Assembly: GCF_016924755.1 (NCBI RefSeq)
Contig: NZ_JAFFJX010000008.1
Span: forward strand, 62,001-126,000
Direction: 5' to 3'
Source of the DNA: Longitalea arenae
GTDB lineage: Bacteria > Bacteroidota > Bacteroidia > Chitinophagales > Chitinophagaceae
DNA length: 64,000 nt
In this document: in pieces, positions 1-64,000 of the stretch
Numbering within the stretch: position 1 is the first letter of the stretch
How the letters are laid out: the number at the start of each line of letters is the position of its first letter
Notes under the pieces: model-generated
The model's input: only the letters and a program-made list of their open reading frames with translations
Database searches by the model: none
Told to the model about the DNA's origin: nothing
Made by a program: the position numbers and the translations under genes

Positions 1-1123
1 CAGCGGTGCCGTCATTATACCGCACCAGCCGGGCGGTGGAGCCTTCATAACTGCTGTTGCCCGTGGTGGCCATAAAGGTCTTGGTGCCGGTGCGGTAAAC
101 GCCCTGGATGCCGTTTACGTTCGTGTTATCATTGTCAATGGGAGTAATTACTTCAGGTAACGGCGAGCTTACTATCTGGCCGGAAGCATTTAAATGAAAG
201 CCATACACTTTCGGTACGGTGGTGCTGGATGATTCAATGTACTGGCCTGTCCAAAGCATTTTATCGGAAGCCGTAAGGCCTGTGCCCGTCTCGATGCAGG
301 AGAAAGGTTTTGCATTGGTGATCTTATAATAACCGGTCTGCGGTAAAATATAAGCATAGTTAAATGCTTTCAGGCTGCCATCTGTTTCTTTGCCGATGCG
401 CGTTTCTGTAGCATCCCCTTCCGCAGCTATGAATTTGGTGAGGTCGAATACCCGGATGCCGAGTCCGGTGTCAACTACATATATTTTACCGGCAAAAAAG
501 GCAACGCCACCGGCATGCATGGTTACCGGCGCATAACTGGCCAGCTGTACATAGCTGTTGGAAGGATCATACAATTCACCATTCGACATATTGGCCTTGT
601 TCTGCACCAGCAGAATATGGCGGTAAGTAATATTGCTCATGCTGGTGATATCAACCAGTGAGATGCGAACGCCTTTATGCTGGTTGTTCACCCCCGGGAT
701 GTTCGAAGGCCCCACCCCGTACCAGGTGATCAGCAGGAAGTTCCTGCCGCCCCAGGTGAAACCGGTGATGCCCTGGGGGCGCCATTCGTTCGTTTGCTGG
801 TCGCCGCTATTCCATTTAAACCCTTTTACCTGGCGGTCGCTGGGAATATTGAAACCGTATACGGCCGTGTATCCGGTGCTGGTGCCAGCCCGGTTAAGGT
901 TCACCTGGTCGGGCGTATTAAAACCATAAGAGGAAAGACTGTTAACAAAGCTGCTTTCATCAGTATAGGTCACTGTTACATTTGTTGCCGGGGCGTTTTC
1001 TACAGGAAAGCGCGTATCGTTAGTGGTAGCTGATCCGTCGGCAGATGACGGCTGCGTTTGTTTTACGCAGGCATGCAGGGTCGTGGCTGCTATTGCAGCA
1101 ACACAATAATTGCGCAAGCTCAT
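1..1123 (-). CDS. Secreted lipoprotein of unknown function, 3' part outside the window
   Basis: The reading frame opens at an ATG at 1123 and stays open to the window edge, giving 374 residues with no stop. It starts MSLRNYCVAAIAATTLHAC, a short signal peptide ending in a lipobox (L-H-A-C), so the product is probably lipid-anchored in the envelope. The remainder is rich in Gly, Thr, Asn and aromatic residues. It has phrases such as GGVAFFAGKIYVVDTGLGIRVF that look like the strand pattern of a beta-propeller or similar all-beta secreted domain, but I recognise no named family. It is divergent from the five-gene cassette that starts at 1533. The C-terminus is not visible, so total length is unknown. 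Confidence 0.75.
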   Translation of the reverse strand, partial: MSLRNYCVAAIAATTLHACVKQTQPSSADGSATTNDTRFPVENAPATNVTVTYTDESSFVNSLSSYGFNTPDQVNLNRAGTSTGYTAVYGFNIPSDRQVKGFKWNSGDQQTNEWRPQGITGFTWGGRNFLLITWYGVGPSNIPGVNNQHKGVRISLVDITSMSNITYRHILLVQNKANMSNGELYDPSNSYVQLASYAPVTMHAGGVAFFAGKIYVVDTGLGIRVFDLTKFIAAEGDATETRIGKETDGSLKAFNYAYILPQTGYYKITNAKPFSCIETGTGLTASDKMLWTGQYIESSSTTVPKVYGFHLNASGQIVSSPLPEVITPIDNDNTNVNGIQGVYRTGTKTFMATTGNSSYEGSTARLVRYNDGTA

Positions 1124-1470
1124 AGGACTGCTTTTTGGTTAAATGAATATTGTTGATGAGTGAATGGAAAAAATGGTGCGCGCAGACATTTCAGGTTTTC
1201 CTGATCATAGTTATAAAAATTCCATAAGAGTAACAAAAGAACTACCGGTCATCCCGCTATGTTTTTTCCACAAAACCCTTGCGCACATGGCGTCTTCTCC
1301 GCATATTAAGTGTATGTGAAATCTTTTTCAAAAAACGCCCGGATTATTCGCAATGCATCGGCAGAAAGCTGCAAGTGCCTGGAAAATAGATGTAAAATTA
1401 TTATAAGGTGTTTGGGAGCCTGTAATGGCAGGGAGTGACAAATTAAATTAATTTATACAGTTCCCGCAGG

Positions 1471-1478
1471 TAACTTTG
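1471..1478 (+). promoter_or_regulatory. Bacteroidota -7 promoter box for the SWIM/MoxR cassette
   Basis: TAACTTTG matches the Bacteroidota -7 consensus TAnnTTTG exactly and lies 54 bp before the TTG start at 1533. An A/T-rich stretch about 16-20 bp upstream could serve as a weak -33 element. It is the best promoter candidate in the 1124-1532 gap; nothing else is evident there. Confidence 0.45.
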
Positions 1479-1532
1479 CATGCTGTTGCCAATAAGTATT
1501 ATCTTATACAACGACATTAAAACTTTTTTCGC

Positions 1533-2834
1533 TTGCAATTATCCGAAGAACAAGTGCTTGCCCTGGCGCCTGATGAATCTTCCAAAAAATCAGGTAAAGA
1601 GCTGTGTAACCCGGCGAAGTGGGTAAGCAGGGGTGTAAATGAGCTGGCGCTCTGGGGCGAATGCCAGGGCAGCGGCAGCAAACCTTATCAGGCGCAGGTC
1701 GACCTGGTGAATATCGCTTTTAAATGCAGTTGTCCCAGCCGGAAATTTCCCTGTAAACATGGAATAGGCTTACTCTTGTTATACGCGCGTTATAAAACAG
1801 CATTTACCAGCACTGCGATGCCGGCCTGGGTCTCCGAATGGATCAGTAAACGATCGGAGCGCCAGGAAAAACAGGCGGTGCAAAAAGAAAGAGCGGTTGA
1901 TGAAGCGGCGCAGGCAAAAAGGCGCCAGGCCCGTGAGCAGAAAGTGAGTGATGGTATTGAAGAACTGTTACAATGGATAAAAGATATCATTCGAAACGGC
2001 ATTATCAATATTCCGGAAAAAGGATCAGCCTGGTTTGAGAATATGGCCCGGCGACTGGTAGATGCACAGGCCCCCGGTTTGGCAGGCATGCTCAAAAACA
2101 TCGCCGCCATAAATTTCTATCGCGAGGGCTGGCAGTCGGAATTCATTGACCAGTTGCTGCGCCTCTATATCGTGGCTACCGGTTACAGGAACAGCGCCTC
2201 CCTTTCTCCCCTATTACAACAGGATCTCCGCAGCTGGATCGGTTTTACACAAAACCAGGATGAGCTGAAAGAGCAGACGGGCATCACCGATACATGGCTG
2301 GTGCTGGGCAAACAGCTTACCGAAGAAGATAATTTAACCATTGAACGGAATTGGTTATACGGCGTAACCAGCAACCGGTATGCGCTGGTGCTGCAGTTTT
2401 TGATAAGGGGGCAGGGCGGGCAACTGAGCCTGACACCCGGCCTCTTTGTGCAGGCGGAACTGGTCTTCTATCCGTCAACGGTTCCTTTACGCGCGATCGT
2501 AAAAAACCAGATCGCTACGGAAAAAACACAACAGTATAAAGGCTTTGCCAACTGGCAGGAGGTGGTGGAAGCGGAGACAGCCCTTAGTGCGGCATGGCCT
2601 GTGCGCAGCGAAAGACCTTTTATTGTAGAACAACTTCGCCCGGTTTACTTTGAACAGCAATGGTGGTTGCAGGACTGCAACCATGCCATGATGCCAATCA
2701 AAAGCGGATTCAACAGCATCTGGAAATTATTATCGTTAAGCGGCGGCGAACCGTTGAATATAGCGGTGGTAGGGAAAGAAAAATTGTACGAACCCTTTGG
2801 CGTTTGGTATCAGCAGGAGTATAAGATTTTGTAA
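1533..2834 (+). CDS. SWIM zinc finger family protein
   Basis: A 433-residue protein with a SWIM zinc-binding motif CxCx6CxH near the N-terminus (C65, C67, C74, H76, in the context FKCSCPSRKFPCKHG). SWIM domains bind DNA or protein. A Lys/Arg/Glu-rich helical stretch follows at about residues 105-140, then a long domain without a motif I can name. The start is a TTG; no better in-frame ATG lies upstream of the SWIM motif. It is the first gene of a five-gene cassette, 30 bp ahead of the DUF5691 gene. In E. coli the comparable protein is YehQ, encoded beside YehL (AAA+), YehM and YehP (VWA). The biochemical role is unknown. Confidence 0.85.
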   Translation: MQLSEEQVLALAPDESSKKSGKELCNPAKWVSRGVNELALWGECQGSGSKPYQAQVDLVNIAFKCSCPSRKFPCKHGIGLLLLYARYKTAFTSTAMPAWVSEWISKRSERQEKQAVQKERAVDEAAQAKRRQAREQKVSDGIEELLQWIKDIIRNGIINIPEKGSAWFENMARRLVDAQAPGLAGMLKNIAAINFYREGWQSEFIDQLLRLYIVATGYRNSASLSPLLQQDLRSWIGFTQNQDELKEQTGITDTWLVLGKQLTEEDNLTIERNWLYGVTSNRYALVLQFLIRGQGGQLSLTPGLFVQAELVFYPSTVPLRAIVKNQIATEKTQQYKGFANWQEVVEAETALSAAWPVRSERPFIVEQLRPVYFEQQWWLQDCNHAMMPIKSGFNSIWKLLSLSGGEPLNIAVVGKEKLYEPFGVWYQQEYKIL

Positions 2835-2864
2835 AGGATCAAGATGCTAAATTAAAACAGGGAT

Positions 2865-4319
2865 ATGCAAACCTGGGAACAAATCATAAACACGGCTTTA
2901 CTGGGCACTGATAAAAGAACCCTTGCTATCAGTGAATGGCCGCCTGAACTGGCTGCAGTGGCTGCACAGTTACAAGCATCGGTCACCGATAGGGAAGACC
3001 TGTTCCTGCAAACAGCAGCGCTGGCGTTTAACTATCGCCAGTGCGGCGCAAAACCCTTGCAAAAGGAAGGTCTGTCTATCACAAAAGCCCAGTTGGAAGA
3101 AAAACAATACTGTTCGCCTTTAGCCTTGCAAACCCTGAAAGATATCTTCGATTCGGAAAGCATTTCACTACTGCAGTTCTGGTTGCAATTGTGCGAAGCA
3201 AAAGGCAGGATCGTAACCCCGGAGTTTGTGCCGGAATTATTGAACCTTGGTATTCCGCAAAAAAAGCTGCAGAACCTGGTGGCAGCCTGTTGTGGCAAAC
3301 GTGGCGAATGGTTGGCCAGGTTCAATCCCGAATGGAATTTCTCTACGGCCACTACCGATACTGAATTATGGCAAACCGGTTCGATAGAACAGCGTAAGGG
3401 CGTGTTGGAGGAGCTGCGTAAAACAGATGCCACCACCGCCAGGGAATGGGTGCTGCAGACCTGGGCGCAGGAAGATGCCGCCACAAAAGTAGAGTTCCTG
3501 CTGATCCTGGCTAATAACGTCAACGAAGGTGATATTGCCTTCCTCGAAAGTTTATCAAAAGAGAAAAGCAAAAAGGTAAGGGACCTGGCGCTTTGGCTGT
3601 TGAAGCAGATCCCGGGATCGCCGATTGTTCAACAATACCAGCAGGTGTTGCAAAAGACGGTGACCATTGGTAAAAAAGGACTTCAGATCAAATTACCGGC
3701 AGGGCTCGATGAAAGTATTTTTAAAACGGGCATCGATAAGTTAAGCAACAGCAAAGAGTTCACCGATGAAGAATTCATTGTAATGCAGTTGATGCAATCG
3801 GTTCCACCCCTCTTCTGGGAAAACCGGTTGAACAGTACGCCGGATCTCATCATCCGCACGATGCAAAAAGATGCAACGAATAAAAAGTTCCTGCCTGCCC
3901 TGGTGCAGGCGGTAGTGGCCTTCAAGGATCAGCGATGGGCAACCGCTTTCATGCAGAACAGCCAGGTATTTTATATCGACATCATCCCGCTGTTGCCGGT
4001 GAAGGAGCAGGAATTTTACAGTATCAAATTTATCGATCAGTTTGCGGAGAATATTATTGAGCATGCCATTAAACGGGAGGATACCTGGAGCATCGATCTT
4101 ACCCGGGCCATTTTTATCCATACCGCAAGAAGTGTTTATCAGTATAATCGGTCCTTTTACAGCCGTTATATCCATTGCATACCGGTAGGTATTGTTACCG
4201 AACTGGAGAAATGTGCGCCGCCGGAAGAATACCTGGCTACCACCTGGCGCAATACCGGTGAATATATCACCCGGCTCCTTGAGCTGAAGAAACAAACCAT
4301 TCAATCCTTCAACGACTAA
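2865..4319 (+). CDS. DUF5691 family protein
   Basis: A 484-residue protein beginning MQTWEQIINTALLGTDKRTL; the W...ALLGT.R pattern is characteristic of DUF5691 proteins found next to SWIM and MoxR genes. It is mostly helical, possibly a HEAT-like repeat solenoid (for example the WVLQTW..., VEFLLILANN and VRDLALWLLKQ stretches). No catalytic motif is visible. It sits 30 bp after the SWIM gene and 14 bp before the MoxR ATPase gene, so it is surely cotranscribed. A role as scaffold or client adaptor of the AAA+/VWA pair is inference from context. Confidence 0.75.
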   Translation: MQTWEQIINTALLGTDKRTLAISEWPPELAAVAAQLQASVTDREDLFLQTAALAFNYRQCGAKPLQKEGLSITKAQLEEKQYCSPLALQTLKDIFDSESISLLQFWLQLCEAKGRIVTPEFVPELLNLGIPQKKLQNLVAACCGKRGEWLARFNPEWNFSTATTDTELWQTGSIEQRKGVLEELRKTDATTAREWVLQTWAQEDAATKVEFLLILANNVNEGDIAFLESLSKEKSKKVRDLALWLLKQIPGSPIVQQYQQVLQKTVTIGKKGLQIKLPAGLDESIFKTGIDKLSNSKEFTDEEFIVMQLMQSVPPLFWENRLNSTPDLIIRTMQKDATNKKFLPALVQAVVAFKDQRWATAFMQNSQVFYIDIIPLLPVKEQEFYSIKFIDQFAENIIEHAIKREDTWSIDLTRAIFIHTARSVYQYNRSFYSRYIHCIPVGIVTELEKCAPPEEYLATTWRNTGEYITRLLELKKQTIQSFND

Positions 4320-4333
4320 ACAATTATATCATT

Positions 4334-5413
4334 ATGTCAACCTTATTACGTCAGCACGCCGAACAATTATATGCCCAGGAGCTGGAAGAGCTGCAGAAGC
4401 AGGATACGGGCAAACGCCCGCACAACTGGAAATTGACGCCGCAGGCCGTGGTCACCTACCTTACCGGTGGTAAACTGAAAAATGGTTTTGAGGTTTCGCC
4501 CAAATATATTGGTAACAAAAGGCTGATGGAGATCGCCGTGGCTACACTCACCACCGACCGCGCCTTGTTGTTATATGGGTTGCCGGGTACTGCCAAAAGC
4601 TGGGTGAGTGAACATTTGTCGGCAGCTGTTTCCGGCGATTCAACGATGATCGTACAGGGCACTGCGGGCACCAGTGAAGAAGCCATTCGCTATGGCTGGA
4701 ACTATGCGCGCCTGCTGGCCGAAGGGCCCTCTGAAAAAGCACTGGTGGAAACGCCCATCATGCGGTCGATGAAGGAAGGGAAAATTGCGCGTATCGAAGA
4801 GCTTACCCGTATAGGCGCCGATGTGCAGGATACGCTGATCACGATCCTGTCAGAAAAAACATTGCCGGTTCCCGAGCTCAATACCGAAGTGCAGGCCGTA
4901 AAGGGGTTTAATGTAATTGCCACGGCCAATAACCGCGACAAAGGAGTGAATGAATTGTCAAGCGCTTTAAAGCGCCGGTTCAACACCGTTATCTTACCGG
5001 TTCCTGATTCCATAGAGGAGGAAATTGATATTGTAAAACGCCGGGTGGAAAGTTTTGAGAAGATCATGGAATTACCGGCTGAACCGCCAGCGCTGCAGGA
5101 GATCCGCCGGATCGTGACCATCTTCCGCGAACTGCGCAGCGGCGTTACCACCGATGGAAAGACCAGGATCAAAATACCCAGTGGTACCCTCAGCACGGCA
5201 GAAGCCATTTCCGTGGTAAATAACGGACTGGCAATGGCTGCTTATTTCGGTGATGGCCAGTTGAAGGCGGCAGACCTGGCTGCCGGTATCATCGGTTCTG
5301 TGGTAAAAGATCCGGTGCAGGACAAACTGGTATGGCAGGAATACCTGGAAACAGTGGTAAAGCCAAGGGAAGACTGGAAAGATATCTATCGCGCCTGCCG
5401 GGATCTGATATAA
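4334..5413 (+). CDS. MoxR-family AAA+ ATPase (YehL-like)
   Basis: A 359-residue AAA+ protein. Walker A is GLPGTAKS (residues 82-89). The Walker B region appears as ARIEEL, with Glu where Asp is usual, followed by a VQDTLITILSEK helix. Sensor 1 is in NVIATANNRD, and ALKRRFNTVILPVPD carries the arginine-finger region. MoxR ATPases act as hexameric chaperone-like remodellers that work with a VWA-domain partner, encoded here three genes downstream. Length and partners fit the YehL subfamily. It follows DUF5691 by 14 bp. The 90-bp gap to the next gene holds a dispersed repeat element. Confidence 0.88.
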   Translation: MSTLLRQHAEQLYAQELEELQKQDTGKRPHNWKLTPQAVVTYLTGGKLKNGFEVSPKYIGNKRLMEIAVATLTTDRALLLYGLPGTAKSWVSEHLSAAVSGDSTMIVQGTAGTSEEAIRYGWNYARLLAEGPSEKALVETPIMRSMKEGKIARIEELTRIGADVQDTLITILSEKTLPVPELNTEVQAVKGFNVIATANNRDKGVNELSSALKRRFNTVILPVPDSIEEEIDIVKRRVESFEKIMELPAEPPALQEIRRIVTIFRELRSGVTTDGKTRIKIPSGTLSTAEAISVVNNGLAMAAYFGDGQLKAADLAAGIIGSVVKDPVQDKLVWQEYLETVVKPREDWKDIYRACRDLI

Positions 5414-5418
5414 GCCCG

Positions 5419-5505
5419 ATTCACCAGTTACCGGTTACCAGTTGCCGGTTACCCGTTTCGCGGCCAGCAACGAATATTACCCATTGACCATTCACCATTC
5501 ACCAT
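5419..5505 (-). repeat. Composite dispersed repeat, inverted copy
   Basis: Read on the minus strand this gap has the order: 7-bp units TGGTGAA/TGGTCAA, a linker ending GGCCGCGAAACGGG, then TAACCGGCAACTGG-type units. The same order occurs on the plus strand at 36511-36614 and, more degenerate, at 41303-41394. The element runs directly into the ATG of the DUF5682 gene at 5504, so it forms the whole leader of that gene. Confidence 0.75.
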
Positions 5506-7759
5506 GATTCACATCTTAGGCATACGGCACCACGGACCCGGCTCGGCCAAAAATGTAAAGGATTTTCTGGAAGCAGTAAAGCCGGATATCGTATTGGTAG
5601 AAGGGCCGCCCGAAGCAGATCCATTATTGGAATGGGTAACCCATGCGGAATTGAAACCGCCGGTTGCTATCCTGGTGTATCAACCCGATGATCTGCAACG
5701 TTCTTCCTTTTATCCCTTTGCCGAATTCTCACCTGAGTGGCAGGCCATAACATATGCCCGCAGGAATAAGGTCCATGTGCGCTTTATGGACCTGCCCATG
5801 GGCCATCATCTTGCCCTCGAAAACGAAACTAAAAAGGTAAATGAAGCGCCGGGCGCTGCCGGTCCATCGGTGAATAGTTATGCCTGGCGCAATAATGAAG
5901 TGGCCGCAGCAACAGCATTGCGAAAAGACCCGATCGCCTACCTCGCAGCAGCCGCCGGTTATGACGATGGCGAAAAATGGTGGGAACACATGTTTGAGCA
6001 CCGGCAAAACCGGGAACAGGTCTTTGATGCGGTCACAGAAGCCATGCAGGTCTTGCGCGAAGCTTTTCCGCAGCCCGAAGACCACATGGAACAATTGCGG
6101 GAAGCCTGGATGCGTAAGACCATCAGGCAGGCGGAAAAGGAGTTGTTTCAAAATATAGCGGTGATCTGCGGCGCCTGGCACGCCCCGGCGCTGGTATCGA
6201 TGCCGAAGCCCAAAGAAGACAATGAGCTGTTGAAAGGATTGCCTAAAGTAAAAGTAGAATGCACCTGGATCCCCTGGACCTATAGCCGGCTTAGCTACTA
6301 CAGTGGTTATGGCGCCGGTATCGGATCGCCGGGCTGGTACGATCATATCTGGCATCATCCCGCTGATGATGGCACCCGCTGGATGGCGAAAGTGGCCAAA
6401 TTGTTCCGGACAAAACAAATGGACACTTCCGTAGCGCATGTTATTGAAGCGGTGCGCCTGGCTGAATCGCTGGCCAGTCTGCGCAATTTGTACAAGGCGG
6501 GACTGGAAGAACTGAACGAAGCTACCCAAACCGTACTCTGTAATGGAGAAAGTATTTTGATGCAGCTGATCAACGATGAACTGATCGTAAGCAACCGGAT
6601 CGGTGAAGTGCCTCAGCAAATACCCAAACCACCCTTGCAGCTGGATATAGAAAAATTACAGAAGAGACTGCGCTTGCCGGCAACCGCCGATTTTAAAGAT
6701 TATACGCTTGACCTGCGTAAGGAAAACGATCTGGAGCGAAGCATCTTCTTACACCGCCTGCAGTTACTCGATATAAACTGGGGCGAACAGCATGAGGTGT
6801 CGGGCAAAGGCACCTTTAAAGAATTATGGCGTTTGCAATGGAATCCTGAATTGTCGATCAATATCATTGAAAAGGGCAATTGGGGTAATACCGTGGCAGA
6901 AGCGGCGGAGAGATTTGTGATCGCAAAAGCCGGTGAGGCTGGCACCCTCAGTACCGTTACCGGTTTGCTGGAGCATACCATCCCCGCAGAATTACACCGG
7001 GCGGTAGAAGTATGCATACAAAGCATTAATAACCTGGCAGCCGCCAGCGGCGATGTGATACAGCTGATGGAAGTGGTGCCAGGCCTGGTGCAGGTAAGCC
7101 GCTATGGCAGTGTGCGAAAGACCGACGCCGACCTGGTTCTGGGCATTGTAAACAGTATGCTCACCCGTATTTACGTTAGCCTGCCTGCCGCCTGTACGGC
7201 GCTGACCGATGAGGCAGCCCAAAAGCTGTTGGAGCTTTTCTTCAAATTGAATGATGCGGTGAATGTTCTACAGCAGCCCGACCTTACCGGTCAATGGCAG
7301 CAAACCCTGCAGGCCATTGCAGCGGCAGATAATACCTCGCCAATGATCGCCGGTTATGCCACCAGGTTACTGGCCGATTTTAGATTACTGGAAGGCGATG
7401 CGCTGGTGCGGGTCTTTCATTACGCCATGTCGGCCGCAACGCCGCCCGATAAAGCAGCTGCCTGGCTGGAAGGGTTTTTAAAAGGCAGCGGTACTATTTT
7501 GTTGGTTGACGAAGAGCTCTGGAGCCTGGTGAACAATTGGGTGAATATCCTGGATGAAGAAACCTTTACCAGCGTCTTGCCATTGTTGCGCAGGACCTTT
7601 TCGGGTTTTTCTTCCCCCGAAAGAAAAAAGCTGGGCGAGAAGGTAAAAACCGGCGGCGCCGGCGCTGCCGGCAGGCCGCTGGCAGATGCCAGCCTGGATG
7701 AAGAAAGGGCCAGGCAGGGCATCCCGGTTATTTTGCAATTATTGGGTATAAAAAGCTAA
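5504..7759 (+). CDS. DUF5682 family protein (YehM-like)
   Basis: A 751-residue cytoplasmic protein without signal peptide. The N-terminus ILGIRHHGPGSAKNV...PDIVLVEGPPEAD is the hallmark of DUF5682. The pattern (HHGPGS followed by a VEGP motif) recalls the TraB/ChaN/erythromycin-esterase group of putative metal-dependent hydrolases, but this link is an inference. A second conserved His region is CGAWHAPALV. The rest is helical. The length is close to that of E. coli YehM. The stop is 3 bp before the start of the VWA gene, so the two are translationally coupled. Confidence 0.8.
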   Translation: MIHILGIRHHGPGSAKNVKDFLEAVKPDIVLVEGPPEADPLLEWVTHAELKPPVAILVYQPDDLQRSSFYPFAEFSPEWQAITYARRNKVHVRFMDLPMGHHLALENETKKVNEAPGAAGPSVNSYAWRNNEVAAATALRKDPIAYLAAAAGYDDGEKWWEHMFEHRQNREQVFDAVTEAMQVLREAFPQPEDHMEQLREAWMRKTIRQAEKELFQNIAVICGAWHAPALVSMPKPKEDNELLKGLPKVKVECTWIPWTYSRLSYYSGYGAGIGSPGWYDHIWHHPADDGTRWMAKVAKLFRTKQMDTSVAHVIEAVRLAESLASLRNLYKAGLEELNEATQTVLCNGESILMQLINDELIVSNRIGEVPQQIPKPPLQLDIEKLQKRLRLPATADFKDYTLDLRKENDLERSIFLHRLQLLDINWGEQHEVSGKGTFKELWRLQWNPELSINIIEKGNWGNTVAEAAERFVIAKAGEAGTLSTVTGLLEHTIPAELHRAVEVCIQSINNLAAASGDVIQLMEVVPGLVQVSRYGSVRKTDADLVLGIVNSMLTRIYVSLPAACTALTDEAAQKLLELFFKLNDAVNVLQQPDLTGQWQQTLQAIAAADNTSPMIAGYATRLLADFRLLEGDALVRVFHYAMSAATPPDKAAAWLEGFLKGSGTILLVDEELWSLVNNWVNILDEETFTSVLPLLRRTFSGFSSPERKKLGEKVKTGGAGAAGRPLADASLDEERARQGIPVILQLLGIKS

Positions 7760-7762
7760 GCA

Positions 7763-8902
7763 ATGATCAATGAACACCATATCCGCAAATGGCGCCTGAT
7801 CCTGGGCGGACAGGAAAACGATGGCACCGGCATTTCGCTGAACGAACGCGATCTGCAAATGGATAAAACGCTGGAAGCGTTATATGACAGCACCCGCCAG
7901 GGCGGCCTGGGACCTTCTTCGCCCAATGTAGCCCGCTGGCTGGGCGACATCCGTACTTTTTTCCCTTCTTCGATTGTGCAGGTGATGCAGCAGGATGCCT
8001 TACATAGATTGAATCTTACGCAGATGTTATTTGAAAAGGAAATGTTGCAGCATGTTGAACCCGATGTTCACCTGGTAGCCACCTTAATGACATTGAGCAA
8101 AGTGATCCCTGATAAAACAAAAGACACTGCCCGCATGGTGGTGCGCAAAGTGGTAGATGAATTATTGCGTAAACTGTCGCAGCCAACACAGCAGGCGATC
8201 ATCGGCAGTTTGAACAGAAGTGCACGCAATCGCCGGCCCCGGCATAACGAGATCAACTGGCATGCTACCATCCGGAAAAACCTGAAACACTACCAGCCCG
8301 ATTACAAGACCATCATTCCTGAAACAAGGATCGGGTATGGACGGAAACGTAGTTCATTAAAAGATGTGGTTCTATGTATCGATCAAAGCGGATCGATGGG
8401 CACATCCGTTGTGTATTCCGGCATCTTTGGCTCGGTGATGGCCTCTATTCCGGCTATCAAAACAAAAATGGTGGTATTTGATACTGCCGTAACAGATCTC
8501 ACGGAGGAGCTTAATGACCCGGTTGAATTATTATTCGGCGTGCAGTTAGGCGGAGGAACCGATATCAACATGGCGCTTACCTATTGCCAGCAGATTATTA
8601 CCAAACCCAATGATACCGTTTTGGTATTGATCACTGACTTGTATGAAGGCGGCCATGAAGATAAAATGCGTAAGCGGGCGGCTGAACTGGTAGCGGCCGG
8701 TGTACAGGTGGTCGTACTGCTCGCCTTAAATGATGAAGGCGCTCCCTTCTACGACCATAATAATGCACAATACTTTTCCAACCTGGGCATTCCTGTTTTT
8801 GCCTGTACACCCGATAAATTTCCCGACCTGATGGCGGCAGCCCTGGGCAAACAGGATATAGGCCTGTGGGCGGCGAAAGAAGATCTGGTGTTGAAGAAAT
8901 AG
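7763..8902 (+). CDS. VWA domain protein, partner of the MoxR ATPase (YehP-like)
   Basis: A 379-residue protein with a C-terminal von Willebrand factor A domain starting at about residue 200. The metal-ion-dependent adhesion site is DQSGS (residues 207-211), followed by LGGGTDINMAL (MIDAS Thr) and VLVLITDLYEGG. The N-terminal 200 residues are helical and basic (SLNRSARNRRPRHN). There is no signal peptide or membrane segment, so it acts in the cytoplasm. VWA proteins of this kind recruit substrates to MoxR AAA+ hexamers. It ends the five-gene cassette; a hairpin at 8918-8968 follows. Confidence 0.87.
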   Translation: MINEHHIRKWRLILGGQENDGTGISLNERDLQMDKTLEALYDSTRQGGLGPSSPNVARWLGDIRTFFPSSIVQVMQQDALHRLNLTQMLFEKEMLQHVEPDVHLVATLMTLSKVIPDKTKDTARMVVRKVVDELLRKLSQPTQQAIIGSLNRSARNRRPRHNEINWHATIRKNLKHYQPDYKTIIPETRIGYGRKRSSLKDVVLCIDQSGSMGTSVVYSGIFGSVMASIPAIKTKMVVFDTAVTDLTEELNDPVELLFGVQLGGGTDINMALTYCQQIITKPNDTVLVLITDLYEGGHEDKMRKRAAELVAAGVQVVVLLALNDEGAPFYDHNNAQYFSNLGIPVFACTPDKFPDLMAAALGKQDIGLWAAKEDLVLKK

Positions 8903-8917
8903 ATGTAAGCTTATTTG

Positions 8918-8968
8918 AAACCGTGCCACCGTTCGTTGGGGTCGCCAGGGAAAACGGTGGCACGGTTT
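8918..8968. terminator. Bidirectional terminator between convergent genes
   Basis: A perfect 16-bp inverted repeat (8918-8933 and 8953-8968; AAACCGTGCCACCGTT and its complement) with a 19-nt loop. The outer A/T bases give short A and T tracts on either side. It lies between the VWA gene and the convergent lipoprotein gene ending at 8975. Confidence 0.75.
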
Positions 8969-8974
8969 ATTACG

Positions 8975-11233
8975 CTATTGTTGCGAGTATATACTTAAGT
9001 AACCACACTCCCGGATCGCTTCTTTATAAAATTGGGTATTGCTGTATTGTTGTTTCAATGCTTTGAATCCGTTCCAGGGCAGGAAATCAGGCAGCTTTGC
9101 CTGGTCGCCATACTGGTAATTCCGGTTCTTATACAAGGTTTGGTTATACCATTGATTGCGGTCGCATTTGGCCAGCATGAAATGGCATTTTGCTTTTTGT
9201 TCATTGGTTTTGGCCGCATTCAATGCCAGGCTGTAATACTTCTCAGCCATTTTCATATCGATGAGGAAGTCGCGATAACTACTATCAATGGCAAAAGGTG
9301 AATAATGGGATGAACCTGTTATTTTGCCTTCATAGTAAGCGCGGGCATTGCCATAATGGGTGATATTGTAAAACGCATTCGCTACCAGCATGGCATTGCT
9401 GTACACCTCGCTGTTGGCTTTGATCTTGTCCTCCATTTCTTTCATTTTTTTTAGCAGGTCCAGCTTCGTGTATTTTATCTTTTGGGGCGCTTCGTGGTCG
9501 CAGTCGTGGCAATCCTGCAGGCGGCCATTGAAGGGGTTGCCCGGCAGCGGGGCGCTGGCCGGTACTGTTTCCATTTTAGCGATCGCTTCCTCCAGTTTGT
9601 CGTCATAGGTTAAACGGATGGCCTGGTATTCCACCAGATCATTGCCGGTAAGCGGATACAATGCCACACACAGCGTTTCAAAGGGCGTTTTATTCGCTTT
9701 GTTCAGAAAGCTTTTCATGCCTTCTATATTGGCATCGCTGGTGTAAAATGCCGGGTAATTATTGAAGCAAACTGCTTTTACAAATTCTTTTTGTTTAATG
9801 TACCGGCCGGCGAGGGTGTTCTTTATCCATTGATAAGCGGTAGTATAGCGGAAAGTTTCATCCGGTGCTTTCATATTTTGCAACCAGTTCAGGTCTGCCA
9901 GTACTTTATTTTCCAGTTTACTGTCTGCCTTCGGCGTGCCGGCAACGGTATTTACCAGTTTCAATAACCGCAGCTGCCATTGCACCAGTTCCTGTTTAGG
10001 CAATTTCTTTTCTGCAGCGGCATAGGAGCTGGAAGCCTGTTTAAAATCACCATTCAGCATGTGCAGGTAACCGGCTGCCATATGCCACATATAAGGCTGA
10101 TGGGTATTACCGGCTTGTGCAATGCGGTTTACGAGGGCCAGCAGGTCGCTGGTGCTGGTGTCTTTTTTGAATTGCAGGCTTTTATTGGTGTATTCATGGT
10201 CCCAGCTGCTGAATTTTTGTTCCTCTTTATTTACTGCGCGGGTCAATAACAGGTTCAGCTTTTCGCTGCGCGGGTTCAGGTTATAAATTTCCTGTATGGC
10301 CCTTTTTTCATCGGTATAGAATATGCCCAGCATTTGCCACAGGGTTGCCTTTTCGTCGTTATTGGCGCATAAGGCCAGGGTGGCTTTCCATTCACTTTCT
10401 TCTTTAGGGCCAAAGCTCCAATGCGCGACTGTTTTCAGGGCATCGCAGCCGTCGTACACCTTGCTGTAATAATAAGCGCCTTTGGGAAAATTCTTTAATT
10501 TATAACAGGCGCCGGCTGCATAGGCCATCGTGCGATAGTAGATCTCATTCTTTTCAAAGGATTGCTCGTTTTTCTCAAAAAGGTCCAGCGCATGTTGTGC
10601 AGGGCCGTTAAAGAAATAAGAACGTTCCAGTTGGAACCAGTACCGTTGTTTTAAAAATGCGTCTTTTGCCTGCGTAAATTCCTGCAGCAGTTCTTTGTTC
10701 AATGCTGCGGTGTTTATTTGCACGGGCTTTTTCTTCGATTCATAATCCCAGGCATATTCGAGGTTGACAACAGCGAATGCCTCGCTTTTTTTCGCGAGTG
10801 TCAAATACCTGATAAAGTCTGCGGTCTTTTTGTCGTTTTTCCGGAACAAGGAAAATGATTGCGTGGTTAAAGGCAACGTTTTCAGTTTACCTGCCTGGTA
10901 GGCAGCCAGGCTGTCGATGGTTGCTGCAGGAGCATGGAGCAGCAGGAATTCGAGCTCGCTGCGGGGCGTTGCATTACCCAGGTAGCTGGTCCAATCGTTT
11001 ATATTGGATCCATTGAAGCGGGTATTGTGTTCAGTATCGTGACCGATGCCATAATAAAACACATCAGAATAAAAGAAGGGGCGGTAAGCATCGGCTACAA
11101 ATGCTTCGGGGGTGAAACTTGAATCGCCATATTCAGGGCCCCAGTCGCCTGCGCAGGCCACTATAATGCCGGTGCCAACAGCGAATGAACTAGCGAATGT
11201 TACTAAGTACTTTTTTGAAAATATCTTTTTCAT
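8975..11233 (-). CDS. Large lipoprotein with tetratricopeptide-like helices, function unknown
   Basis: I place the start at the ATG at 11233 (MKKIFSKKYLVTFASSF...), not at the codon 30 bp upstream, because this gives a typical signal peptide followed by IIVAC, a plausible lipobox. The product has 752 residues. The mature part is rich in paired helices with many Tyr and Ala, for example AYAAGACYKLKNFPKGAYYYSKVY, YMWHMAAGYLHMLNGDFKQASSSYAAAEKKL and YYSLALNAAKTNEQKAKCHFMLAKC, which look like TPR repeats. No enzyme motif is visible. Its 5' end overlaps the upstream lipoprotein gene by 44 bp, so the two are coupled. Such pairs of unnamed genes occur in other Bacteroidota. The likely location is the periplasm or outer membrane. 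Confidence 0.72.
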   Translation of the reverse strand: MKKIFSKKYLVTFASSFAVGTGIIVACAGDWGPEYGDSSFTPEAFVADAYRPFFYSDVFYYGIGHDTEHNTRFNGSNINDWTSYLGNATPRSELEFLLLHAPAATIDSLAAYQAGKLKTLPLTTQSFSLFRKNDKKTADFIRYLTLAKKSEAFAVVNLEYAWDYESKKKPVQINTAALNKELLQEFTQAKDAFLKQRYWFQLERSYFFNGPAQHALDLFEKNEQSFEKNEIYYRTMAYAAGACYKLKNFPKGAYYYSKVYDGCDALKTVAHWSFGPKEESEWKATLALCANNDEKATLWQMLGIFYTDEKRAIQEIYNLNPRSEKLNLLLTRAVNKEEQKFSSWDHEYTNKSLQFKKDTSTSDLLALVNRIAQAGNTHQPYMWHMAAGYLHMLNGDFKQASSSYAAAEKKLPKQELVQWQLRLLKLVNTVAGTPKADSKLENKVLADLNWLQNMKAPDETFRYTTAYQWIKNTLAGRYIKQKEFVKAVCFNNYPAFYTSDANIEGMKSFLNKANKTPFETLCVALYPLTGNDLVEYQAIRLTYDDKLEEAIAKMETVPASAPLPGNPFNGRLQDCHDCDHEAPQKIKYTKLDLLKKMKEMEDKIKANSEVYSNAMLVANAFYNITHYGNARAYYEGKITGSSHYSPFAIDSSYRDFLIDMKMAEKYYSLALNAAKTNEQKAKCHFMLAKCDRNQWYNQTLYKNRNYQYGDQAKLPDFLPWNGFKALKQQYSNTQFYKEAIRECGYLSIYSQQ

Positions 11234-12206
11234 ATTGAACGAGGTTAGTGCTGTCAAGATCATAAAAGATCAACTTGCCTATACGATTATTTGTATGTTG
11301 GTTGATCTGGGTTGTAATATCGAGCAGGTCATTGGCTGGAACATGCTCCGGTTTAATGAGATCCTTTTCCTTAAAATAATAACCGGCCTTGAAACAGGCG
11401 TTTTTTGCGATATACGATCCGTTGTTTGCGCTGATAAAATTAGAATCATTTTCAAACTGGCCGGTCTTAATTTTATTCAGCAGTTCCACCACCTTGCCAT
11501 CGCGTATTTTTAGCGCCCAGGAGAAAAGGGGCAGGGCAATATCCATGGGCAAAGGGTAGGATTTGATATAACTGTTGTACCGGTTCGCCACCGCTTTTTC
11601 GTAAATGGAATTATTGTTATCACCGGTAATAGCGCCCATATTGTAATACATCAGTACTCCATAATCGACCGGCGGAATGCCGGTTCTTTCCTTGTATTTT
11701 ACCTGGTGAAGCCGGATGGTAGCAGAGACGGTTAGTTGGGCCTTCGTTATAGCCCGGTACTGGCGGATGAATTCGAAGAATTTATCGCGGGTGCGTTCCG
11801 TCCAGTCGCAGTCGAATTGTATTTCCCGGGTCATTAATTGTTGGGATCGATTGATCTGGGTCACCAGGCCGGCTACATTCCGGGCCAATGTGGAGATCTC
11901 TGATGCGGCGAGCCTTTCGAAGGTCCTGTTTATAATGAAAATTACCGGAATGATCCTGTAAGAGCGTACGGTTGAATCGAGGATGACAGGTGATACCGGC
12001 ATGGGCTGCGTTTCCCCCTCTTTATAGTCGACGTCAAAATACCGTACATACAGTGAGGTAACGGCATGTTCCTTTAAGACGTTTTTTTCGTATTCGTTGA
12101 GGGAGAACTGTGTTTTCCAATAATAAAAGGAAAGTGGTTTGGGCTGATGCCGGCAGCCGGCAATCAATACCAGGAAGAACACCAATGAGCACCAATACTT
12201 TTTCAT
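11190..12206 (-). CDS. Lipoprotein of a conserved Bacteroidota family, function unknown
   Basis: A 338-residue protein with a clear lipoprotein signal MKKYWCSLVFFLVLIAGC. The mature start has the phrase SFYYWKTQFSLNEYEKNVLKEHAVTSLYVRYFDVDY, which I recognise as typical of an unnamed Bacteroidota family. Further conserved-looking stretches are IQFDCDWTERTRDKFFEFIR (Asp-rich) and YGVLMYYNMGAI. The order of strands and acidic motifs could suit a glycosidase-like barrel, but this is speculation. It overlaps the TPR-like lipoprotein downstream by 44 bp, which implies linked expression and probably a shared job. Confidence 0.75.
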   Translation of the reverse strand: MKKYWCSLVFFLVLIAGCRHQPKPLSFYYWKTQFSLNEYEKNVLKEHAVTSLYVRYFDVDYKEGETQPMPVSPVILDSTVRSYRIIPVIFIINRTFERLAASEISTLARNVAGLVTQINRSQQLMTREIQFDCDWTERTRDKFFEFIRQYRAITKAQLTVSATIRLHQVKYKERTGIPPVDYGVLMYYNMGAITGDNNNSIYEKAVANRYNSYIKSYPLPMDIALPLFSWALKIRDGKVVELLNKIKTGQFENDSNFISANNGSYIAKNACFKAGYYFKEKDLIKPEHVPANDLLDITTQINQHTNNRIGKLIFYDLDSTNLVQYEKDIFKKVLSNIR

Positions 12207-12250
12207 TGCCGACAGGGGTTAAGGAAATGGCCCCTGCAAGATAAAGGCTG

Positions 12251-13843
12251 TTACGCTTTTACACCAATTAAAATCATCGTGGTGACTGGGTAATCTAATG
12301 GTTCCAGCTGCTCATTATTCATGGTGAACAAAGCGCATTTCCCTTCCCAGCGATGCTGCACTATCCAATCATTTGTAAAGGCCCGCGACGCAGCATGAAT
12401 GGTGAAGCCCGCTTTCAGCAGGTTCGTTTTCCATTCATCAAAATCCCAGAAGCAAAAGGTTTCATGCATTTCGCTTTGCCAGTTGTCGGTATAATCTTTC
12501 CGGCTAAGGAATTCCATCACGTTGCGTAAACTCGTTATAATATAGTTTTTATGATGGATGGTAGCTGTTGAGTACTCTAATACATACCCTTCTATCTGCC
12601 TGAAATCACGGGCGAAACGCAGGAACCTGGCATAGGTTGACAAGCCGCTGAGGTATTGCGAAAAGACCTGTTTATCGCTGAATGTTTTGTACGGGTCTTC
12701 GTTGCTGCCATCTGCATCGTTGAGCCAGCAGTATATGATCTGGTCTTTGTTGGCCGGACCCACGACATCGCGATTGACCCATACACCGCCGGGCGCCAGC
12801 TCTTCATACCGGTTTTGAATGAATTGCAGCAGGTCATTCCGGCTTCCGTACGATTCAATTTCATGGGTGAGGGAGGAACTGTGGATGGTGTTCATGGAAT
12901 TGCGTTCAAATACCAGTCCGGTCACGGCGTTTTTCTGCGAGAAGAAAACGAAGGGGTTAATGAACTCGCCATTTTCTTTCCGTTGCTGGCACAGCACATA
13001 TAAATAACGCGACACCTCGATGCCATAAAAATCAGATTCGCGCAGGCGTTCATCTTTACAGGCGAGTTTGATCCATGACCCTACTGCACATCCGATGTCG
13101 CCGATACGGCCGGGTTGAATGAAACCGGCTGTATCGTGGTATTTCATTTCAGCGATCTCATCCATCTGGCGAACGTATACATTGTAGTCGCGGGTTTCGG
13201 TAAGATCGCCGTCACTGCTGATCATGGCATCCCTGAACAGCATTTGCACTTTTTCGCCGCAGCGGTATTTGCGCCAGACATTATAGGCCGAAGCATGCAT
13301 ATGTTCCTGGACGAAGGGATCTTTTTGCCAGTGATGGCTGTTGGCTATATGTTCTACCACATCCCAGGGCATGGGCGTATGGTGCTGCCAGGTAGTGAGG
13401 TCCTGCAACTCAGCCGGCAGGATAGTAAAGCCAAGCTGGTGGTACATATTTAATACCGGGGTAGAACAAATGATAATGGTATTGGCCGGTGTGCAATGGA
13501 ACAGGCCTTCGCTGTCGTGCTGAATACGTTTGAGTGTGTAGCCCGCAAAATTGGGAACCTGTCCAACATCGTCGATGCCATACATATAGGTCGGACAGTT
13601 CAGGGCATTGCCAAAATCTTCGATGGCTATGGCGCGCAGGTAGAAGGGCAATGGGTTGCGGCGGGTATTGGAGTGGTTGGCGGAAGTAACGGCAAAAACG
13701 ACGGCCTCAATGTTTTCAGTAATGCCAATGGTCTTGCCAAATACATCTTTTTCTTTTTCCAGGCCATTTTGTATAAGCCGTTGAATATAGTGAAACTGAA
13801 ATCGGGTGAGCAATTGGTGGCGTCCGGGAATCAACAGGTACAT
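12251..13843 (-). CDS. Fusion of NadM-like nucleotidyltransferase domain and SAM methyltransferase
   Basis: A 530-residue protein. Residues 1 to about 170 resemble NMN adenylyltransferases of the NadM type: IPGRHQLLTRFQFHYIQRLI lines up with the GRFQP-HxGH region, TSANHSNTRRNPLPFYLR (residues 53-70) lines up with the S-x-H-T-x-x-NP-F motif, and CSTPVLNMYHQLGF follows. The HxGH signature is degenerate and the usual ISGT-R motif is replaced. Residues of about 240-400 form a class I methyltransferase with motif I IGDIGCAVGSW (247-257) and a later NTIHSSSLTHEIESYG. It is divergent from the NrtR gene, so a link with pyridine nucleotide metabolism is plausible. Whether the first domain is active and what is methylated cannot be told. 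Confidence 0.7.
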   Translation of the reverse strand: MYLLIPGRHQLLTRFQFHYIQRLIQNGLEKEKDVFGKTIGITENIEAVVFAVTSANHSNTRRNPLPFYLRAIAIEDFGNALNCPTYMYGIDDVGQVPNFAGYTLKRIQHDSEGLFHCTPANTIIICSTPVLNMYHQLGFTILPAELQDLTTWQHHTPMPWDVVEHIANSHHWQKDPFVQEHMHASAYNVWRKYRCGEKVQMLFRDAMISSDGDLTETRDYNVYVRQMDEIAEMKYHDTAGFIQPGRIGDIGCAVGSWIKLACKDERLRESDFYGIEVSRYLYVLCQQRKENGEFINPFVFFSQKNAVTGLVFERNSMNTIHSSSLTHEIESYGSRNDLLQFIQNRYEELAPGGVWVNRDVVGPANKDQIIYCWLNDADGSNEDPYKTFSDKQVFSQYLSGLSTYARFLRFARDFRQIEGYVLEYSTATIHHKNYIITSLRNVMEFLSRKDYTDNWQSEMHETFCFWDFDEWKTNLLKAGFTIHAASRAFTNDWIVQHRWEGKCALFTMNNEQLEPLDYPVTTMILIGVKA

Positions 13844-13875
13844 GAATCAGATTTGCGTTAAAGATACGGGTTAAT

Positions 13876-13907
13876 GTGCTGATTAGCTGATATGCTGATG
13901 TGCTAAT
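13876..13907 (+). repeat. Four tandem 8-bp units, NNGCTRAT
   Basis: Units GTGCTGAT, TAGCTGAT, ATGCTGAT and GTGCTAAT follow without gaps in the divergent intergenic region between the fusion gene and the NrtR gene. The same unit, inverted (ATYAGCNN), forms arrays at 47404-47435 and 47607-47662. Confidence 0.75.
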
Positions 13908-14077
13908 GCTTTCTGTGCGATTTATACCACCTATTTAACGCTTAAGCGAATGCCAGAACTGATTCGTGAGGTTATTAACTAAATTCCGGAGGGGTGGAAA
14001 ACTTTGTATTTTCAAATAGCATATTATCGCATTATGCACAGGTTGGTACTATAGCCGAATGTTTTATCTTGCAGTCC

Positions 14078-14770
14078 ATGTCAGTATCCGGTTCAGAGAT
14101 CAAAGTTGCTGTAGACGCCATCGTGTTCGGGTATTCTAAGAACGAAGGTGTATCTATCTTGCTTATTCAACGGAAGTATCCGCCCTTCAAAAATTCATGG
14201 GCGATACCGGGCGGTTTTGTACTGCCGGAAGAGTCGCTGGAAGACGCAGTTCGCCGCGAATTGCGGGAAGAGACCGGGATTGAAGTAAATTACCTGGAAC
14301 AGTTATATACGTTTGGCGATCCTGATCGCGATCCGCGCAAAAGGGTGATCTCCGTTGCCTATTTTGCATTGGTAAAAAGCAGCCAGTTTCAGCAATTGAA
14401 GGCCAGTACTGATGCCGAGAATGCACAATGGTTCAATTTCAAATCCCTGCCGCCGCTGGCATTTGATCATAAGAAGATCCTGAACCTGGCCATCGAGCGG
14501 GTGCGCACCAAGATCCGCTATCAGCCGATCGGTTTTGAACTACTCGACCGTAAATTCCCGTTTGCCGACCTGGAAAAGCTCTATGTTAGTTTGCTTGACC
14601 GCGAAATAGACCGGCGTAATTTTTATAAAAAGGTAATGGCCCTGGGCATTCTTGATGAAACCGATGAGCTGGCAAAAAGTGAAGGCAAAGGCCGGCCAGG
14701 CAAAATGTACCAGTTCAATAAAAAGCGCTACCAGGAATTGGTGAAAGAGGGGATTAATTTTGAGATATAA
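14078..14770 (+). CDS. nrtR: NrtR-type Nudix transcriptional regulator
   Basis: I start at the ATG at 14078 (MSVSGSEIKVAVDAIVFGY), giving 230 residues, the usual NrtR length; a GTG at 13994 would add 28 residues with no match to the family. Residues 10-150 form a Nudix domain with an intact Nudix box GGFVLPEESLEDAVRRELREETG. The C-terminal part (about 155-230) is the NrtR winged helix: DLEKLYVSLLDREIDRRNFYKKVMALGILDET...GRPGKMYQF. NrtR proteins repress NAD genes and release DNA on sensing ADP-ribose or related products. The NAD operon begins 640 bp downstream with two palindromes that suit a dimeric repressor. NrtR relatives in Bacteroidota can control sugar genes, but the context favours NAD. 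Confidence 0.85.
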   Translation: MSVSGSEIKVAVDAIVFGYSKNEGVSILLIQRKYPPFKNSWAIPGGFVLPEESLEDAVRRELREETGIEVNYLEQLYTFGDPDRDPRKRVISVAYFALVKSSQFQQLKASTDAENAQWFNFKSLPPLAFDHKKILNLAIERVRTKIRYQPIGFELLDRKFPFADLEKLYVSLLDREIDRRNFYKKVMALGILDETDELAKSEGKGRPGKMYQFNKKRYQELVKEGINFEI

Positions 14771-15053
14771 AATATTTGCTGGCGCAACGCGGCATCTTAC
14801 ACCGGAAGTACAATAAGCGATGAACGCCATTGGATAGGTTTAGTTACTTGATGTATGTAACCTTTGACACCAGTTACATTCTTAATACACGTTGTAGCCT
14901 TTCCTGGTCTGTTCAACTGAACATCGGGAACTTCGATCGATGGTGGCAGATGGTAGCCATTGCTGCTGCTGTTGTTAGCGTCAAAACCTTCTAAGGATCA
15001 GCGCTCTGTCGCTCTTGCTGGTTACTGCTACGTAATCGGCCAGTTCGTCGTAA

Positions 15054-15206
15054 ATAGTTTTTAGCATACCGTTTATAGCTCGAAAAGGTGCCTGAAGAGT
15101 TTGTGGCGTACAGTTTCGAGCTCGAAACCGGCCTCTAAGAGTTTGTGACGTATGGTTTATAGCTCGAAGCGGGTCGTTAATAGTTTTTAGCGCATTGTTT
15201 AAAATT
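15054..15206 (+). repeat. 42-bp tandem repeat, about 3.6 copies
   Basis: Units at 15054-15095, 15096-15137 and 15138-15179 are each exactly 42 bp, followed by a partial unit from 15180. Each begins AKAGTTTKTRGC/ACG and contains GTTTATAGCTCGAA or a close variant. Identity between units is imperfect. No frame stays open through the array on either strand, so it is not obviously coding. It fills much of the 638-bp gap between nrtR and the NAD operon. Confidence 0.8.
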
Positions 15207-15335
15207 ATTAATTGTGCGTTTATTTTTTTGGCACATCTTCTCCCAGGGCGAATTCCCGGCTCAATTGCGCCTTTCCTGCGAATACGCTTTCCGCATTCCT
15301 TAGGATCAACTAATTAAGGACGACCGGTAACATTT

Positions 15336-15360
15336 ATTTTGCGTTTGTTTTACGCAAAAT
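15336..15360. promoter_or_regulatory. Putative NrtR operator 1
   Basis: A perfect 9-bp inverted repeat: ATTTTGCGT at 15336-15344, spacer of 7 bp, ACGCAAAAT at 15352-15360. Its right edge touches the -33 TTTG of the operon promoter. The core TTTGCGT-N7-ACGCAAA recurs in operator 2. Assignment to NrtR is inferred from the adjacent regulator gene and the NAD genes downstream. Confidence 0.75.
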
Positions 15361-15391
15361 TTGGATAATCCAATGGCGCGTTATAAATTTG
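15360..15391 (+). promoter_or_regulatory. Promoter of the NAD salvage / ADP-ribose operon
   Basis: TTTG at 15360-15363 and TAAATTTG at 15384-15391 match the Bacteroidota -33 and -7 boxes with a 20-bp spacer. Transcription would start near 15398, giving a leader of only about 10 nt before the ATG at 15409. The two palindromes at 15336-15360 and 15388-15408 flank and overlap it, so bound repressor would block it. Confidence 0.65.
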
Positions 15392-15408
15392 CGTATAAAT
15401 AACGCAAA
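15388..15408. promoter_or_regulatory. Putative NrtR operator 2, abutting the start codon
   Basis: A perfect 7-bp inverted repeat TTTGCGT (15388-15394), 7-bp spacer, ACGCAAA (15402-15408). It overlaps the -7 box and predicted start site and ends one base before the ATG of the NadM-Nudix gene. Its centre is 50 bp from that of operator 1, close to five helical turns, which would suit cooperative binding on one face of the DNA. Confidence 0.75.
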
Positions 15409-16308
15409 ATGAAAGCAACTGGTGTTATTATAGCAAGGTTTCAAACCCCTTACCTGCACGACGGACATAAATATTTGTTGGATGAAATTCGTTCCAAACA
15501 CAATAAAGTAGTGGTGGTGCTGGGCGTATCGCCGGTAAAAGGCAGCCGCCGCAATCCATTCGATTTTTATACCCGTGAGCGTTTATTAAAACAATATGCC
15601 CCTGAATTGATGGTATTGCCCCTGAGCGATCATCCTTCCGATGAAACCTGGAGCAAACAGTTAGATACGCTTCTGCAAAATACCTTTCCGCAGGAATCGT
15701 TTATACTCTACGGCAGCCGCGACTGTTTTATTCCTTATTACAGCGGGCATTTACAGGTAGTGGCCTTGCCGGAATTTGGCGAATATTCCGCTACCGCTAT
15801 CCGGAACGAAAATAGCGACAAGGTATTGGATACGACAGATTTCAGAATGGGCGTTAACTATGCTTACCAGAACACGTATTCAAAGGTCTATCCTACTGTT
15901 GATATCGCCGTTTTGAAGGACAACGATACGCAGCTCTTGTTAGGCAAAAAGAGTAATTCGCCCCAATGGCGTTTTCCGGGAGGTTTTGCAGATCCGACAG
16001 ATGCGGATTATGAAGCGGCTGCCCGCCGTGAGCTGCAGGAAGAATGTGGCGATATCGAAGTGAGTGCTATGCAATATGTGGGTTCTGCCAAAATAGATGA
16101 CTGGCGATATCGTTCTGAGGAAGATAAGATCATTACTATGTTCTTTAAGACCCAATGGGTATTTGGCCAGGCGCAGGCCAACGACGATCTGAAAGAACTG
16201 GCCTGGTTCCCGGTACGGGAACTTTCATCAATGATGCAACAGGGAACCATTGCCAAAGAACACCATGTACTGGTAAACCTGTTATTGAAAAACCTGAACA
16301 TATTATAA
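15409..16308 (+). CDS. nadM: Bifunctional NMN adenylyltransferase / Nudix hydrolase
   Basis: A 299-residue protein. Residues 1 to about 165 are an NMN adenylyltransferase domain (NMN + ATP to NAD+ + PPi): ARFQTPYLHDGHKYLL with HxGH at 17-20, SPVKGSRRNPFDFYTRERLL, and YSATAIR near the end of the domain. Residues 180-299 are a Nudix domain with a Nudix box ending RRELQEECGDI (one residue longer than the consensus in the first loop), likely an ADP-ribose pyrophosphatase. This architecture is known from Synechocystis, Francisella and vibriophage KVP40. It is the first gene of the operon, with an operator touching its ATG; nadV follows after 43 bp. Confidence 0.92.
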   Translation: MKATGVIIARFQTPYLHDGHKYLLDEIRSKHNKVVVVLGVSPVKGSRRNPFDFYTRERLLKQYAPELMVLPLSDHPSDETWSKQLDTLLQNTFPQESFILYGSRDCFIPYYSGHLQVVALPEFGEYSATAIRNENSDKVLDTTDFRMGVNYAYQNTYSKVYPTVDIAVLKDNDTQLLLGKKSNSPQWRFPGGFADPTDADYEAAARRELQEECGDIEVSAMQYVGSAKIDDWRYRSEEDKIITMFFKTQWVFGQAQANDDLKELAWFPVRELSSMMQQGTIAKEHHVLVNLLLKNLNIL

Positions 16309-16351
16309 AGCGTCCCTTAATAACCCTTAATAACATTTAAACTTACATCAT

Positions 16352-17791
16352 ATGAAAACGCAGGAGAACATTGTCTTACTGGCCGACGCCTATAAATATT
16401 CTCACCATAAATTATACTATCCCGGAACGACAAAGATCTATTCTTATCTCGAAAGCCGCGGTGGACAATTCAATGAAACCATTTTTTTCGGGCTGCAATA
16501 CTTTTTAAAATATTATCTCGAAGGCAATGTGATCACCAAAGAAAAGATCGATGCGGCCGAAACATTTTTAACGCAGGTATTTGGCAGAACCGATGTGTTT
16601 GACCGCAGCAAGTTCGATTACATTCTGAAAAAATACAATGGGCGTTTACCCGTTCGCATCAAAGCGGTGCCCGAGGGAACCGTAGTACCGGTAAATAATG
16701 TCTTAATGACGATTGAAAATACCGATCCGGAATGTTTCTGGTTATCAAACTTCCTCGAAACCCTGTTGATGCAGGTCTGGTATCCCTGTACCGTAGCTAC
16801 TGTTTCCCGGGAAGTGAGAAAGATCGTGGAAGAGTATTTCGAAGAAACTGCGTCAGAAGCGTCAAAAGCGGCTATTGATTTCGTATTGAACGATTTTGGA
16901 TTCCGGGGCGCCAGTTCTGTAGAAAGTGCCGGCCTGGGCGGTGCGGCCCACCTGATCAATTTCATGGGCAGCGACACCCTGATGGGCAGTGTTGTAGCAC
17001 AACGCTATTACGAGGCGCAGAAAGTCTACGGCTTATCGGTGCCCGCAACCGAGCACTCGGTTTGTACCCTGTTGGGCGAAGAAGGCGAACTGGAGATCTT
17101 CAAACATATCCTGAGAACCTTTCCAACGGGTATCGTAGCCTGTGTGTCTGACTCATTCGACATTTTCAGGGCCTGCAGTGAATACTGGGGCACTGAATTA
17201 AAAGACCTGGTATTAGGCAGGGATGGCGTGCTGGTGATCCGGCCAGACAGTGGTGATCCTGTATTTACCTTATTGCGGGTATTCGACATCTTGTTGAACA
17301 AGTTCGGTTATACGATCAATGAAAAAGGATACAAAGTATTGCCACCCCAGGTGCGTGTATTACAGGGCGATGGCGTTAATGTGCAGGCCATCCGCAGTAT
17401 TTACGGGGCATTGAAAGTAAATGGCATCAGTGCAGAGAACCTGCTGTTGGGTATGGGGGGCGCTTTATTGCAAAAGGTGGACAGGGATACGCAGAAGTTT
17501 GCTTTTAAATGTTCTTATGCCGAAGTAAGTGGCAAGCCGGTAGATGTGCAAAAGCACCCGGTTGAAGTAGATGCACATGGTAAACTGGTGCAATCATTCA
17601 AAAGATCAAAAGCCGGACAGTTAAAATTGATCCGCACCGATGCCGGCTATCAAACGGTGAGAAAAGAAACATCACCCGGTTATGAAGACCAGATGATCAC
17701 CGTATTCGAGAATGGAGAAATTATCAATACCAACAGTTTCGAAGAGATCAGGGAAAGAGCGGTGGTTGCGAAAGAGGTGCAGTTAATGTAG
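16352..17791 (+). CDS. nadV: Nicotinamide phosphoribosyltransferase
   Basis: A 479-residue NAMPT/NadV protein that makes NMN from nicotinamide and PRPP, the first step of two-step NAD+ salvage. The N-terminus LLADAYKYSHHKLYYPGTTKIYSYLESRG, the DFGFRGASSVESAGLGGAAHLINFMGSDT block, the catalytic His in PATEHSV (H235) and VIRPDSGDP (R297, D299) all match human NAMPT. Length is typical. Its product NMN is the substrate of the NadM domain encoded just upstream. The PARG-type gene starts 16 bp after its stop. Confidence 0.95.
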   Translation: MKTQENIVLLADAYKYSHHKLYYPGTTKIYSYLESRGGQFNETIFFGLQYFLKYYLEGNVITKEKIDAAETFLTQVFGRTDVFDRSKFDYILKKYNGRLPVRIKAVPEGTVVPVNNVLMTIENTDPECFWLSNFLETLLMQVWYPCTVATVSREVRKIVEEYFEETASEASKAAIDFVLNDFGFRGASSVESAGLGGAAHLINFMGSDTLMGSVVAQRYYEAQKVYGLSVPATEHSVCTLLGEEGELEIFKHILRTFPTGIVACVSDSFDIFRACSEYWGTELKDLVLGRDGVLVIRPDSGDPVFTLLRVFDILLNKFGYTINEKGYKVLPPQVRVLQGDGVNVQAIRSIYGALKVNGISAENLLLGMGGALLQKVDRDTQKFAFKCSYAEVSGKPVDVQKHPVEVDAHGKLVQSFKRSKAGQLKLIRTDAGYQTVRKETSPGYEDQMITVFENGEIINTNSFEEIRERAVVAKEVQLM

Positions 17792-17807
17792 ATAAAAAAT
17801 ATGAATT

Positions 17808-18635
17808 ATGAATCAAGCTAAAAGAAAAGCAATAGCAGAAGATACATTACAGATCTTAGAAAAAGGATTTTATACTAATAGACGAGGCGAAAAAGTAGAT
17901 CTGGCTCTTATTCAAAAGAAAGCAGAAGAGAATACCCGCTTGTTCAGGCCGCAGGAATTGGATGAATTACTGGACAGGCTGAAGAAAGATAACAGCTTTG
18001 AAACGAAATATGAAGTGACCAATGAAACCACGCTCGATGCGGCGCGCCGTTTGGCAGCAGAAGGCGTACAGCATATCATGTGCTTGAATTTTGCTTCGGC
18101 GAAGAATCCCGGCGGTGGTTTTTTGGGTGGCGCCCTGGCGCAGGAGGAATGTATTGCACGGGCAAGCGGTTTGTATCCCACCCTTCTGCAGGCGGCAGCA
18201 TATTACGAATACCACCGCATGCATAGGAGCGGTTTGTACTCTGACCATATGATCTATTCACCCGGCGTGCCTATCATTAAAGATGAAGGCGGACTTGAAC
18301 TGGATGAACCGGTATGTATCAGTATCGTTACTGCTCCGGCCGTAAATGCAGGTGTTATCAAAAGAGATGATGGTGGCAGCACCGATAAAATAATCCCTGC
18401 AATGAAGGCGCGAATCGAAAAATTGTTAGCACTCTGTATGCACTACCGCCATACTACCCTGATACTGGGCGCCTGGGGATGCGGCGTATTCCGTAATGAT
18501 CCCGATATGATAGCCGGATTATTCCACGAAGCGTTGACCGGGCCATTTGCTAACCAGTTTGACCGGGTTTTGTTTGCGGTTAAGACGAATAAGGAAGAGA
18601 TCATTGAACCGTTTGCGAAGAGGTTCAGGAATTAA
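17808..18635 (+). CDS. TIGR02452 family protein, bacterial-type poly(ADP-ribose) glycohydrolase macrodomain
   Basis: A 275-residue macrodomain protein. The PARG signature is visible as NPGGGFLGGALAQEEC: GGG at 102-104 and QEE at 112-114, with E113/E114 as the expected catalytic pair. IVTAPAVNAG and LILGAWGCGVFRNDP are further macrodomain motifs. Enzymes of this type release ADP-ribose from ADP-ribosylated targets. It lies between nadV (16 bp) and the ADP-ribosylglycohydrolase gene (58 bp). An ATG 7 bp upstream in another frame leads to a 6-codon frame and is not the start. Confidence 0.9.
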   Translation: MNQAKRKAIAEDTLQILEKGFYTNRRGEKVDLALIQKKAEENTRLFRPQELDELLDRLKKDNSFETKYEVTNETTLDAARRLAAEGVQHIMCLNFASAKNPGGGFLGGALAQEECIARASGLYPTLLQAAAYYEYHRMHRSGLYSDHMIYSPGVPIIKDEGGLELDEPVCISIVTAPAVNAGVIKRDDGGSTDKIIPAMKARIEKLLALCMHYRHTTLILGAWGCGVFRNDPDMIAGLFHEALTGPFANQFDRVLFAVKTNKEEIIEPFAKRFRN

Positions 18636-18693
18636 AGTAACCAAAGGGTTTAAATAACTAATTGCAGTATCAACGAATTTTTAAATCAACAGT

Positions 18694-19638
18694 ATGAAAG
18701 TAACCCCCGTTCACGGCGCATTGTTTGGCGTAGCCATCGGTGATGCATTGGGCGTACCGGTAGAAATGATAAAGCGGGATGTGTTGGCGCAAGACCCCGT
18801 TAGGGATCTTGTAGGCTATAAACAACATAATCAACCAGCCGGCACTTTTTCTGATGACAGCTCCCTCACTTTTTGTCTGGCCGAGTCATTGTGCAACGGA
18901 TACGACCTGCATGATGTCGGAGAACGGTTTGTAAAATATTTCTTTGAAGCATACTGGACGGCCGGTGGTGTTGTGTTTGGTGTTGGTAAAACAACAGAGA
19001 TCGCAATAACAAAGTTAAGGGATGGCGTTTCACCCGCTGACTCAGGCAACTACGATGAAGGTTGCAGTGGCAATGGTTCATTGATGCGTATTCTTCCTTT
19101 GTTATTTTATGTGATGGACTTTGAAATAGAAAAGCGCTATGAAATAACCAGGGAAGTGGCCTGCATAACACATGGAAGCATGCAAACGATATTGCCTTGT
19201 TTTTATTACCTCGAGTTTGCGCTCGAACTCTTACAGGGCAGCCAGAAGCAAATGGCATACGACAATACCGCAAAAACAGTTGCTGATTTTTTGGCAGGCA
19301 GCAGCCTTGGTGAGCAGGCCAGGAATGTATTAACACCACTGCTTTTCGAGGATATAACAAAGCGAAGCAGCGCGTCCATTCTAACGACCCATCAGGCGGT
19401 TCTTACCATCCAGGCAGCTATGTATTGTTTTATGCAAACAGACAATTACAGCGACGCCGTTTTAATGGCCGTGAATATGGGTGATGACACTGATACCACC
19501 GCTGCCGTAACCGGAGGTTTGGCCGGTTTGTACTATGGATTTGAATCCATTCCCGAAAAATGGAGAAAAGAAATTAAAAGAAGTAATGAGATCCATGACC
19601 TTTGCGACCGGCTCTCTAAGGCCATGGGTTTAACATGA
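18694..19638 (+). CDS. ADP-ribosylglycohydrolase family protein (DraG/ARH type)
   Basis: A 314-residue all-helical ARH-type protein. GVAIGDALGVPVEM opens the fold, TFSDDSSLTFCLAESL (D54, D55) and NMGDDTDTTAAVTGGLAGLYYG near residue 270 provide the binuclear metal ligands of the family. It hydrolyses ADP-ribose-protein, ADP-ribosyl-nucleic acid or O-acetyl-ADP-ribose bonds; the exact substrate cannot be read from sequence. It is the fourth gene of the NAD operon, 12 bp before kptA. Confidence 0.92.
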   Translation: MKVTPVHGALFGVAIGDALGVPVEMIKRDVLAQDPVRDLVGYKQHNQPAGTFSDDSSLTFCLAESLCNGYDLHDVGERFVKYFFEAYWTAGGVVFGVGKTTEIAITKLRDGVSPADSGNYDEGCSGNGSLMRILPLLFYVMDFEIEKRYEITREVACITHGSMQTILPCFYYLEFALELLQGSQKQMAYDNTAKTVADFLAGSSLGEQARNVLTPLLFEDITKRSSASILTTHQAVLTIQAAMYCFMQTDNYSDAVLMAVNMGDDTDTTAAVTGGLAGLYYGFESIPEKWRKEIKRSNEIHDLCDRLSKAMGLT

Positions 19639-19650
19639 GGATTATTTTTT

Positions 19651-20193
19651 ATGGAAAAACAAATAAAAAATATTGGTAAATTTTTGAGCCTGGTGCTGCG
19701 TCATGAGCCGCAACATATGGGACTCACGCTTAATGAGGAAGGCTGGGCCAGCGTGCCGGAACTGATCGAAAAATTCAATCAAAGAGGCGTACGACTCGAT
19801 TTTGCCATGCTGCAACTGGTAGTAGATACGAACGACAAAAAGAGGTTTTCTTTTAATGAAGATAAAACCCGCATCAGGGCCAGCCAGGGTCACACTGTTG
19901 AGGTTGATCTGAATCTGCCAGAACAAACACCTCCGGAATTTTTATATCATGGCGCCGCCGATAAATACATAAACGCCATCCGCCAGCATGGCCTGCAAAA
20001 GATGAAAAGGCACCATGTGCATTTGACGGCTGATATCGAAACCGCCCGCCAGGTGGGACAACGCCGTGGCAGGCCGGTAATTCTGGTAATAAAGGCATTG
20101 GCCCTGCATGAGCAGGGACATAAATTTTATTTGTCGGCCAACGGCGTATGGCTGACTGATTTTGTGCCGCCCGCATTTATATTGTTCGAGTAA
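19651..20193 (+). CDS. kptA: RNA 2'-phosphotransferase (Tpt1/KptA family)
   Basis: A 180-residue KptA protein. It shows LSLVLRHEPQHMGLTLNEEGWASVPELI, KKRFSFNEDKTRIRASQGHT, LYHGAADKYINAIRQHGLQKMKRHHVHLT and VGQRRGRPVILVIKA. The Arg-His-Arg-Arg residues of the family (RHE, RASQGH, HHVHL, RRGRP contexts) are present. Tpt1 enzymes move a 2'-phosphate from RNA to NAD+, giving ADP-ribose 1'',2''-cyclic phosphate and nicotinamide. Being in an operon with NadV (recycles nicotinamide) and ADP-ribose hydrolases fits this chemistry. In bacteria the physiological substrate is uncertain; ADP-ribosylation of nucleic acid ends has also been reported for the family. Confidence 0.93.
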   Translation: MEKQIKNIGKFLSLVLRHEPQHMGLTLNEEGWASVPELIEKFNQRGVRLDFAMLQLVVDTNDKKRFSFNEDKTRIRASQGHTVEVDLNLPEQTPPEFLYHGAADKYINAIRQHGLQKMKRHHVHLTADIETARQVGQRRGRPVILVIKALALHEQGHKFYLSANGVWLTDFVPPAFILFE

Positions 20194-20256
20194 GAAATGT
20201 TAAATGCCGCTTACTAAACCAGTAAACCTTTTTTTCGCTTCCCTGTTACTATATGC

Positions 20257-21276
20257 ATGTCGCTACAATTAAGTGTCCTGGACCAAACCCCCATTCGCCG
20301 GGGCAGCAATGCTGCGGAGGCCTTACAGGAATCTATTGAATTGGTACGCCTGGCCGATAAACTGGGATATACCCGGTACTGGCTCAGTGAACACCATAAT
20401 ACCATAACATTAGCAGGCGCTGCGCCGGAAGTATTAATTGCCCGCCTGGCGGCTGAGAGCAAAAGGATCCGGCTGGGCTCAGGGGGCATCATGCTTCCCA
20501 ATCACAGCACGTTGAAAGTGGCGGAAAATTTTAAATTGCTGGAAGCATTGTATCCGCAACGGATCGACCTGGGTGTGGGCCGCGCGCCGGGTGGCGACCG
20601 CATCACCGCCCAGTTACTGAATCCTTCCAATACATTCGATCCGCAGGAATACATTCAGCAGATCAGCGATCTGCAGGATTTTTTAACCGATCATCCTAAC
20701 TACAATAATATCCAGGGTAAAGTGCGGGCTATTCCACAGATCGATACCGTTCCGGAAATGTGGATGCTCACCAGCAGCGGCGAAAGCGCTTACCTGGCCG
20801 CACATAGCGGAATGGCTTTAAGTTATGCGCAGTTCATAAACCCGGTTGGCGGAAAAGACGCCATCGCTATCTACCGGCAACGCTTTAAACCTTCGGCCCA
20901 ATTAACATCCCCTAAAGCAAGTGTTGGCGTTTTTGCATTTTGCTCAGAAGATGCACACAAGGCAGAACAGGTGCAGGCCGTTATGGATTACCGCTTGTTG
21001 AGCTTTGAAAAAGGCCGGTACGATGAGATCCCTACATATGAAGCGGCAAGTGCATATAAATATACCGAAAATGAATGGCAGCGTGTTCTGTTCAACAGGC
21101 AACGTACCATTGTAGGCACACCAGATATTGTTCAGGAGAAGATAACAGCATTGGCCGCTGAGCTGGATGTTCCCGAAGTGATCCTGGCTACTTTTGCAGA
21201 AACCAAAGAAGACCGGTTTCGCAGTTATGAATTGCTGGCGGAAATTTTTAGCTTAACCGCTAATGTGGAAAAATAG
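20257..21276 (+). CDS. LLM class flavin-dependent oxidoreductase
   Basis: A 339-residue luciferase-like monooxygenase. LSVLDQTPIRRGS, YWLSEHHN, APEVLIARLAAESKRIRLGSGGIMLPNHSTLKVAENFKLLEALYPQRIDLGVGRAPGGD are typical of the MsnO8/luciferase-like group, which uses reduced flavin and O2. The substrate is unknown. It starts 63 bp after kptA with no terminator between them, so read-through from the NAD operon is possible. A strong terminator follows at 21310. Confidence 0.9.
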   Translation: MSLQLSVLDQTPIRRGSNAAEALQESIELVRLADKLGYTRYWLSEHHNTITLAGAAPEVLIARLAAESKRIRLGSGGIMLPNHSTLKVAENFKLLEALYPQRIDLGVGRAPGGDRITAQLLNPSNTFDPQEYIQQISDLQDFLTDHPNYNNIQGKVRAIPQIDTVPEMWMLTSSGESAYLAAHSGMALSYAQFINPVGGKDAIAIYRQRFKPSAQLTSPKASVGVFAFCSEDAHKAEQVQAVMDYRLLSFEKGRYDEIPTYEAASAYKYTENEWQRVLFNRQRTIVGTPDIVQEKITALAAELDVPEVILATFAETKEDRFRSYELLAEIFSLTANVEK

Positions 21277-21309
21277 TTTCCTTACCGGTACTGCATTATA
21301 ATGCATTTC

Positions 21310-21340
21310 AGGCTGTCATTCCAGACAGCCTCTTCTTTTT
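21310..21340 (+). terminator. Rho-independent terminator
   Basis: Stem AGGCTGTC / GACAGCCT (21310-21317, 21324-21331) with a 6-nt loop, then TCTTCTTTTT. It lies 34 bp after the flavin oxidoreductase gene and is the first strong terminator after the NAD operon promoter. Confidence 0.8.
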
Positions 21341-21503
21341 ACTGGTAAATTTTATTTCCTTGTGAAACAAACAGAAGATCGCCAGTGTACCACCTGACTG
21401 ACGTCTTATTACCTTATCCCCGTGAAACCCAAACCAACCAGTAGACTGAGAAAACAACGCTGAGTCGCAAATCTTTTTTATTAAACTAGTCGTATAGGAA
21501 TAT

Positions 21504-22163
21504 ATGAAAATTAAAGCTATTGTAACGGGTGCATCCGGTATGGTAGGTGAAGGGGTTTTGCATGAATGTCTCCTGCATCCCGATGTAGAGGAAGTGCTGG
21601 TTGTTGGCAGAAGAACGGCAGGGGTGCACCATCCCAAACTAAAAGAAATACTGCATAATAATTTTTTCGATCTCTCGCCTGTTAAAGATCAGCTGAGGGG
21701 CTATAATGCCTGCTTCTTTTGTTTAGGCGTCTCCTCCGTAGGCATGAAGGAAAAAGAGTATCATCATCTTACGTATGATCTTACCATGCATATGGCGACC
21801 ATACTGGCCGACCAGAATCCCGGTATGACCTTTTGTTATGTGTCCGGCGCAGGTACTGACAGTACCGAACATGGGAAAATGATGTGGGCCCGCGTAAAAG
21901 GACAAACAGAAAATGACCTGCTGCGATTGCCCTTCAAAGCCGCTTATATGTTCAGGCCGGGTTTTATGAAGCCTACCAAAGGATTGAAGAATACATTAAA
22001 AGCATACAAATTCATCAGCTGGTTATATCCGGTAGTAAGGCCCCTGTTTCCCAAATATGTTTCCACTTTACGCGAGTTGGGATTGGCGATGATTCATGCG
22101 GCCACCCGGGGATACGAAAAGCAGGTGTTGGAAGTAAAGGATATTGTGAAGCTGGCGCAATAA
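21504..22163 (+). CDS. NAD(P)-binding Rossmann-fold protein (NAD-dependent epimerase/dehydratase-like)
   Basis: A 219-residue short protein with an N-terminal dinucleotide-binding motif KAIVTGASGMVGEGVL (GxxGxxG). ACFFCLGVSS and CYVSGAGTDS follow, then the YxxxK-like region and AYMFRPGFMKPT. This is the atypical short-chain reductase layout of YbjT/HTATIP2-like proteins. No partner gene is evident. It is likely monocistronic, with a hairpin just after the stop. Confidence 0.82.
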   Translation: MKIKAIVTGASGMVGEGVLHECLLHPDVEEVLVVGRRTAGVHHPKLKEILHNNFFDLSPVKDQLRGYNACFFCLGVSSVGMKEKEYHHLTYDLTMHMATILADQNPGMTFCYVSGAGTDSTEHGKMMWARVKGQTENDLLRLPFKAAYMFRPGFMKPTKGLKNTLKAYKFISWLYPVVRPLFPKYVSTLRELGLAMIHAATRGYEKQVLEVKDIVKLAQ

Positions 22164-22165
22164 AA

Positions 22166-22184
22166 GATCCCGCCGGGCGGGATC
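22166..22184 (-). terminator. Hairpin, probable terminator for the minus-strand gene
   Basis: GATCCCGC, 3-nt loop, GCGGGATC. On the minus strand it is followed by TTTTAT, so it can stop transcription from the LamG gene that ends at 22271; on the plus strand no T-run follows. Confidence 0.5.
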
Positions 22185-22270
22185 CAAAAGCAGCGCTTGT
22201 CATTGGTTAGCTTTCAAAGAGTATTGAAGGTGCAGGGGTCTCTAACGGATTAATGTGCCGCATAAAATTG

Positions 22271-23974
22271 TTATTGGGCGATCAATATCTTACTGCTATA
22301 TTTCCGGCCTTTGATATAAACATTCAGGAAATAAACCCCATTGCCCAGTTTCGGCAATTTCAGGTTGATCATATTCCCGATAAGCACGGGTTGAAGGGGT
22401 ATACTGATGCCGGTATTGCTCAGCAATTCAACCTGCAGGTGTTGCGCCGATACATTTTCCTGCAAACTGATCTGTACATGATCACGGGCCGGGTTTGGAT
22501 GAACGACCAGTTTGTTATTATTGTAAACATCATCCAGTTTAGCTGTGACAACTTGTGAATAGCTGATTGAACCGCCGGCGTGCCGCTGTTGTAAACGGTA
22601 ATAGGTAACCGGGTAGAGAGGCGCCGGATCTTTGGCAATGTGTTTTTGAGCAGCTGAACTACCTGTTGCAGTGATCGTATTGATCGCTTCCCAACTGCTG
22701 CCATTGCCTGATCGTTCCAGGATATATGTATCACCTGCCGATTCCTGTTCTGCCGTCCAGCTGATCGTAACGGCATCAGCTTCGGGTTTGGCGTCAAAAG
22801 CGCTTATGGTTACCGGAAGGGCCGCGCATAGTGCTCCTGCCACTACTTCGGCAGAGACTGTATAAAAAGTAGCCGGACTGTTTTGATTGTTATAGGAAGT
22901 CGTGATCCAGCTCGCATTTCTTGCTGTGCTGGAGATCCTGAACTCATCAAAATTTCCATAGAAACCTTCATCTGCTGCATATTGTGATCTTCCGAAATAA
23001 TTGGCGGTATTTGTTCCCAAGTTGCTTGGGCGCAGGGTTAATCCCGTATTGGTGGCATTTACAGCGCCGTCATAATAAAGTGTTCCTGTATTGGTACTGG
23101 CATCAATGGTTACTGCAAAATGGTGCCAGGCGCCGGTGCCGGTTGTAGTAGCTGAAGATACCTGTTGCTCGGTTCCATTGCCATTGATAGTGATGGCAAA
23201 CCGTTTCACGCCATTACCAGCCATACTGGGAGTAAGGAACATATTGAAGGTGGTATTTCTGCCAAAATCAAAAATACGTTCCCAACTGGTGTTCACTGTT
23301 TCCAGGTACACCCATCCTTCGAACGTGAAATTCGTTACGGTGTTGAATATATTGCTCGGTAATTGCAGATGGCGGGTGGCAGCTCCTGTAGGATAAGGAG
23401 AAGAATTATTATTCAACCGGCGGCCTTCTCCGATCTTGGCCGTTACATTGGCGGTACTGTTATCAGTCAGGTTCCTGCCATTTGCCGTACCATCGGTTAC
23501 GCTGCTGTTAAAATGGTAAACGCCCATATAGTTGGCGTCCCATACCGAAGCAGTGGAAGGATTGGCAACAACGCCCGTTTTGCCATAGAACATATAGATC
23601 ATCGTATTGCTGCCATTTGTCAGTGAGGGTAGTTGAACCCAGGCAACATATTCTCCGCTGCTGGCTACATACCGTTCTATTTGCATGGGTAGAATAGTGC
23701 TGCAGTCGGGCAGCGTGAAAACGATATCATAGCCATTGGCATTTTGAACACGGCCGTCATTGCCGGTTGTTCTTAAAGAAGGATCAGTAAAACTGATCAA
23801 TACAGGAAAATTGGTTACTGGACCGGCTATGCGCGAACCTTGTATGGTGATGGTTTTTCCATACGTGTAACCTGATAATTGTGCAGTTAGCTTTTGGGTG
23901 AAAAGCATGGTTGGGACGAGCAGACAGAAGAATCCCTTCTTCAAAGTGCTACTCTTTACTTTGAACTGTTTCAT
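22271..23974 (-). CDS. T9SS-secreted protein with DUF2341 and LamG-like domains
   Basis: A 567-residue secreted protein. Signal peptide at residues 1-32 (GFFCLLVPTMLFTQKLTAQ). Residues of about 35-150 match DUF2341 (FPVLISFTDPSLR...NGYDIVFTLPD...YVAWVQLPSL...IYMFYG). Residues 150-375 are a LamG/concanavalin-A-like domain (YHFNSSVTDGTANGRNLTDNS, WVYLETVNTSWERIFDFG). A short Fn3-like stretch with DAKPEADAVTISWTAEQE follows. The last 75 residues form a type A T9SS sorting domain (VVHPNPARDHVQISLQ...GVYFLNVYIKGRKYSSKILIAQ). It is probably surface-bound and carbohydrate-related. Confidence 0.87.
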   Translation of the reverse strand: MKQFKVKSSTLKKGFFCLLVPTMLFTQKLTAQLSGYTYGKTITIQGSRIAGPVTNFPVLISFTDPSLRTTGNDGRVQNANGYDIVFTLPDCSTILPMQIERYVASSGEYVAWVQLPSLTNGSNTMIYMFYGKTGVVANPSTASVWDANYMGVYHFNSSVTDGTANGRNLTDNSTANVTAKIGEGRRLNNNSSPYPTGAATRHLQLPSNIFNTVTNFTFEGWVYLETVNTSWERIFDFGRNTTFNMFLTPSMAGNGVKRFAITINGNGTEQQVSSATTTGTGAWHHFAVTIDASTNTGTLYYDGAVNATNTGLTLRPSNLGTNTANYFGRSQYAADEGFYGNFDEFRISSTARNASWITTSYNNQNSPATFYTVSAEVVAGALCAALPVTISAFDAKPEADAVTISWTAEQESAGDTYILERSGNGSSWEAINTITATGSSAAQKHIAKDPAPLYPVTYYRLQQRHAGGSISYSQVVTAKLDDVYNNNKLVVHPNPARDHVQISLQENVSAQHLQVELLSNTGISIPLQPVLIGNMINLKLPKLGNGVYFLNVYIKGRKYSSKILIAQ

Positions 23975-24240
23975 GGGCCTTAACCAATTAATAAACTTCT
24001 GCTTTGTTACGGAATCTCATGTAGCAGGAAAAGCGAAGTCAGGGTTTATAACCGATGGAATTATAAAAAAATTGCCCGGAAGGCCCGGAATATAAAGGGA
24101 AACCTTTATTATTTGATATATGTCAACAAGTACCTAGGCGTAATGGAAAATGTATATAAAGTATTAAGCAGGAACAGGATGCAGGAATGCATTATAAACT
24201 TGTATATGTTTAATGTCTTATTGCATAAGCTGTAATGCAA

Positions 24241-26412
24241 TCAGCTTTTCATCAGGTTTTCCAACATCGGTAAATGCCTGATCCGTTTGCCACAGGCTTT
24301 ATACACCGCATTGGCAATAGCGGCTGAAGCCGGCCCCTGGGCTGCTTCTCCGGCGCCCATGGCCTTTTCGTTGGGCTGATCCAATACGACCACCTCCACT
24401 TCGGGAACCTCGTTAAAACGCATGATGGGGTAAGATACCCAATCGCGGCTGGTGATATGTTGTGCATCATATTTAACCTGTTCCAGCAGGGTCCAGCTGG
24501 CCGATTGTATCAAACCACCTTCTGTTTGATTGATCACGCCATCGGTATTGATCACCTCACCTGAATCGATAGCCGCCCACATTTTTTGCACCTGTATTAT
24601 TCCTTTTGCTGGTTCTGCAAAGACTTTCGCCGCTACGGCGCAATAGGATGCGGTATTTTTATACCGGGAAAAAGCGATTCCCAAACCTGTATTGGCCGGT
24701 AAGCTGATGTTAGCCGTTAGTTCCTGCACTTTTCGAATCACGGCTTTGGCCCGTTCATCAGCCAAATGCGCCAGGCGGAAAGCAAAAGGATCTTTTCCGG
24801 CTTTTTCCGCCAGTTCATCCATGAATGATTCAATGGCAAAGATATTCGCATAAGCGCCCAGGCTGCGTAAGGCAGATGCCCGCAATGGACCCTGAACGAT
24901 ATGTGCAGTGATCAGCTGATTGGGAATTGTATAGTATGGTTCTGAATTGCGCGCAGCGCCACCGCCATGTCCTGGTTTTGCTTTGAGTGGCGTGGCTATA
25001 CTTTGTGCAGCGATGAGGTTGTTGGCTTCACCACCGGGCCTGATGCTGTGGGTATCTGACCACAGGTCGTATTTCCAGCTGGTTATATTCCCTGCGCTAT
25101 CCAGCACGGCAGCAGCCTCCATGATCATGGCGCTGCCGTAAGGCTCCCACGCATGTTCATCGGCCCGGGTCCATTGCAGTTTAATGTGTTTCCCCGGGTA
25201 AGCCATGGCCAGCAATGCCACATCGGCTGCTACATCGTCGGCTCCATTGTGCCCATAACAGCCGCTGCCGGGCACACCGGTAACATGGATCTTTTCTGTG
25301 GGCAATTGCAAGAGTTTCGATAAGGAGTTGCGCAAAGGATAAATGCCCTGGGAATGTGACCATACATGCAGTTGCCCATTGTCGTAGATGGCCACGGCGC
25401 AGGAAGGGCCGATAGAGGCATGCATGTGGTAGGGCTTAAAATATTGGGCTTTGATCCAGGCGGCATCCTTCCCTGGCAGCGTTCCTTTTATACTTGGTTC
25501 ATCTGGTTGCTCAGGCAAAGATTTCAAATAAGTGATCAGGTCCCTGGCTGCAGGTAATTTGGCGCCGGCCGACCATTTACTGTTTTGTTGCAACCATCGC
25601 TGTGCTTTTATGGCCTGGTATTCTTCTTTGGCAATGATGCCAACAAAACTTCCATTCACCACTGTTTTCAACACCCCGGGATTCGTTTTCTGCAATGCTT
25701 TTTCATCGAACTTAAGCAGTTTTGCTTCATATGCTGGCGGCCGTACAATGCTCGCGTACACCATTCCGGGGAAACGCAGGTCCTGCACATAATACGCTTC
25801 GCCGCGTACCATATGGTTGAGCTCATTACGCGGAATGGCTTTGCCAACCAGTTTGTATTTGTCTTTTGGTTTCAGGGCAACAGGCGCCTGCACATTATCA
25901 GTGAGCTGTTTACCGTTCAACAGCTGATGAAAGGTAAAAACCCGGTCGCCCGAAAGCGTGCAGATCTTGCCGTCAGTAATTGTCAATTGATCAACAGGAA
26001 TGTTGAACTGTTGGGAAGCCAGTACAAGTAATTTCTGGCGGGCGGCGGCTGCAGCATAACGCACCGCCATGGCGCTCTGTTCAATAGAACCGCTGCCAAC
26101 GGTATATCCTTCATCGGGTGTGCGGGCGGTATCAGCCAGCACCACCTCTACATTTTTTATTGGAAAGTCAAGCTCTTCGGCGGCTACCTGTGCAATGGCG
26201 GTACCAATACCCTGGCCTAATTCCAGCTTGCCGGTGAAAATGCGGATCTGGCCGTTCGCTAATACCTCCAGCCAGGCATTGATATTTGGATGTCTTTTCA
26301 AACTTTGCGGCAAATCCTGGAACATCGGCGCCGGCACATCGATGAACGATCCGCTGATAGTGAAACCGATGGCCAGGCACCCGGTATTCTTTAAAAAGTT
26401 TCTTCTGTTCAT
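24241..26412 (-). CDS. Molybdenum hydroxylase large subunit (IorB/xanthine dehydrogenase family)
   Basis: A 723-residue molybdopterin-binding subunit. It begins MNRRNFLKNTGCLAIGF, a twin-arginine signal, so the folded holoenzyme is exported to the periplasm. Blocks such as GKLELGQGIGTAIAQVAAEEL, GVPGSGCYGHNGADDVAADVALLA and GAGEAAQGPASAAIANAVYKA match isoquinoline 1-oxidoreductase-type beta subunits; the final GEAA block holds the catalytic Glu. The small 2Fe-2S subunit is encoded 42 bp upstream. The usual FAD subunit is absent, as normal for IorAB-type enzymes, which pass electrons to a cytochrome. The substrate is not deducible. Confidence 0.9.
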   Translation of the reverse strand: MNRRNFLKNTGCLAIGFTISGSFIDVPAPMFQDLPQSLKRHPNINAWLEVLANGQIRIFTGKLELGQGIGTAIAQVAAEELDFPIKNVEVVLADTARTPDEGYTVGSGSIEQSAMAVRYAAAAARQKLLVLASQQFNIPVDQLTITDGKICTLSGDRVFTFHQLLNGKQLTDNVQAPVALKPKDKYKLVGKAIPRNELNHMVRGEAYYVQDLRFPGMVYASIVRPPAYEAKLLKFDEKALQKTNPGVLKTVVNGSFVGIIAKEEYQAIKAQRWLQQNSKWSAGAKLPAARDLITYLKSLPEQPDEPSIKGTLPGKDAAWIKAQYFKPYHMHASIGPSCAVAIYDNGQLHVWSHSQGIYPLRNSLSKLLQLPTEKIHVTGVPGSGCYGHNGADDVAADVALLAMAYPGKHIKLQWTRADEHAWEPYGSAMIMEAAAVLDSAGNITSWKYDLWSDTHSIRPGGEANNLIAAQSIATPLKAKPGHGGGAARNSEPYYTIPNQLITAHIVQGPLRASALRSLGAYANIFAIESFMDELAEKAGKDPFAFRLAHLADERAKAVIRKVQELTANISLPANTGLGIAFSRYKNTASYCAVAAKVFAEPAKGIIQVQKMWAAIDSGEVINTDGVINQTEGGLIQSASWTLLEQVKYDAQHITSRDWVSYPIMRFNEVPEVEVVVLDQPNEKAMGAGEAAQGPASAAIANAVYKACGKRIRHLPMLENLMKS

Positions 26413-26454
26413 AACCCCATCGTAGGTTTTAGTGCAACGAAAGTTTATATGGAA

Positions 26455-26931
26455 CTATTTTCCCTGTTGTTTGGCGGCAGCCTTTTTTACAGCTTTAATA
26501 ATGCGGCTCTGGGTGCCGCAGCGGCAAAGGGCGCGTTGCAAGCCGGCCCTGATCTCTGCATCGCTGGGTTGGGACTTTTCGTTGAGCAGGGCAACGGCTG
26601 AGATCACCATTCCGTTCATACAATACCCGCATTGCGCGGCCTGTTCCTCAACAAAGGCTTCCTGCACCGGGTGCAAAGTATTATCTGGCCGCACCAGTCC
26701 TTCAAGCGTAATAATGTCCTTGTCTTTTACGGCGGCTACGGGTACGAGGCAGCTCGGTTCCGCTTTGCCGTTAAGCAGTACCATGCAGGCGCCGCATTGC
26801 TGTAATCCACAACCGTATTTTGGACCGTTCAGGGCCAGTTGATCTCTTAAAACATATAACAGGGGAGTAGCCGGGTCAACAGCAAGGGTATGCTTTTTCC
26901 CGTTTACCTGCAATTGGATGGTGCTGTTCAT
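26455..26931 (-). CDS. 2Fe-2S subunit of the molybdenum hydroxylase (IorA-like)
   Basis: I start at the ATG at 26931 (MNSTIQLQVNGKKHTLAVDPATPLLYVLRD), giving 158 residues, the usual length; the open frame extends 57 bp further without family similarity. The plant-type cluster is in GCGLQQCGACMVLLNGKAEPSC. The second cluster is in QCGYCMNGMVISAVALL and ALCRCGTQSRI. It delivers electrons from the Mo site of the partner subunit encoded downstream. It has no signal peptide of its own and is probably exported with the Tat partner. Confidence 0.9.
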   Translation of the reverse strand: MNSTIQLQVNGKKHTLAVDPATPLLYVLRDQLALNGPKYGCGLQQCGACMVLLNGKAEPSCLVPVAAVKDKDIITLEGLVRPDNTLHPVQEAFVEEQAAQCGYCMNGMVISAVALLNEKSQPSDAEIRAGLQRALCRCGTQSRIIKAVKKAAAKQQGK

Positions 26932-27208
26932 GATGACAAGAATTTTCAGGCGGTTTTGCCGCTGTATGCCAATGGCAATAATTCCCATAAGTTAGGAAAT
27001 TATGTCCAAAAGAGGTGAGTCGCACCAGGGAGCTGATTATTACAGGCATTAAAAAACAGGAGGAGAATTTTAATGTGCCCAATACAGGCGCTTGCCGGAA
27101 CGCGCAGGCAATTACCGGCTTTAGCGCCTGTAGCTGCAACACGTACAGGGCTAAAGCATAACCGGTAATGAATATTGATTAGATGGTAAAGCTGAATCTG
27201 CGCACCTT

Positions 27209-27415
27209 TTAGTGAGCTTCTTGCGGGCTCGCATCGTTCCTTATCTTTTTGTCTTCCAGGAAGCCATTCGATTTCACCCATAGGGTAAGTGAAATAAGAG
27301 AAGTAAGGATCATTAAACTCGACAGGTTGACTTCGCCTTTCAGGTACAGGATAGCACTTACAATACAACTAACGACAATGCAGGCCAGTTCTAACAGCAG
27401 GTAAACAATTTTCAT
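27209..27415 (-). CDS. Small membrane protein, 68 residues
   Basis: From the ATG at 27415: MKIVYLLLELACIVVSCIVSAILYLKG followed by SSLMILTSLISLTLWVKSNGF and a charged tail LEDKKIRNDASPQEAH. Two hydrophobic segments suggest a hairpin in the inner membrane with a cytoplasmic tail. No family is recognised. Neighbouring genes give no hint. Confidence 0.5.
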   Translation of the reverse strand: MKIVYLLLELACIVVSCIVSAILYLKGEVNLSSLMILTSLISLTLWVKSNGFLEDKKIRNDASPQEAH

Positions 27416-27715
27416 ATGGTACGGTTGGTTTATGATGAATGAATAAATACGCATTTGTTTATCAGCACAGGCTGATAACATACCAATACAATTTGCTGGT
27501 TGGTTCCGGGAAATGGAACGGTTACATGTGCGTAAGGAAATTGGAAACAGAACGGGCAGTTAAATACAGGCCAGGGGCAATAAGCCTGTGTGCTTTACAA
27601 ATTTGGCATCCAAATCTTAATAGTGCAAGCTTTTACCGATGTTTATCAGATATTTATTTTAATAATGGTGAACTGCTTTGTTGCTTTCCGATTACAGTTG
27701 TTAAATAGTTGCAGA
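27416..27715. other. Gene-free stretch
   Basis: About 300 bp between the small membrane gene and the cyclophilin gene. I see no convincing gene, hairpin or repeat in it. Confidence 0.5.
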
Positions 27716-28303
27716 TTACAATTGAACAATATCAAAAATAGGCACCGGCGGGTCGAATGACTGGTTATCTTCCGGCTGGTTATAGATCCTGTTTACAATG
27801 TCCATCCCCTTTACCACTTTACCGAAAGCTGCATAGCCCTGTTTATCGGGATTGTTCTCGCCGCCAAAATCGAAACCGGGTTGATCGCCCAGGCAAATAA
27901 AGAATTCGCTGGTGGCCGTTCCCGGCGCCAGGCGGGCTAATGAAATAACGCCATTCTTATGCTGTAAACCGGTTTGTTGTGTGGTCTCATGGGGAATGCC
28001 GCTAAGCGTATCGTGCACTTTGGGATTGGAGCGGTACAAACCTCCCTGGATCAGTTCCGCCTTTTCTGCATTGGAAGGCTGATTATCGCTATTCAATACA
28101 CGGTAAAACGAACTGTTCTTATAATAACCGGCTTTTACATAAGAAAGAAATGCCGCTACCGTCTTCGGCGCCTGATCAGGATATAATTCCACTTCAATAT
28201 CACCCAGCTTGGTTTGTATTTCAATATGCGGGTTTTTATACCTGGGTCCACAGGCCGCCATCATTAAAGAGATGGTTAAAATAAGAAGGTATAGCTTGCG
28301 CAT
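27716..28303 (-). CDS. Cyclophilin-type peptidyl-prolyl isomerase lipoprotein
   Basis: A 195-residue protein with a lipoprotein signal MRKLYLLILTISLMMAAC. The cyclophilin domain follows: IEIQTKLGDIEVELYPDQAPKTVAAFLSYVKAGYYKNSSFYRVLN, GVISLARLAPGTATSEFFICLGDQPGFDFGGENNPDKQGYAAFGKVVKGMDIVNRIY. It catalyses prolyl cis-trans isomerisation of envelope proteins. A roughly 30-residue insertion between the FYR and GVISLAR blocks (SDNQPSNAEKAELIQGG...) is common in Bacteroidota members. It appears monocistronic. Confidence 0.92.
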   Translation of the reverse strand: MRKLYLLILTISLMMAACGPRYKNPHIEIQTKLGDIEVELYPDQAPKTVAAFLSYVKAGYYKNSSFYRVLNSDNQPSNAEKAELIQGGLYRSNPKVHDTLSGIPHETTQQTGLQHKNGVISLARLAPGTATSEFFICLGDQPGFDFGGENNPDKQGYAAFGKVVKGMDIVNRIYNQPEDNQSFDPPVPIFDIVQL

Positions 28304-28509
28304 GCGTTGGTTTTAACAATGCAAATTAAATGGTTTGCAGAATATGTTGTATACTAATAAGGCAGTTTCTATTCGCCATGTTAAAGAATCATCAAGCCGC
28401 TGTTAAGGCTTTCACAAATGGCCTGTGATTTCAAACCCTGAATAAACCGCGAGAACAATAACACTTCTTATATATGACCACTCTTTATTCACTTTTAAAA
28501 CACCTGGTC

Positions 28510-28962
28510 ATGAAACCGATTTTACGCTTAACCTTTTTGTTTATTGCCATAGCTTCTTTCTCTGCCTGTACAAAAGTTGTGGTAGATGTACAACCTGCTA
28601 TTACCGGTTCCTGGGTACTTACCGATGCTGCTCACAAAGATGCCTACGGATGGTATGCCGTTAATACCGGTATTGAAAATGGCGTTTTCCACTTTTACAA
28701 TAATGGCCGGGCCCGCTATACGGAGAATGGGGTAACGCTGGAAGGTACCTGGACCATCCGCACCATAACCGATGGGTATTATGATGAGTTCGGCGTTTAT
28801 TTTACCAATTCACACCAGGACCTGTCGATCCATGTGTCGAGCTATTATGGCGATGATGCCATCGATATGTACTTCGATAATGTGAAGATCTATGGCAACT
28901 CCTTCGTAGCCACTAATTACGCGAATAACTATATCGGCCGTTACCGCTTCAGCAGATATTAA
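28510..28962 (+). CDS. Small lipoprotein, lipocalin-like
   Basis: I choose the ATG at 28510 (MKPILRLTFLFIAIASFSAC), which gives a proper lipoprotein signal; the frame is open 36 bp upstream. The 150-residue product has ITGSWVLTDAAHKDAYGWY and GVTLEGTWTIRTI, with repeated G-x-W at strand starts. This is the pattern of the small lipocalin-like or META-like lipoproteins of Bacteroidota. Ligand unknown. A strong terminator follows. Confidence 0.65.
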   Translation: MKPILRLTFLFIAIASFSACTKVVVDVQPAITGSWVLTDAAHKDAYGWYAVNTGIENGVFHFYNNGRARYTENGVTLEGTWTIRTITDGYYDEFGVYFTNSHQDLSIHVSSYYGDDAIDMYFDNVKIYGNSFVATNYANNYIGRYRFSRY

Positions 28963-29004
28963 TTGGGTTTGAATTCGTACTTTTTTGAAGGGTTATAAAT
29001 GACA

Positions 29005-29042
29005 CCAGCCATCCGCTAGCAGTGGATGGCTGGTTCTTTTTT
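29005..29042 (+). terminator. Rho-independent terminator
   Basis: Stem CCAGCCATCC / GGATGGCTGG (29005-29014, 29024-29033) with a 9-nt loop, followed by TTCTTTTTT. It serves the small lipoprotein gene. Confidence 0.85.
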
Positions 29043-29084
29043 ATATGTTTAAGTGTGGCATACCCGATCTGTTGCCGGTGCAGC

Positions 29085-32000
29085 TTACATGACTGTTTTT
29101 TTAGGCTGAAACTCCTGTTCCCATTCCGCCATTTGCTGCAGCAACTGGTAACTCGATACAATGTCCTGTGCAAAAGCAGATTGACGGTACGAAAGCTCAG
29201 CACCTTTACCCTGCAGAAGCAGCCAGGCATTGTTCACAAGTTGTTGTTGGTTGAAGCTGCGGTCGCCCAGGGAATGATAGTACTGCATTTGTTGCTGCAG
29301 GTCTTTTTTCAGGGATGCGGCTACTTTAGCGGCCAGTTGCCAATCGCCCGAAAGATAACATGCTTCTAAAAACTGAAGCGAAAATATATTGTGCATATTG
29401 CCCCGGTTCGATGTAAAACCGTATGGAACATTGGTTTCATTAACATGGTCATCGAAGCGATATAAAATGCGGCGGGCTTCTTCTTTTCTGCCCGCCAGGG
29501 CCAGGCTGCGGGCTACCTGCGCATGCGCTCCTTTAATGGTATTCAAACGGCGTCGGTTCTCTTCATCGAAATAAACGCCTTTGAGATGCGCATGCCCGTA
29601 GCCAAATTTTTGCATAATGTTCTTATAGGCCACATCGGTATTTACGCCGCTGGTATTCGTATTGTCTACCGGCACCAGTTGGTAGGTCAGCCCGTTCAGA
29701 CGGGTGTATTTTTCCAGGCCCAGGTCCTGCGCAGTGCCGCTGTTCGTAAAGCATATTGGCCGCTTCCACTGGTTGCCGGCAATAACGGCCAGAATGGCCA
29801 GGTCATTCTTGAACAGGTAGTTCTTTTTGCTGAGGTCTATTTGTAAAGCATCCACTACTTTGTCGCCGGCGTTTACGGTGCCATTGGTTGTCACCGTTTT
29901 CAGATCCACCGGCACACTGAATTTTTGCGCGGGATATAAATGGTATACATCGCCGTCTTCAGACATAGTGGTGTACCTGGGATCATCACTGCCTATTATA
30001 TTTTTAAGAATATGGTGCAGGTCGTAGTATTTGCCGGTTTCGTAACCGGGCATTTGCTGGTAGTACACTACATTCAATTTATCGCCTGCCACCTGCTCCG
30101 GTGTGAACACAACATTGAAGGGAGCGCTGTTATTCACTTTGTAACGCAGCTGATCGATGCCCCAATCGGTACCAATAAGGGTAGTAACTACTACCCGTAC
30201 ATCTTTTCTGATGCCTTCTACTTCCTGTGCATACCATAAGGCATAGGAGTCGTTATCTTCTGCCGTAAAGAGGATGGCATTGGGCGGACAACTCTCCAGG
30301 TAATTTTTAGCCAGATCGAGGGCAAGGGTTTTTTTACTGCGGTCATGGTCATCCCATTCCTGCTGCGCCATAAGCGCCGGAACCGCCAGGAAACAAATAG
30401 CACTGGCCAGATAAGCTGCCATGGGTGCTTTTACCATTTTTTCCAGAACCTGTTTTACCCATAATACACCGAGTCCTATCCAGATAGAAAAAGCATAGAA
30501 GGAACCCACGAAGGCATAATCCCGTTCACGCGGCTGGTAACCTGCCTGGTTCAGGAATATCACGATGCCCACACCGGTAAGCAGGAAGAGTAAGCTGTTT
30601 ACCAGCAGATCGCGGTGTTGGCGTTTGAACTGGAACAAAATGCCTGCAACACCCAGGAGCAGCGGCAGCATGTATAGTTTGTTATGGGCTTTGTTGCCGA
30701 TATGAGTACTGTCTGGCATTTTCTGCTGGCTCCCATACATGGCGTTATCGATAAAGGAAATGCCACTGATGAAATTACTGTCACGTGGGTTGCCAAAGCC
30801 CTGGAGATCGTTTTGGCGGCCGGCAAAATTCCACATGAAATAACGCATATACATCCAACCGGCCTGGTATTTCATAAAGTATTCTATATTGTCGCCCATG
30901 GTAGGAGAATCGTCAGGGCCCAGGCCGGCAAACTGCCGGTAACAATCTATTTGTCCACGCTCGTTACTGTCATCGTACATCCGCGGGAAGAAATGCGAGG
31001 AAGGCGTATTGCCCCAATCCTGTTTGTACCGGGAACCCGCTGCTTCATATTTTTCTTTTCCTCTAACATATTGCTCTCCCGTCTTAACGAAAGGCGCCTT
31101 ATCGGTAAAATCGGGACCATACAAGATGGGCCAGTCGCCATATTTTTCCCGGCTCAGGTAACCTTCGAGGTTAATGGGATTGTCGATATTATACATGTCA
31201 ACACCGGGGTTGGCATTGGAGCGTATCATGGTGGTGAGATAAGTAGAATAACCCAGCAGCATAAAGGCGGTGCTCCACAGGCCGAGTTTCATATATTGCC
31301 ATCTTCTTTTATTGGCCAGCCTGATGCCCCAGCTTATACCGGCGGCTATAAGCAGGAAAAAGAATGCAAAGCCCCAAAAGAATGGTGTGCCGAGTTCATT
31401 TACGAAATAGATATCCAGGGCACCCGCGCCTTTCACGGTATAAACAATTATGAACTTCATGATAAAGCCGGTGATCATGCACCCGGTCAGGAAAGCAAGG
31501 ATGGTATTTCGACGGGTAACTGTAAAGCGGTTGAAATAATATACCATGATGATGGCCGGTATGGTAAGCAGGTTCAGCAGATGAACACCAATGGAAAGAC
31601 CCATCATATAAAAGATAAAGACCAGCCATTTGTCGGCCCCCGGCTGCCTGCACTGTTGTTCCCATTTTAATATGGCCCAGAATACCAGCGCCGTGAAGAA
31701 GGAGGAAAGTGCATATACTTCGCCTTCAACAGCACTGAACCAGAAAGAATCTGAAAAGGTATATGCAAGCGCTCCTACAGCACCTGAACTGATAATGGTG
31801 AATATTGCCTGGCGGCTAAGCGCCTCGCCGTTCTTTTGCACCAGTTTACGGGCAAAATGGGTAATGGTCCAGAAAAGGAACAGGATGGTGAACCCGCTCA
31901 CAATGGCGCTCATACTATTTACCGCAATGGCGGCCGTATGCGGATCATTGCCAAAGAGAATGATGAAGAGCCGGGCGATCAGGAGAAAGAGCGGGGCGCC

Positions 32001-32153
32001 GGGTGGGTGGGGTATGCCTAAGGTATAAGCGGTTGAAATGAATTCGCCACAGTCCCATAAGCTAACGGTTGGTTCCATGGTGAGCAGGTACACCGTACAG
32101 GCGATGGCGCATACTGCCCATCCTGCCCAGTTGTTCACTTTGTTGAAGTTCAT
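29085..32153 (-). CDS. DUF2723 membrane protein, putative O-mannosyltransferase-like (TMEM260 family)
   Basis: I start at the ATG at 32153 (MNFNKVNNWAGWAVCAIACTVYLLT), which brings the length to 1022 residues; the frame is open 45 bp upstream. DUF2723 hallmark WDCGEF (residues 33-38) in the first loop carries the acidic pair expected for a GT-C glycosyltransferase. About ten membrane helices span residues 12-580, followed by a large soluble region with TPR-like helices (HAQVARSLALAGRKEEARRILYRFD). The human relative TMEM260 is an O-mannosyltransferase; the Bacteroidota members likely glycosylate envelope proteins using a lipid-linked sugar. It appears monocistronic. Confidence 0.85.
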   Translation of the reverse strand: MNFNKVNNWAGWAVCAIACTVYLLTMEPTVSLWDCGEFISTAYTLGIPHPPGAPLFLLIARLFIILFGNDPHTAAIAVNSMSAIVSGFTILFLFWTITHFARKLVQKNGEALSRQAIFTIISSGAVGALAYTFSDSFWFSAVEGEVYALSSFFTALVFWAILKWEQQCRQPGADKWLVFIFYMMGLSIGVHLLNLLTIPAIIMVYYFNRFTVTRRNTILAFLTGCMITGFIMKFIIVYTVKGAGALDIYFVNELGTPFFWGFAFFFLLIAAGISWGIRLANKRRWQYMKLGLWSTAFMLLGYSTYLTTMIRSNANPGVDMYNIDNPINLEGYLSREKYGDWPILYGPDFTDKAPFVKTGEQYVRGKEKYEAAGSRYKQDWGNTPSSHFFPRMYDDSNERGQIDCYRQFAGLGPDDSPTMGDNIEYFMKYQAGWMYMRYFMWNFAGRQNDLQGFGNPRDSNFISGISFIDNAMYGSQQKMPDSTHIGNKAHNKLYMLPLLLGVAGILFQFKRQHRDLLVNSLLFLLTGVGIVIFLNQAGYQPRERDYAFVGSFYAFSIWIGLGVLWVKQVLEKMVKAPMAAYLASAICFLAVPALMAQQEWDDHDRSKKTLALDLAKNYLESCPPNAILFTAEDNDSYALWYAQEVEGIRKDVRVVVTTLIGTDWGIDQLRYKVNNSAPFNVVFTPEQVAGDKLNVVYYQQMPGYETGKYYDLHHILKNIIGSDDPRYTTMSEDGDVYHLYPAQKFSVPVDLKTVTTNGTVNAGDKVVDALQIDLSKKNYLFKNDLAILAVIAGNQWKRPICFTNSGTAQDLGLEKYTRLNGLTYQLVPVDNTNTSGVNTDVAYKNIMQKFGYGHAHLKGVYFDEENRRRLNTIKGAHAQVARSLALAGRKEEARRILYRFDDHVNETNVPYGFTSNRGNMHNIFSLQFLEACYLSGDWQLAAKVAASLKKDLQQQMQYYHSLGDRSFNQQQLVNNAWLLLQGKGAELSYRQSAFAQDIVSSYQLLQQMAEWEQEFQPKKTVM

Positions 32154-32515
32154 TTTGTTGGATTTAAAGTTGAGTGTGTTCCTATATAGGTTATACAATA
32201 CACATCCGGCCCACCTGTTTTCACGGGGTGGAACTTTAATCCCTACTGTGTTCCTGGTAATTAGAAAGCGCCTTTCTTAATTAAACTTCCATCAAAGATG
32301 ATATTCTAACAGATTCTTAAATTTCGAATATATTTTGCCAATTCCATTTCAAGGGATGTGATCAATATCCTATAGAAACGTTAATTGTTGGCAAAGCGGG
32401 CAACCTAAGCAGCTAATTCAGATCATAACAAGGCAGATATGTGAATTAAGGATCATACAGTAGCTGTACAATGGCATAAATTTTTCTTTTCCTGTTACAT
32501 CAATAACCTGCCAAT
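32154..32515. other. Divergent intergenic region
   Basis: A 362-bp A/T-rich region between the divergent DUF2723 and beta-barrel genes. It must hold both promoters, but no box matches the consensus well enough to name. Confidence 0.4.
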
Positions 32516-33031
32516 ATGAACAATGGTACTCGTTCTTTAGTGGTAATCGCCCTGCTGCTTTTGGCCGCTCATGGTGCGAACGCGCAAAAATTATTATTTG
32601 TGTTTGCACACGGGCAATACGCCTCGCCGGTGCAAAGCAGTTTTAAAAATGATTATAATTTCGGATTGGGCGCGGAAGCCGGGGTAGGTATTGGTCCGGG
32701 TAAGACCAAACTGGTAGGTACAGTCGGTTATACGGTTTTCGATGCGAAGTCAAAAGAACTGGGTAATATTACCTATGTACCTGTAAAGGTAGGTTTCCGC
32801 AGGTATTTTTTACCAGGTAATCTATTGTTCCTGCATGCAGATGCGGGTATTGGTCATATTAAGGATAAAACCACCAACAGTTCTTATTCCCGCTTTACAG
32901 CCGATGTGGGCGCCGGTGCTAAATTGGGTCCCCTGGAAGTAGGTATCGCCTATGATGGATTCAAACGTGTTGGTGCTGATGGATATGCCTCATGGCTTGC
33001 CTTTAAGGCGGGTTGGCGGTTTGGATTATAA
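32516..33031 (+). CDS. Small outer-membrane beta-barrel protein
   Basis: A 171-residue protein with signal peptide MNNGTRSLVVIALLLLAAHGANAQ. The rest alternates hydrophobic and polar residues with many Gly and aromatic ends (NFGLGAEAGVGIGPGKTKLVGTVGYTVF, KVGFRRYFLP, HADAGIGHI, FTADVGAGAKLGPLEVGIAYDGF, WLAFKAGWRFGL). This is an eight-stranded barrel pattern ending in the terminal Phe/Leu signature. No function is assignable. The 7-bp repeat array at 33031 begins on its stop codon. Confidence 0.75.
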   Translation: MNNGTRSLVVIALLLLAAHGANAQKLLFVFAHGQYASPVQSSFKNDYNFGLGAEAGVGIGPGKTKLVGTVGYTVFDAKSKELGNITYVPVKVGFRRYFLPGNLLFLHADAGIGHIKDKTTNSSYSRFTADVGAGAKLGPLEVGIAYDGFKRVGADGYASWLAFKAGWRFGL

Positions 33032-33058
33032 GTTCACAGTTCAAAGTTCTCAGTTCAT
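33031..33058 (+). repeat. Four tandem 7-bp units, AGTTCNN
   Basis: AGTTCAC, AGTTCAA, AGTTCTC and AGTTCAT in perfect phase. The first base is the last base of the stop codon of the barrel gene. The array is not coding. Confidence 0.8.
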
Positions 33059-33123
33059 TTGTTGTTGAATTGATTAATCAAGCTGGTTGGCTAGTCAACT
33101 TATCAACGCCTACATTGTAATAA

Positions 33124-33915
33124 TTACAAACAACCTTTTATTTCTTCAATCGTTTCCAGGAAACGTTTCTCCTGTTTGATCCCTTTCTGCCATGCCAGAT
33201 CGCGTTCAATTAAGTCAATTTCTTTTTTAATGGTGGCGCCGGCTTTGCCGGGTTCTGTGCCCAGGATAAATACCGTATCTGAAATGGCCACGCTCGTTTC
33301 GATGTCGTGCGAAACAATGATGAGCGTCTTTAATTCATCTGATAACGATACCTGTAATATCAGCTCAACGGCTTTGTCGAGCATGCACACATCGAGGCCG
33401 CTGAAGGGTTCATCGAGCAGTATAAAGTTGGAGCCCTTTAACAGCTGCTGCATGATACTGACCCGTTGACGTTGCCCGCCCGACAATTGTTGCGGATACA
33501 AATGCAGGTGACCGGAAAGCTGGAATTGTTCTGCATACTGTTCTATGGTTTGTTTTTCCACCCCAAACAAATGCTTATTCTTTTTGGCGGCCAGTAACAG
33601 GGATTGATATACGGTTCGCCATTCGAACAGGTAATAGTTCTGGAAGATGACGCCCATATCACCGGCTTTTACGGGTTGGTTGCCATGAATGAGCACCTGA
33701 CCGGCAGTAGGCGTTTGTAAACCCGACATTATTCTAAACAACTGTGTTTTGCCAATGCCGCTCCGGCCAATGAGTGTGACCACCTGTCCCTGTGAAAATC
33801 CGGGCCGCACGATGTTGCGGATACAAAAATTGATATCGCGCAGTACCGGGCGCTCATATGTAAGCTGCACATCTTTTACTTCCAATATTATTTCTGCCTT
33901 GGTATGTGCTGTCAT
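33124..33915 (-). CDS. ABC transporter ATP-binding protein
   Basis: A 263-residue ATPase subunit: Walker A GRSGIGKT (50-57), signature LSGGQRQRVSI, Walker B FILLDEPFSGLD and switch His in IIVSHDIE. It resembles the nitrate/taurine type (TauB/SsuB/NrtD). Its ATG overlaps the permease stop by 4 bp (ATGA), so the two are translationally coupled. It is the last gene of a five-gene operon with an OmpA-fused binding protein and two coiled-coil proteins, and powers that system. Confidence 0.9.
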   Translation of the reverse strand: MTAHTKAEIILEVKDVQLTYERPVLRDINFCIRNIVRPGFSQGQVVTLIGRSGIGKTQLFRIMSGLQTPTAGQVLIHGNQPVKAGDMGVIFQNYYLFEWRTVYQSLLLAAKKNKHLFGVEKQTIEQYAEQFQLSGHLHLYPQQLSGGQRQRVSIMQQLLKGSNFILLDEPFSGLDVCMLDKAVELILQVSLSDELKTLIIVSHDIETSVAISDTVFILGTEPGKAGATIKKEIDLIERDLAWQKGIKQEKRFLETIEEIKGCL

Positions 33916-34694
33916 GTTGCTTTCACCGTTTTTAATTTGCTATAGGGAAATAACCAATGCCGGATGGTTCCAAGCAAATAGTCGAAACACAAACCGATCA
34001 AAAAGATCACCAGCTGTAATGCCAGTACATTGGTAAGGTCGTTGTACTTGTTGTATTTTATCAGCAAGGTGCCGATGCCGCCTTCACTCATGCTGAGGCC
34101 TTCGACCATCGTGATCATTAACCAGGAGATGGCAAAGTTCTGGCGAAGGATCTCAAACACCTGGTCGGCTTTGCCAACGATGATCACCTCATACAAGGTT
34201 TGCCAGTTGTTATAGCCCAGGGTCTTACATAAGTCATATTCCTGCGGATCGATCTGTACGATCACCGACAGGAAAGAGGTTACAAAGAAGGGCACAATGC
34301 CAAATACCAGCAATGATAATTTCAGCTCGCTGCCATCGCGGGTGAGCAGGGTGAAAATGAATATGAGTCCCGTAAGGGTTAAATAGCGGCATTTGACAAT
34401 GAACAGAGCTACGCTTTTAAAAAACGGGAGCACCGACAGGTAAGTGAATCCAAGGGTTATTAAAATGGAGAACAACATGGCTTTTAAAGTAAGCAGCAGG
34501 CTTACCAGGATATTGTCGAGCAGTAGCCTGCTGCCCAGCAACTGAAAAAAAGCGGCAGCTACTTTGGCGGGCCCGGGTATTAAACCAGCCGAGAGCCCAT
34601 GCCATACCACTAAGGTAGTGAGCACCTGCCCGGCCACCAGGAGCATAAAAGTCTGCCGCTTGATCGTTGCAAACGGCTGGATTAATTTTTTCAT
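33912..34694 (-). CDS. ABC transporter permease
   Basis: A 260-residue integral membrane protein starting at the ATG at 34694 (MKKLIQPFATIKRQTFMLLVAGQVL). Six or so hydrophobic segments are visible. The EAA-like loop is DLCKTLGYNNWQTLYEVIIVGKADQVFEILRQNFAISWLMITMVEGLS, typical of SsuC/TauC-like permeases. It is coupled to the ATPase gene by a 4-bp overlap and lies 13 bp after the binding-protein gene. Confidence 0.88.
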   Translation of the reverse strand: MKKLIQPFATIKRQTFMLLVAGQVLTTLVVWHGLSAGLIPGPAKVAAAFFQLLGSRLLLDNILVSLLLTLKAMLFSILITLGFTYLSVLPFFKSVALFIVKCRYLTLTGLIFIFTLLTRDGSELKLSLLVFGIVPFFVTSFLSVIVQIDPQEYDLCKTLGYNNWQTLYEVIIVGKADQVFEILRQNFAISWLMITMVEGLSMSEGGIGTLLIKYNKYNDLTNVLALQLVIFLIGLCFDYLLGTIRHWLFPYSKLKTVKAT

Positions 34695-34707
34695 GTTTTT
34701 GATTGGT

Positions 34708-36474
34708 TTATTCTCCCAACACAATTTCTACACGGCGGTTCCTGCTTCTGCCGGCTTCTGTATCATTATCGGCCACCGGTTTTTCAGCGCCATAGCCTTT
34801 GGCTTCGATCTGGTTTTCTTTCAAACCTTTTCTAAGCAGGTAAGTTCTTACCGCTTCTGCGCGCTTTTGTGATAGCGGACCGTTTACGTCATTGCTGCCT
34901 TTATTATCGGTGTGGCCATATACACCCAGTTTTAAACCTTCTGCAACAACAGCCGATTCAAATATTTCATCGAGCAGTTTATAGGATGCAGGTTTGATCG
35001 CGGCCGAGCCGGTCTCAAACTGAATTGCATAGGATTTGGTTGAAACAGCTTCGGTGATCTGTTCGGCATATTTTGTTTCAATGGCCTTGCCTTGTAATAA
35101 TTCAGGGTGGTTCGAGATCACGCTGAACAAAAAGGATTTGTCAACGGCTTTCTCGTAAGGCAAAAAGCTGGGCATGATGTTCGGGTACATTTTCACCATC
35201 AGGTTACCGAAAGTGTTGTACACGGCTTTATAGCGGTCTACCTTATCATCGCCCAAACCATAGGTGTTGGCCATATCGTTCAGATTGAAGACCGCAGAGC
35301 CGCCGAGATTCACTTTCAGGCCCTGGATATCTTTTTCTTCCACCCCGTTAAAGTATTTTAACCAATAAGCGGCATTTTGCTCCTGGTATAGTTTGGTGCT
35401 CACTTCGGCCGCAAATTCCTTGGCTTCATTGAACGAACGTACCTGGTCGCCGGCCTGCGCCAGGGCAATGATCATGTTCTCTATATCGGTGCGGTGATCA
35501 TAGGCCCATTTTTTAATGGCAATGGTTTGATTACTCATTTGCGAAGCATACTGCCGGGTACTGGCAATCGTTACCAGTCCGCCCTTTTTAGTAGCGACAT
35601 TTACGTCACCGGGTGTCCAGGTGGCTACTGCATCCACCCCTACGGTAGTATCTCTGCCGGTGGTTTTGCCGTTTACGATCAGCTTCCTTTTTTCGGTGTA
35701 ACCGGTGATATACTTGTTAGGCGCGTCAAGGAAGTCGTTGGCGGCAATGAGGTTGATGGCATTACCGTCATAGGTGGTTTCATCGGGATTCACTTTCAGG
35801 CCGTTGTCGCCGGCCCATTTCAGCAGGATATTGATGTCACCGTCGCGCAATACGCCGGCCACACATTTGCCAAGCGCGTTCTTCGCATCCTGCTTCCATG
35901 ACACGGGACCCATCACCTGGTCTTCCCCATAGGATTTACCGTGGCTGACGGGGATGATTATGGGTTGGTATTCGGGACCTAATGATTCCAGCTCTTTGGC
36001 GAGCGAGGTCATAAAGGCCGGCATGCCATCGCCCATAAAGGTGATCAATACACCCGGGGTGTTGGGATTGCTTTTATACTCGTTGGCAAATTTTACCAGG
36101 TCGGCCATCTGTTTGTTACAATCGTCCTGGCGGATATACGTAACATCCAGATGCGCTTTGTCGAATAAGGAACCTTTGGTAGTGCGAACGCCACCGTTCG
36201 CATACATGCCTCCGAACTGGCTGTTCCAGGCCATACGTTCCCAAATGATCTGGGTACCGCCGTTCACGGCCTCTTCATTTCCTGGTAATGGTAGTTTAAC
36301 AGCGTTGCCTTGTAAAGAAGCTTCCGGTGCATCGGGCAGCGCTACTTTACCTACTTCAATGGATCCGTTTACATCTTTCGGACGGTTTTGATACCATCGT
36401 ACAGCGAATATGCCGGCAGTTACAACTGCTGCAATGATCAATACTTTTCCGGCGGGTCTTAATTTTAGTGCCAT
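34708..36474 (-). CDS. Substrate-binding-like protein fused to a C-terminal OmpA domain
   Basis: A 588-residue protein. Residues 9-25 are an uncleaved-looking membrane anchor (VLIIAAVVTAGIFAVRWY). Residues of about 50-440 look like a type 2 periplasmic binding protein: LDVTYIRQDDCNKQMADLVKFAN, GVLITFMGDGMPAFMTSLAKEL, YQPIIIPVSHGKSYGEDQVMGP, VATWTPGDVNVA. Residues 465-588 are an OmpA peptidoglycan-binding domain (IQFETGSAAIKPAS, YGHTDNKGSNDVNGPLSQKRAEAVRTYLL, NRRVEIVLGE). So an inner-membrane-anchored receptor would also hold the cell wall. This fusion in an ABC operon is unusual. The permease gene follows after 13 bp. Confidence 0.82.
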   Translation of the reverse strand: MALKLRPAGKVLIIAAVVTAGIFAVRWYQNRPKDVNGSIEVGKVALPDAPEASLQGNAVKLPLPGNEEAVNGGTQIIWERMAWNSQFGGMYANGGVRTTKGSLFDKAHLDVTYIRQDDCNKQMADLVKFANEYKSNPNTPGVLITFMGDGMPAFMTSLAKELESLGPEYQPIIIPVSHGKSYGEDQVMGPVSWKQDAKNALGKCVAGVLRDGDINILLKWAGDNGLKVNPDETTYDGNAINLIAANDFLDAPNKYITGYTEKRKLIVNGKTTGRDTTVGVDAVATWTPGDVNVATKKGGLVTIASTRQYASQMSNQTIAIKKWAYDHRTDIENMIIALAQAGDQVRSFNEAKEFAAEVSTKLYQEQNAAYWLKYFNGVEEKDIQGLKVNLGGSAVFNLNDMANTYGLGDDKVDRYKAVYNTFGNLMVKMYPNIMPSFLPYEKAVDKSFLFSVISNHPELLQGKAIETKYAEQITEAVSTKSYAIQFETGSAAIKPASYKLLDEIFESAVVAEGLKLGVYGHTDNKGSNDVNGPLSQKRAEAVRTYLLRKGLKENQIEAKGYGAEKPVADNDTEAGRSRNRRVEIVLGE

Positions 36475-36510
36475 TGTATATGGTTGTGTTTTTAGTTGTT
36501 AGTTCTTGTT

Positions 36511-36614
36511 CAATGGTGAATGGTCAATGGTCAATGGTGAATACACATCGCGGGCCGCGGAACGGGTAACCGGCAACTGGTAACTGGTAACCGCTAACTG
36601 GTAACCGGCAACCG
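36511..36614 (+). repeat. Composite dispersed repeat, direct copy
   Basis: Four to five 7-bp units (TGGTGAA or TGGTCAA), a linker ATACACATCG...GGCCGCGGAACGGG, then repeats of the type TAACCGGCAACTGG. It fills the 150-bp gap between the interrupted coiled-coil gene and the binding-protein gene of the ABC operon. The inverted copy is at 5419-5505 and a related one at 41303-41394. Confidence 0.8.
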
Positions 36615-36624
36615 CCCCGCTTAG

Positions 36625-37622
36625 CTAGTCAAGGAGCCCCCGGTATCTATCTGGTGCCGGAATGCCTTTCAATTTGCCACTATCGCTATTTTTATCGAGC
36701 GCATTTTGCGTATAGTTAAAGTCGTTGTCCATATTGAACTGGTTAATAAGCTCAATAGCCTGGGCCGACTTGGCTTTATCTTCCAGCACCTTGTCGTCCA
36801 TGAAACGCGAGGTGACGTCAATGGCCGATTTGATGTGGCCGATCTTTTCGCCGATCTGCACTTTCAAAATGGCCAGCGCTTTTTCAGCATCCTGGTTCAA
36901 CTCATCATCGCCCTTGAACGCTTTCATCGCACTGGTTACAGCAGAGAGACCGGTGGTTACCGAATAGTAGAGGTCTTTTTTGGCTTCCAGGTCAAGTTTG
37001 GCGTCTTCGAGCATAATACCGCTCTCTTCATAAGCTGCATCGGCAAATTTTATCAGCTTGTTAAGGTCGCCTACGATGGGTGTTACATTGTCAATGTATT
37101 CGCGGCAGCGCAATACATTGTTTGCATACAGGTCGATCTGCCGGCTGTTTCTGCCCTGTTCGGCCTGCAGGATCTTTACTTTTTGAATGTTCAGCTGCAG
37201 CTCCTTTTCCTTGTCGGTCAGTTTGTCTACCAGTTCACTTTGTTTGCCTTTTAATTTGGCTGCCTGCTGATATAAAGTGTTCCTGTCTTTATAACCCTGC
37301 TCAATTTTGGCTTGCAGGATGTTGAAAGGGTTCAGCTCGATGGCAATGCCAATGGTATAGTTGGCGATGAATTCTGAGAGGTATTTCAATGCCCGCCAGA
37401 ATTTTTTATTGGTAACGATCATCAGTATGAAGCCGAGGATCACGCCACCGATAATGAGGTTCACCAGGTTCCAGGTCACAGTCACCAGCCAGGGCAGTAC
37501 GTAGGTTAAAAAAAAAGGTAGCCCAGTCCGGCAAATAAGGATATACCTATGACCGTTGTGGCTATGTTCCTGGGTTCAGAGAACCAGCCGGGTGTTTTTG
37601 CTTTTTGAATTGGGTTGATCAT
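36625..37622 (-). pseudogene. Two-helix membrane coiled-coil protein, frame broken at a nine-base homopolymer
   Basis: An ATG at 37622 opens MINPIQKAKTPGWFSEPRNIATTVIG..., a first membrane segment that reaches a TAA inside a run of nine T on the coding strand (37508-37516). One extra T would join it in frame to the GTG-initiated frame 36625-37485 (MTVTWNLVNLIIGGVILGFILMIVT, a second membrane segment, then a coiled coil with EQGYKDRNTLYQQAAKLKGKQSELVDKLTDKEKELQL). The joined product would be about 332 residues. Alternatives are a sequencing error, transcriptional slippage, phase variation or true loss; the GTG may also give a shorter protein. It lies 11 bp after the upstream coiled-coil gene. 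Function unknown; the long helical part recalls PspA-like proteins only in general form. Confidence 0.7.
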
Positions 37623-37633
37623 GTTTTGTTGGT

Positions 37634-38287
37634 TTATTGTATATAGCGTTTTATTTTTTCCATATCATGGTTGATCCGGTTCTTCATCACTTCACTTTCG
37701 TTTTTATAACCGCCGGTATTGGCCTCGATCTTTGCTTCATTCTCTTTTATTTCTCCCTGCAGCGTCAGCAGTTCGTTCTGCAAGGCGCTTATCTCCTGCG
37801 CCAGCTGTTGAATGCGTTTATCTTTTTCTTCCAGCTGCCGTTTCTTTTCGTGCACTTTTTCCCTGAGCGCTGCATCAACGGAGTTAAGGAAGTTGTTGGC
37901 ATCGGTTTCCAGCAATTGCAGGTACTGGCTGGCGGTTGTTAACAATTTTTGTTTGTCGAGCCCCTGTACACTCAGCCCTGCATAAGCGGTGAGGTAACGC
38001 ACCTGTTCATCAGGGATCGCCTGCATGGCTTCGATCATTTTGCTGAACTCATAATAGTCAGGTCCAGGAATATTGGCTTCGTGGAACAGCTTGTCGAAAT
38101 AAGCGGCAAATTTGCTGTTTACCGCTGAGGCATAGGGGTTACCACCAGCATTGCTGGTAAAACTGAATACAGGTTCCGGCGCTGCTTTCGGCAGTTCTTC
38201 TTTAGGAAGCGGTTTTGCTGCTTCCGGTTTTTTGTCGTCATTCACTTCCACGAAAGCCGACAGGATCTTTTTTCCTAAGCTGGCCAT
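37634..38287 (-). CDS. Coiled-coil cytoplasmic protein of the ABC/OmpA operon
   Basis: I start at the ATG at 38287 (MASLGKKILSAFVEVNDDKKPEAAKP), giving 217 residues. A Pro/Lys/Glu-rich linker leads into a helical domain (NSKFAAYFDKLFHEANIPGPDYYEFSKMIEAMQAIPDEQVRYLTAYAGLSVQG), and the last 90 residues are a strong coiled coil (REKVHEKKRQLEEKDKRIQQLAQEISALQNELLTLQGEIKENEAKIE). No signal peptide. It is the first clear gene of the operon, 11 bp before the interrupted coiled-coil gene. A structural or regulatory role next to the ABC transporter is inferred only from position. Confidence 0.75.
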   Translation of the reverse strand: MASLGKKILSAFVEVNDDKKPEAAKPLPKEELPKAAPEPVFSFTSNAGGNPYASAVNSKFAAYFDKLFHEANIPGPDYYEFSKMIEAMQAIPDEQVRYLTAYAGLSVQGLDKQKLLTTASQYLQLLETDANNFLNSVDAALREKVHEKKRQLEEKDKRIQQLAQEISALQNELLTLQGEIKENEAKIEANTGGYKNESEVMKNRINHDMEKIKRYIQ

Positions 38288-38522
38288 AGTTGTTTGTTTT
38301 ATGATTTCCCCGGGCAAAAGACTTCCCTGTCCGTTTTTGCAAGGGATCTGCGCGGAGAAGATTTTCAATGTGTCAATATATCGTCAGGGCAAGGGATTCC
38401 TGTTCTCCCCGGCAAGCCGGGAAGTAAACCGCATGTTTACTGCTTTGCGCATAGTACGGTCACTATAACAGTCAATACTGTTATGTCTATTGCAGTGCTG
38501 CCTTGTTATTGTGCTGAATGAA

Positions 38523-38714
38523 TCAGAAGGGCAGTGAATCCCTGTGCAAACGGGTACCGGCCATAGGAGGATCGGGCTCCGATCTTTTCAATGTTGTTAT
38601 TGCGGGTATAACTGACCGTTGTTGTTCATTTTCCTTTGCATCGTATAGCATCTGTCGCAGCGTTAGCAGAATTATTACAACCAGTAACGGACCGATCCAG
38701 ATTTTTAATTTCAT
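38523..38714 (-). CDS. Possible small single-span membrane protein
   Basis: 63 residues from the ATG at 38714: MKLKIWIGPLLVVIILLTLRQMLYDAKENEQQ..., one membrane helix and a basic, Pro-rich tail. It reads in the same direction as the coiled-coil gene at 38287 but is 235 bp upstream of it. No family is known. It may be real or chance. Confidence 0.35.
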   Translation of the reverse strand: MKLKIWIGPLLVVIILLTLRQMLYDAKENEQQRSVIPAITTLKRSEPDPPMAGTRLHRDSLPF

Positions 38715-38717
38715 CAC

Positions 38718-39141
38718 TGATCTTTTTTATTGCTTTTCAGCATGATAATAACAGGACGTATTTTTAGATAACTGTATTTCTTTCCCATGCCGATCGTCGT
38801 TTCGACATCGGGCATGGCAGGTGCAGCACGCAACCTGGTGGGCTGCATGGTAAATGGCTGGGCATGGTTTCCCGGCTTAGTAAGTTGGGAAGATTAAGAT
38901 CGGCGATTTGCTGGTGGTTTCACTCTTTGGCGGTAGCGTGCGAAGAGAAACTCTAAGTAGTGGTTCATGTTGGGTGGAGAAGGGTCTCCTGTTTGATTGA
39001 TGGAACAAAGGTATAAGGGTGTTAACATTTCATTTGACGCATCCGGCACGAGCGGTAAGTTTTCTTTGCCAGCCGGTAAAGTATGTGTGATAAGTGGAAA
39101 AATAGAGGGCTAAGTGCTGAAATCGGTGGTTAAGTGGCAGA
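38718..39141. other. Gene-free stretch with a strong imperfect hairpin
   Basis: At 38785-38817 a long hairpin forms: outer arms CCATGCC / GGGCATGG, inner arms GTCG / CGAC around a TTT loop, with two single-base bulges. No T-run follows on either strand, so it is not a standard terminator. Nothing else is evident in the 424 bp. Confidence 0.45.
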
Positions 39142-39549
39142 CTACTTGGGGCTTGACTGTTCTGCGATCTGAAAGTTTTGTATGGCCCAGTTGCACATTT
39201 CCTGAATTACGGGTATAAAGGATCTGCCCTTTTCAGTAAGCTCATATTCCACCTTTTGCGGCAGTACATCGTAGACTTTACGAACAATCAATCCGTCGGC
39301 TTCCAGTTCCTTCAACTGAGTGGTCAGCACCTTTTTGCTGAGGCCCTCTACGATCCGGAAGATCTCTCCGAAGCGGTTGACGTCGTGAACGATGAGGTTA
39401 AAGATGACAGGCTTCCATTTGCCGCCAATAACATGGTTGGTGATACGTACAGGGCAATTGCCCACCTTGTTCACCATACTCAGGAAATGATCGAATGATG
39501 CGGATTGTTTTCTCTGCTGCAGGCTCTTCAAATATGCTATCCTGTCCAT
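39142..39549 (-). CDS. HxlR-family transcriptional regulator
   Basis: A 135-residue winged-helix protein with the HxlR layout: CPVRITNHVIGGKWKPVIFNLI, then RFGEIFRIVEGLSKKVLTTQLKELEADGLIVRKVYDVLPQKVEYELTEKG. It is divergent from the alpha/beta hydrolase gene at 39789; the 240-bp space between them likely holds its operator. HxlR regulators often respond to redox or reactive electrophiles. Confidence 0.9.
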   Translation of the reverse strand: MDRIAYLKSLQQRKQSASFDHFLSMVNKVGNCPVRITNHVIGGKWKPVIFNLIVHDVNRFGEIFRIVEGLSKKVLTTQLKELEADGLIVRKVYDVLPQKVEYELTEKGRSFIPVIQEMCNWAIQNFQIAEQSSPK

Positions 39550-39788
39550 GTCTTTTCTTATTTTGATTCAAAAATAACGCATGGTCACCCTCGGTGTGCA
39601 AATAAGCGGCAAATTAAAAGGAAGATGCAGCGCCAAGCAGCTAGTTAACTCAAGGTAATCCGGGCAACTGCAGGGTTGTGATAAAGAAAATGCGGTAGTT
39701 ACCTTTAGGTAACTACTTGATATTTCAATGAGAAGCTTTTAAGTTTGCCGCTTGTTATAATTATTCTCTAGTATTGAAATGTATTGTG

Positions 39789-40673
39789 ATGAAACAAAGA
39801 ATTGAATTCAGCAGTGAAGGTGTTCAAATTGTTGGTGTTTTGCGAACACCCGCTCAAAATACCGGAACAAAATTTCCACTTGTTATTATTGCGCCCTCCT
39901 GGATCAATGTAAAGGAGCAATTCGCAGCGATCTACGCTGAAAAGCTCACAAAGCTGGGATATGCTACGCTCACTTTCGATTTCCGGAATTATGGTGAAAG
40001 CGGCGGAACTCCAAGAAATCTTGAACTGCCGCTCAATAAAGTGACCGATCTTAAAAACGCCGTGCTATTTGCAGAAACAGTGCCGGAAGTGGATGCTGAT
40101 AAGATCTATATGTTGGGTATTTGTGCCGGCGCCGGCCATGTGGTGATGGCTGCTGCTGATAATCCGAAGATCAGGAAATTGGCCCTGGTAGCTTCCTGGT
40201 TGCATGATGCCGAAGCTGTGAAATTGTTTTATGGTGGCGCAGAAGGAGTGGCAGAGAGACTGCGAAAATCAAAAGCAGCACAACAAAGGTTTGAACAAAG
40301 TGGTGAGGTTGAATATGCTCCCAAAGCAAGTCTCACCGATCCTTCTGCTGCAATGTATGGCGATTTCAGTTACTACCTCGATGAGAAAAGAGGCTTGATC
40401 CCTGAGTGGGAGATCGGCAAGTTCGCTGTGATGTCGTGGGAACCTTGGCTTACCTATGATCCCAACCCATATGCCGCCAGGATCAGTTGTCCGGTGCTGA
40501 TGGTTCATTCCGAGGGTGCTGCCTTACCTGAAAATGTGAAAAAGTTTTTTGCTTCGATCGCCTCTACGCCTAAAGAAATTTACTGGACAACCGGTAGCCA
40601 GTTCGTTTTTTATGATGGAAAGCAGGTCGATGAAGCGGTTGGTCAAATTGATCATTTCTTTGACAGTAAATAG
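39789..40673 (+). CDS. Alpha/beta hydrolase with a cysteine nucleophile elbow
   Basis: A 294-residue protein from the ATG at 39789 (MKQRIEFSSEGVQIVGVLRTP); a start 15 bp earlier is possible. The alpha/beta hydrolase fold is clear (LVIIAPSW, YATLTFDFRNYGESGG). The nucleophile elbow reads GICAGAG, with Cys (residue 112) in place of Ser, as in dienelactone hydrolases. The catalytic His is probably in QIDHFF near the C-terminus. The substrate is unknown. It is followed 6 bp later by the NTF2-like gene and is divergent from hxlR-type regulator, which probably controls it. Confidence 0.82.
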   Translation: MKQRIEFSSEGVQIVGVLRTPAQNTGTKFPLVIIAPSWINVKEQFAAIYAEKLTKLGYATLTFDFRNYGESGGTPRNLELPLNKVTDLKNAVLFAETVPEVDADKIYMLGICAGAGHVVMAAADNPKIRKLALVASWLHDAEAVKLFYGGAEGVAERLRKSKAAQQRFEQSGEVEYAPKASLTDPSAAMYGDFSYYLDEKRGLIPEWEIGKFAVMSWEPWLTYDPNPYAARISCPVLMVHSEGAALPENVKKFFASIASTPKEIYWTTGSQFVFYDGKQVDEAVGQIDHFFDSK

Positions 40674-40679
40674 TTCCCG

Positions 40680-41219
40680 GTGAAAATATTATTATACATT
40701 GCGATTGCTATAGCTCCGGCGTTTACGGCAGCATGCGCACAAACAATTACTCAGGCAAAGCAAAACAAGAAAATGGAACAGGAGTTAATAATACAAAAAT
40801 GTAATAACCTCTTTGCGGGCGTTGATGCGAGAGACTGGAACCGGGTGAAAGCAACAATGGATAAGCAGGTGCTGCTGGATTATTCCTCCATGTCTGGTCA
40901 TCCTGCCGCTACGCTAAATGCCCAGGATATTATCGATAGCTGGAGCTCTTTTTTGCCTGGGTTTGACAGTACGCAGCATCGTATAGGTGGTTTTGTTGTT
41001 AAAGTAGAGGGGAACACGGCTACGGCTCATTTAGATGGGACGGCCAATCATTATATCGATAGTGAAGTCTGGACGGTGGAGGGAAATTATGACGTAAAAC
41101 TTGTGCTTACCGGCAATGAGTGGCTGATCCGTGAATTCAGGTTTAATTTTTTAAAGCAAAGCGGGAATATGGATCTTCCCAAAAGGGCAACGGAAAGGAT
41201 GAGCGCGAAACAAAAATAA
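40680..41219 (+). CDS. Exported NTF2-like/SnoaL-type protein
   Basis: A 179-residue protein from a GTG at 40680, 6 bp after the hydrolase stop. Signal peptide MKILLYIAIAIAPAFTAACA contains a possible lipobox (T-A-A-C). The cone-shaped NTF2-like domain is seen in IQKCNNLFAGVDARDWNRVKATMDKQVLLDYSS, ATAHLDGTANHYI and WLIREFRFNFLKQ. Such folds act as small-molecule enzymes or binding proteins. It is probably cotranscribed with the hydrolase. Confidence 0.78.
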   Translation: MKILLYIAIAIAPAFTAACAQTITQAKQNKKMEQELIIQKCNNLFAGVDARDWNRVKATMDKQVLLDYSSMSGHPAATLNAQDIIDSWSSFLPGFDSTQHRIGGFVVKVEGNTATAHLDGTANHYIDSEVWTVEGNYDVKLVLTGNEWLIREFRFNFLKQSGNMDLPKRATERMSAKQK

Positions 41220-41302
41220 TTGTGCAGGAAGTGGTGACAATAAATAGCCCGGAAGAAAAATTGCTCCGGCCTTCGCACTGAATTTTGGTAACGGACAGGA
41301 AA

Positions 41303-41394
41303 AGGTCAATGGTCAATGGTCAATACACATCGCCGTGAAACGGGCGACCGGTAACTGGCGGCCGGTCAATGGTGAATGGTCAATAACTAATACC
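41303..41394 (+). repeat. Composite dispersed repeat, degenerate direct copy
   Basis: Three GGTCAAT-type units, ATACACATCGC, a GTGAAACGGG linker, ACCGGTAACTGG and then another run of 7-bp units (GGTCAAT, GGTGAAT, GGTCAAT). It lies between the NTF2-like gene and the GH5 gene, which converge. Same family as 5419-5505 and 36511-36614. Confidence 0.7.
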
Positions 41395-41439
41395 TCTGAT
41401 AGGCAAATAATCGATAACTGAATAACTCAACAACCAAGA

Positions 41440-42621
41440 TCATTTACTCTGCAGCATCTTTAATAACTTCCTGTCAAGCTTGTGGCCATACCAGTTTTCG
41501 TATTGCACATCGGCACGGTTCGAATTCAGGATACCAAAATCTCCCTTCAATTCCCACAACGCGAAGCCAATGCCGTTAGACGTAAGAATGTCGAGCACAT
41601 CGCCAAACCAGGCCAGGAATACATCGTGTGGTGTTTCTTTCCAGCAGCCGCATTCGCCGCAATGAACACCCACTCCTTTTTTCACCAGGTCTAGCCAGGG
41701 TTTGTAATATTCTTCCAGCACAGCCCGGTTGTAGAAACGGCCTCCAATGTTGCCAGGCCAGAGTGGTTTTGGCTGGTAGGCCGGATCGGGATATACCCAG
41801 GGTGCTTTATAATGCGAGATCTCATAAGGAAAATAACCGCGGCAGCTTTGGCCGATATTCAGATCAGCCAGTTCGGGAACGGCGTCAGCACCGCCGTTGT
41901 TGCCATCGGCAATCACATAAAAATTGGGATTTTCTTTACGGATCGCTGCTGTTGCCGCCTGGGCCACCTTACGGTACAAAGCACCGGGAACCGCGGTGGT
42001 CTTCGACATACTATCATTTACATTATCGCGGTAGCTGGGCTCATTCACCAGGTCGAAACTGATCTTACTGGTTGACATATTTTTAAAGCGCTTTGCCCAG
42101 AAGTTCCAATGATGACAAAATGCATCCTGTGCTTTTTTCTCATTCCACAGGTTGTAAGGTTCATTATAACCTGTGCTTACACAATAGCCCGGCGCCCGGT
42201 GTAAGTTAAGGCTCACATGCAGCTTATACTTCTGGGCCAGGTAAATGGTTCTCTCTATAGCGTTCACCTTCTTTTCATCTATTTTGTACACATCTTCTTC
42301 CTTGATAAACTTCTGATGAGGCGTCATCTTCAGGTAAGTAGGATAAGCCATCGGTATCCTGATAAAATCGAATCCCCAGTCAGCGACCCACTTAAAATAA
42401 TCTTCGGCAGTGGGAGCGCCTACATACCAGGGATCGGGCTGAAAGTAATCAGGGATGTTAAACCCTTTCCATTTGGGAAGTTTGTTTTTTGTGGGATTAT
42501 TTTTCTGGTTGAGTGAGGCAATTTCGGGTAATACTTTTGTGTATGCCGCCAGCTGTGCAACTGTAGCCATCCCTACATGCTTGAGGAATGCACGGCGCTT
42601 CAGGCCTTTATTCAGTGTCAT
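41440..42621 (-). CDS. Glycoside hydrolase family 5 (cellulase-like), Tat-exported
   Basis: I start at the ATG at 42621 (MTLNKGLKRRAFLKHVGMATVAQLAAYT), 393 residues, with a twin-arginine signal RRAFLK; an upstream start would put it in the middle of the protein. GH5 features: WKGFNIPDYF, WGFDFIRIPMAYPTYLK, catalytic acid/base Glu in FDLVNEPSY and nucleophile Glu in GVHCGECGCW. It likely cleaves a beta-linked polysaccharide in the periplasm or outside. No sus-type partners are seen nearby. Confidence 0.88.
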   Translation of the reverse strand: MTLNKGLKRRAFLKHVGMATVAQLAAYTKVLPEIASLNQKNNPTKNKLPKWKGFNIPDYFQPDPWYVGAPTAEDYFKWVADWGFDFIRIPMAYPTYLKMTPHQKFIKEEDVYKIDEKKVNAIERTIYLAQKYKLHVSLNLHRAPGYCVSTGYNEPYNLWNEKKAQDAFCHHWNFWAKRFKNMSTSKISFDLVNEPSYRDNVNDSMSKTTAVPGALYRKVAQAATAAIRKENPNFYVIADGNNGGADAVPELADLNIGQSCRGYFPYEISHYKAPWVYPDPAYQPKPLWPGNIGGRFYNRAVLEEYYKPWLDLVKKGVGVHCGECGCWKETPHDVFLAWFGDVLDILTSNGIGFALWELKGDFGILNSNRADVQYENWYGHKLDRKLLKMLQSK

Positions 42622-42844
42622 ACAATCCAGGAATTTTAAAAGTGTGAAAAAAGTTCCGCTATAAGGAACCGCCTTACTGATATGCATGAAATGTACCAAA
42701 ATAGTGCATTATCAAGGTTTCTGTAAATTGAAAAATCGGGCCTTGTTGCCTTGTCAAACCGTCATAATGCTTTGGTGTATTGATAGCTGATAATATTTGT
42801 CGTTACTTATTTGCAGGTAACGTTTACGTATTATTGATAACAAA

Positions 42845-42867
42845 TAAAAAAGCCACCCGAAGGTGGC
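42845..42867 (-). terminator. Rho-independent terminator of the FG-GAP gene
   Basis: On the minus strand GCCACC, TTCG tetraloop, GGTGGC, then TTTTTT, 20 bp after the stop at 42888. Confidence 0.88.
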
Positions 42868-42887
42868 CTAAACTTCACCATGTTAAC

Positions 42888-45887
42888 CTAAGGAACAATA
42901 ACCTTGCTTGTAGCTACTTGTTTATAACTTTTGTCGAAGAGTGTTAGAAAATAAATTCCCGGTGCCATCGAGGCAGTCCGCATGAGGTATTCCGTTTGCC
43001 TGTACCGGGTAATGGTAACCGGCCGCTCTGCAACTTTCTGACCAGCTATGTTCCGCAGCTCAATACGGTAAGTGTTTTCGCTTAACCCTGTGAAATGGAT
43101 ACAGACCCTGTCAACAACAGGATTGGGCGCAACGGCTACTTTTGCCATGCTTGTTTCCGTTACACTGAATGTAAGGATGTTCGAGTATTTGTAACTACCA
43201 TCATTGTCTACCATTTTTAACCGGTAATAAAGCGAGCCATAATGGGCGTTTTTGTCGGAAAAGGCATAATCAACATGCGTGGCGTTTTCCGAGGGGAACA
43301 CGATGCCGATGGGTTCATAATTCATGCCATCGCGGCTGCGTTCTACTTCAAACCGGTTCAGGTTCTCTTCGCGGCTGGTTTTCCACCACAGGTTAATGAC
43401 CCCGTTCTTTTCCTCGCCTTTAAATGCCGATAGTATAACCGGCAAAGGCGATTCTCCTATACACAATTGAGGATTGAACAAAAAGCTTTTACCGGTACCG
43501 TTATCACCCGCCAGGAAATTGAAAGTCAGTCCAAGCGTGCTGCCGAGGTTCAGCAGGCTGTTATCGTAATCGAGCGCCGCTGCCGGTGAACCGGCCAGGA
43601 TGCGGGGCGCAGAGAGAACGCCCCGTGTATGCGCAACACCGGCCACACTAAAGCCAAACAGCGACACGGCATTTACCGAGAGGAATTCAGTGCCATGGTG
43701 GGCCAATACGGTGTATTGAGGTGCAGAACCGTAAGTACCGCTGGCATTGCCCAGGAAAACATACACGGCACCGCCTACTGCATTTGCCTGCAGCTGTAAG
43801 AGGGTAGCACCCGATGATAAGGGTTCACCTATTACCAGATCGGGATAACCATCGCAATTTACATCATACGCGTTGTCGATGGCGGCGCCAAACAATACAT
43901 TCAGGTCGAGCGAATTCAGGATCGATAACAAATGGGTCGAGCGGGGCGATTCCAGCACCTGGTCGCTCGTAACAGCACCAGCAGGTGCGCCTGCCTGCTT
44001 CCTAAAGATATGCACATTGCCACTTTGTATGGTTAGATGCAGTGTATTCGAAAGTAATCCACCTAAAGGGGCGCCAATGGCGACATTTCCGTTGCGGGCG
44101 CCCCCTGCTCCTTTTATGCCTTTGACTTTATAACCGAATAAGTTGGCAGCATTACCCATCAGGCTGCCGCTGCCGGCTTTAAGGGTAGTGCCTGCAGTAT
44201 TGTTAACACCGGCGCCGGTCCCATAATAGATATGCGCGGTTCCTCCCAGGACCTGACCATTGAAAAGACCACCCAGGGAGGAGAGATCCATACCGGCCGG
44301 AGCACCCACAACAATGTCGGCTTTTCCATCGCTATTATAATCACCTGCACCATCTACACTAAAGCCAAATAATAAACCACTGTTCAGCAGGTTGGGGAAA
44401 GAAGTCAGCCCAAACAAAGAGGCAGCCGGCGCCTGCAGGTGCACTGGCGAGGTGGTGCTTAAATTTCCGGAGAAATACACAAAGGCGGCGCCGTTCTGTA
44501 CAGCATTTAATCCAACGCCCAGGTATCCCGGAGCACCCACTACAATATCTGATCTGTTGTCACCATCCAGGTCATCTGTAGCGGCTACGGAGAAACCAAA
44601 AAGTGCATTCGCCGATATGTTGCTTGCTAATAAGCCGGCAATGCCATTACTGAAAAAGGTAGCGCCCTGTAATTTGATCTCAATGAAACCGGCCGGATTG
44701 GTGGCCGGGGTATTGCCACCGGGATAAACGTATATTTTCCCTGCTTTCACATTCACGGTCCCCAGGCTACCTGCAACGGTGGTGCTATAAGCATCGAGCG
44801 GAGCGCCTATAATGATATCATTGATGCCATCACCGGTAACATCACCGGCATCAACGCTGGTGCCGAAGAGGGCCCCTGCAACGCATGTATTCGGTTGCAA
44901 TGTTTTGGCCGGAGTAGTTGACAAACCTGTTGGTGAACCGTAAAATACAAATACGGCGCCTACGCTCAGCAATGATCCGTTGCCGCTGAAGATGTTGGTG
45001 AGGCCGGGCGCGCTGATGGCGGCATCGCCATACCCATCGCCATTTACATCGCCCAAACCGCTTACGGCATACCCATATAAAGCGGAATTTATTTGCAGGG
45101 AAGGGAGGCTGCTCAGCAACCCGTCGGCCGATGTGCTCCACTCGGGTGTTCTGTTCAATGGATCGATGGTCAGGGGATAGCTGGCCCCGCTGTCATCTAC
45201 TTCAATGGTGAGCAAACCATTGTTGTAATGCATTGCTGCAGGTAATTTTTTATTATTCGCATCCCACACGTTCAGGTCTTCATAAACCAGCATCTGTTGA
45301 TGACTGGCATTAAAAAATGCCAGGCTGGTAGGGCCAAGCAAACGTGGTTGCAGATCAGTAATGGGTTCTATGGTAACCTTAAGATCGCCATCGCCTGGCA
45401 TTTTCCTTTTCACCAGAAAATTCTGGCGCAAACCTTCCTTGTTATTAATGTATTCTATTTGAATGTTATTGAAATTGTATGAAAGCTGATCGACAGCATG
45501 CGTGATGGTGCAGGATTGGTCGGGCACCCATTGAATGCTTGAACGGCCAATACCCCTGAGTTGGAAATTGACGGCCCAACCTGCTTGCGGAGCTTGTACG
45601 GTATAGCCGCTGGGAGAAAGAGTAAAACCGGTATGGCTGCGCATATTGGTGGCGTTAAAGCAACCCTCGGTATCTGCCGCTTGGATTTGATCTTCGAACG
45701 CTTGTATGCCCTTTAAAGCCCGGTGATACCAATCGGTGGAGATATTGGCTGCTGGTTGACGGGCGGCCTCCTTCTCATTAAATTGTGCATGTACGGTGGT
45801 TGCATATGGCAATGCAATAACCATCACCACTATGTAAAGGTGTAGTTTCAATGGTAATAATTTTAGAGGTAAACAAAAAGCCATCAT
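42888..45887 (-). CDS. FG-GAP (integrin alpha-like) repeat protein with T9SS sorting domain
   Basis: I start at the ATG at 45887 (MMAFCLPLKLLPLKLHLYIVVMVIALPYATTVHAQ), 999 residues, which gives a clean signal peptide; the frame is open 30 bp further. Residues of about 250-800 hold about seven FG-GAP/integrin-type repeats (YGYAVSGLGDVNGDGYGDAAISAPG, FGTSVDAGDVTGDGINDIIIGAPLD, FGFSVAATDDLDGDNRSDIVVGAPG and others) with DxNGDG calcium-loop motifs, forming a seven-bladed propeller. A Fn3-like SAFKGEEKNGVINLWWKTSREEN region follows, then a C-terminal T9SS type A sorting domain (VAPNPVVDRVCIHF...GIYFLTLFDKSYKQVATSKVIVP). It is probably a large surface adhesin or secreted protein. Confidence 0.88.
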   Translation of the reverse strand: MMAFCLPLKLLPLKLHLYIVVMVIALPYATTVHAQFNEKEAARQPAANISTDWYHRALKGIQAFEDQIQAADTEGCFNATNMRSHTGFTLSPSGYTVQAPQAGWAVNFQLRGIGRSSIQWVPDQSCTITHAVDQLSYNFNNIQIEYINNKEGLRQNFLVKRKMPGDGDLKVTIEPITDLQPRLLGPTSLAFFNASHQQMLVYEDLNVWDANNKKLPAAMHYNNGLLTIEVDDSGASYPLTIDPLNRTPEWSTSADGLLSSLPSLQINSALYGYAVSGLGDVNGDGYGDAAISAPGLTNIFSGNGSLLSVGAVFVFYGSPTGLSTTPAKTLQPNTCVAGALFGTSVDAGDVTGDGINDIIIGAPLDAYSTTVAGSLGTVNVKAGKIYVYPGGNTPATNPAGFIEIKLQGATFFSNGIAGLLASNISANALFGFSVAATDDLDGDNRSDIVVGAPGYLGVGLNAVQNGAAFVYFSGNLSTTSPVHLQAPAASLFGLTSFPNLLNSGLLFGFSVDGAGDYNSDGKADIVVGAPAGMDLSSLGGLFNGQVLGGTAHIYYGTGAGVNNTAGTTLKAGSGSLMGNAANLFGYKVKGIKGAGGARNGNVAIGAPLGGLLSNTLHLTIQSGNVHIFRKQAGAPAGAVTSDQVLESPRSTHLLSILNSLDLNVLFGAAIDNAYDVNCDGYPDLVIGEPLSSGATLLQLQANAVGGAVYVFLGNASGTYGSAPQYTVLAHHGTEFLSVNAVSLFGFSVAGVAHTRGVLSAPRILAGSPAAALDYDNSLLNLGSTLGLTFNFLAGDNGTGKSFLFNPQLCIGESPLPVILSAFKGEEKNGVINLWWKTSREENLNRFEVERSRDGMNYEPIGIVFPSENATHVDYAFSDKNAHYGSLYYRLKMVDNDGSYKYSNILTFSVTETSMAKVAVAPNPVVDRVCIHFTGLSENTYRIELRNIAGQKVAERPVTITRYRQTEYLMRTASMAPGIYFLTLFDKSYKQVATSKVIVP

Positions 45888-46369
45888 GCCCGATGCACTG
45901 GCATCGCCAGCCGGCATTCACATGGCAGGCATTCCTGGTAAATTGATCAATGGAAAAGAAATATTGGAATTAAATGAGAGCCCGGGTCAGGCTTTTCTGC
46001 AATATTGGAAGGGGGGTCGAAGCAGGTTCGATGCGATTGTCTGACGGTAAAATTAGTATGCAATGCATCTTCCTTTTACCGCTTTTAATTCAAAGAATAC
46101 CGGGATCGGGTCAACAAACCCTTAGTTCTCTATGAAATAGGGGCTCGTAAATAATGATATATATCAGTAATGGTTACATGGCGATACCTGATAAGAGAAA
46201 ATGCTTATCTCTAATGAATGTTTCTGCTCAAATGGTCAAATACAGCATTGTTTGCAAGGTGCATACGTATCACACGGGTGTATATATATTACAAGGAGGC
46301 AGCTTTTAATTGCCTCACCAGGTGGCGGTTTGTTGAGGATCTTAAACGAAAAACAAAAGTAGTAGGAGT
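45888..46369. other. Divergent intergenic region
   Basis: 480 bp between the FG-GAP gene and the divergent AraC gene. It is A/T-rich with no clear gene or repeat. Promoters for both must lie here but cannot be set with confidence. Confidence 0.4.
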
Positions 46370-47416
46370 ATGAAATGCTATTCAATTCGTGTAAACAGTA
46401 TTGACCGCGAAGCGGTATTCAATCAGCTGGCGCTTGAAACCGGTAGCGTATTAGAAGACAGCAATACCTTGATCCGTTTTGCCGCTGATATCGGCCGCGG
46501 GCAGGTGAAAGAGTGGCACCTTGAAGCGGGTTTGTATATGCGGATTTGGGATCTTTGCCTCACCAAACCAGTGGAGTTGATAAAAGAGGCTTTGCCTGTA
46601 TATGTCACCAATAATGGGTTTAGCCTGTTATGTATCGCTACGCCGCAGTCTATAGATCTGAAAAGCATTAACCAGCATCAGCAATTCAATAAAGTACGTG
46701 AAAAGCGATCGGCGCTGGTGCCGGATTCAGAAAATGTGGTTCTTCAATTCCATCCGCATTGGCCGGTACAATTGATAGAGTTTTCTATTTCTTCTTACTG
46801 GTTGAAGCAACAACCGGGTTATCTTTCGGTTGCCCGGTATTTCGAGGATGGCATTGCCGACGAGAATGCCATGCCGGTGCTGATAGGGTCTTTTTCAACG
46901 AAGGCGGATTCACTGGTGGCCAGTATCATGGATTGTACAGGCGAAAAGAAAATAGAGGCCGGGCAGATCGTGCCGGTGGCCAGTGCTTTGATAAAAGATT
47001 TTCTACACGCGGTCTCCAGGGTGGAGCCGGAAAAAAACAGCAACCATCTCGAACTGTATTATGAAAAAATAAAGGATGCTGAACGCATTTTAATGAACCA
47101 TCTGCAGCAATCGCCGCCCCGCATGGGAATGATTGCCAAAATGGTGGCGCTCAGTGAATCTACGTTAAAACGGTATTTCAAGCTGGTATACGGTAAAAGT
47201 GTGTATGAATATTACCTCACCAGGAAGATGGAAATGGCAAGAGCATTATTGATAGAGCATTCCTATTCAGTAAACGAAATGGCTGAATTAATGGGTTATG
47301 AGAAAGTGAGCCATTTCATTGAAATATTTAAAAAGCATCATGGCTGTTCGCCGGGCGCTATCAAGAAAAAGCAGCCTGAGCTATCAGGCCATTCACGGTT
47401 CCCATTAGCACATTAG
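46370..47416 (+). CDS. AraC-family transcriptional regulator
   Basis: A 348-residue protein with a C-terminal AraC/XylS double helix-turn-helix (about 240-335): MIAKMVALSESTLKRYFKLVYGKSVYEYYLTRKMEMARALLIEHSYSVNEMAELMGYEKVSHFIEIFKKHHGCSPGAIKKK. The N-terminal 200 residues resemble a cupin-like sensory domain (VKEWHLEAGLYMRIWD). The last codons and stop (PLAH) lie inside the 8-bp repeat array at 47404, so the array has shaped the C-terminus. No obvious target gene; the divergent FG-GAP gene is a candidate. Confidence 0.9.
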   Translation: MKCYSIRVNSIDREAVFNQLALETGSVLEDSNTLIRFAADIGRGQVKEWHLEAGLYMRIWDLCLTKPVELIKEALPVYVTNNGFSLLCIATPQSIDLKSINQHQQFNKVREKRSALVPDSENVVLQFHPHWPVQLIEFSISSYWLKQQPGYLSVARYFEDGIADENAMPVLIGSFSTKADSLVASIMDCTGEKKIEAGQIVPVASALIKDFLHAVSRVEPEKNSNHLELYYEKIKDAERILMNHLQQSPPRMGMIAKMVALSESTLKRYFKLVYGKSVYEYYLTRKMEMARALLIEHSYSVNEMAELMGYEKVSHFIEIFKKHHGCSPGAIKKKQPELSGHSRFPLAH

Positions 47417-47435
47417 CAAATCAGCAAATCAGCAC
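47404..47435 (-). repeat. Four tandem 8-bp units ATYAGCAM at the AraC stop codon
   Basis: ATTAGCAC, ATTAGCAA, ATCAGCAA and ATCAGCAC in phase. It is the inverted form of the array at 13876-13907. The AraC stop codon TAG (47414-47416) is in the second unit. Confidence 0.8.
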
Positions 47436-47473
47436 ATTATTCACACTCGTCCCCTAAGTCGGCGTGCAATAAA

Positions 47474-47511
47474 AACCCTGCGAAGCCAAGTGCTTTGTGG
47501 GGTTCTTTTTT
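47474..47511 (+). terminator. Rho-independent terminator of the AraC gene
   Basis: 13-bp stem with G-T pairs (AACCCTGCGAAGC / GCTTTGTGGGGTT), 5-nt loop, then TTCTTTTTTA. Confidence 0.75.
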
Positions 47512-47543
47512 ATTGGAGTATTGGAGTATTGGAGTATTGGAGT
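47512..47543 (+). repeat. Four perfect tandem copies of ATTGGAGT
   Basis: Units start at 47512, 47520, 47528 and 47536. They follow the T-run of the AraC terminator directly. The unit differs from the ATCAGCNN arrays on both sides but has the same 8-bp period. Confidence 0.9.
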
Positions 47544-47606
47544 AATGCGCTTGCTTATATGGGAGTGATGGCGCCAACCATGGAAAGCGTTCCGACTTTA
47601 GTCGGG

Positions 47607-47662
47607 ATCAGCAAGTCAGCATATTGCCAGTGTATTTCATCAGCAAATCAGCACATCAGCAC
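47607..47662 (-). repeat. 8-bp unit array ATCAGCNN at the 3' end of the PNPOx-like gene
   Basis: ATCAGCAA, GTCAGCAT, two degenerate units, then ATCAGCAA, ATCAGCAC, ATCAGCAC, all in an 8-bp phase. It stops 7 bp short of the stop codon of the minus-strand gene at 47670. Confidence 0.75.
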
Positions 47663-47669
47663 ATCGATT

Positions 47670-48182
47670 TTAGAATCCCAGTTGCGGCATTGGCCTGAAC
47701 ACATAGGGCTCTGTACGGGCGGGTTCTTTAAAGAACCAGTTATAGAAACGGTTCAGCCAGCCAAACACATTGTGTTTGTAGGTAAATTTTGGTTGAAATG
47801 TATAATATTTGGCGCTTCCGATCTTGAATTTGATCAGCACCATTTCTTTAAAGGCTTTTGCTTTTACTTCTTCCGAGAGGCCGATCAGGCTGTTCAATTC
47901 TTCGGGATCATTTATAATATACGCCTTTCCGACTATTTGCAGGTAGTAGCCTTTCCCTTTGCGGTAAAATTGCATATGGGCCGGAAATTGACGGTCAAAT
48001 TCGTTCAGTTGTTGCTCAGGCCGGTTGGTGAAGAACCAGATATTCGCCAGTTCATCTACGGTTATAATAGAAACGATGGTTGTGGGGAATTTTAACACGC
48101 CTCCGCTCAGATTATAAAACAACGCACTGCCAATTCCCTGTATTTTGTCCTGTAAAAAAGGTATGCTATTGGCGGCTTTCAT
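47670..48182 (-). CDS. Pyridoxamine 5'-phosphate oxidase-like (general stress) protein
   Basis: A 170-residue flavin split-barrel protein. FPTTIVSIITVDELANIWFFTNRPEQQLNEFDRQFPAHMQFYRKGKGYYLQIVGKAYIINDPEEL is the pattern of general-stress protein 26 relatives, which bind FMN or F420-like cofactors. MVLIKFKIGSAKYYTF is the C-terminal barrel strand region. It is divergent from the DUF892 gene, with a shared palindromic motif at 48259-48278 between them. Confidence 0.8.
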   Translation of the reverse strand: MKAANSIPFLQDKIQGIGSALFYNLSGGVLKFPTTIVSIITVDELANIWFFTNRPEQQLNEFDRQFPAHMQFYRKGKGYYLQIVGKAYIINDPEELNSLIGLSEEVKAKAFKEMVLIKFKIGSAKYYTFQPKFTYKHNVFGWLNRFYNWFFKEPARTEPYVFRPMPQLGF

Positions 48183-48258
48183 ATGTGTGTTTTAGAGTTA
48201 AAATTCAAATTGGATACCAAGAAAGGAATATACCCATGGGGTGGTGGCTGCTGATTGC

Positions 48259-48278
48259 ACGTAGAGTTTTTTCTACAC
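48259..48278. promoter_or_regulatory. Shared palindromic motif, copy 1
   Basis: GTAGA-N6-TCTAC flanked by AC on both sides. A 20-bp stretch with the same spacing and 19 of 20 identical bases occurs at 54435-54454 ahead of tamB. Here it lies between the divergent PNPOx-like and DUF892 genes. A T-rich spacer suggests either a regulator site or an extended promoter element. Confidence 0.5.
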
Positions 48279-48364
48279 AAGCATGGAATGGCCGAAGATA
48301 TCCGTGGCATTTGTTTTTTTATAATTCAATTACAATCCGATTTATCACCACAAAACAATGCGTT

Positions 48365-49024
48365 ATGGAAAGAGGAAGGAGTTCAAAAAATCAGGGTTCA
48401 GCAAAAACTACAAAAAGCAGTACAGGTAATACGAGGAGCACGGGTAGTAAAGCTGGGAGTACCGCAGGTAGAGCCGGTAGTAAAGGAACAACAGGTAAAA
48501 AGGATAACCAGTCATTATTAAAAGAGTTTTTCGTTGAACAGCTGCAGGATATTTACTGGGCCGAAAAGCACCTGGTAAAAGAGTTGCCCAAATTACAAAA
48601 GGCAGCTACATCTGAAGATGTGATCTCTGCGCTGGAAGAGCATACATCCATTACTGAGGAACAAGTTGCCCGCTTAGAGGAAGTATTTGAAATGATGGAA
48701 GAAACCGCCAAGGCCAAGAAATGCGAAGCCATGGAAGGGTTGACCAAAGAAGCACATACGGTGATTGAAGATACAGAGGATGGATCTGCCACCCGCGATG
48801 TAGCGATCATTATGGCTGCCCAAAAGGTAGAACACTATGAAATTGCTACTTACGGAAGTCTGGTGCAACTGGCAAAAACCCTCGGGCAAACCGATGTAGC
48901 CGAACTTTTGCAGCAAACGCTGGAGGAAGAAAAAGAAGCAGACGTACTACTTACTGATATTGCCGAAAGTTATGTCAATGAAGCAGGCGCCCAGGAAGAA
49001 GGAAATGAAGGAGAGGAAGAATAA
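48365..49024 (+). CDS. DUF892 (YciE/YciF-type) ferritin-like protein
   Basis: I start at the ATG at 48365 (MERGRSSKNQGSAKTT), 219 residues; the open frame upstream has no similarity. The first 45 residues are a Ser/Thr/Gly/Lys-rich disordered tail. Residues 47-205 are the DUF892 four-helix bundle: LLKEFFVEQLQDIYWAEKHLVKELPKLQKAATSE, DVAIIMAAQKVEHYEIATYGSL, LQQTLEEEKEADVLLTDIAE, with the Glu/His ligands of a diiron site. It is stress-induced in relatives. A terminator at 49140 separates it from the iron permease-like gene. Confidence 0.88.
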   Translation: MERGRSSKNQGSAKTTKSSTGNTRSTGSKAGSTAGRAGSKGTTGKKDNQSLLKEFFVEQLQDIYWAEKHLVKELPKLQKAATSEDVISALEEHTSITEEQVARLEEVFEMMEETAKAKKCEAMEGLTKEAHTVIEDTEDGSATRDVAIIMAAQKVEHYEIATYGSLVQLAKTLGQTDVAELLQQTLEEEKEADVLLTDIAESYVNEAGAQEEGNEGEEE

Positions 49025-49139
49025 GCGGTATGTCATTAAAGAATGATTAAAAACAGCCAGTGATAACCCTGAACGAGGGGGCTGGTACAACTTTTTTAGT
49101 TCTGGTTATAGATTTAGGGGTTTTTTAAGGTCTACTGGT

Positions 49140-49169
49140 GTCGGGCCATTCCTGGCCTGACTTTTTTTT
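49140..49169 (+). terminator. Rho-independent terminator
   Basis: Stem GTCGGGCCA / TGGCCTGAC (one G-T pair), loop TTCC, then eight T. It serves the DUF892 gene. Confidence 0.85.
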
Positions 49170-49234
49170 GCCTATACTCCTCCTTTTTATTTCGGCGCAT
49201 TTCTATTCCCGCAATATTTTAAAAAAAATAAGTT

Positions 49235-49708
49235 ATGCGAAAAAAGAAGAGGAATAAGCTGTCCATACTTTTTCAGAAACTGGCCAATAAAGCGACCCGG
49301 GCTACTGGTTCGCCTTACGCATTTATAACAGCTGCTGCCATCGTAATTGTATGGGCGGTAACAGGGCCGATATTTGGTTATTCAGACTCCTGGCAGTTGG
49401 TGATAAATACCGGCACTACCATCGTAACTTTTTTGATGGTATTTATCATTCAACAGTCGCAGAATAAAGATACAATGGCTATTCAATTGAAATTAAACGA
49501 ATTGATAGCCTGCCATGAGAGGGCAAGCAACCGCCTGATCGATGTGGAAGACCTCACCGAAGAAGAACTGGCTTTGATCAAAAGATTCTATATAAAACTG
49601 GCTGATCTGGCAGAAAAAGAAGACGGTGTTGGGGTTTCCCACTCACTAAGTGAGGCGGAAACATTGCATAGGATAAAAAGACAAAGTCACAGTAAAATGA
49701 GTAAGTGA
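49235..49708 (+). CDS. Low-affinity iron permease family protein
   Basis: A 157-residue membrane protein. FITAAAIVIVWAVTGPIFGYSDSWQLVINTGTTIVTFLMVFIIQQSQNKDTMAIQLKLNELI is the Fe_permease domain signature (two membrane segments and the QNKDT..IQLKL motif). The C-terminal helix carries EELALIKRFY. Iron transport has been shown for fungal relatives; the bacterial role is uncertain. Its TGA overlaps the ATG of the topoisomerase gene by one base. Confidence 0.88.
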   Translation: MRKKKRNKLSILFQKLANKATRATGSPYAFITAAAIVIVWAVTGPIFGYSDSWQLVINTGTTIVTFLMVFIIQQSQNKDTMAIQLKLNELIACHERASNRLIDVEDLTEEELALIKRFYIKLADLAEKEDGVGVSHSLSEAETLHRIKRQSHSKMSK

Positions 49709-50799
49709 TGGGACAAGTGGCTAAAGTGACGCACAGGCAATTTTTGAAGTTGTACCGGGATTATGCTAAAGCAGCCACGGTGGCCGATCTCATTTATGTA
49801 TCGGATACTCAGCCAGGGATTTTACGATATAAAAAAGGCCGTGGCTACGTGTATATGTACGAGGGCAAGCCATTGCGTAAAAAAGAAGATATGCAGCGCA
49901 TCCGCAGCCTGGCCATTCCGCCTTCCTGGTCTTCGGTATGGATTTGCGCCTTGCCGAACGGACATATTCAGGCAACCGGCTTAGATCTGCGGAAACGCAA
50001 ACAATACCGCTATCATCCGCTCTGGTCGGTCTTCAGGAATGAAACTAAATTTCACCGCCTGTATGAATTTGGAAAAGCATTGCCGGCTTTGCGCAGCAAG
50101 GTCGAAAGCGATCTGAACCAAAAAACACTGAACGCTTCAAAGGTGATCGCTACAGTGATCAGTTTAATGGAGCGTACCTATATTCGGGTAGGCAGCTGTG
50201 AGTATGAAAAACAAAATGGCTCTCATGGCATTACTACCTTGAAAGACAAGCACGTAGAAATTGCCGGCGACACCATTCGCTTCTCCTTTACAGGGAAAAA
50301 AGGGGTATGTCATGACATAACGCTGAGAAATAAACGGCTTGCCCGCATTGTGAAGAATTGCCGGGAATTGCCGGGAAAGGAACTCTTTCAGTATTATGAT
50401 GAGCAAGGCAACCGGCAGCCGATCGATTCGGGCATGATTAACAGTTATATCAAAGAGACCACGGGAATGGACTTCACCTCGAAGGATTTCAGGACCTGGG
50501 CCGGTTCGTTAAACCTGCTGCGATCGCTGAAGTCTATGGGTGAAGCAGTTACAGCGGCGGATGCGAAGAGGAATATTGTGGCGGCGCTCGACGCGGTAAG
50601 CCTAAAGCTGGGGAATACACGCACTGTGTGCAAGAAATATTACGTACACCCGGGACTGATAGCCCTGTACGAAGAGAATAAATTGAACAAGTACCTGACT
50701 GAACTCAATGGTGAGGAAGGAACAGCGGCACCTGCGCTCGGTTTGCATCCAGATGAAGAAGTTTTGATGAAAATTCTACAGTCGTTCCACAAAAGCTGA
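49708..50799 (+). CDS. DNA topoisomerase IB (poxvirus type)
   Basis: A 363-residue type IB topoisomerase that relaxes supercoils via a 3'-phosphotyrosine. The ATG at 49708 shares its A with the upstream TGA, so the genes are coupled. Domains: N-terminal YKKGRGYVYMYEGKPLRKKEDMQRIRSLAIPPSWSSVWI, catalytic residues in ERTYIRVGSCEYEKQNGSHGITTLKDKH, FTGKKGVCHD, RTWAGSLNLLRSL and the active-site Tyr in CKKYYVHPGLI. Such enzymes commonly sit among stress genes in Bacteroidota. Confidence 0.93.
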   Translation: MGQVAKVTHRQFLKLYRDYAKAATVADLIYVSDTQPGILRYKKGRGYVYMYEGKPLRKKEDMQRIRSLAIPPSWSSVWICALPNGHIQATGLDLRKRKQYRYHPLWSVFRNETKFHRLYEFGKALPALRSKVESDLNQKTLNASKVIATVISLMERTYIRVGSCEYEKQNGSHGITTLKDKHVEIAGDTIRFSFTGKKGVCHDITLRNKRLARIVKNCRELPGKELFQYYDEQGNRQPIDSGMINSYIKETTGMDFTSKDFRTWAGSLNLLRSLKSMGEAVTAADAKRNIVAALDAVSLKLGNTRTVCKKYYVHPGLIALYEENKLNKYLTELNGEEGTAAPALGLHPDEEVLMKILQSFHKS

Positions 50800-50990
50800 C
50801 CAATATTGGGAACTATTTTCTACAGACACAAAATATTCCCGTTTAAAATTTTAGGCATAGTTTTTATAAAAATATATATGTAGCCGGCCACTGAAAAAGA
50901 GAAGAAAGTAATAGGAGAATGCCGGTAAAAACTTTGACGATTTAAACTTATTATAAACTTACGCTACAAATCAGGCCTTAACCAAGGACT

Positions 50991-51017
50991 CCCGATGTTT
51001 CTACATCGGGTTTTTTC
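50991..51017 (+). terminator. Rho-independent terminator
   Basis: CCCGATGT, TTCT loop, ACATCGGG, then TTTTTTC. It is far from the topoisomerase stop, so it may end a 3' extension or a small RNA. Confidence 0.75.
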
Positions 51018-51177
51018 TTTTATACCAGTTACTTGTCACTGACGAAATATACGGGGCTGCATTGCCCATTCGAAAGCGGCAACGCCAATGCTGCAACGTT
51101 GAAATTTGCGTCTGCTCAATACGCCTGATCTCAAATTTGTCAGTAAGGATAATGTAGCCCGAACGCTTTAAAAAGGA

Positions 51178-51216
51178 AAAGTCCGGAAACAACGTGTATG
51201 CATGTTTCCGGACTTT
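51178..51216. terminator. Bidirectional hairpin terminator
   Basis: Perfect 14-bp stem AAAGTCCGGAAACA / TGTTTCCGGACTTT with an 11-nt loop. It lies between the topoisomerase gene and the convergent lysine-rich protein gene. Confidence 0.65.
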
Positions 51217-51220
51217 CTGT

Positions 51221-51292
51221 TTAATGGTCAATGGGGAATCTCGAGCTGGTTGGGACAATGGATGGTCATTGGTGAATGGTCAATGACCATTT
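51221..51292 (+). repeat. Dispersed 7-bp unit repeat, partial copy
   Basis: TTAATGGTCAATGGGGAAT, then after a 25-bp interval ATGGTCATTGGTGAATGGTCAATGACC written here only in part: units TGGTCAT, TGGTGAA, TGGTCAA. It lacks the TAACCGGCAACTGG half of the full element. Confidence 0.6.
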
Positions 51293-51344
51293 AATGCCTT
51301 GCTTCCGCTTTCAGCTTTATAAACCACATTAATTAGTCAACTGG

Positions 51345-51620
51345 TTAACTCGACTTCTTTGCAGTGCTTCTTTTCCTGGAAGTACTTCTTTTCTTCGCCG
51401 TTTTCTTTCTGGCGGTTGTACCTCGTTTTTTAGCGGCTTTCTTTTTCTTTGGTGCGGGCACCTTGGCGCCTTTCTCTCTTGCCTCAGCTAATCCAATGGC
51501 AATTGCCTGTTTGCGGCTGGTCACCTTCTTGCCACTGCTGCCACTACGCAACGTGCCTTTCTTTTTACGACGCATAGCGCTTCCAACCGTCTCCTGTGAT
51601 TTTTTTGAGTATTTAGCCAT
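51345..51620 (-). CDS. Lysine-rich histone-like/DUF6496-type protein
   Basis: A 91-residue, extremely basic protein. N-terminal KYSKKSQETVGSAMRRKKKGTL and VTSRKQAIAIGLAEAREKGAKVP are the DUF6496-type motif. The C-terminal half is a histone H1-like tail of AKK, RKKTAKKRS and TSRKRSTAKKSS repeats. It probably binds DNA non-specifically. It fits the stress gene run that includes topoisomerase IB. No signal peptide. Confidence 0.82.
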   Translation of the reverse strand: MAKYSKKSQETVGSAMRRKKKGTLRSGSSGKKVTSRKQAIAIGLAEAREKGAKVPAPKKKKAAKKRGTTARKKTAKKRSTSRKRSTAKKSS

Positions 51621-51960
51621 AATCTACTATTTACTTTTCTAATACAAATACTACTTATAGCGGCGAAAATTACCATGCCATCAACTGTTCCTGCGGCATC
51701 AATGTTCCTAAAGGAAGTTTGTTGCAATGAAGGTGCAAAGTGTAGAAGCGGTTTCCCATTCAAAATACCCCTGTATCATACCGGATTGTAAAACAGGGCG
51801 GAATAATTTTTTAATTAACTATTGGGTCATTATGCTTACGTGGTGTTTACCTCATGAATACCAGCGGCAGATGAAAGCTGGCAGGATTTACGTTTGATGC
51901 ATCACGTTGTATAATCCTTACATATTCAAACAAATTATTTGAAACTTAAAATGTTTTAAT
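51621..51960. other. Divergent intergenic region
   Basis: 340 bp between the lysine-rich protein gene and the PA2169-type gene. A/T-rich, no clear motif or gene. Confidence 0.4.
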
Positions 51961-52428
51961 ATGGCACAAAATAAGGAAGTAATCGAAGTATTGAACGATC
52001 TTATTCAAATCAATAATGATCGTACTGCAGGTTACACAAGAGCCGCAGAAGATACTAAAATTGTTGACGTTGACCTTAGAACCATATTTGAACGGTTGGC
52101 CGACGACAGCCGTCAGAACGCAATTGAATTAACTTCGCAGGTAGGCCGCCTGGGTGGTGAACCTGCAACTGGTACCACTACATCTGGTAAATTATACAGA
52201 GCCTGGATGAATGTTAAAGATATGTTTACAGGTAAGGACCGGCATTCACTGCTGGCATCCTGCGAGTATGGTGAAGATGCCGCACAGCGCGCATACGAAG
52301 ACGCACTGGCTTCCGACGCTCCATTGCCTACCGATATCAGGCAGTTGATCACCAGTCAGAAGGCATCCCTCAAAAATGCCCACGACATGATCAAAAAGTA
52401 CAGAGATATGCATGAAATAGCTAAATAA
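51961..52428 (+). CDS. PA2169-family four-helix bundle protein (DUF2383)
   Basis: A 155-residue helical protein: VIEVLNDLIQINNDRTAGYTRAAEDTKIVDVDLRTIFERLADDSRQNAIELTSQVGRLGGEPATGTTTSGKLYRAWMNVKDMFTGKDRHSLLASCEYGEDAAQRAYEDAL, described here by its key blocks. The E..D..G Y..A and CE.GED motifs are those of the ferritin-like PA2169 family, often stress-linked. A hairpin follows at 52476. Confidence 0.88.
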   Translation: MAQNKEVIEVLNDLIQINNDRTAGYTRAAEDTKIVDVDLRTIFERLADDSRQNAIELTSQVGRLGGEPATGTTTSGKLYRAWMNVKDMFTGKDRHSLLASCEYGEDAAQRAYEDALASDAPLPTDIRQLITSQKASLKNAHDMIKKYRDMHEIAK

Positions 52429-52475
52429 TGCTAAAATAACTAAAATAGTGGCTTTAGTACTGTAGAGCAAAAACG

Positions 52476-52508
52476 CAGGCCGGGTAAGATCTCTTACCTG
52501 GCCTGTTT
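52476..52508 (+). terminator. Hairpin terminator
   Basis: 14-bp inverted repeat CAGGCCGGGTAAGA / TCTTACCTGGCCTG (one G-T pair), followed by TTTG; weak T-run. It lies after the PA2169-type gene. Confidence 0.6.
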
Positions 52509-52658
52509 GTGTAATAGATGTTGAAGTAACACCAAATTGTTGAAAATATAACGGAAAACCGGTATGTGTGTGTGGAAATAAATGCACTCTTTGGCTAAAA
52601 TGGCCCTGAAATGCGCTGGCAAACAATTTTCTAATAATGTTCAAGCAAATTCAACGGT

Positions 52659-53003
52659 ATGAAAGCAGACATAAATAGCTCAACCCCTTACATCCAAAGT
52701 ATGGTGTCGTGTTTGAGTAAAGTGGTGGATGATGGTTACAAGGAAGACTTTGTAGCCACTCGTGAGGGATTAGAGTCATCCAGTACCCGAAAGCTCTACG
52801 GACCCAATGAAGTTAAAGTGATCACTTCTTTTCGCTTTGAAGGTTTTTCCGATCCACACGATAGCGCCGTATTATATGTGATAGAAACAGCCGATGGGGT
52901 AAAAGGAACGTTGATCGATGGTTGTGGAAGTTTAGCCGATCCCTTCGTTTATAAGTTTATCCTGGATGTGGAAGCGCGGAACGAGAAGGTCCTGATCAAT
53001 TAA
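52659..53003 (+). CDS. Conserved small Bacteroidota protein (often mislabelled phosphoribosylpyrophosphate synthetase)
   Basis: A 114-residue acidic protein. DDGYKEDFVATREGL, EVKVITSFRFEGFSDPHDSAVLYVIETADGVKGTLIDGCGSLADP match the small family found widely in Bacteroidota. The database label is not supported by any PRPP-synthetase motif. It is too short for that enzyme. Function unknown. A strong terminator follows. Confidence 0.75.
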   Translation: MKADINSSTPYIQSMVSCLSKVVDDGYKEDFVATREGLESSSTRKLYGPNEVKVITSFRFEGFSDPHDSAVLYVIETADGVKGTLIDGCGSLADPFVYKFILDVEARNEKVLIN

Positions 53004-53039
53004 ACAAAGACTTTCCATTATATATACACCATGATACAG

Positions 53040-53072
53040 GGCTGTCCCGGTTTTTGTCGGGACAGCCTTTTT
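53040..53072 (+). terminator. Rho-independent terminator
   Basis: Stem GGCTGTCCCG / CGGGACAGCC (10 bp), 8-nt loop, then TTTTTATTTTT. Confidence 0.9.
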
Positions 53073-53102
53073 ATTTTTCAGCCGTGCTCAGCGGCAAGCA
53101 AA

Positions 53103-53129
53103 CAAAAAACCCTGACGGAACCGTCAGGG
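53103..53129 (-). terminator. Rho-independent terminator of the small membrane peptide gene
   Basis: On the minus strand CCCTGACGG, TT, CCGTCAGGG, then TTTTTTG. It lies 39 bp after the stop at 53168. Confidence 0.85.
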
Positions 53130-53167
53130 CTGGCTTTGATTGAAACCTTACTATATAAAGGATAAAA

Positions 53168-53314
53168 CTAGGTGCTACGCATTAAGCCAAGGATCAGTGA
53201 AATAACAGCCAGAACGATCAACACGTGTATCAAGCCGCCTGCACTGTATACAAAGAAACCTAACAACCAGCCTATTACTAAGATCACTGCGATAAGATAC
53301 AATATACTTCTCAT
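53168..53314 (-). CDS. lmo0937-family small membrane protein
   Basis: 48 residues from the ATG at 53314: MRSILYLIAVILVIGWLLGFFVY, then GGLIHVLIVLAVISLILGLMRST. Two hydrophobic helices, with the GWLLGFF and GGLIHVLIVLAVI motifs of lmo0937/DUF5670 peptides. These are common among stress genes in Bacteroidota; their biochemical role is unknown. The start 57 bp upstream would break the family match. Confidence 0.85.
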   Translation of the reverse strand: MRSILYLIAVILVIGWLLGFFVYSAGGLIHVLIVLAVISLILGLMRST

Positions 53315-53510
53315 GGTGTACAATTTTAGGTTGCGTAATATGTATATGTAATAAAAATTTACTGCCAGCAAAGGCCCATTGTATCTGTTGAAAACATTAC
53401 TTCAGCTGGGCCGGGGATGTAGAACTTAATACTCATAGAACCGCCCTGGGGCTTACTTGCAGCAAACGGGAACATTCTTTATACTGGTATATGATATGAT
53501 CATTGTTAGA

Positions 53511-54422
53511 ATGATGGCAAATACCTGGAAAATCTTTAAGCAGTCGGTTACTGAGTTCATGAACGACGATTGTATTAAGCTCAGTGCCTCCCTGTCGTAT
53601 TATACCATTTTCGCCCTGGGGCCAACACTCATCATTATCATTTCGTTTGCAGGCATCTTTCTGGGCCGCGAAGCCGTAGAGGGTAAGTTGTATGATCAGA
53701 TCAAAAACCTCATCGGAAGCGCTGCCGCCTTGCAGGTACAAAATATCATAGCCAATGTGCAAATGAACCAGCAGACCGTTGTGGCCGCTATCATCGGGTT
53801 TGTGCTACTGATCATGGGGGCTACCGGTGTGTTCACCGAGATCCAGGGGTCTATCAATTATATCTGGTCTATCCGGGCCAAACCAAAAAAAGGCTGGTTG
53901 AGGTTCCTGACCAACCGCCTCATTTCATTTTCACTGGTCATTAGCTGTGGATTTATTCTGCTTGTATCGCTGGTGATCAATGCCCTGATGGAACTGCTGA
54001 GTGAAAAGCTGCAGATGTATTTTGAGAGCGTCACGATCGTGGTCTTCTATATCCTGAACCTGATCTTGATCTTTGCGATCATCACCGCCCTTTTTGCCAT
54101 TATTTTCAAAGTGCTGCCCGATGCCACCATCCGGTGGAAGGATGCCTTCGTTGGCGCCGGATTTACGGCCCTGCTCTTTATGCTGGGTAAATTCCTGATC
54201 AGTTTGTATATCGGGAAATCGAATGTAGGCCTTACGTATGGCGCTGCGGGTTCTATTATCGTTATTCTGGTGTGGGTGTATTATTCTTCCCTGATCCTGT
54301 ATTTCGGCGCTGAGTTTACCAAAATATACTCCATACATCACGGGGCAGGCATAAAACCTATCGACACAGCGGTCTTCATTATCAAACACGAAGCAAAGGA
54401 GATCGGTGAATCAAAGATATGA
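53511..54422 (+). CDS. YihY/BrkB family membrane protein
   Basis: A 303-residue inner-membrane protein. I use the ATG at 53511 (MMANTWKIFKQSVTEFMNDD); 53514 is equally possible. About six hydrophobic helices. Family blocks: DCIKLSASLSYYTIFALGPTLIIIISFAGIFLG, FVLLIMGATGVFTEIQGSINYIW, GLTYGAAGSIIVILVWVYYSSLILYFGAEFTKIY. Once called ribonuclease BN, the family is now thought to be a transporter or envelope protein. It lies ahead of tamB but a motif at 54435 separates them. Confidence 0.9.
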   Translation: MMANTWKIFKQSVTEFMNDDCIKLSASLSYYTIFALGPTLIIIISFAGIFLGREAVEGKLYDQIKNLIGSAAALQVQNIIANVQMNQQTVVAAIIGFVLLIMGATGVFTEIQGSINYIWSIRAKPKKGWLRFLTNRLISFSLVISCGFILLVSLVINALMELLSEKLQMYFESVTIVVFYILNLILIFAIITALFAIIFKVLPDATIRWKDAFVGAGFTALLFMLGKFLISLYIGKSNVGLTYGAAGSIIVILVWVYYSSLILYFGAEFTKIYSIHHGAGIKPIDTAVFIIKHEAKEIGESKI

Positions 54423-54434
54423 TGACCTGTCCTG

Positions 54435-54454
54435 ACGTAGATTTTTTTCTACAC
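54435..54454. promoter_or_regulatory. Shared palindromic motif, copy 2
   Basis: GTAGA-N6-TCTAC with flanking AC, matching the motif at 48259-48278 in 19 of 20 positions and in spacing. It lies 13 bp after the YihY stop and 153 bp before the tamB start, so it could also be read as a weak hairpin in the YihY 3' end. Confidence 0.5.
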
Positions 54455-54606
54455 GCATAAGCTGCCACGATCCGGATTTGATATTTATTTCTTATTACTG
54501 TAATGGCATAGGTATTTATGGTTTATACAGGTATGCTCGATGTAGTATCCTGGCTGCGATAAGAATAGACTGTTGGGAAGGGATACAGTACTCTAAAGCT
54601 AATGAT

Positions 54607-57600
54607 GTGAAGAAAGCGGCTAAAATAACGCTCAAAATATTCCTGTGGATCTTTGTGGGGCTGCTATTGATAGCAGTACTGGTACAAACGCCACCCGTTC
54701 AGAATTTTGCCCGCCAAAAGGTGCAGGCATGGCTGCAAACCAAACTGGGCACCCGCGTTGAGATCGGCAGGCTGCGCATTGGTTTTCCCTCATCCGTTGT
54801 ACTCGACAGAATATATCTCGAAGACAAAACAAAAGATACCCTTTTGTATGGCGGCCGTATCAAGGTAAATATCGCCATGTTAAAATTGCTGCAGAATGAA
54901 GTGCGCATAGGCGACCTGCGCTTGCAGGGCATGACGGCCAAAATAAAACGGCAATTGCCTGATACTGTATATAATTTTCAATTCCTGATAGATGCCTTTG
55001 TTGTTGAAAATAAAAAGCCGGCCAAACCAGCCGATACTGCAGCGTTAAAAATGAGCCTCGATCATTTGTACCTCGACGATATCCGCTTCCTTTATAAAGA
55101 TACCATCTCAGGTAATGACTGGGCCATTCAATTAAAACATTTTGACAGCCGCATCAGCCAATTCGATCCCCAGAAACAGATATTTAGCATCCCCGCTATA
55201 AACCTCGACGGCTTAACCGCCCGTTTATATCAATACAAACCCCTGGTAACGGTTGAGGATGTGGTGGCCAATGACTCGGGCGTAGCACCCATGCCTAATC
55301 TTAACCTGAGGCAGGTGCATCTCAAGAACATCGATGTCGAATACAAAAATGATGTGTCGGCCCTGTACACCCATGCAAAATTAAAGTCGCTGGATACCCG
55401 TGTAAACACCGCCGACCTGAATGGCCGCCGGGTCATCCTCGATCACTTTCGGTTGCTGGGCTCAGAAACCCGGGTAACCATGGGAAAAACGCAATCGGCC
55501 AAACTTGTGGCCGAAAAAGCAAAAACAGAAGCTAAGGATGTGGCTGCCCAAAGCTGGCTGGTAAATGCAAAGAATATAAATATCCAGAAAACATTTTTTC
55601 AGTTCGATGATGAGAACCAGCCGCGGCAAAAGCAGGTGCTTGATTATGGCCATTTGAAGGCCAGTGATTTTACGGTGCAGGCGCGCGAAGTATTGATGGA
55701 TAAAGGCGCCATCACCGCCTCGGTTCAGCAGGTGGCTTTTAAAGAACAAAGCGGATTCACATTGCAGCAGCTTCGGGGTGATTTTGTGTATACCGATCAA
55801 AAAGTGCGTATCGACCGCTTATTGGTGCAAACCCCCGGCACCCGTATTAAACATACCATCCATCTTGATTATCCTTCCCTCGAAGCTTTGCAAAAAGATA
55901 TTGGCAGCCTGCAGGTAAAAGCCGTGCTGCCAGGCTGTTATATTTCCAATAAAGACATTCTCTATTTTGTGCCTGCGCTCAGAAGCCAGCCGGCATTCAG
56001 TGATCCGGGTACCGTTTTCTCTATCAATGCCGATGTACAGGGCCGGGTGAACCGGCTTACCGCCCGGGTATTACAGGTACGGGGCTGGAACGATACAGAA
56101 CTGGATGTGGCCGGTACGATCGTAGGCCTGCCCGACATAAATAAACTGTATGGTGATCTGCGCATCAAAGAGATCAGCACCACCCGCAAAGACGCCGAAC
56201 GGTTCCTGCCCAAAGAAGTGCTGGCGCAGGTAGAAATTCCCGTCCGGGTGCAACTGAGCGGTACTGTCAAAGGCAACGGGCAGCAAATGCACACCAATGT
56301 ACAGTTGAAAACTTCTTCCGGCAATGTCAGCCTGAATGGTACCATGGCCAATTACCAGGATGTAAAGGCCGCCACTTATGATATGGAAGTTCAGGCCCAG
56401 CAGGTACAGGCGGGAGCTATATTGAAAAACCCCAGTTTGCAAACAGTGTCTGCTAACGTAGAGGCACAAGGTAAAGGATTGACGCTGGAGACGGCCGACG
56501 CGCAATTGAAGGGAACAGTAGCCAGCGTGGTATTCCAGAAATACAATTACCGCAACATCAACCTCGATGGATCCATCAAAGATCAACAGGCGAAAGGCAA
56601 CCTGAGCATCGCTGATGAAAACATCAGGCTGGCGGGAAGTATAGCGGTGAACCTCGCTTTGGCTGACCCAGCCCTGATGGCAGATCTTACCATCGACAGC
56701 ATTAAAACAAAACCACTCAATTTAACGCCCCAGGATATTATCTATCGCGGAAAAATTACCGCCGATATGCCCAGTATCAATCCCGACAGTTTGCAGGGTG
56801 ATGTAAACATCATTCACTCCTTACTGGTAGTAGGTAAAGACCGCTTACAGCTGGATACCGTTACGGTAGCCGCCCGGCGGTCTGGCGACAGCAGCCAGAT
56901 CACTTTGGAAAGTGATATTGCCAAAGCATCGCTCACCGGTAAATATCAGCTCACAGCCCTTGCTGACGTTTTCATGCAGGCCATACAACCTTATTTTGCT
57001 GTAATGCCTGTTAAAAAACCGGCAGCTGCAACACCCGCAAAACCATATAATTTCCGCATGACGCTGTATGCCCGCGATAATCCGGCGCTGAAAGTGGCAT
57101 TGCCCACATTACAACGATTTGAATGGTTGCAGTTGAATGCGCATTTCGCCAGTGACAGCGGCTGGCAGGCCGATGCAGAAATGCCCATACTGGCCATGAG
57201 TGGGATGACCATTGATAATCTGCAGCTCGACGCGGGCGCCCGCGACAGCGCATTGTTCCTGAATACAACTGTAAAGCAGATCCAGCTTGGCGGTAATTCG
57301 GTGCATAATACATCTGTACGCGCCAACGTGGCGGGCAATAAAGTAGATTTTCTTACCCGCTTTCACGATCAAACCGGCCGGATACAATATGCCATTCCCG
57401 GTGTGATGCAGCAACCGCAATTCGGCGTGTACGATATCAGTCTGAAACCGGATAGCCTGCTATTGAACTACGACCTGTGGACGGTGGCGCCCGACAATAA
57501 GATACATATCGGGAAGAACGATATAAGAGTGACCAATTTCATGCTGAACCATAATTTTCAGCAGTTCAGTCTGAAGAGCCAGGGCAATATCATAAATGCA

Positions 57601-59724
57601 CCTGTAGAGGCCAGCTTTACCAGTTTTCAGATCTCTACGCTGGCCGATTTTGCGATGGCCGATACGCTGGCGCTCGATGGAACCCTCGATGGTGAAATAT
57701 TGTTATACAACCTTACCAAACAACCTTTGTTCTCAGGCGATATGACCATCAGCAACCTCAATTTCCAACGCGATACTGTAGGTAATGTAATTGTTAAGGC
57801 AAAGAACACCAGCGCCGATATCATCAATGCCGATATTCTTTTGACCGGACAGGGAAACCATGCCACCGTTAAAGGCGATTTTTATATGAAACCGGTGAAT
57901 GGAAATGATTTCCGGTTTAAGGTTTCGCTAGATACCTTGAATATGGCGTCAATAGAAGGCGCCACCCAGGGGGCCATCAAAGATGCGAAGGGACAGGTGA
58001 CCGGCCAGTTCGATGTTTCGGGATCTTTTGCAAAACCAAATGTGAACGGAGCACTGAGCTTTAAACAAACAGACCTGAACCTGAGCATGCTCAACAGTCT
58101 ATTCCACATTGAGGACGAAACGATCACCGTGAATAACCAGGGGATCAGGTTCGACAGTTTTATGATAGAAGATTCGGCCAGGAACAAAGCGACCATCGAC
58201 GGTATGATCTATACAACTGATTTTGCCAAATACCGGTTCGATCTTTCTTTGCGGGCCAATAATTTCCAGGCGATGAACAGCACGAAACAGCAGAACAGGT
58301 TATACTATGGGCAGCTGCTGTTCAGCAGTAATATGAAGATCAAGGGAACCGCGGAAGCACCGGTGATCGACGGAAGCATTACCATTGGCGATAAAACAAA
58401 CGTAACGGTGGTATTGCCGCAGCAGGACCCATCGGTGGTGAAACGGGAAGGTATCGTACAATTTGTAGATATGGATGCGCCCGAGAACGATACCTTGTTT
58501 ATGAATGCCATGGCCGGCTTTGATTCCCTGAACCAGTCCGGTTTACGCGGACTGGACATTACCGCCAACCTCGAGATCAAGAAAGAGGCCATATTCAGTA
58601 TGGTAGTAGATGAAGGGAATGGTGACTTCATTCGCATGCAGGGTGAGGGTTTACTTTCCGGCGGGATAGATCCCAGCGGTAAAACCACCCTTACGGGTTC
58701 CTATGAGATCCAGAATGGCGCCTATGAGTTAAGTTATAATTTCTTAAAGCGCCGTTTCGAAATACAGCAGGGCAGCAAGATCGTGTGGAATGGCGAACCT
58801 ACCAAGGCCGACCTCGATGTTACCGCTATTTATAAGACCAAGGCAGCGCCCATGGACCTGGTAAAGAACCAGATCGCTGACGAAGAAGCCAATACCCGTA
58901 ATGCCTATCTGCAACGCCTGCCCTTTGAAGTATTACTGAAACTGCAGGGTGAGTTATTACAACCAATGATCACTTTCGATATTCAATTGCCCGAGGAAAG
59001 CAATGAGGTTTCGAAAGGAACTGCCACCACCATTAACTACCGGCTTACTCAATTGCGGCAGGAACCTTCAGAATTGAATAAGCAGGTATTCTCGCTCTTG
59101 CTGTTGAACCGCTTTGTTGGTGAGAATCCGTTTGAAAGCAGTGCAGGCGGGTTAACGGCTGAATCTTTTGCCCGCCAGAGCGCCAGCAAACTGTTAACCG
59201 AACAATTGAACCGGCTCGCCGGTGACCTCATACAGGGCGTTGACATTAACTTCGACGTTACATCGTTCGATGATTATTCAACCGGTACGGCACAGACCCG
59301 AACAGACATGAATGTAGCGTTGTCGAAAAGGCTCATGAACGACCGGTTGACAGTAACTGTCGGAAGCAATTTTGAACTGGAAGGGGCGCGCAACACGAAC
59401 CGCAATTCGAGTAATATTGCCGGTAATGTAGCCGTTGATTATAGCCTTAGCAAAGACCGCCGCTACATGTTAAGGGCTTATCGCAAAAATGAGTATGAAG
59501 GGGTTATCGAAGGGTATGTGATAGAGACCGGTGTAGGGTTTATAATAACACTTGATTACAACAAATTCAGGAACCTGTTCCTGAGTAAAAAAGCCCGGGA
59601 AGAAAGGCGCCAGCGTATCAGGGAAGCGCGTGAAGAACGGCAACAACAGCAAACACCTACTCCACCACAAACACATATTCCATCACCTGAAAACAGGGAA
59701 CTGATACGGCGTGAAGACAGCTAG
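54607..59724 (+). CDS. tamB: TamB-like translocation/assembly module protein (DUF490)
   Basis: I start at the GTG at 54607 (VKKAAKITLKIFLWIFVGLLLIAVLVQTPPVQNFARQKVQAWL), 1705 residues; the open frame reaches back to 54478 but adds no family sequence. Residues 5-30 are an inner-membrane anchor, followed by AsmA-like LGTRVEIGRLRIGFPSSVVLDRIYLED. A very long beta-strand region forms the bridge. The C-terminal DUF490 domain (about 1250-1640) shows GSYEIQNGAYELSYNFLKRRFEIQQGSKIVWNGEPTKADLDVTAIY and VEFDIQLPE-like blocks. It spans the periplasm and moves lipid or outer-membrane proteins with its partner TamL, whose GTG start overlaps its end by 14 bp. Confidence 0.9.
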   Translation: MKKAAKITLKIFLWIFVGLLLIAVLVQTPPVQNFARQKVQAWLQTKLGTRVEIGRLRIGFPSSVVLDRIYLEDKTKDTLLYGGRIKVNIAMLKLLQNEVRIGDLRLQGMTAKIKRQLPDTVYNFQFLIDAFVVENKKPAKPADTAALKMSLDHLYLDDIRFLYKDTISGNDWAIQLKHFDSRISQFDPQKQIFSIPAINLDGLTARLYQYKPLVTVEDVVANDSGVAPMPNLNLRQVHLKNIDVEYKNDVSALYTHAKLKSLDTRVNTADLNGRRVILDHFRLLGSETRVTMGKTQSAKLVAEKAKTEAKDVAAQSWLVNAKNINIQKTFFQFDDENQPRQKQVLDYGHLKASDFTVQAREVLMDKGAITASVQQVAFKEQSGFTLQQLRGDFVYTDQKVRIDRLLVQTPGTRIKHTIHLDYPSLEALQKDIGSLQVKAVLPGCYISNKDILYFVPALRSQPAFSDPGTVFSINADVQGRVNRLTARVLQVRGWNDTELDVAGTIVGLPDINKLYGDLRIKEISTTRKDAERFLPKEVLAQVEIPVRVQLSGTVKGNGQQMHTNVQLKTSSGNVSLNGTMANYQDVKAATYDMEVQAQQVQAGAILKNPSLQTVSANVEAQGKGLTLETADAQLKGTVASVVFQKYNYRNINLDGSIKDQQAKGNLSIADENIRLAGSIAVNLALADPALMADLTIDSIKTKPLNLTPQDIIYRGKITADMPSINPDSLQGDVNIIHSLLVVGKDRLQLDTVTVAARRSGDSSQITLESDIAKASLTGKYQLTALADVFMQAIQPYFAVMPVKKPAAATPAKPYNFRMTLYARDNPALKVALPTLQRFEWLQLNAHFASDSGWQADAEMPILAMSGMTIDNLQLDAGARDSALFLNTTVKQIQLGGNSVHNTSVRANVAGNKVDFLTRFHDQTGRIQYAIPGVMQQPQFGVYDISLKPDSLLLNYDLWTVAPDNKIHIGKNDIRVTNFMLNHNFQQFSLKSQGNIINAPVEASFTSFQISTLADFAMADTLALDGTLDGEILLYNLTKQPLFSGDMTISNLNFQRDTVGNVIVKAKNTSADIINADILLTGQGNHATVKGDFYMKPVNGNDFRFKVSLDTLNMASIEGATQGAIKDAKGQVTGQFDVSGSFAKPNVNGALSFKQTDLNLSMLNSLFHIEDETITVNNQGIRFDSFMIEDSARNKATIDGMIYTTDFAKYRFDLSLRANNFQAMNSTKQQNRLYYGQLLFSSNMKIKGTAEAPVIDGSITIGDKTNVTVVLPQQDPSVVKREGIVQFVDMDAPENDTLFMNAMAGFDSLNQSGLRGLDITANLEIKKEAIFSMVVDEGNGDFIRMQGEGLLSGGIDPSGKTTLTGSYEIQNGAYELSYNFLKRRFEIQQGSKIVWNGEPTKADLDVTAIYKTKAAPMDLVKNQIADEEANTRNAYLQRLPFEVLLKLQGELLQPMITFDIQLPEESNEVSKGTATTINYRLTQLRQEPSELNKQVFSLLLLNRFVGENPFESSAGGLTAESFARQSASKLLTEQLNRLAGDLIQGVDINFDVTSFDDYSTGTAQTRTDMNVALSKRLMNDRLTVTVGSNFELEGARNTNRNSSNIAGNVAVDYSLSKDRRYMLRAYRKNEYEGVIEGYVIETGVGFIITLDYNKFRNLFLSKKAREERRQRIREAREERQQQQTPTPPQTHIPSPENRELIRREDS

Positions 59725-62011
59725 ATATTCATATTATGCTTTACTGGTACTGAGCTTCTTAACCCTTTATTCATGTTCAAGTACCAAAAACCTGCCCCCG
59801 GGCGACGCGCTCTATACAGGTGCGCGCATAGATATTAAGGACAATAAGGTATCGAAGAAAAAGAAAAAGGCGCTGCGCAGTCAATTGAGCTCACTGACCC
59901 GGCCGGTGCCTAATCAACGATTTTTGGGCATACCATTCAAATTGTACATTTATAATAAGTTCGCACGCGCGAAAAAAGGCCCGGGTAAATGGATCCGGGA
60001 GAAATGGGGACAGCGCCCTGTGCTGCTGAGCGATCTCAACCTCAATACGAACGTACAGGTGTTGCAGAACTACCTGATCAATAAAGGATATTTCCATGCA
60101 CAGGTAACAGGCGATACAACGGTTAAAAATAAAAAGGCATCTGCCGAGTATGCTGTGCACACAAGCGATCAATACCATATTGATAAAGTGCGGTTCACCG
60201 GCGACAGTACGGTACTGCCCCAAACCATCCGGGAAACGATGCCGAAAACATTGCTGAAACCGAATGATCCTTTCGATCTGCAGGTCATTACCACTGAAAG
60301 AACACGCATTGATAATTATCTGAAGGAACATGGATTTTATTTCTTTAGTCCCGATTACCTGCTGGTAAAAGCAGATACCACGGTAGGTAATAACAAGGTT
60401 GATCTGTTCATGACCGTTAAGCCCGAAACCCCTGCAGATGCCCGCAAAGTCTTCCGCATAAATGATGTATTCATATATACCGGTTTTAATTTGCAGCCCG
60501 GCGAAATGGATACCAGTAAGGCCGGCGCTACGTTCTACAAAGGCTATTATGTGGTTGACAGGCGGAAGATCTTTAAGCCTAAGCTCTTTCAGCAGTCCAT
60601 GGCATTTGACCCCGGGGATGTATATAACCGTACAGACCACAATGCCAGCATCAGCCGCCTGATCAGCATGAATATCTTCAAGTTTGTAAAGAACCGGTTC
60701 GAGGTGGTGCCCAATTCAGATTCAGCCTTGCTGAACTCATTCTATTACCTGACCAGGCTGCCGAAAAAATCCCTGAGGCTGGAAATAAATGGGCTTACCA
60801 AGTCGAATAACCTGACCGGTTCAAATGTCACCCTTGCATGGCGGAACCGCAATGCCATGCGCGGTGGAGAACAATTTGTGATAAGAGCTTCTGCCGGTTT
60901 CGAATTACAATACAGCGGCCAGTTTAAAGGATATAATACGTTGCGGTATGGACTGGAACCTTCACTTTCCTTCCCCCGCTTCCTGGTGCCTTTCTTTAAC
61001 TTCAATACCAAAGGCGGATTCCTGCCGCGCACGACCATCACCTTAGGGTATGATGTGCTGCAAAGGCAAAAATTATATACGATGAATTCCTTCCGGACCA
61101 GTTATGGTTTCACCTGGAAGGAATCATTGGAAAAAGAACATGAGTTGAATCCCATAGAGGTTAACTATGTTCAACCTGTTAACATTACGCCGGAATATAT
61201 TGACAGCGCCAAGGAGAACCCTTCATTGTACCAGGCGATCGACACGCAGTTTATCCTCGGCTCATCCTATTCTTACACCTACACCAATGTGCTGAATAAC
61301 CGCCCGGTGAATGGTTTTTATCTGAACGCCGGCATCGACCTCTCGGGTAATATTGCCGGGCTGGCCATGGGCGCCAATATCAACAAGGGAGATACGGCGA
61401 AAATATTCGGCAAACAATTCTCTCAATATACGCGCTTACAGGGCGATTTCAGGTTTTACCGGAAAGTAGGAGGAGGGAATAGCGTATGGGCTAACCGCAT
61501 CTTTACCGGTATTGGTATCCCTTATGGTAATTCCAGCGCCCTGCCATATATAAAACAATTCTTTTCGGGTGGTAATAACAGTATAAGAGCATTTAGAAGC
61601 CGGTCTGTAGGACCTGGTACCTTTCAGGCCCCACAGAATGCCGGATTGCTGGCAGAACAACCTGGCGACATCAAGCTCGAGTTGAATACCGAATTGCGGT
61701 TCCCCATAGTGGGTATTGTACATGGAGCTGTGTTTATAGATGCGGGTAATGTGTGGTTGTATAACGAAGATCCCAATAAGCCCGGTTCTTTATTCACCAA
61801 TAAGTTCCTGAATGAACTGGCGGTTGGTACAGGCGCCGGTATACGGTTCGACCTGAATTTCCTGGTATTACGGCTCGACCTGGCCTTCCCGGTGCGCAAA
61901 CCCTGGTTGCCGGAAAAAGAACGGTGGGTATTGAAAGAGTTCAATTGGGGCAGCAGCGAGTGGCGCAAGCAGAACCTGGTATTTAACCTGGCGATCGGTT
62001 ATCCGTTCTAA
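59711..62011 (+). CDS. tamL: TamL: lipoprotein of the BamA/TamA outer-membrane family
   Basis: A 766-residue protein from a GTG at 59711, overlapping tamB by 14 bp. The lipoprotein signal MKTARYSYYALLVLSFLTLYSC distinguishes Bacteroidota TamL from TamA. POTRA-like modules occupy about residues 30-330 (TNVQVLQNYLINKGYFHAQVTGDT, LKPNDPFDLQVITTERTRIDNYLKEHGFYFF). The C-terminal 16-stranded barrel (about 360-766) contains the conserved KQFFSGGNNSIRAFRSRSVGPGTF with the VRGF/Y-like RAFRSR motif and IVHGAVFIDAGNVW. It ends ...LVFNLAIGYPF, the C-terminal Phe signature of barrels. Confidence 0.93.
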   Translation: MKTARYSYYALLVLSFLTLYSCSSTKNLPPGDALYTGARIDIKDNKVSKKKKKALRSQLSSLTRPVPNQRFLGIPFKLYIYNKFARAKKGPGKWIREKWGQRPVLLSDLNLNTNVQVLQNYLINKGYFHAQVTGDTTVKNKKASAEYAVHTSDQYHIDKVRFTGDSTVLPQTIRETMPKTLLKPNDPFDLQVITTERTRIDNYLKEHGFYFFSPDYLLVKADTTVGNNKVDLFMTVKPETPADARKVFRINDVFIYTGFNLQPGEMDTSKAGATFYKGYYVVDRRKIFKPKLFQQSMAFDPGDVYNRTDHNASISRLISMNIFKFVKNRFEVVPNSDSALLNSFYYLTRLPKKSLRLEINGLTKSNNLTGSNVTLAWRNRNAMRGGEQFVIRASAGFELQYSGQFKGYNTLRYGLEPSLSFPRFLVPFFNFNTKGGFLPRTTITLGYDVLQRQKLYTMNSFRTSYGFTWKESLEKEHELNPIEVNYVQPVNITPEYIDSAKENPSLYQAIDTQFILGSSYSYTYTNVLNNRPVNGFYLNAGIDLSGNIAGLAMGANINKGDTAKIFGKQFSQYTRLQGDFRFYRKVGGGNSVWANRIFTGIGIPYGNSSALPYIKQFFSGGNNSIRAFRSRSVGPGTFQAPQNAGLLAEQPGDIKLELNTELRFPIVGIVHGAVFIDAGNVWLYNEDPNKPGSLFTNKFLNELAVGTGAGIRFDLNFLVLRLDLAFPVRKPWLPEKERWVLKEFNWGSSEWRKQNLVFNLAIGYPF

Positions 62012-62036
62012 GGGGTTGCGGCAACTGAGTAACTGG

Positions 62037-63686
62037 TTATAAGGGCAGTCCCCCGTCGAGACCGACTGTTTTTTGTACGCCTTCAAAGATGGATTTCCAG
62101 ATAAGATTGAAAATCGACTGACTGGTGTTCCTTGCACGGGAAACGGTAACGATCCGCTCCAAACCATTGTTCTTACCAGGGTTGGCATCCATGATCATCA
62201 TATTGGCCATTAAAGAGACCATTTTTTTAGCTTTTATTTCCTTCTTCTCCTCGTCCTTTTTCAGGATCTTGATCTTCAGGTCGTCGTATAAAAGCCTGAC
62301 GATGCCTTTCGCCCGGTAGTCGTTACCAATAAGATTAAAGTCGAGGCTGTTGATATTGCCTGAGTTGATCTCTACCATCGCCATTGGTTTGCTCAGGCGG
62401 TTGAAGATCGTAGCGTCCGTTGCTTTCAGGCTGCCGTTCACGGCAAATTTTCCGTTATTGCTGTTGAGATGAAGCTTCAGGGTGGCGGTCATGGGTATCC
62501 TGCTCAATAAGCGGCTGCTGAAGTTCACGGTAAAGATGCCATTGTTGCGAATGTCTTCTTTCCGGTTGGTTACGTTATGCAGGGTTGCATATATGTTGTC
62601 AAATATTATGACACCGTTGCTCCCTGTTTGCGGAACTTTTTCCTTATACTCGATGTATGCCTGTTGTACGGTGATTTTTTTTAAGCTGACATCGATGGGT
62701 AATTTGCGCAGCTCCTGGTGCGGGTAATGCCCTACCTTGCTCTCTTTTTTAGGAGGATATGCTTTATCCCTGAATATTTTAATGCTGGCTTTTTTAATGC
62801 CCAGTTCATTGGCGATCAGATTGCCATTAAGCAATTCCTGCACATTTACCTGCTTGAACAGGAGGTTGTAAACGTCAAAATCGAGCCGGTCGGTTTGCCA
62901 TTTGGCGGCCCGCATAAATGCCGCCTCGCCCATTAAAGGGGTGATGTGTATATGACTAACGGCAAATGATCTTTCGCCCGATCGTAAGGCCAGGTTATTC
63001 AGCTGATATTGATAAAAGCGATTCGTGCGATTTAACGATAGCCGGTGTACATCAAGCACAGCTTTTTCTGCGAACAGGATCCGGTTGGGATCGTTGCTGG
63101 TGCTGTCGCTGATATTAATATGATGCAGCTGCGCATTGATCTTTTTGCTACTCAAAACAGTGTCGCCGCCGGGCCATTTGCAAATATGGTAATCGGCATC
63201 GGTAATTAAGATCGTATCTACTTTGATCTTTTCCAGTCCACGTAGCAGCACCTTGTAAATTTTGTCGGTGGTCGGCGTAGTGTCATTGACCTTTGCGCCA
63301 CGTCGGTTGTTGTACATGGTTACTACGGGTTTGGTGAGCCTGATCCTGGTGGCAATTACTTCCTTGTTCAATACGGCAGCATCTGTTTGCACACCCGATA
63401 CATATACTTCAGGAACGGTAACGCGCAATAAGTTACGGGGCAGGGTGCTGTCGGTTGGCTTTTTATAAGTGGAATCAGGGATCAGTTGAAGGTTCCTGAT
63501 CATAATTTCTCCTTCCACTTCATCGATATCAATGTGATCGTAGGTTATTCGGTATAAACTGTCTGATTTCAGGAATACCAGTTGCGGAACTTTTTTAAGC
63601 AGGAAATCCTTACGCCATTGTCTGTAGTATATAATGCCCCCGGCAACAAGCAGGACAAGGATGAGCAGGAAGAATAGCTTTTTCAT
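62037..63686 (-). CDS. AsmA/DUF748-like periplasmic bridge protein
   Basis: A 549-residue protein with an N-terminal anchor (MKKLFFLLILVLLVAGGIIYYRQW). The rest is a chain of beta-strands with features of AsmA-like proteins: YRITYDHIDIDEVEGEIMIRNLQLIPD, VTVPEVYVSGVQT, KKITVQQAYIEYKEK, MTATLKLHLNSNNGKFAVNGSLKATDATIFNRLSKPMAMVEINSGNI and a C-terminal helix. It converges on tamL with only 25 bp between them. Probably another lipid-transfer or envelope-bridge protein, but it is not TamB. Confidence 0.72.
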   Translation of the reverse strand: MKKLFFLLILVLLVAGGIIYYRQWRKDFLLKKVPQLVFLKSDSLYRITYDHIDIDEVEGEIMIRNLQLIPDSTYKKPTDSTLPRNLLRVTVPEVYVSGVQTDAAVLNKEVIATRIRLTKPVVTMYNNRRGAKVNDTTPTTDKIYKVLLRGLEKIKVDTILITDADYHICKWPGGDTVLSSKKINAQLHHINISDSTSNDPNRILFAEKAVLDVHRLSLNRTNRFYQYQLNNLALRSGERSFAVSHIHITPLMGEAAFMRAAKWQTDRLDFDVYNLLFKQVNVQELLNGNLIANELGIKKASIKIFRDKAYPPKKESKVGHYPHQELRKLPIDVSLKKITVQQAYIEYKEKVPQTGSNGVIIFDNIYATLHNVTNRKEDIRNNGIFTVNFSSRLLSRIPMTATLKLHLNSNNGKFAVNGSLKATDATIFNRLSKPMAMVEINSGNINSLDFNLIGNDYRAKGIVRLLYDDLKIKILKKDEEKKEIKAKKMVSLMANMMIMDANPGKNNGLERIVTVSRARNTSQSIFNLIWKSIFEGVQKTVGLDGGLPL

Positions 63687-64000
63687 TTGTATGTATTTAG
63701 GGGTGTGGGCTCCAATCTTGATTATGCCATATAAATTATAAAATATCGGTTATTATGAGACGTTAGTTACCGGTTGTTAAGAACAAATTGCATTATCCTG
63801 CGCCCGGCGCGAGATGTTTTACTGAATATAAATCTGATCCAGTCGAGTGCATGGCCTGCTCCGCACAATAAACAAACGTTTATCATGGCTATTACAATGG
63901 CTTTTATCCAATTAAGAAACTTACTCATATGTCAACTGATTAGGTTTCGGGATATGTAAAAAATTATTGTGCCTGCCGGCAGTGTAGAGAAAATCACTAA
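63687..64000. other. Gene-free end of the window
   Basis: About 310 bp upstream of the AsmA-like gene. I see no supported gene or motif; a 61-codon frame at 63774 looks spurious. Confidence 0.4.

Follow-up and report, generated by a model that had tools for sequence, protein, structure and literature searches.

A pair of predicted NrtR operators fused to the promoter of an NAD-salvage and ADP-ribose-processing operon in Longitalea arenae and other Bacteroidota

Two exact copies of the palindromic core TTTGCGT-N7-ACGCAAA, 50 bp apart and separated by a 29-bp gap, are present at the promoter of a group of NAD and ADP-ribose genes in the window, that is, the whole stretch of Longitalea arenae DNA analysed here (64,000 nucleotides). 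We consider it very likely that the two palindromes are operators for the NrtR-type regulator encoded nearby, and that dimers of this protein keep the promoter closed until they are released by ADP-ribose or a related ligand. Predicted operator site 1 (15338-15358; TTTGCGTTTGTTTTACGCAAA) ends 1 base before a -33-like TTTG (15360-15363, forward strand), whereas the first TTTG of predicted site 2 (15388-15408; TTTGCGTATAAATAACGCAAA) is also the end of a -7-like element, TAAATTTG (15384-15391, forward strand; form TAnnTTTG). The ATG of the first gene, nadM, follows site 2 at position 15409 with zero gap. Promoters of Bacteroidota conform to a -33/-7 consensus in which TTG is followed, about 19-21 nt on, by TAnnTTTG; the window promoter has this form, with the TTG at 15361-15363 and a 20-nt spacer. 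A scan for the sigma-70 pattern (TTGACA/TATAAT) returned 2 sites, against 2.2 expected, and none beyond chance, as would be the case for a promoter of the Bacteroidota type. From the position of the -7 box, the nadM leader, put at about 10 nt in the original prediction, would be about 11-13 nt long. The original prediction, made from the letters of the window, was right in placing two sites with the same core at this spacing and in stating that site 2 overlaps the -7 box and ends at the ATG; site 1, said to touch the -33 box, is adjacent to it, but one base lies between them.

The regulator gene, nrtR (14078-14770, forward strand; start set at the ATG at 14078), lies about 0.6 kb upstream of the operators on the same strand and codes for a protein with Nudix and NrtR winged-helix domains. 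Both Pfam matches, to NUDIX (1.9e-24) and to NrtR_WHD (9.8e-19), pass the cut-off, and the closest solved structure in the PDB is that of BtAraR (5e-48), with NrtR of Shewanella oneidensis also matched (2.1e-27); these matches agree with the NrtR type assigned to the neighbouring gene. The NCBIfam equivalog model for the ADP-ribose-responsive repressor aligns at 4.4e-41 but far under its cut-off (141 vs 400 bits). Downstream of the operators, all on the forward strand, are genes for a NadM-like NMN adenylyltransferase fused to a Nudix domain (15409-16308), the adenylyltransferase half of which matches its family model weakly (Pfam CTP_transf_like, 6.2e-4, under cut-off), a nadV-like nicotinamide phosphoribosyltransferase (16352-17791), a microbial-type PARG (17808-18635; TIGR02452), an ADP-ribosylglycohydrolase (18694-19638) and the RNA 2'-phosphotransferase KptA/Tpt1 (19651-20193). 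The genes from nadM to that for KptA are probably transcribed as one unit. No site was found in front of nrtR in the window, which therefore gives no sign of nrtR autoregulation. The region between nrtR and the operators contains three imperfect 42-nt direct repeats, 70-73% identical (15053-15200). In a congener (G071; locus L249, 682-3254) the corresponding stretch exceeds a spacer by about 3 kb and contains several unrelated ORFs; the interval thus seems, from this locus, to be open to insertions.

Throughout the genome (7,284,291 bases, 7.28 Mb) the exact core occurs twice, both times at this locus, and copies with 1 mismatch are absent. With 2 mismatches allowed, 28 further copies appear, for a total of 30; since the reversed-pattern control yields as many (33), these matches are noise, and we rejected them as real sites. 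Within the window, matches with up to 3 mismatches number 3, against 4.88 expected, which is not beyond chance. The signal in the window is thus the two perfect copies side by side.

Among 147 genomes of the family, the exact core was found 29 times, in 19 genomes, and the reversed pattern 7 times. Of the 29 cores, 26 lie within 1.5 kb of homologues of nrtR, nadM or nadV, one precedes, along with a second near-copy, a Band_7 gene of the same regulon (L208), and two (G089, contig C14, and G062) are near none of the 12 query genes. The recurrence foreseen upstream of orthologous nadM and nadV genes is supported: homologues of the NadM-Nudix protein are encoded in 14 of the 147 genomes, and an operator pair precedes all 14. 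Ten of these pairs fit TTTGYGT-N7-ACRCAAA exactly at both sites, and the other four carry 1-2 mismatches in total; the true core is this wider form, rather than TTTGCGT-N7-ACGCAAA as initially noted. In the 14 pairs the spacing is 50-53, the -7 element is TAAATTTG or TATATTTG, and the distance from a TTG to this element is 19-21 nt. In 13 of the 14 operons site 2 runs directly into the ATG; in the remaining one (G006) an in-frame ATG is 3 nt further, the alignment-based start being 9 nt later. NrtR matches as such (E<=1e-10) are widespread, in 121 of the 147 genomes, many of them being paralogues near 40% identity. Twenty of the 21 genomes that encode an NrtR of at least 50% identity also contain a site differing from the wider consensus by no more than 1 mismatch; the best site in the exception, G103, has 2 mismatches.

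Across the phylum, 392 genomes were scanned for pairs of TTTGYGT-N7-ACRCAAA with a gap of 26-36; 15 contain an exact pair, and the reversed control gave none in any of the 392. All 15 are among the 39 phylum genomes with a close NrtR (E<=1e-60). As 13 of the 15 belong to a single genus code (g108), however, they are not independent, and the number of events is smaller than the number of genomes. An exact pair was lacking from 24 genomes with a close NrtR; for 17 of these the locus was fetched and counted, and 13 showed a pair with 1-2 mismatches in total, three a single exact site and one, G274, no site within 1.5 kb. No pair arose in 95 mononucleotide-shuffled loci. A scan of 84,980 species revealed at least 118 loci with a pair; of 80 titles of the matches listed, 79 belong to Bacteroidota of many genera and the remaining one to Enterovibrio calviensis. 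Flavobacterium johnsoniae (L149) is among the species in which a pair was found. Where at least 1 kb of upstream sequence was available (91 pairs among the matches listed), NrtR is encoded on either side of the pair in 82, and is absent from the stretch examined in nine. One apparent viral carrier of the pair, a 58-kb IMG/VR contig (L191), was set aside: its NrtR and that of a Bacteroidales genome from sheep rumen (L114) differ at a single residue, so that the contig is probably bacterial DNA.

The fusion of site 2 with the -7 box is a property of the pairs at large. We collected 121 pairs (the listed matches of the species scan, the viral scan and the window) and, leaving out 10 that lacked an ATG between -2 and 40 nt, two that were ambiguous and one duplicate (L191), obtained 108 oriented, unique pairs. 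Among these matches listed, 103 of 108 pairs have TA at positions -4 and -3 of site 2, which completes TAnnTTTG through the TTTG of the operator, versus 35 of 108 at site 1, and a TTG is found 18-21 nt upstream of the TA in 98 of 108. After removal of similar spacers (n=47, again from the matches listed), the TA is present in 44 of 47 pairs at site 2 versus 12 of 47 at site 1, and the TTG in 41 of 47 versus 4 of 47 at a control offset. The pair from Enterovibrio (L115), the sole gammaproteobacterial one, is among the five of 108 listed without the TA, as expected of a bacterium with another promoter type. The pair pattern permitted spacings of 47-57; those found among the matches listed were 50 (4 pairs), 51 (7), 52 (58), 53 (22), 54 (15), 55 (1) and 57 (1), with 95 of 108 at 52-54, and the 50 bp of the window is at the short end of the range. 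The mode, 52 bp, corresponds to about five helical turns, the window spacing to a little less.

The genes behind the pairs are more varied than NAD-salvage genes. First genes were chosen among candidates up to 200 nt from a pair in either direction and clustered by BLAST, with Pfam names assigned from 1-2 members per cluster; for the matches listed, the clusters are prs-like (74), NAMPT (14), NadM/NrtR (13) and Band_7 (10), followed by three clusters of two each (ADP-ribosylglycohydrolase, a nucleoside-deoxyribosyltransferase-like protein, and an 840-aa unrelated protein 121-123 nt off) and six single proteins. Downstream on the same strand, in the 58 listed pairs with at least 4 kb of sequence, we found prs in 46, nadV in 37, and a gene for ADP-ribosylglycohydrolase in 25, KptA in 21 or PARG in 6, any of these three being present in 35. 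A pair directly precedes nrtR itself in four Bacteroidales loci and in L191. The expectation that the palindrome would recur before nadM and nadV only therefore stands as to its presence there but not as to its exclusiveness, and we rejected a nadM/nadV-only element on account of the prs, Band_7, ADP-ribosylglycohydrolase, nucleoside-deoxyribosyltransferase-like and nrtR targets. The Band_7 (SPFH) gene is directly behind NrtR-type sites in two family genomes (L208 and L213) and behind at least 10 pairs of the species scan.

These arrangements suggest how the switch may work. An NrtR dimer on site 2 would cover the TTTG of the -7 box and reach the start codon, and a second dimer on site 1, against the -33 element and about five helical turns off, would occupy roughly the same face of the DNA, where the two may cooperate. 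Together they would exclude RNA polymerase and keep the NAD-salvage and ADP-ribose-processing operon off. When NAD is split, ADP-ribose (or a related ligand) would accumulate and release NrtR; NAD could then be remade from nicotinamide by NadV and NadM, and ADP-ribose adducts and RNA ends would be dealt with by PARG, ADP-ribosylglycohydrolase and KptA. In other bacteria ADP-ribose releases NrtR, but the Corynebacterium relative NdnR responds to NAD and not to ADP-ribose (PMC4666351; PMC6800001), so that the ligand of the window system may be one or other of such compounds.

There is a slim chance that another regulator, either an AraR-like NrtR paralogue or an unrelated NAD-sensing factor, binds the palindromes, with nrtR a mere neighbour. 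The same genome does encode two NrtR paralogues of about 40% identity (C1:186215 and C2:91921), and nrtR is 0.6 kb away and itself lacks a preceding site. However, no site with up to 1 mismatch is present in the 7.5 kb around either paralogue, a close NrtR homologue accompanies the exact pair in all 15 phylum genomes that have it, and in many relatives the sites directly flank nrtR. Moreover, R179 and R206 of the DNA-binding domain do not vary among the 133 NrtRs that are site-linked or above 50% identity, whereas eight other paralogues mostly have lysine there (K in five, R in two and N in one at position 179; K in six and R in two at position 206). In a tree of 141 unique NrtRs, 120 of these 133 fall into one clade free of other paralogues (support, 0.63), and 13 site-linked sequences are outside this weakly supported clade. 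We regard it as improbable, too, that NrtR is an activator, or that its roles are split, with site 1 activating and site 2 repressing. Site 1, just upstream of the -33 element, is in a position open to activators, but site 2 spans the -7 TTTG to the ATG in the window and should block polymerase, and the characterised NrtRs named in PMC4666351 and PMC6800001 are repressors. Finally, it is scarcely credible, and has mostly been refuted by the controls, that the palindromes are a by-product of the AT-rich composition of promoters or function as an RNA element once transcribed. The sequence is indeed AT-rich, and in the genome single degenerate matches are no commoner than chance, but the reversed pattern gave 7 versus 29 single sites in the family and 0 versus 15 genomes for pairs in the phylum, shuffled loci gave no pair, and site 1, upstream of the promoter, would not be transcribed from it.

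As predicted operators, the sites resemble those of Mycobacterium NrtR, GTTTTCGA-N7-TCGAAAAC, at which ADP-ribose disrupts binding: in both, the palindrome has a 7-base centre and neighbours nrtR and NAD genes, and the regulator combines Nudix and winged-helix domains. In the Mycobacterium case described, however, the half-site is another one and a single site lies between nrtR and nadABC (PMC6800001), whereas here a Bacteroidota-type promoter has a site on each side, one of them sharing bases with its -7 box. With BtAraR of Bacteroides, as described in PMC4666351, the system shares the NrtR family, the phylum and 21-bp semipalindromic sites, often two per promoter; BtAraR differs in that it controls arabinose genes, with a gap between sites of 3 bp or 42 nt instead of the 29 bp found here before NAD genes, and in its degraded Nudix signature, the residues of which are kept in the window NrtR (PMC4666351).

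The Nudix signature of the window NrtR is indeed complete (GFVLPEESLEDAVRRELREETGI). Matches with internal stops or under 180 aligned residues were removed before counting. Among the 128 unique NrtRs near a site, 120 retain the RE and EE residues, 85 of them being full at all seven positions checked and 35 having the last Gly changed; the other eight are altered, seven of them losing more than one residue class. The state of this signature is a trait described for the family and does not define membership of it. Of 13 NrtRs without a nearby site, six keep RE and EE and seven do not. A second group of NrtRs, at 44-49% identity and with a degraded signature (L050-L052, L054-L056, L219-L221), mostly has a single site of the same type before nrtR, with nadV-like and prs-like genes following in several; L052 is without an exact site nearby. 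Characterised NrtRs have lost Nudix catalytic residues that the site-linked NrtRs mostly retain; the signature is described as impaired in NAD-type NrtRs (PMC4666351). NuhA of Streptococcus sobrinus, with an intact motif, hydrolyses ADP-ribose, and restoration of the motif restored activity to S. suis NrtR (PMC12735969), but reversal of the motif did not do so for Mycobacterium NrtR (PMC6800001). Hydrolysis of ADP-ribose by the NrtRs studied here is plausible, judging from their conserved residues.

The retained Nudix centre is a more novel lead than the operator motif. Rodionov and co-authors reportedly described, in 2008, NrtR regulons for NAD, pentose and phosphoribosyl-pyrophosphate genes, including prs and NAD-salvage targets, and are said to have found lineage-variable NrtR motifs and release by ADP-ribose. 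Our literature search found no printed form of this operator, but its scope excludes that 2008 study and RegPrecise, and earlier publication is possible.

What emerges is an ordinary type of gene switch, here unusually clear and readily testable, with a precise operator and promoter map for a predicted NAD-controlling NrtR in Bacteroidota. Besides NAD salvage, the predicted regulon takes in KptA, ADP-ribosylglycohydrolase, PARG and a membrane-type protein with a Band_7 domain. Should NrtR also hydrolyse ADP-ribose, the sensor would be using up the very signal that it detects. We offer, as a tentative and rather doubtful extension, that NrtR both senses and hydrolyses ADP-ribose, that the freed operon rebuilds NAD and clears ADP-ribose marks and RNA-end damage, and that the whole is a self-resetting NAD-damage switch, whose conserved output module in Bacteroidota would be the promoter with two operators and a fused -7 box. 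Were this true, the alarm would fade as its inducer is consumed, and the switch may serve in the response to NAD-cleaving or ADP-ribosylating toxins or phage-defence enzymes.
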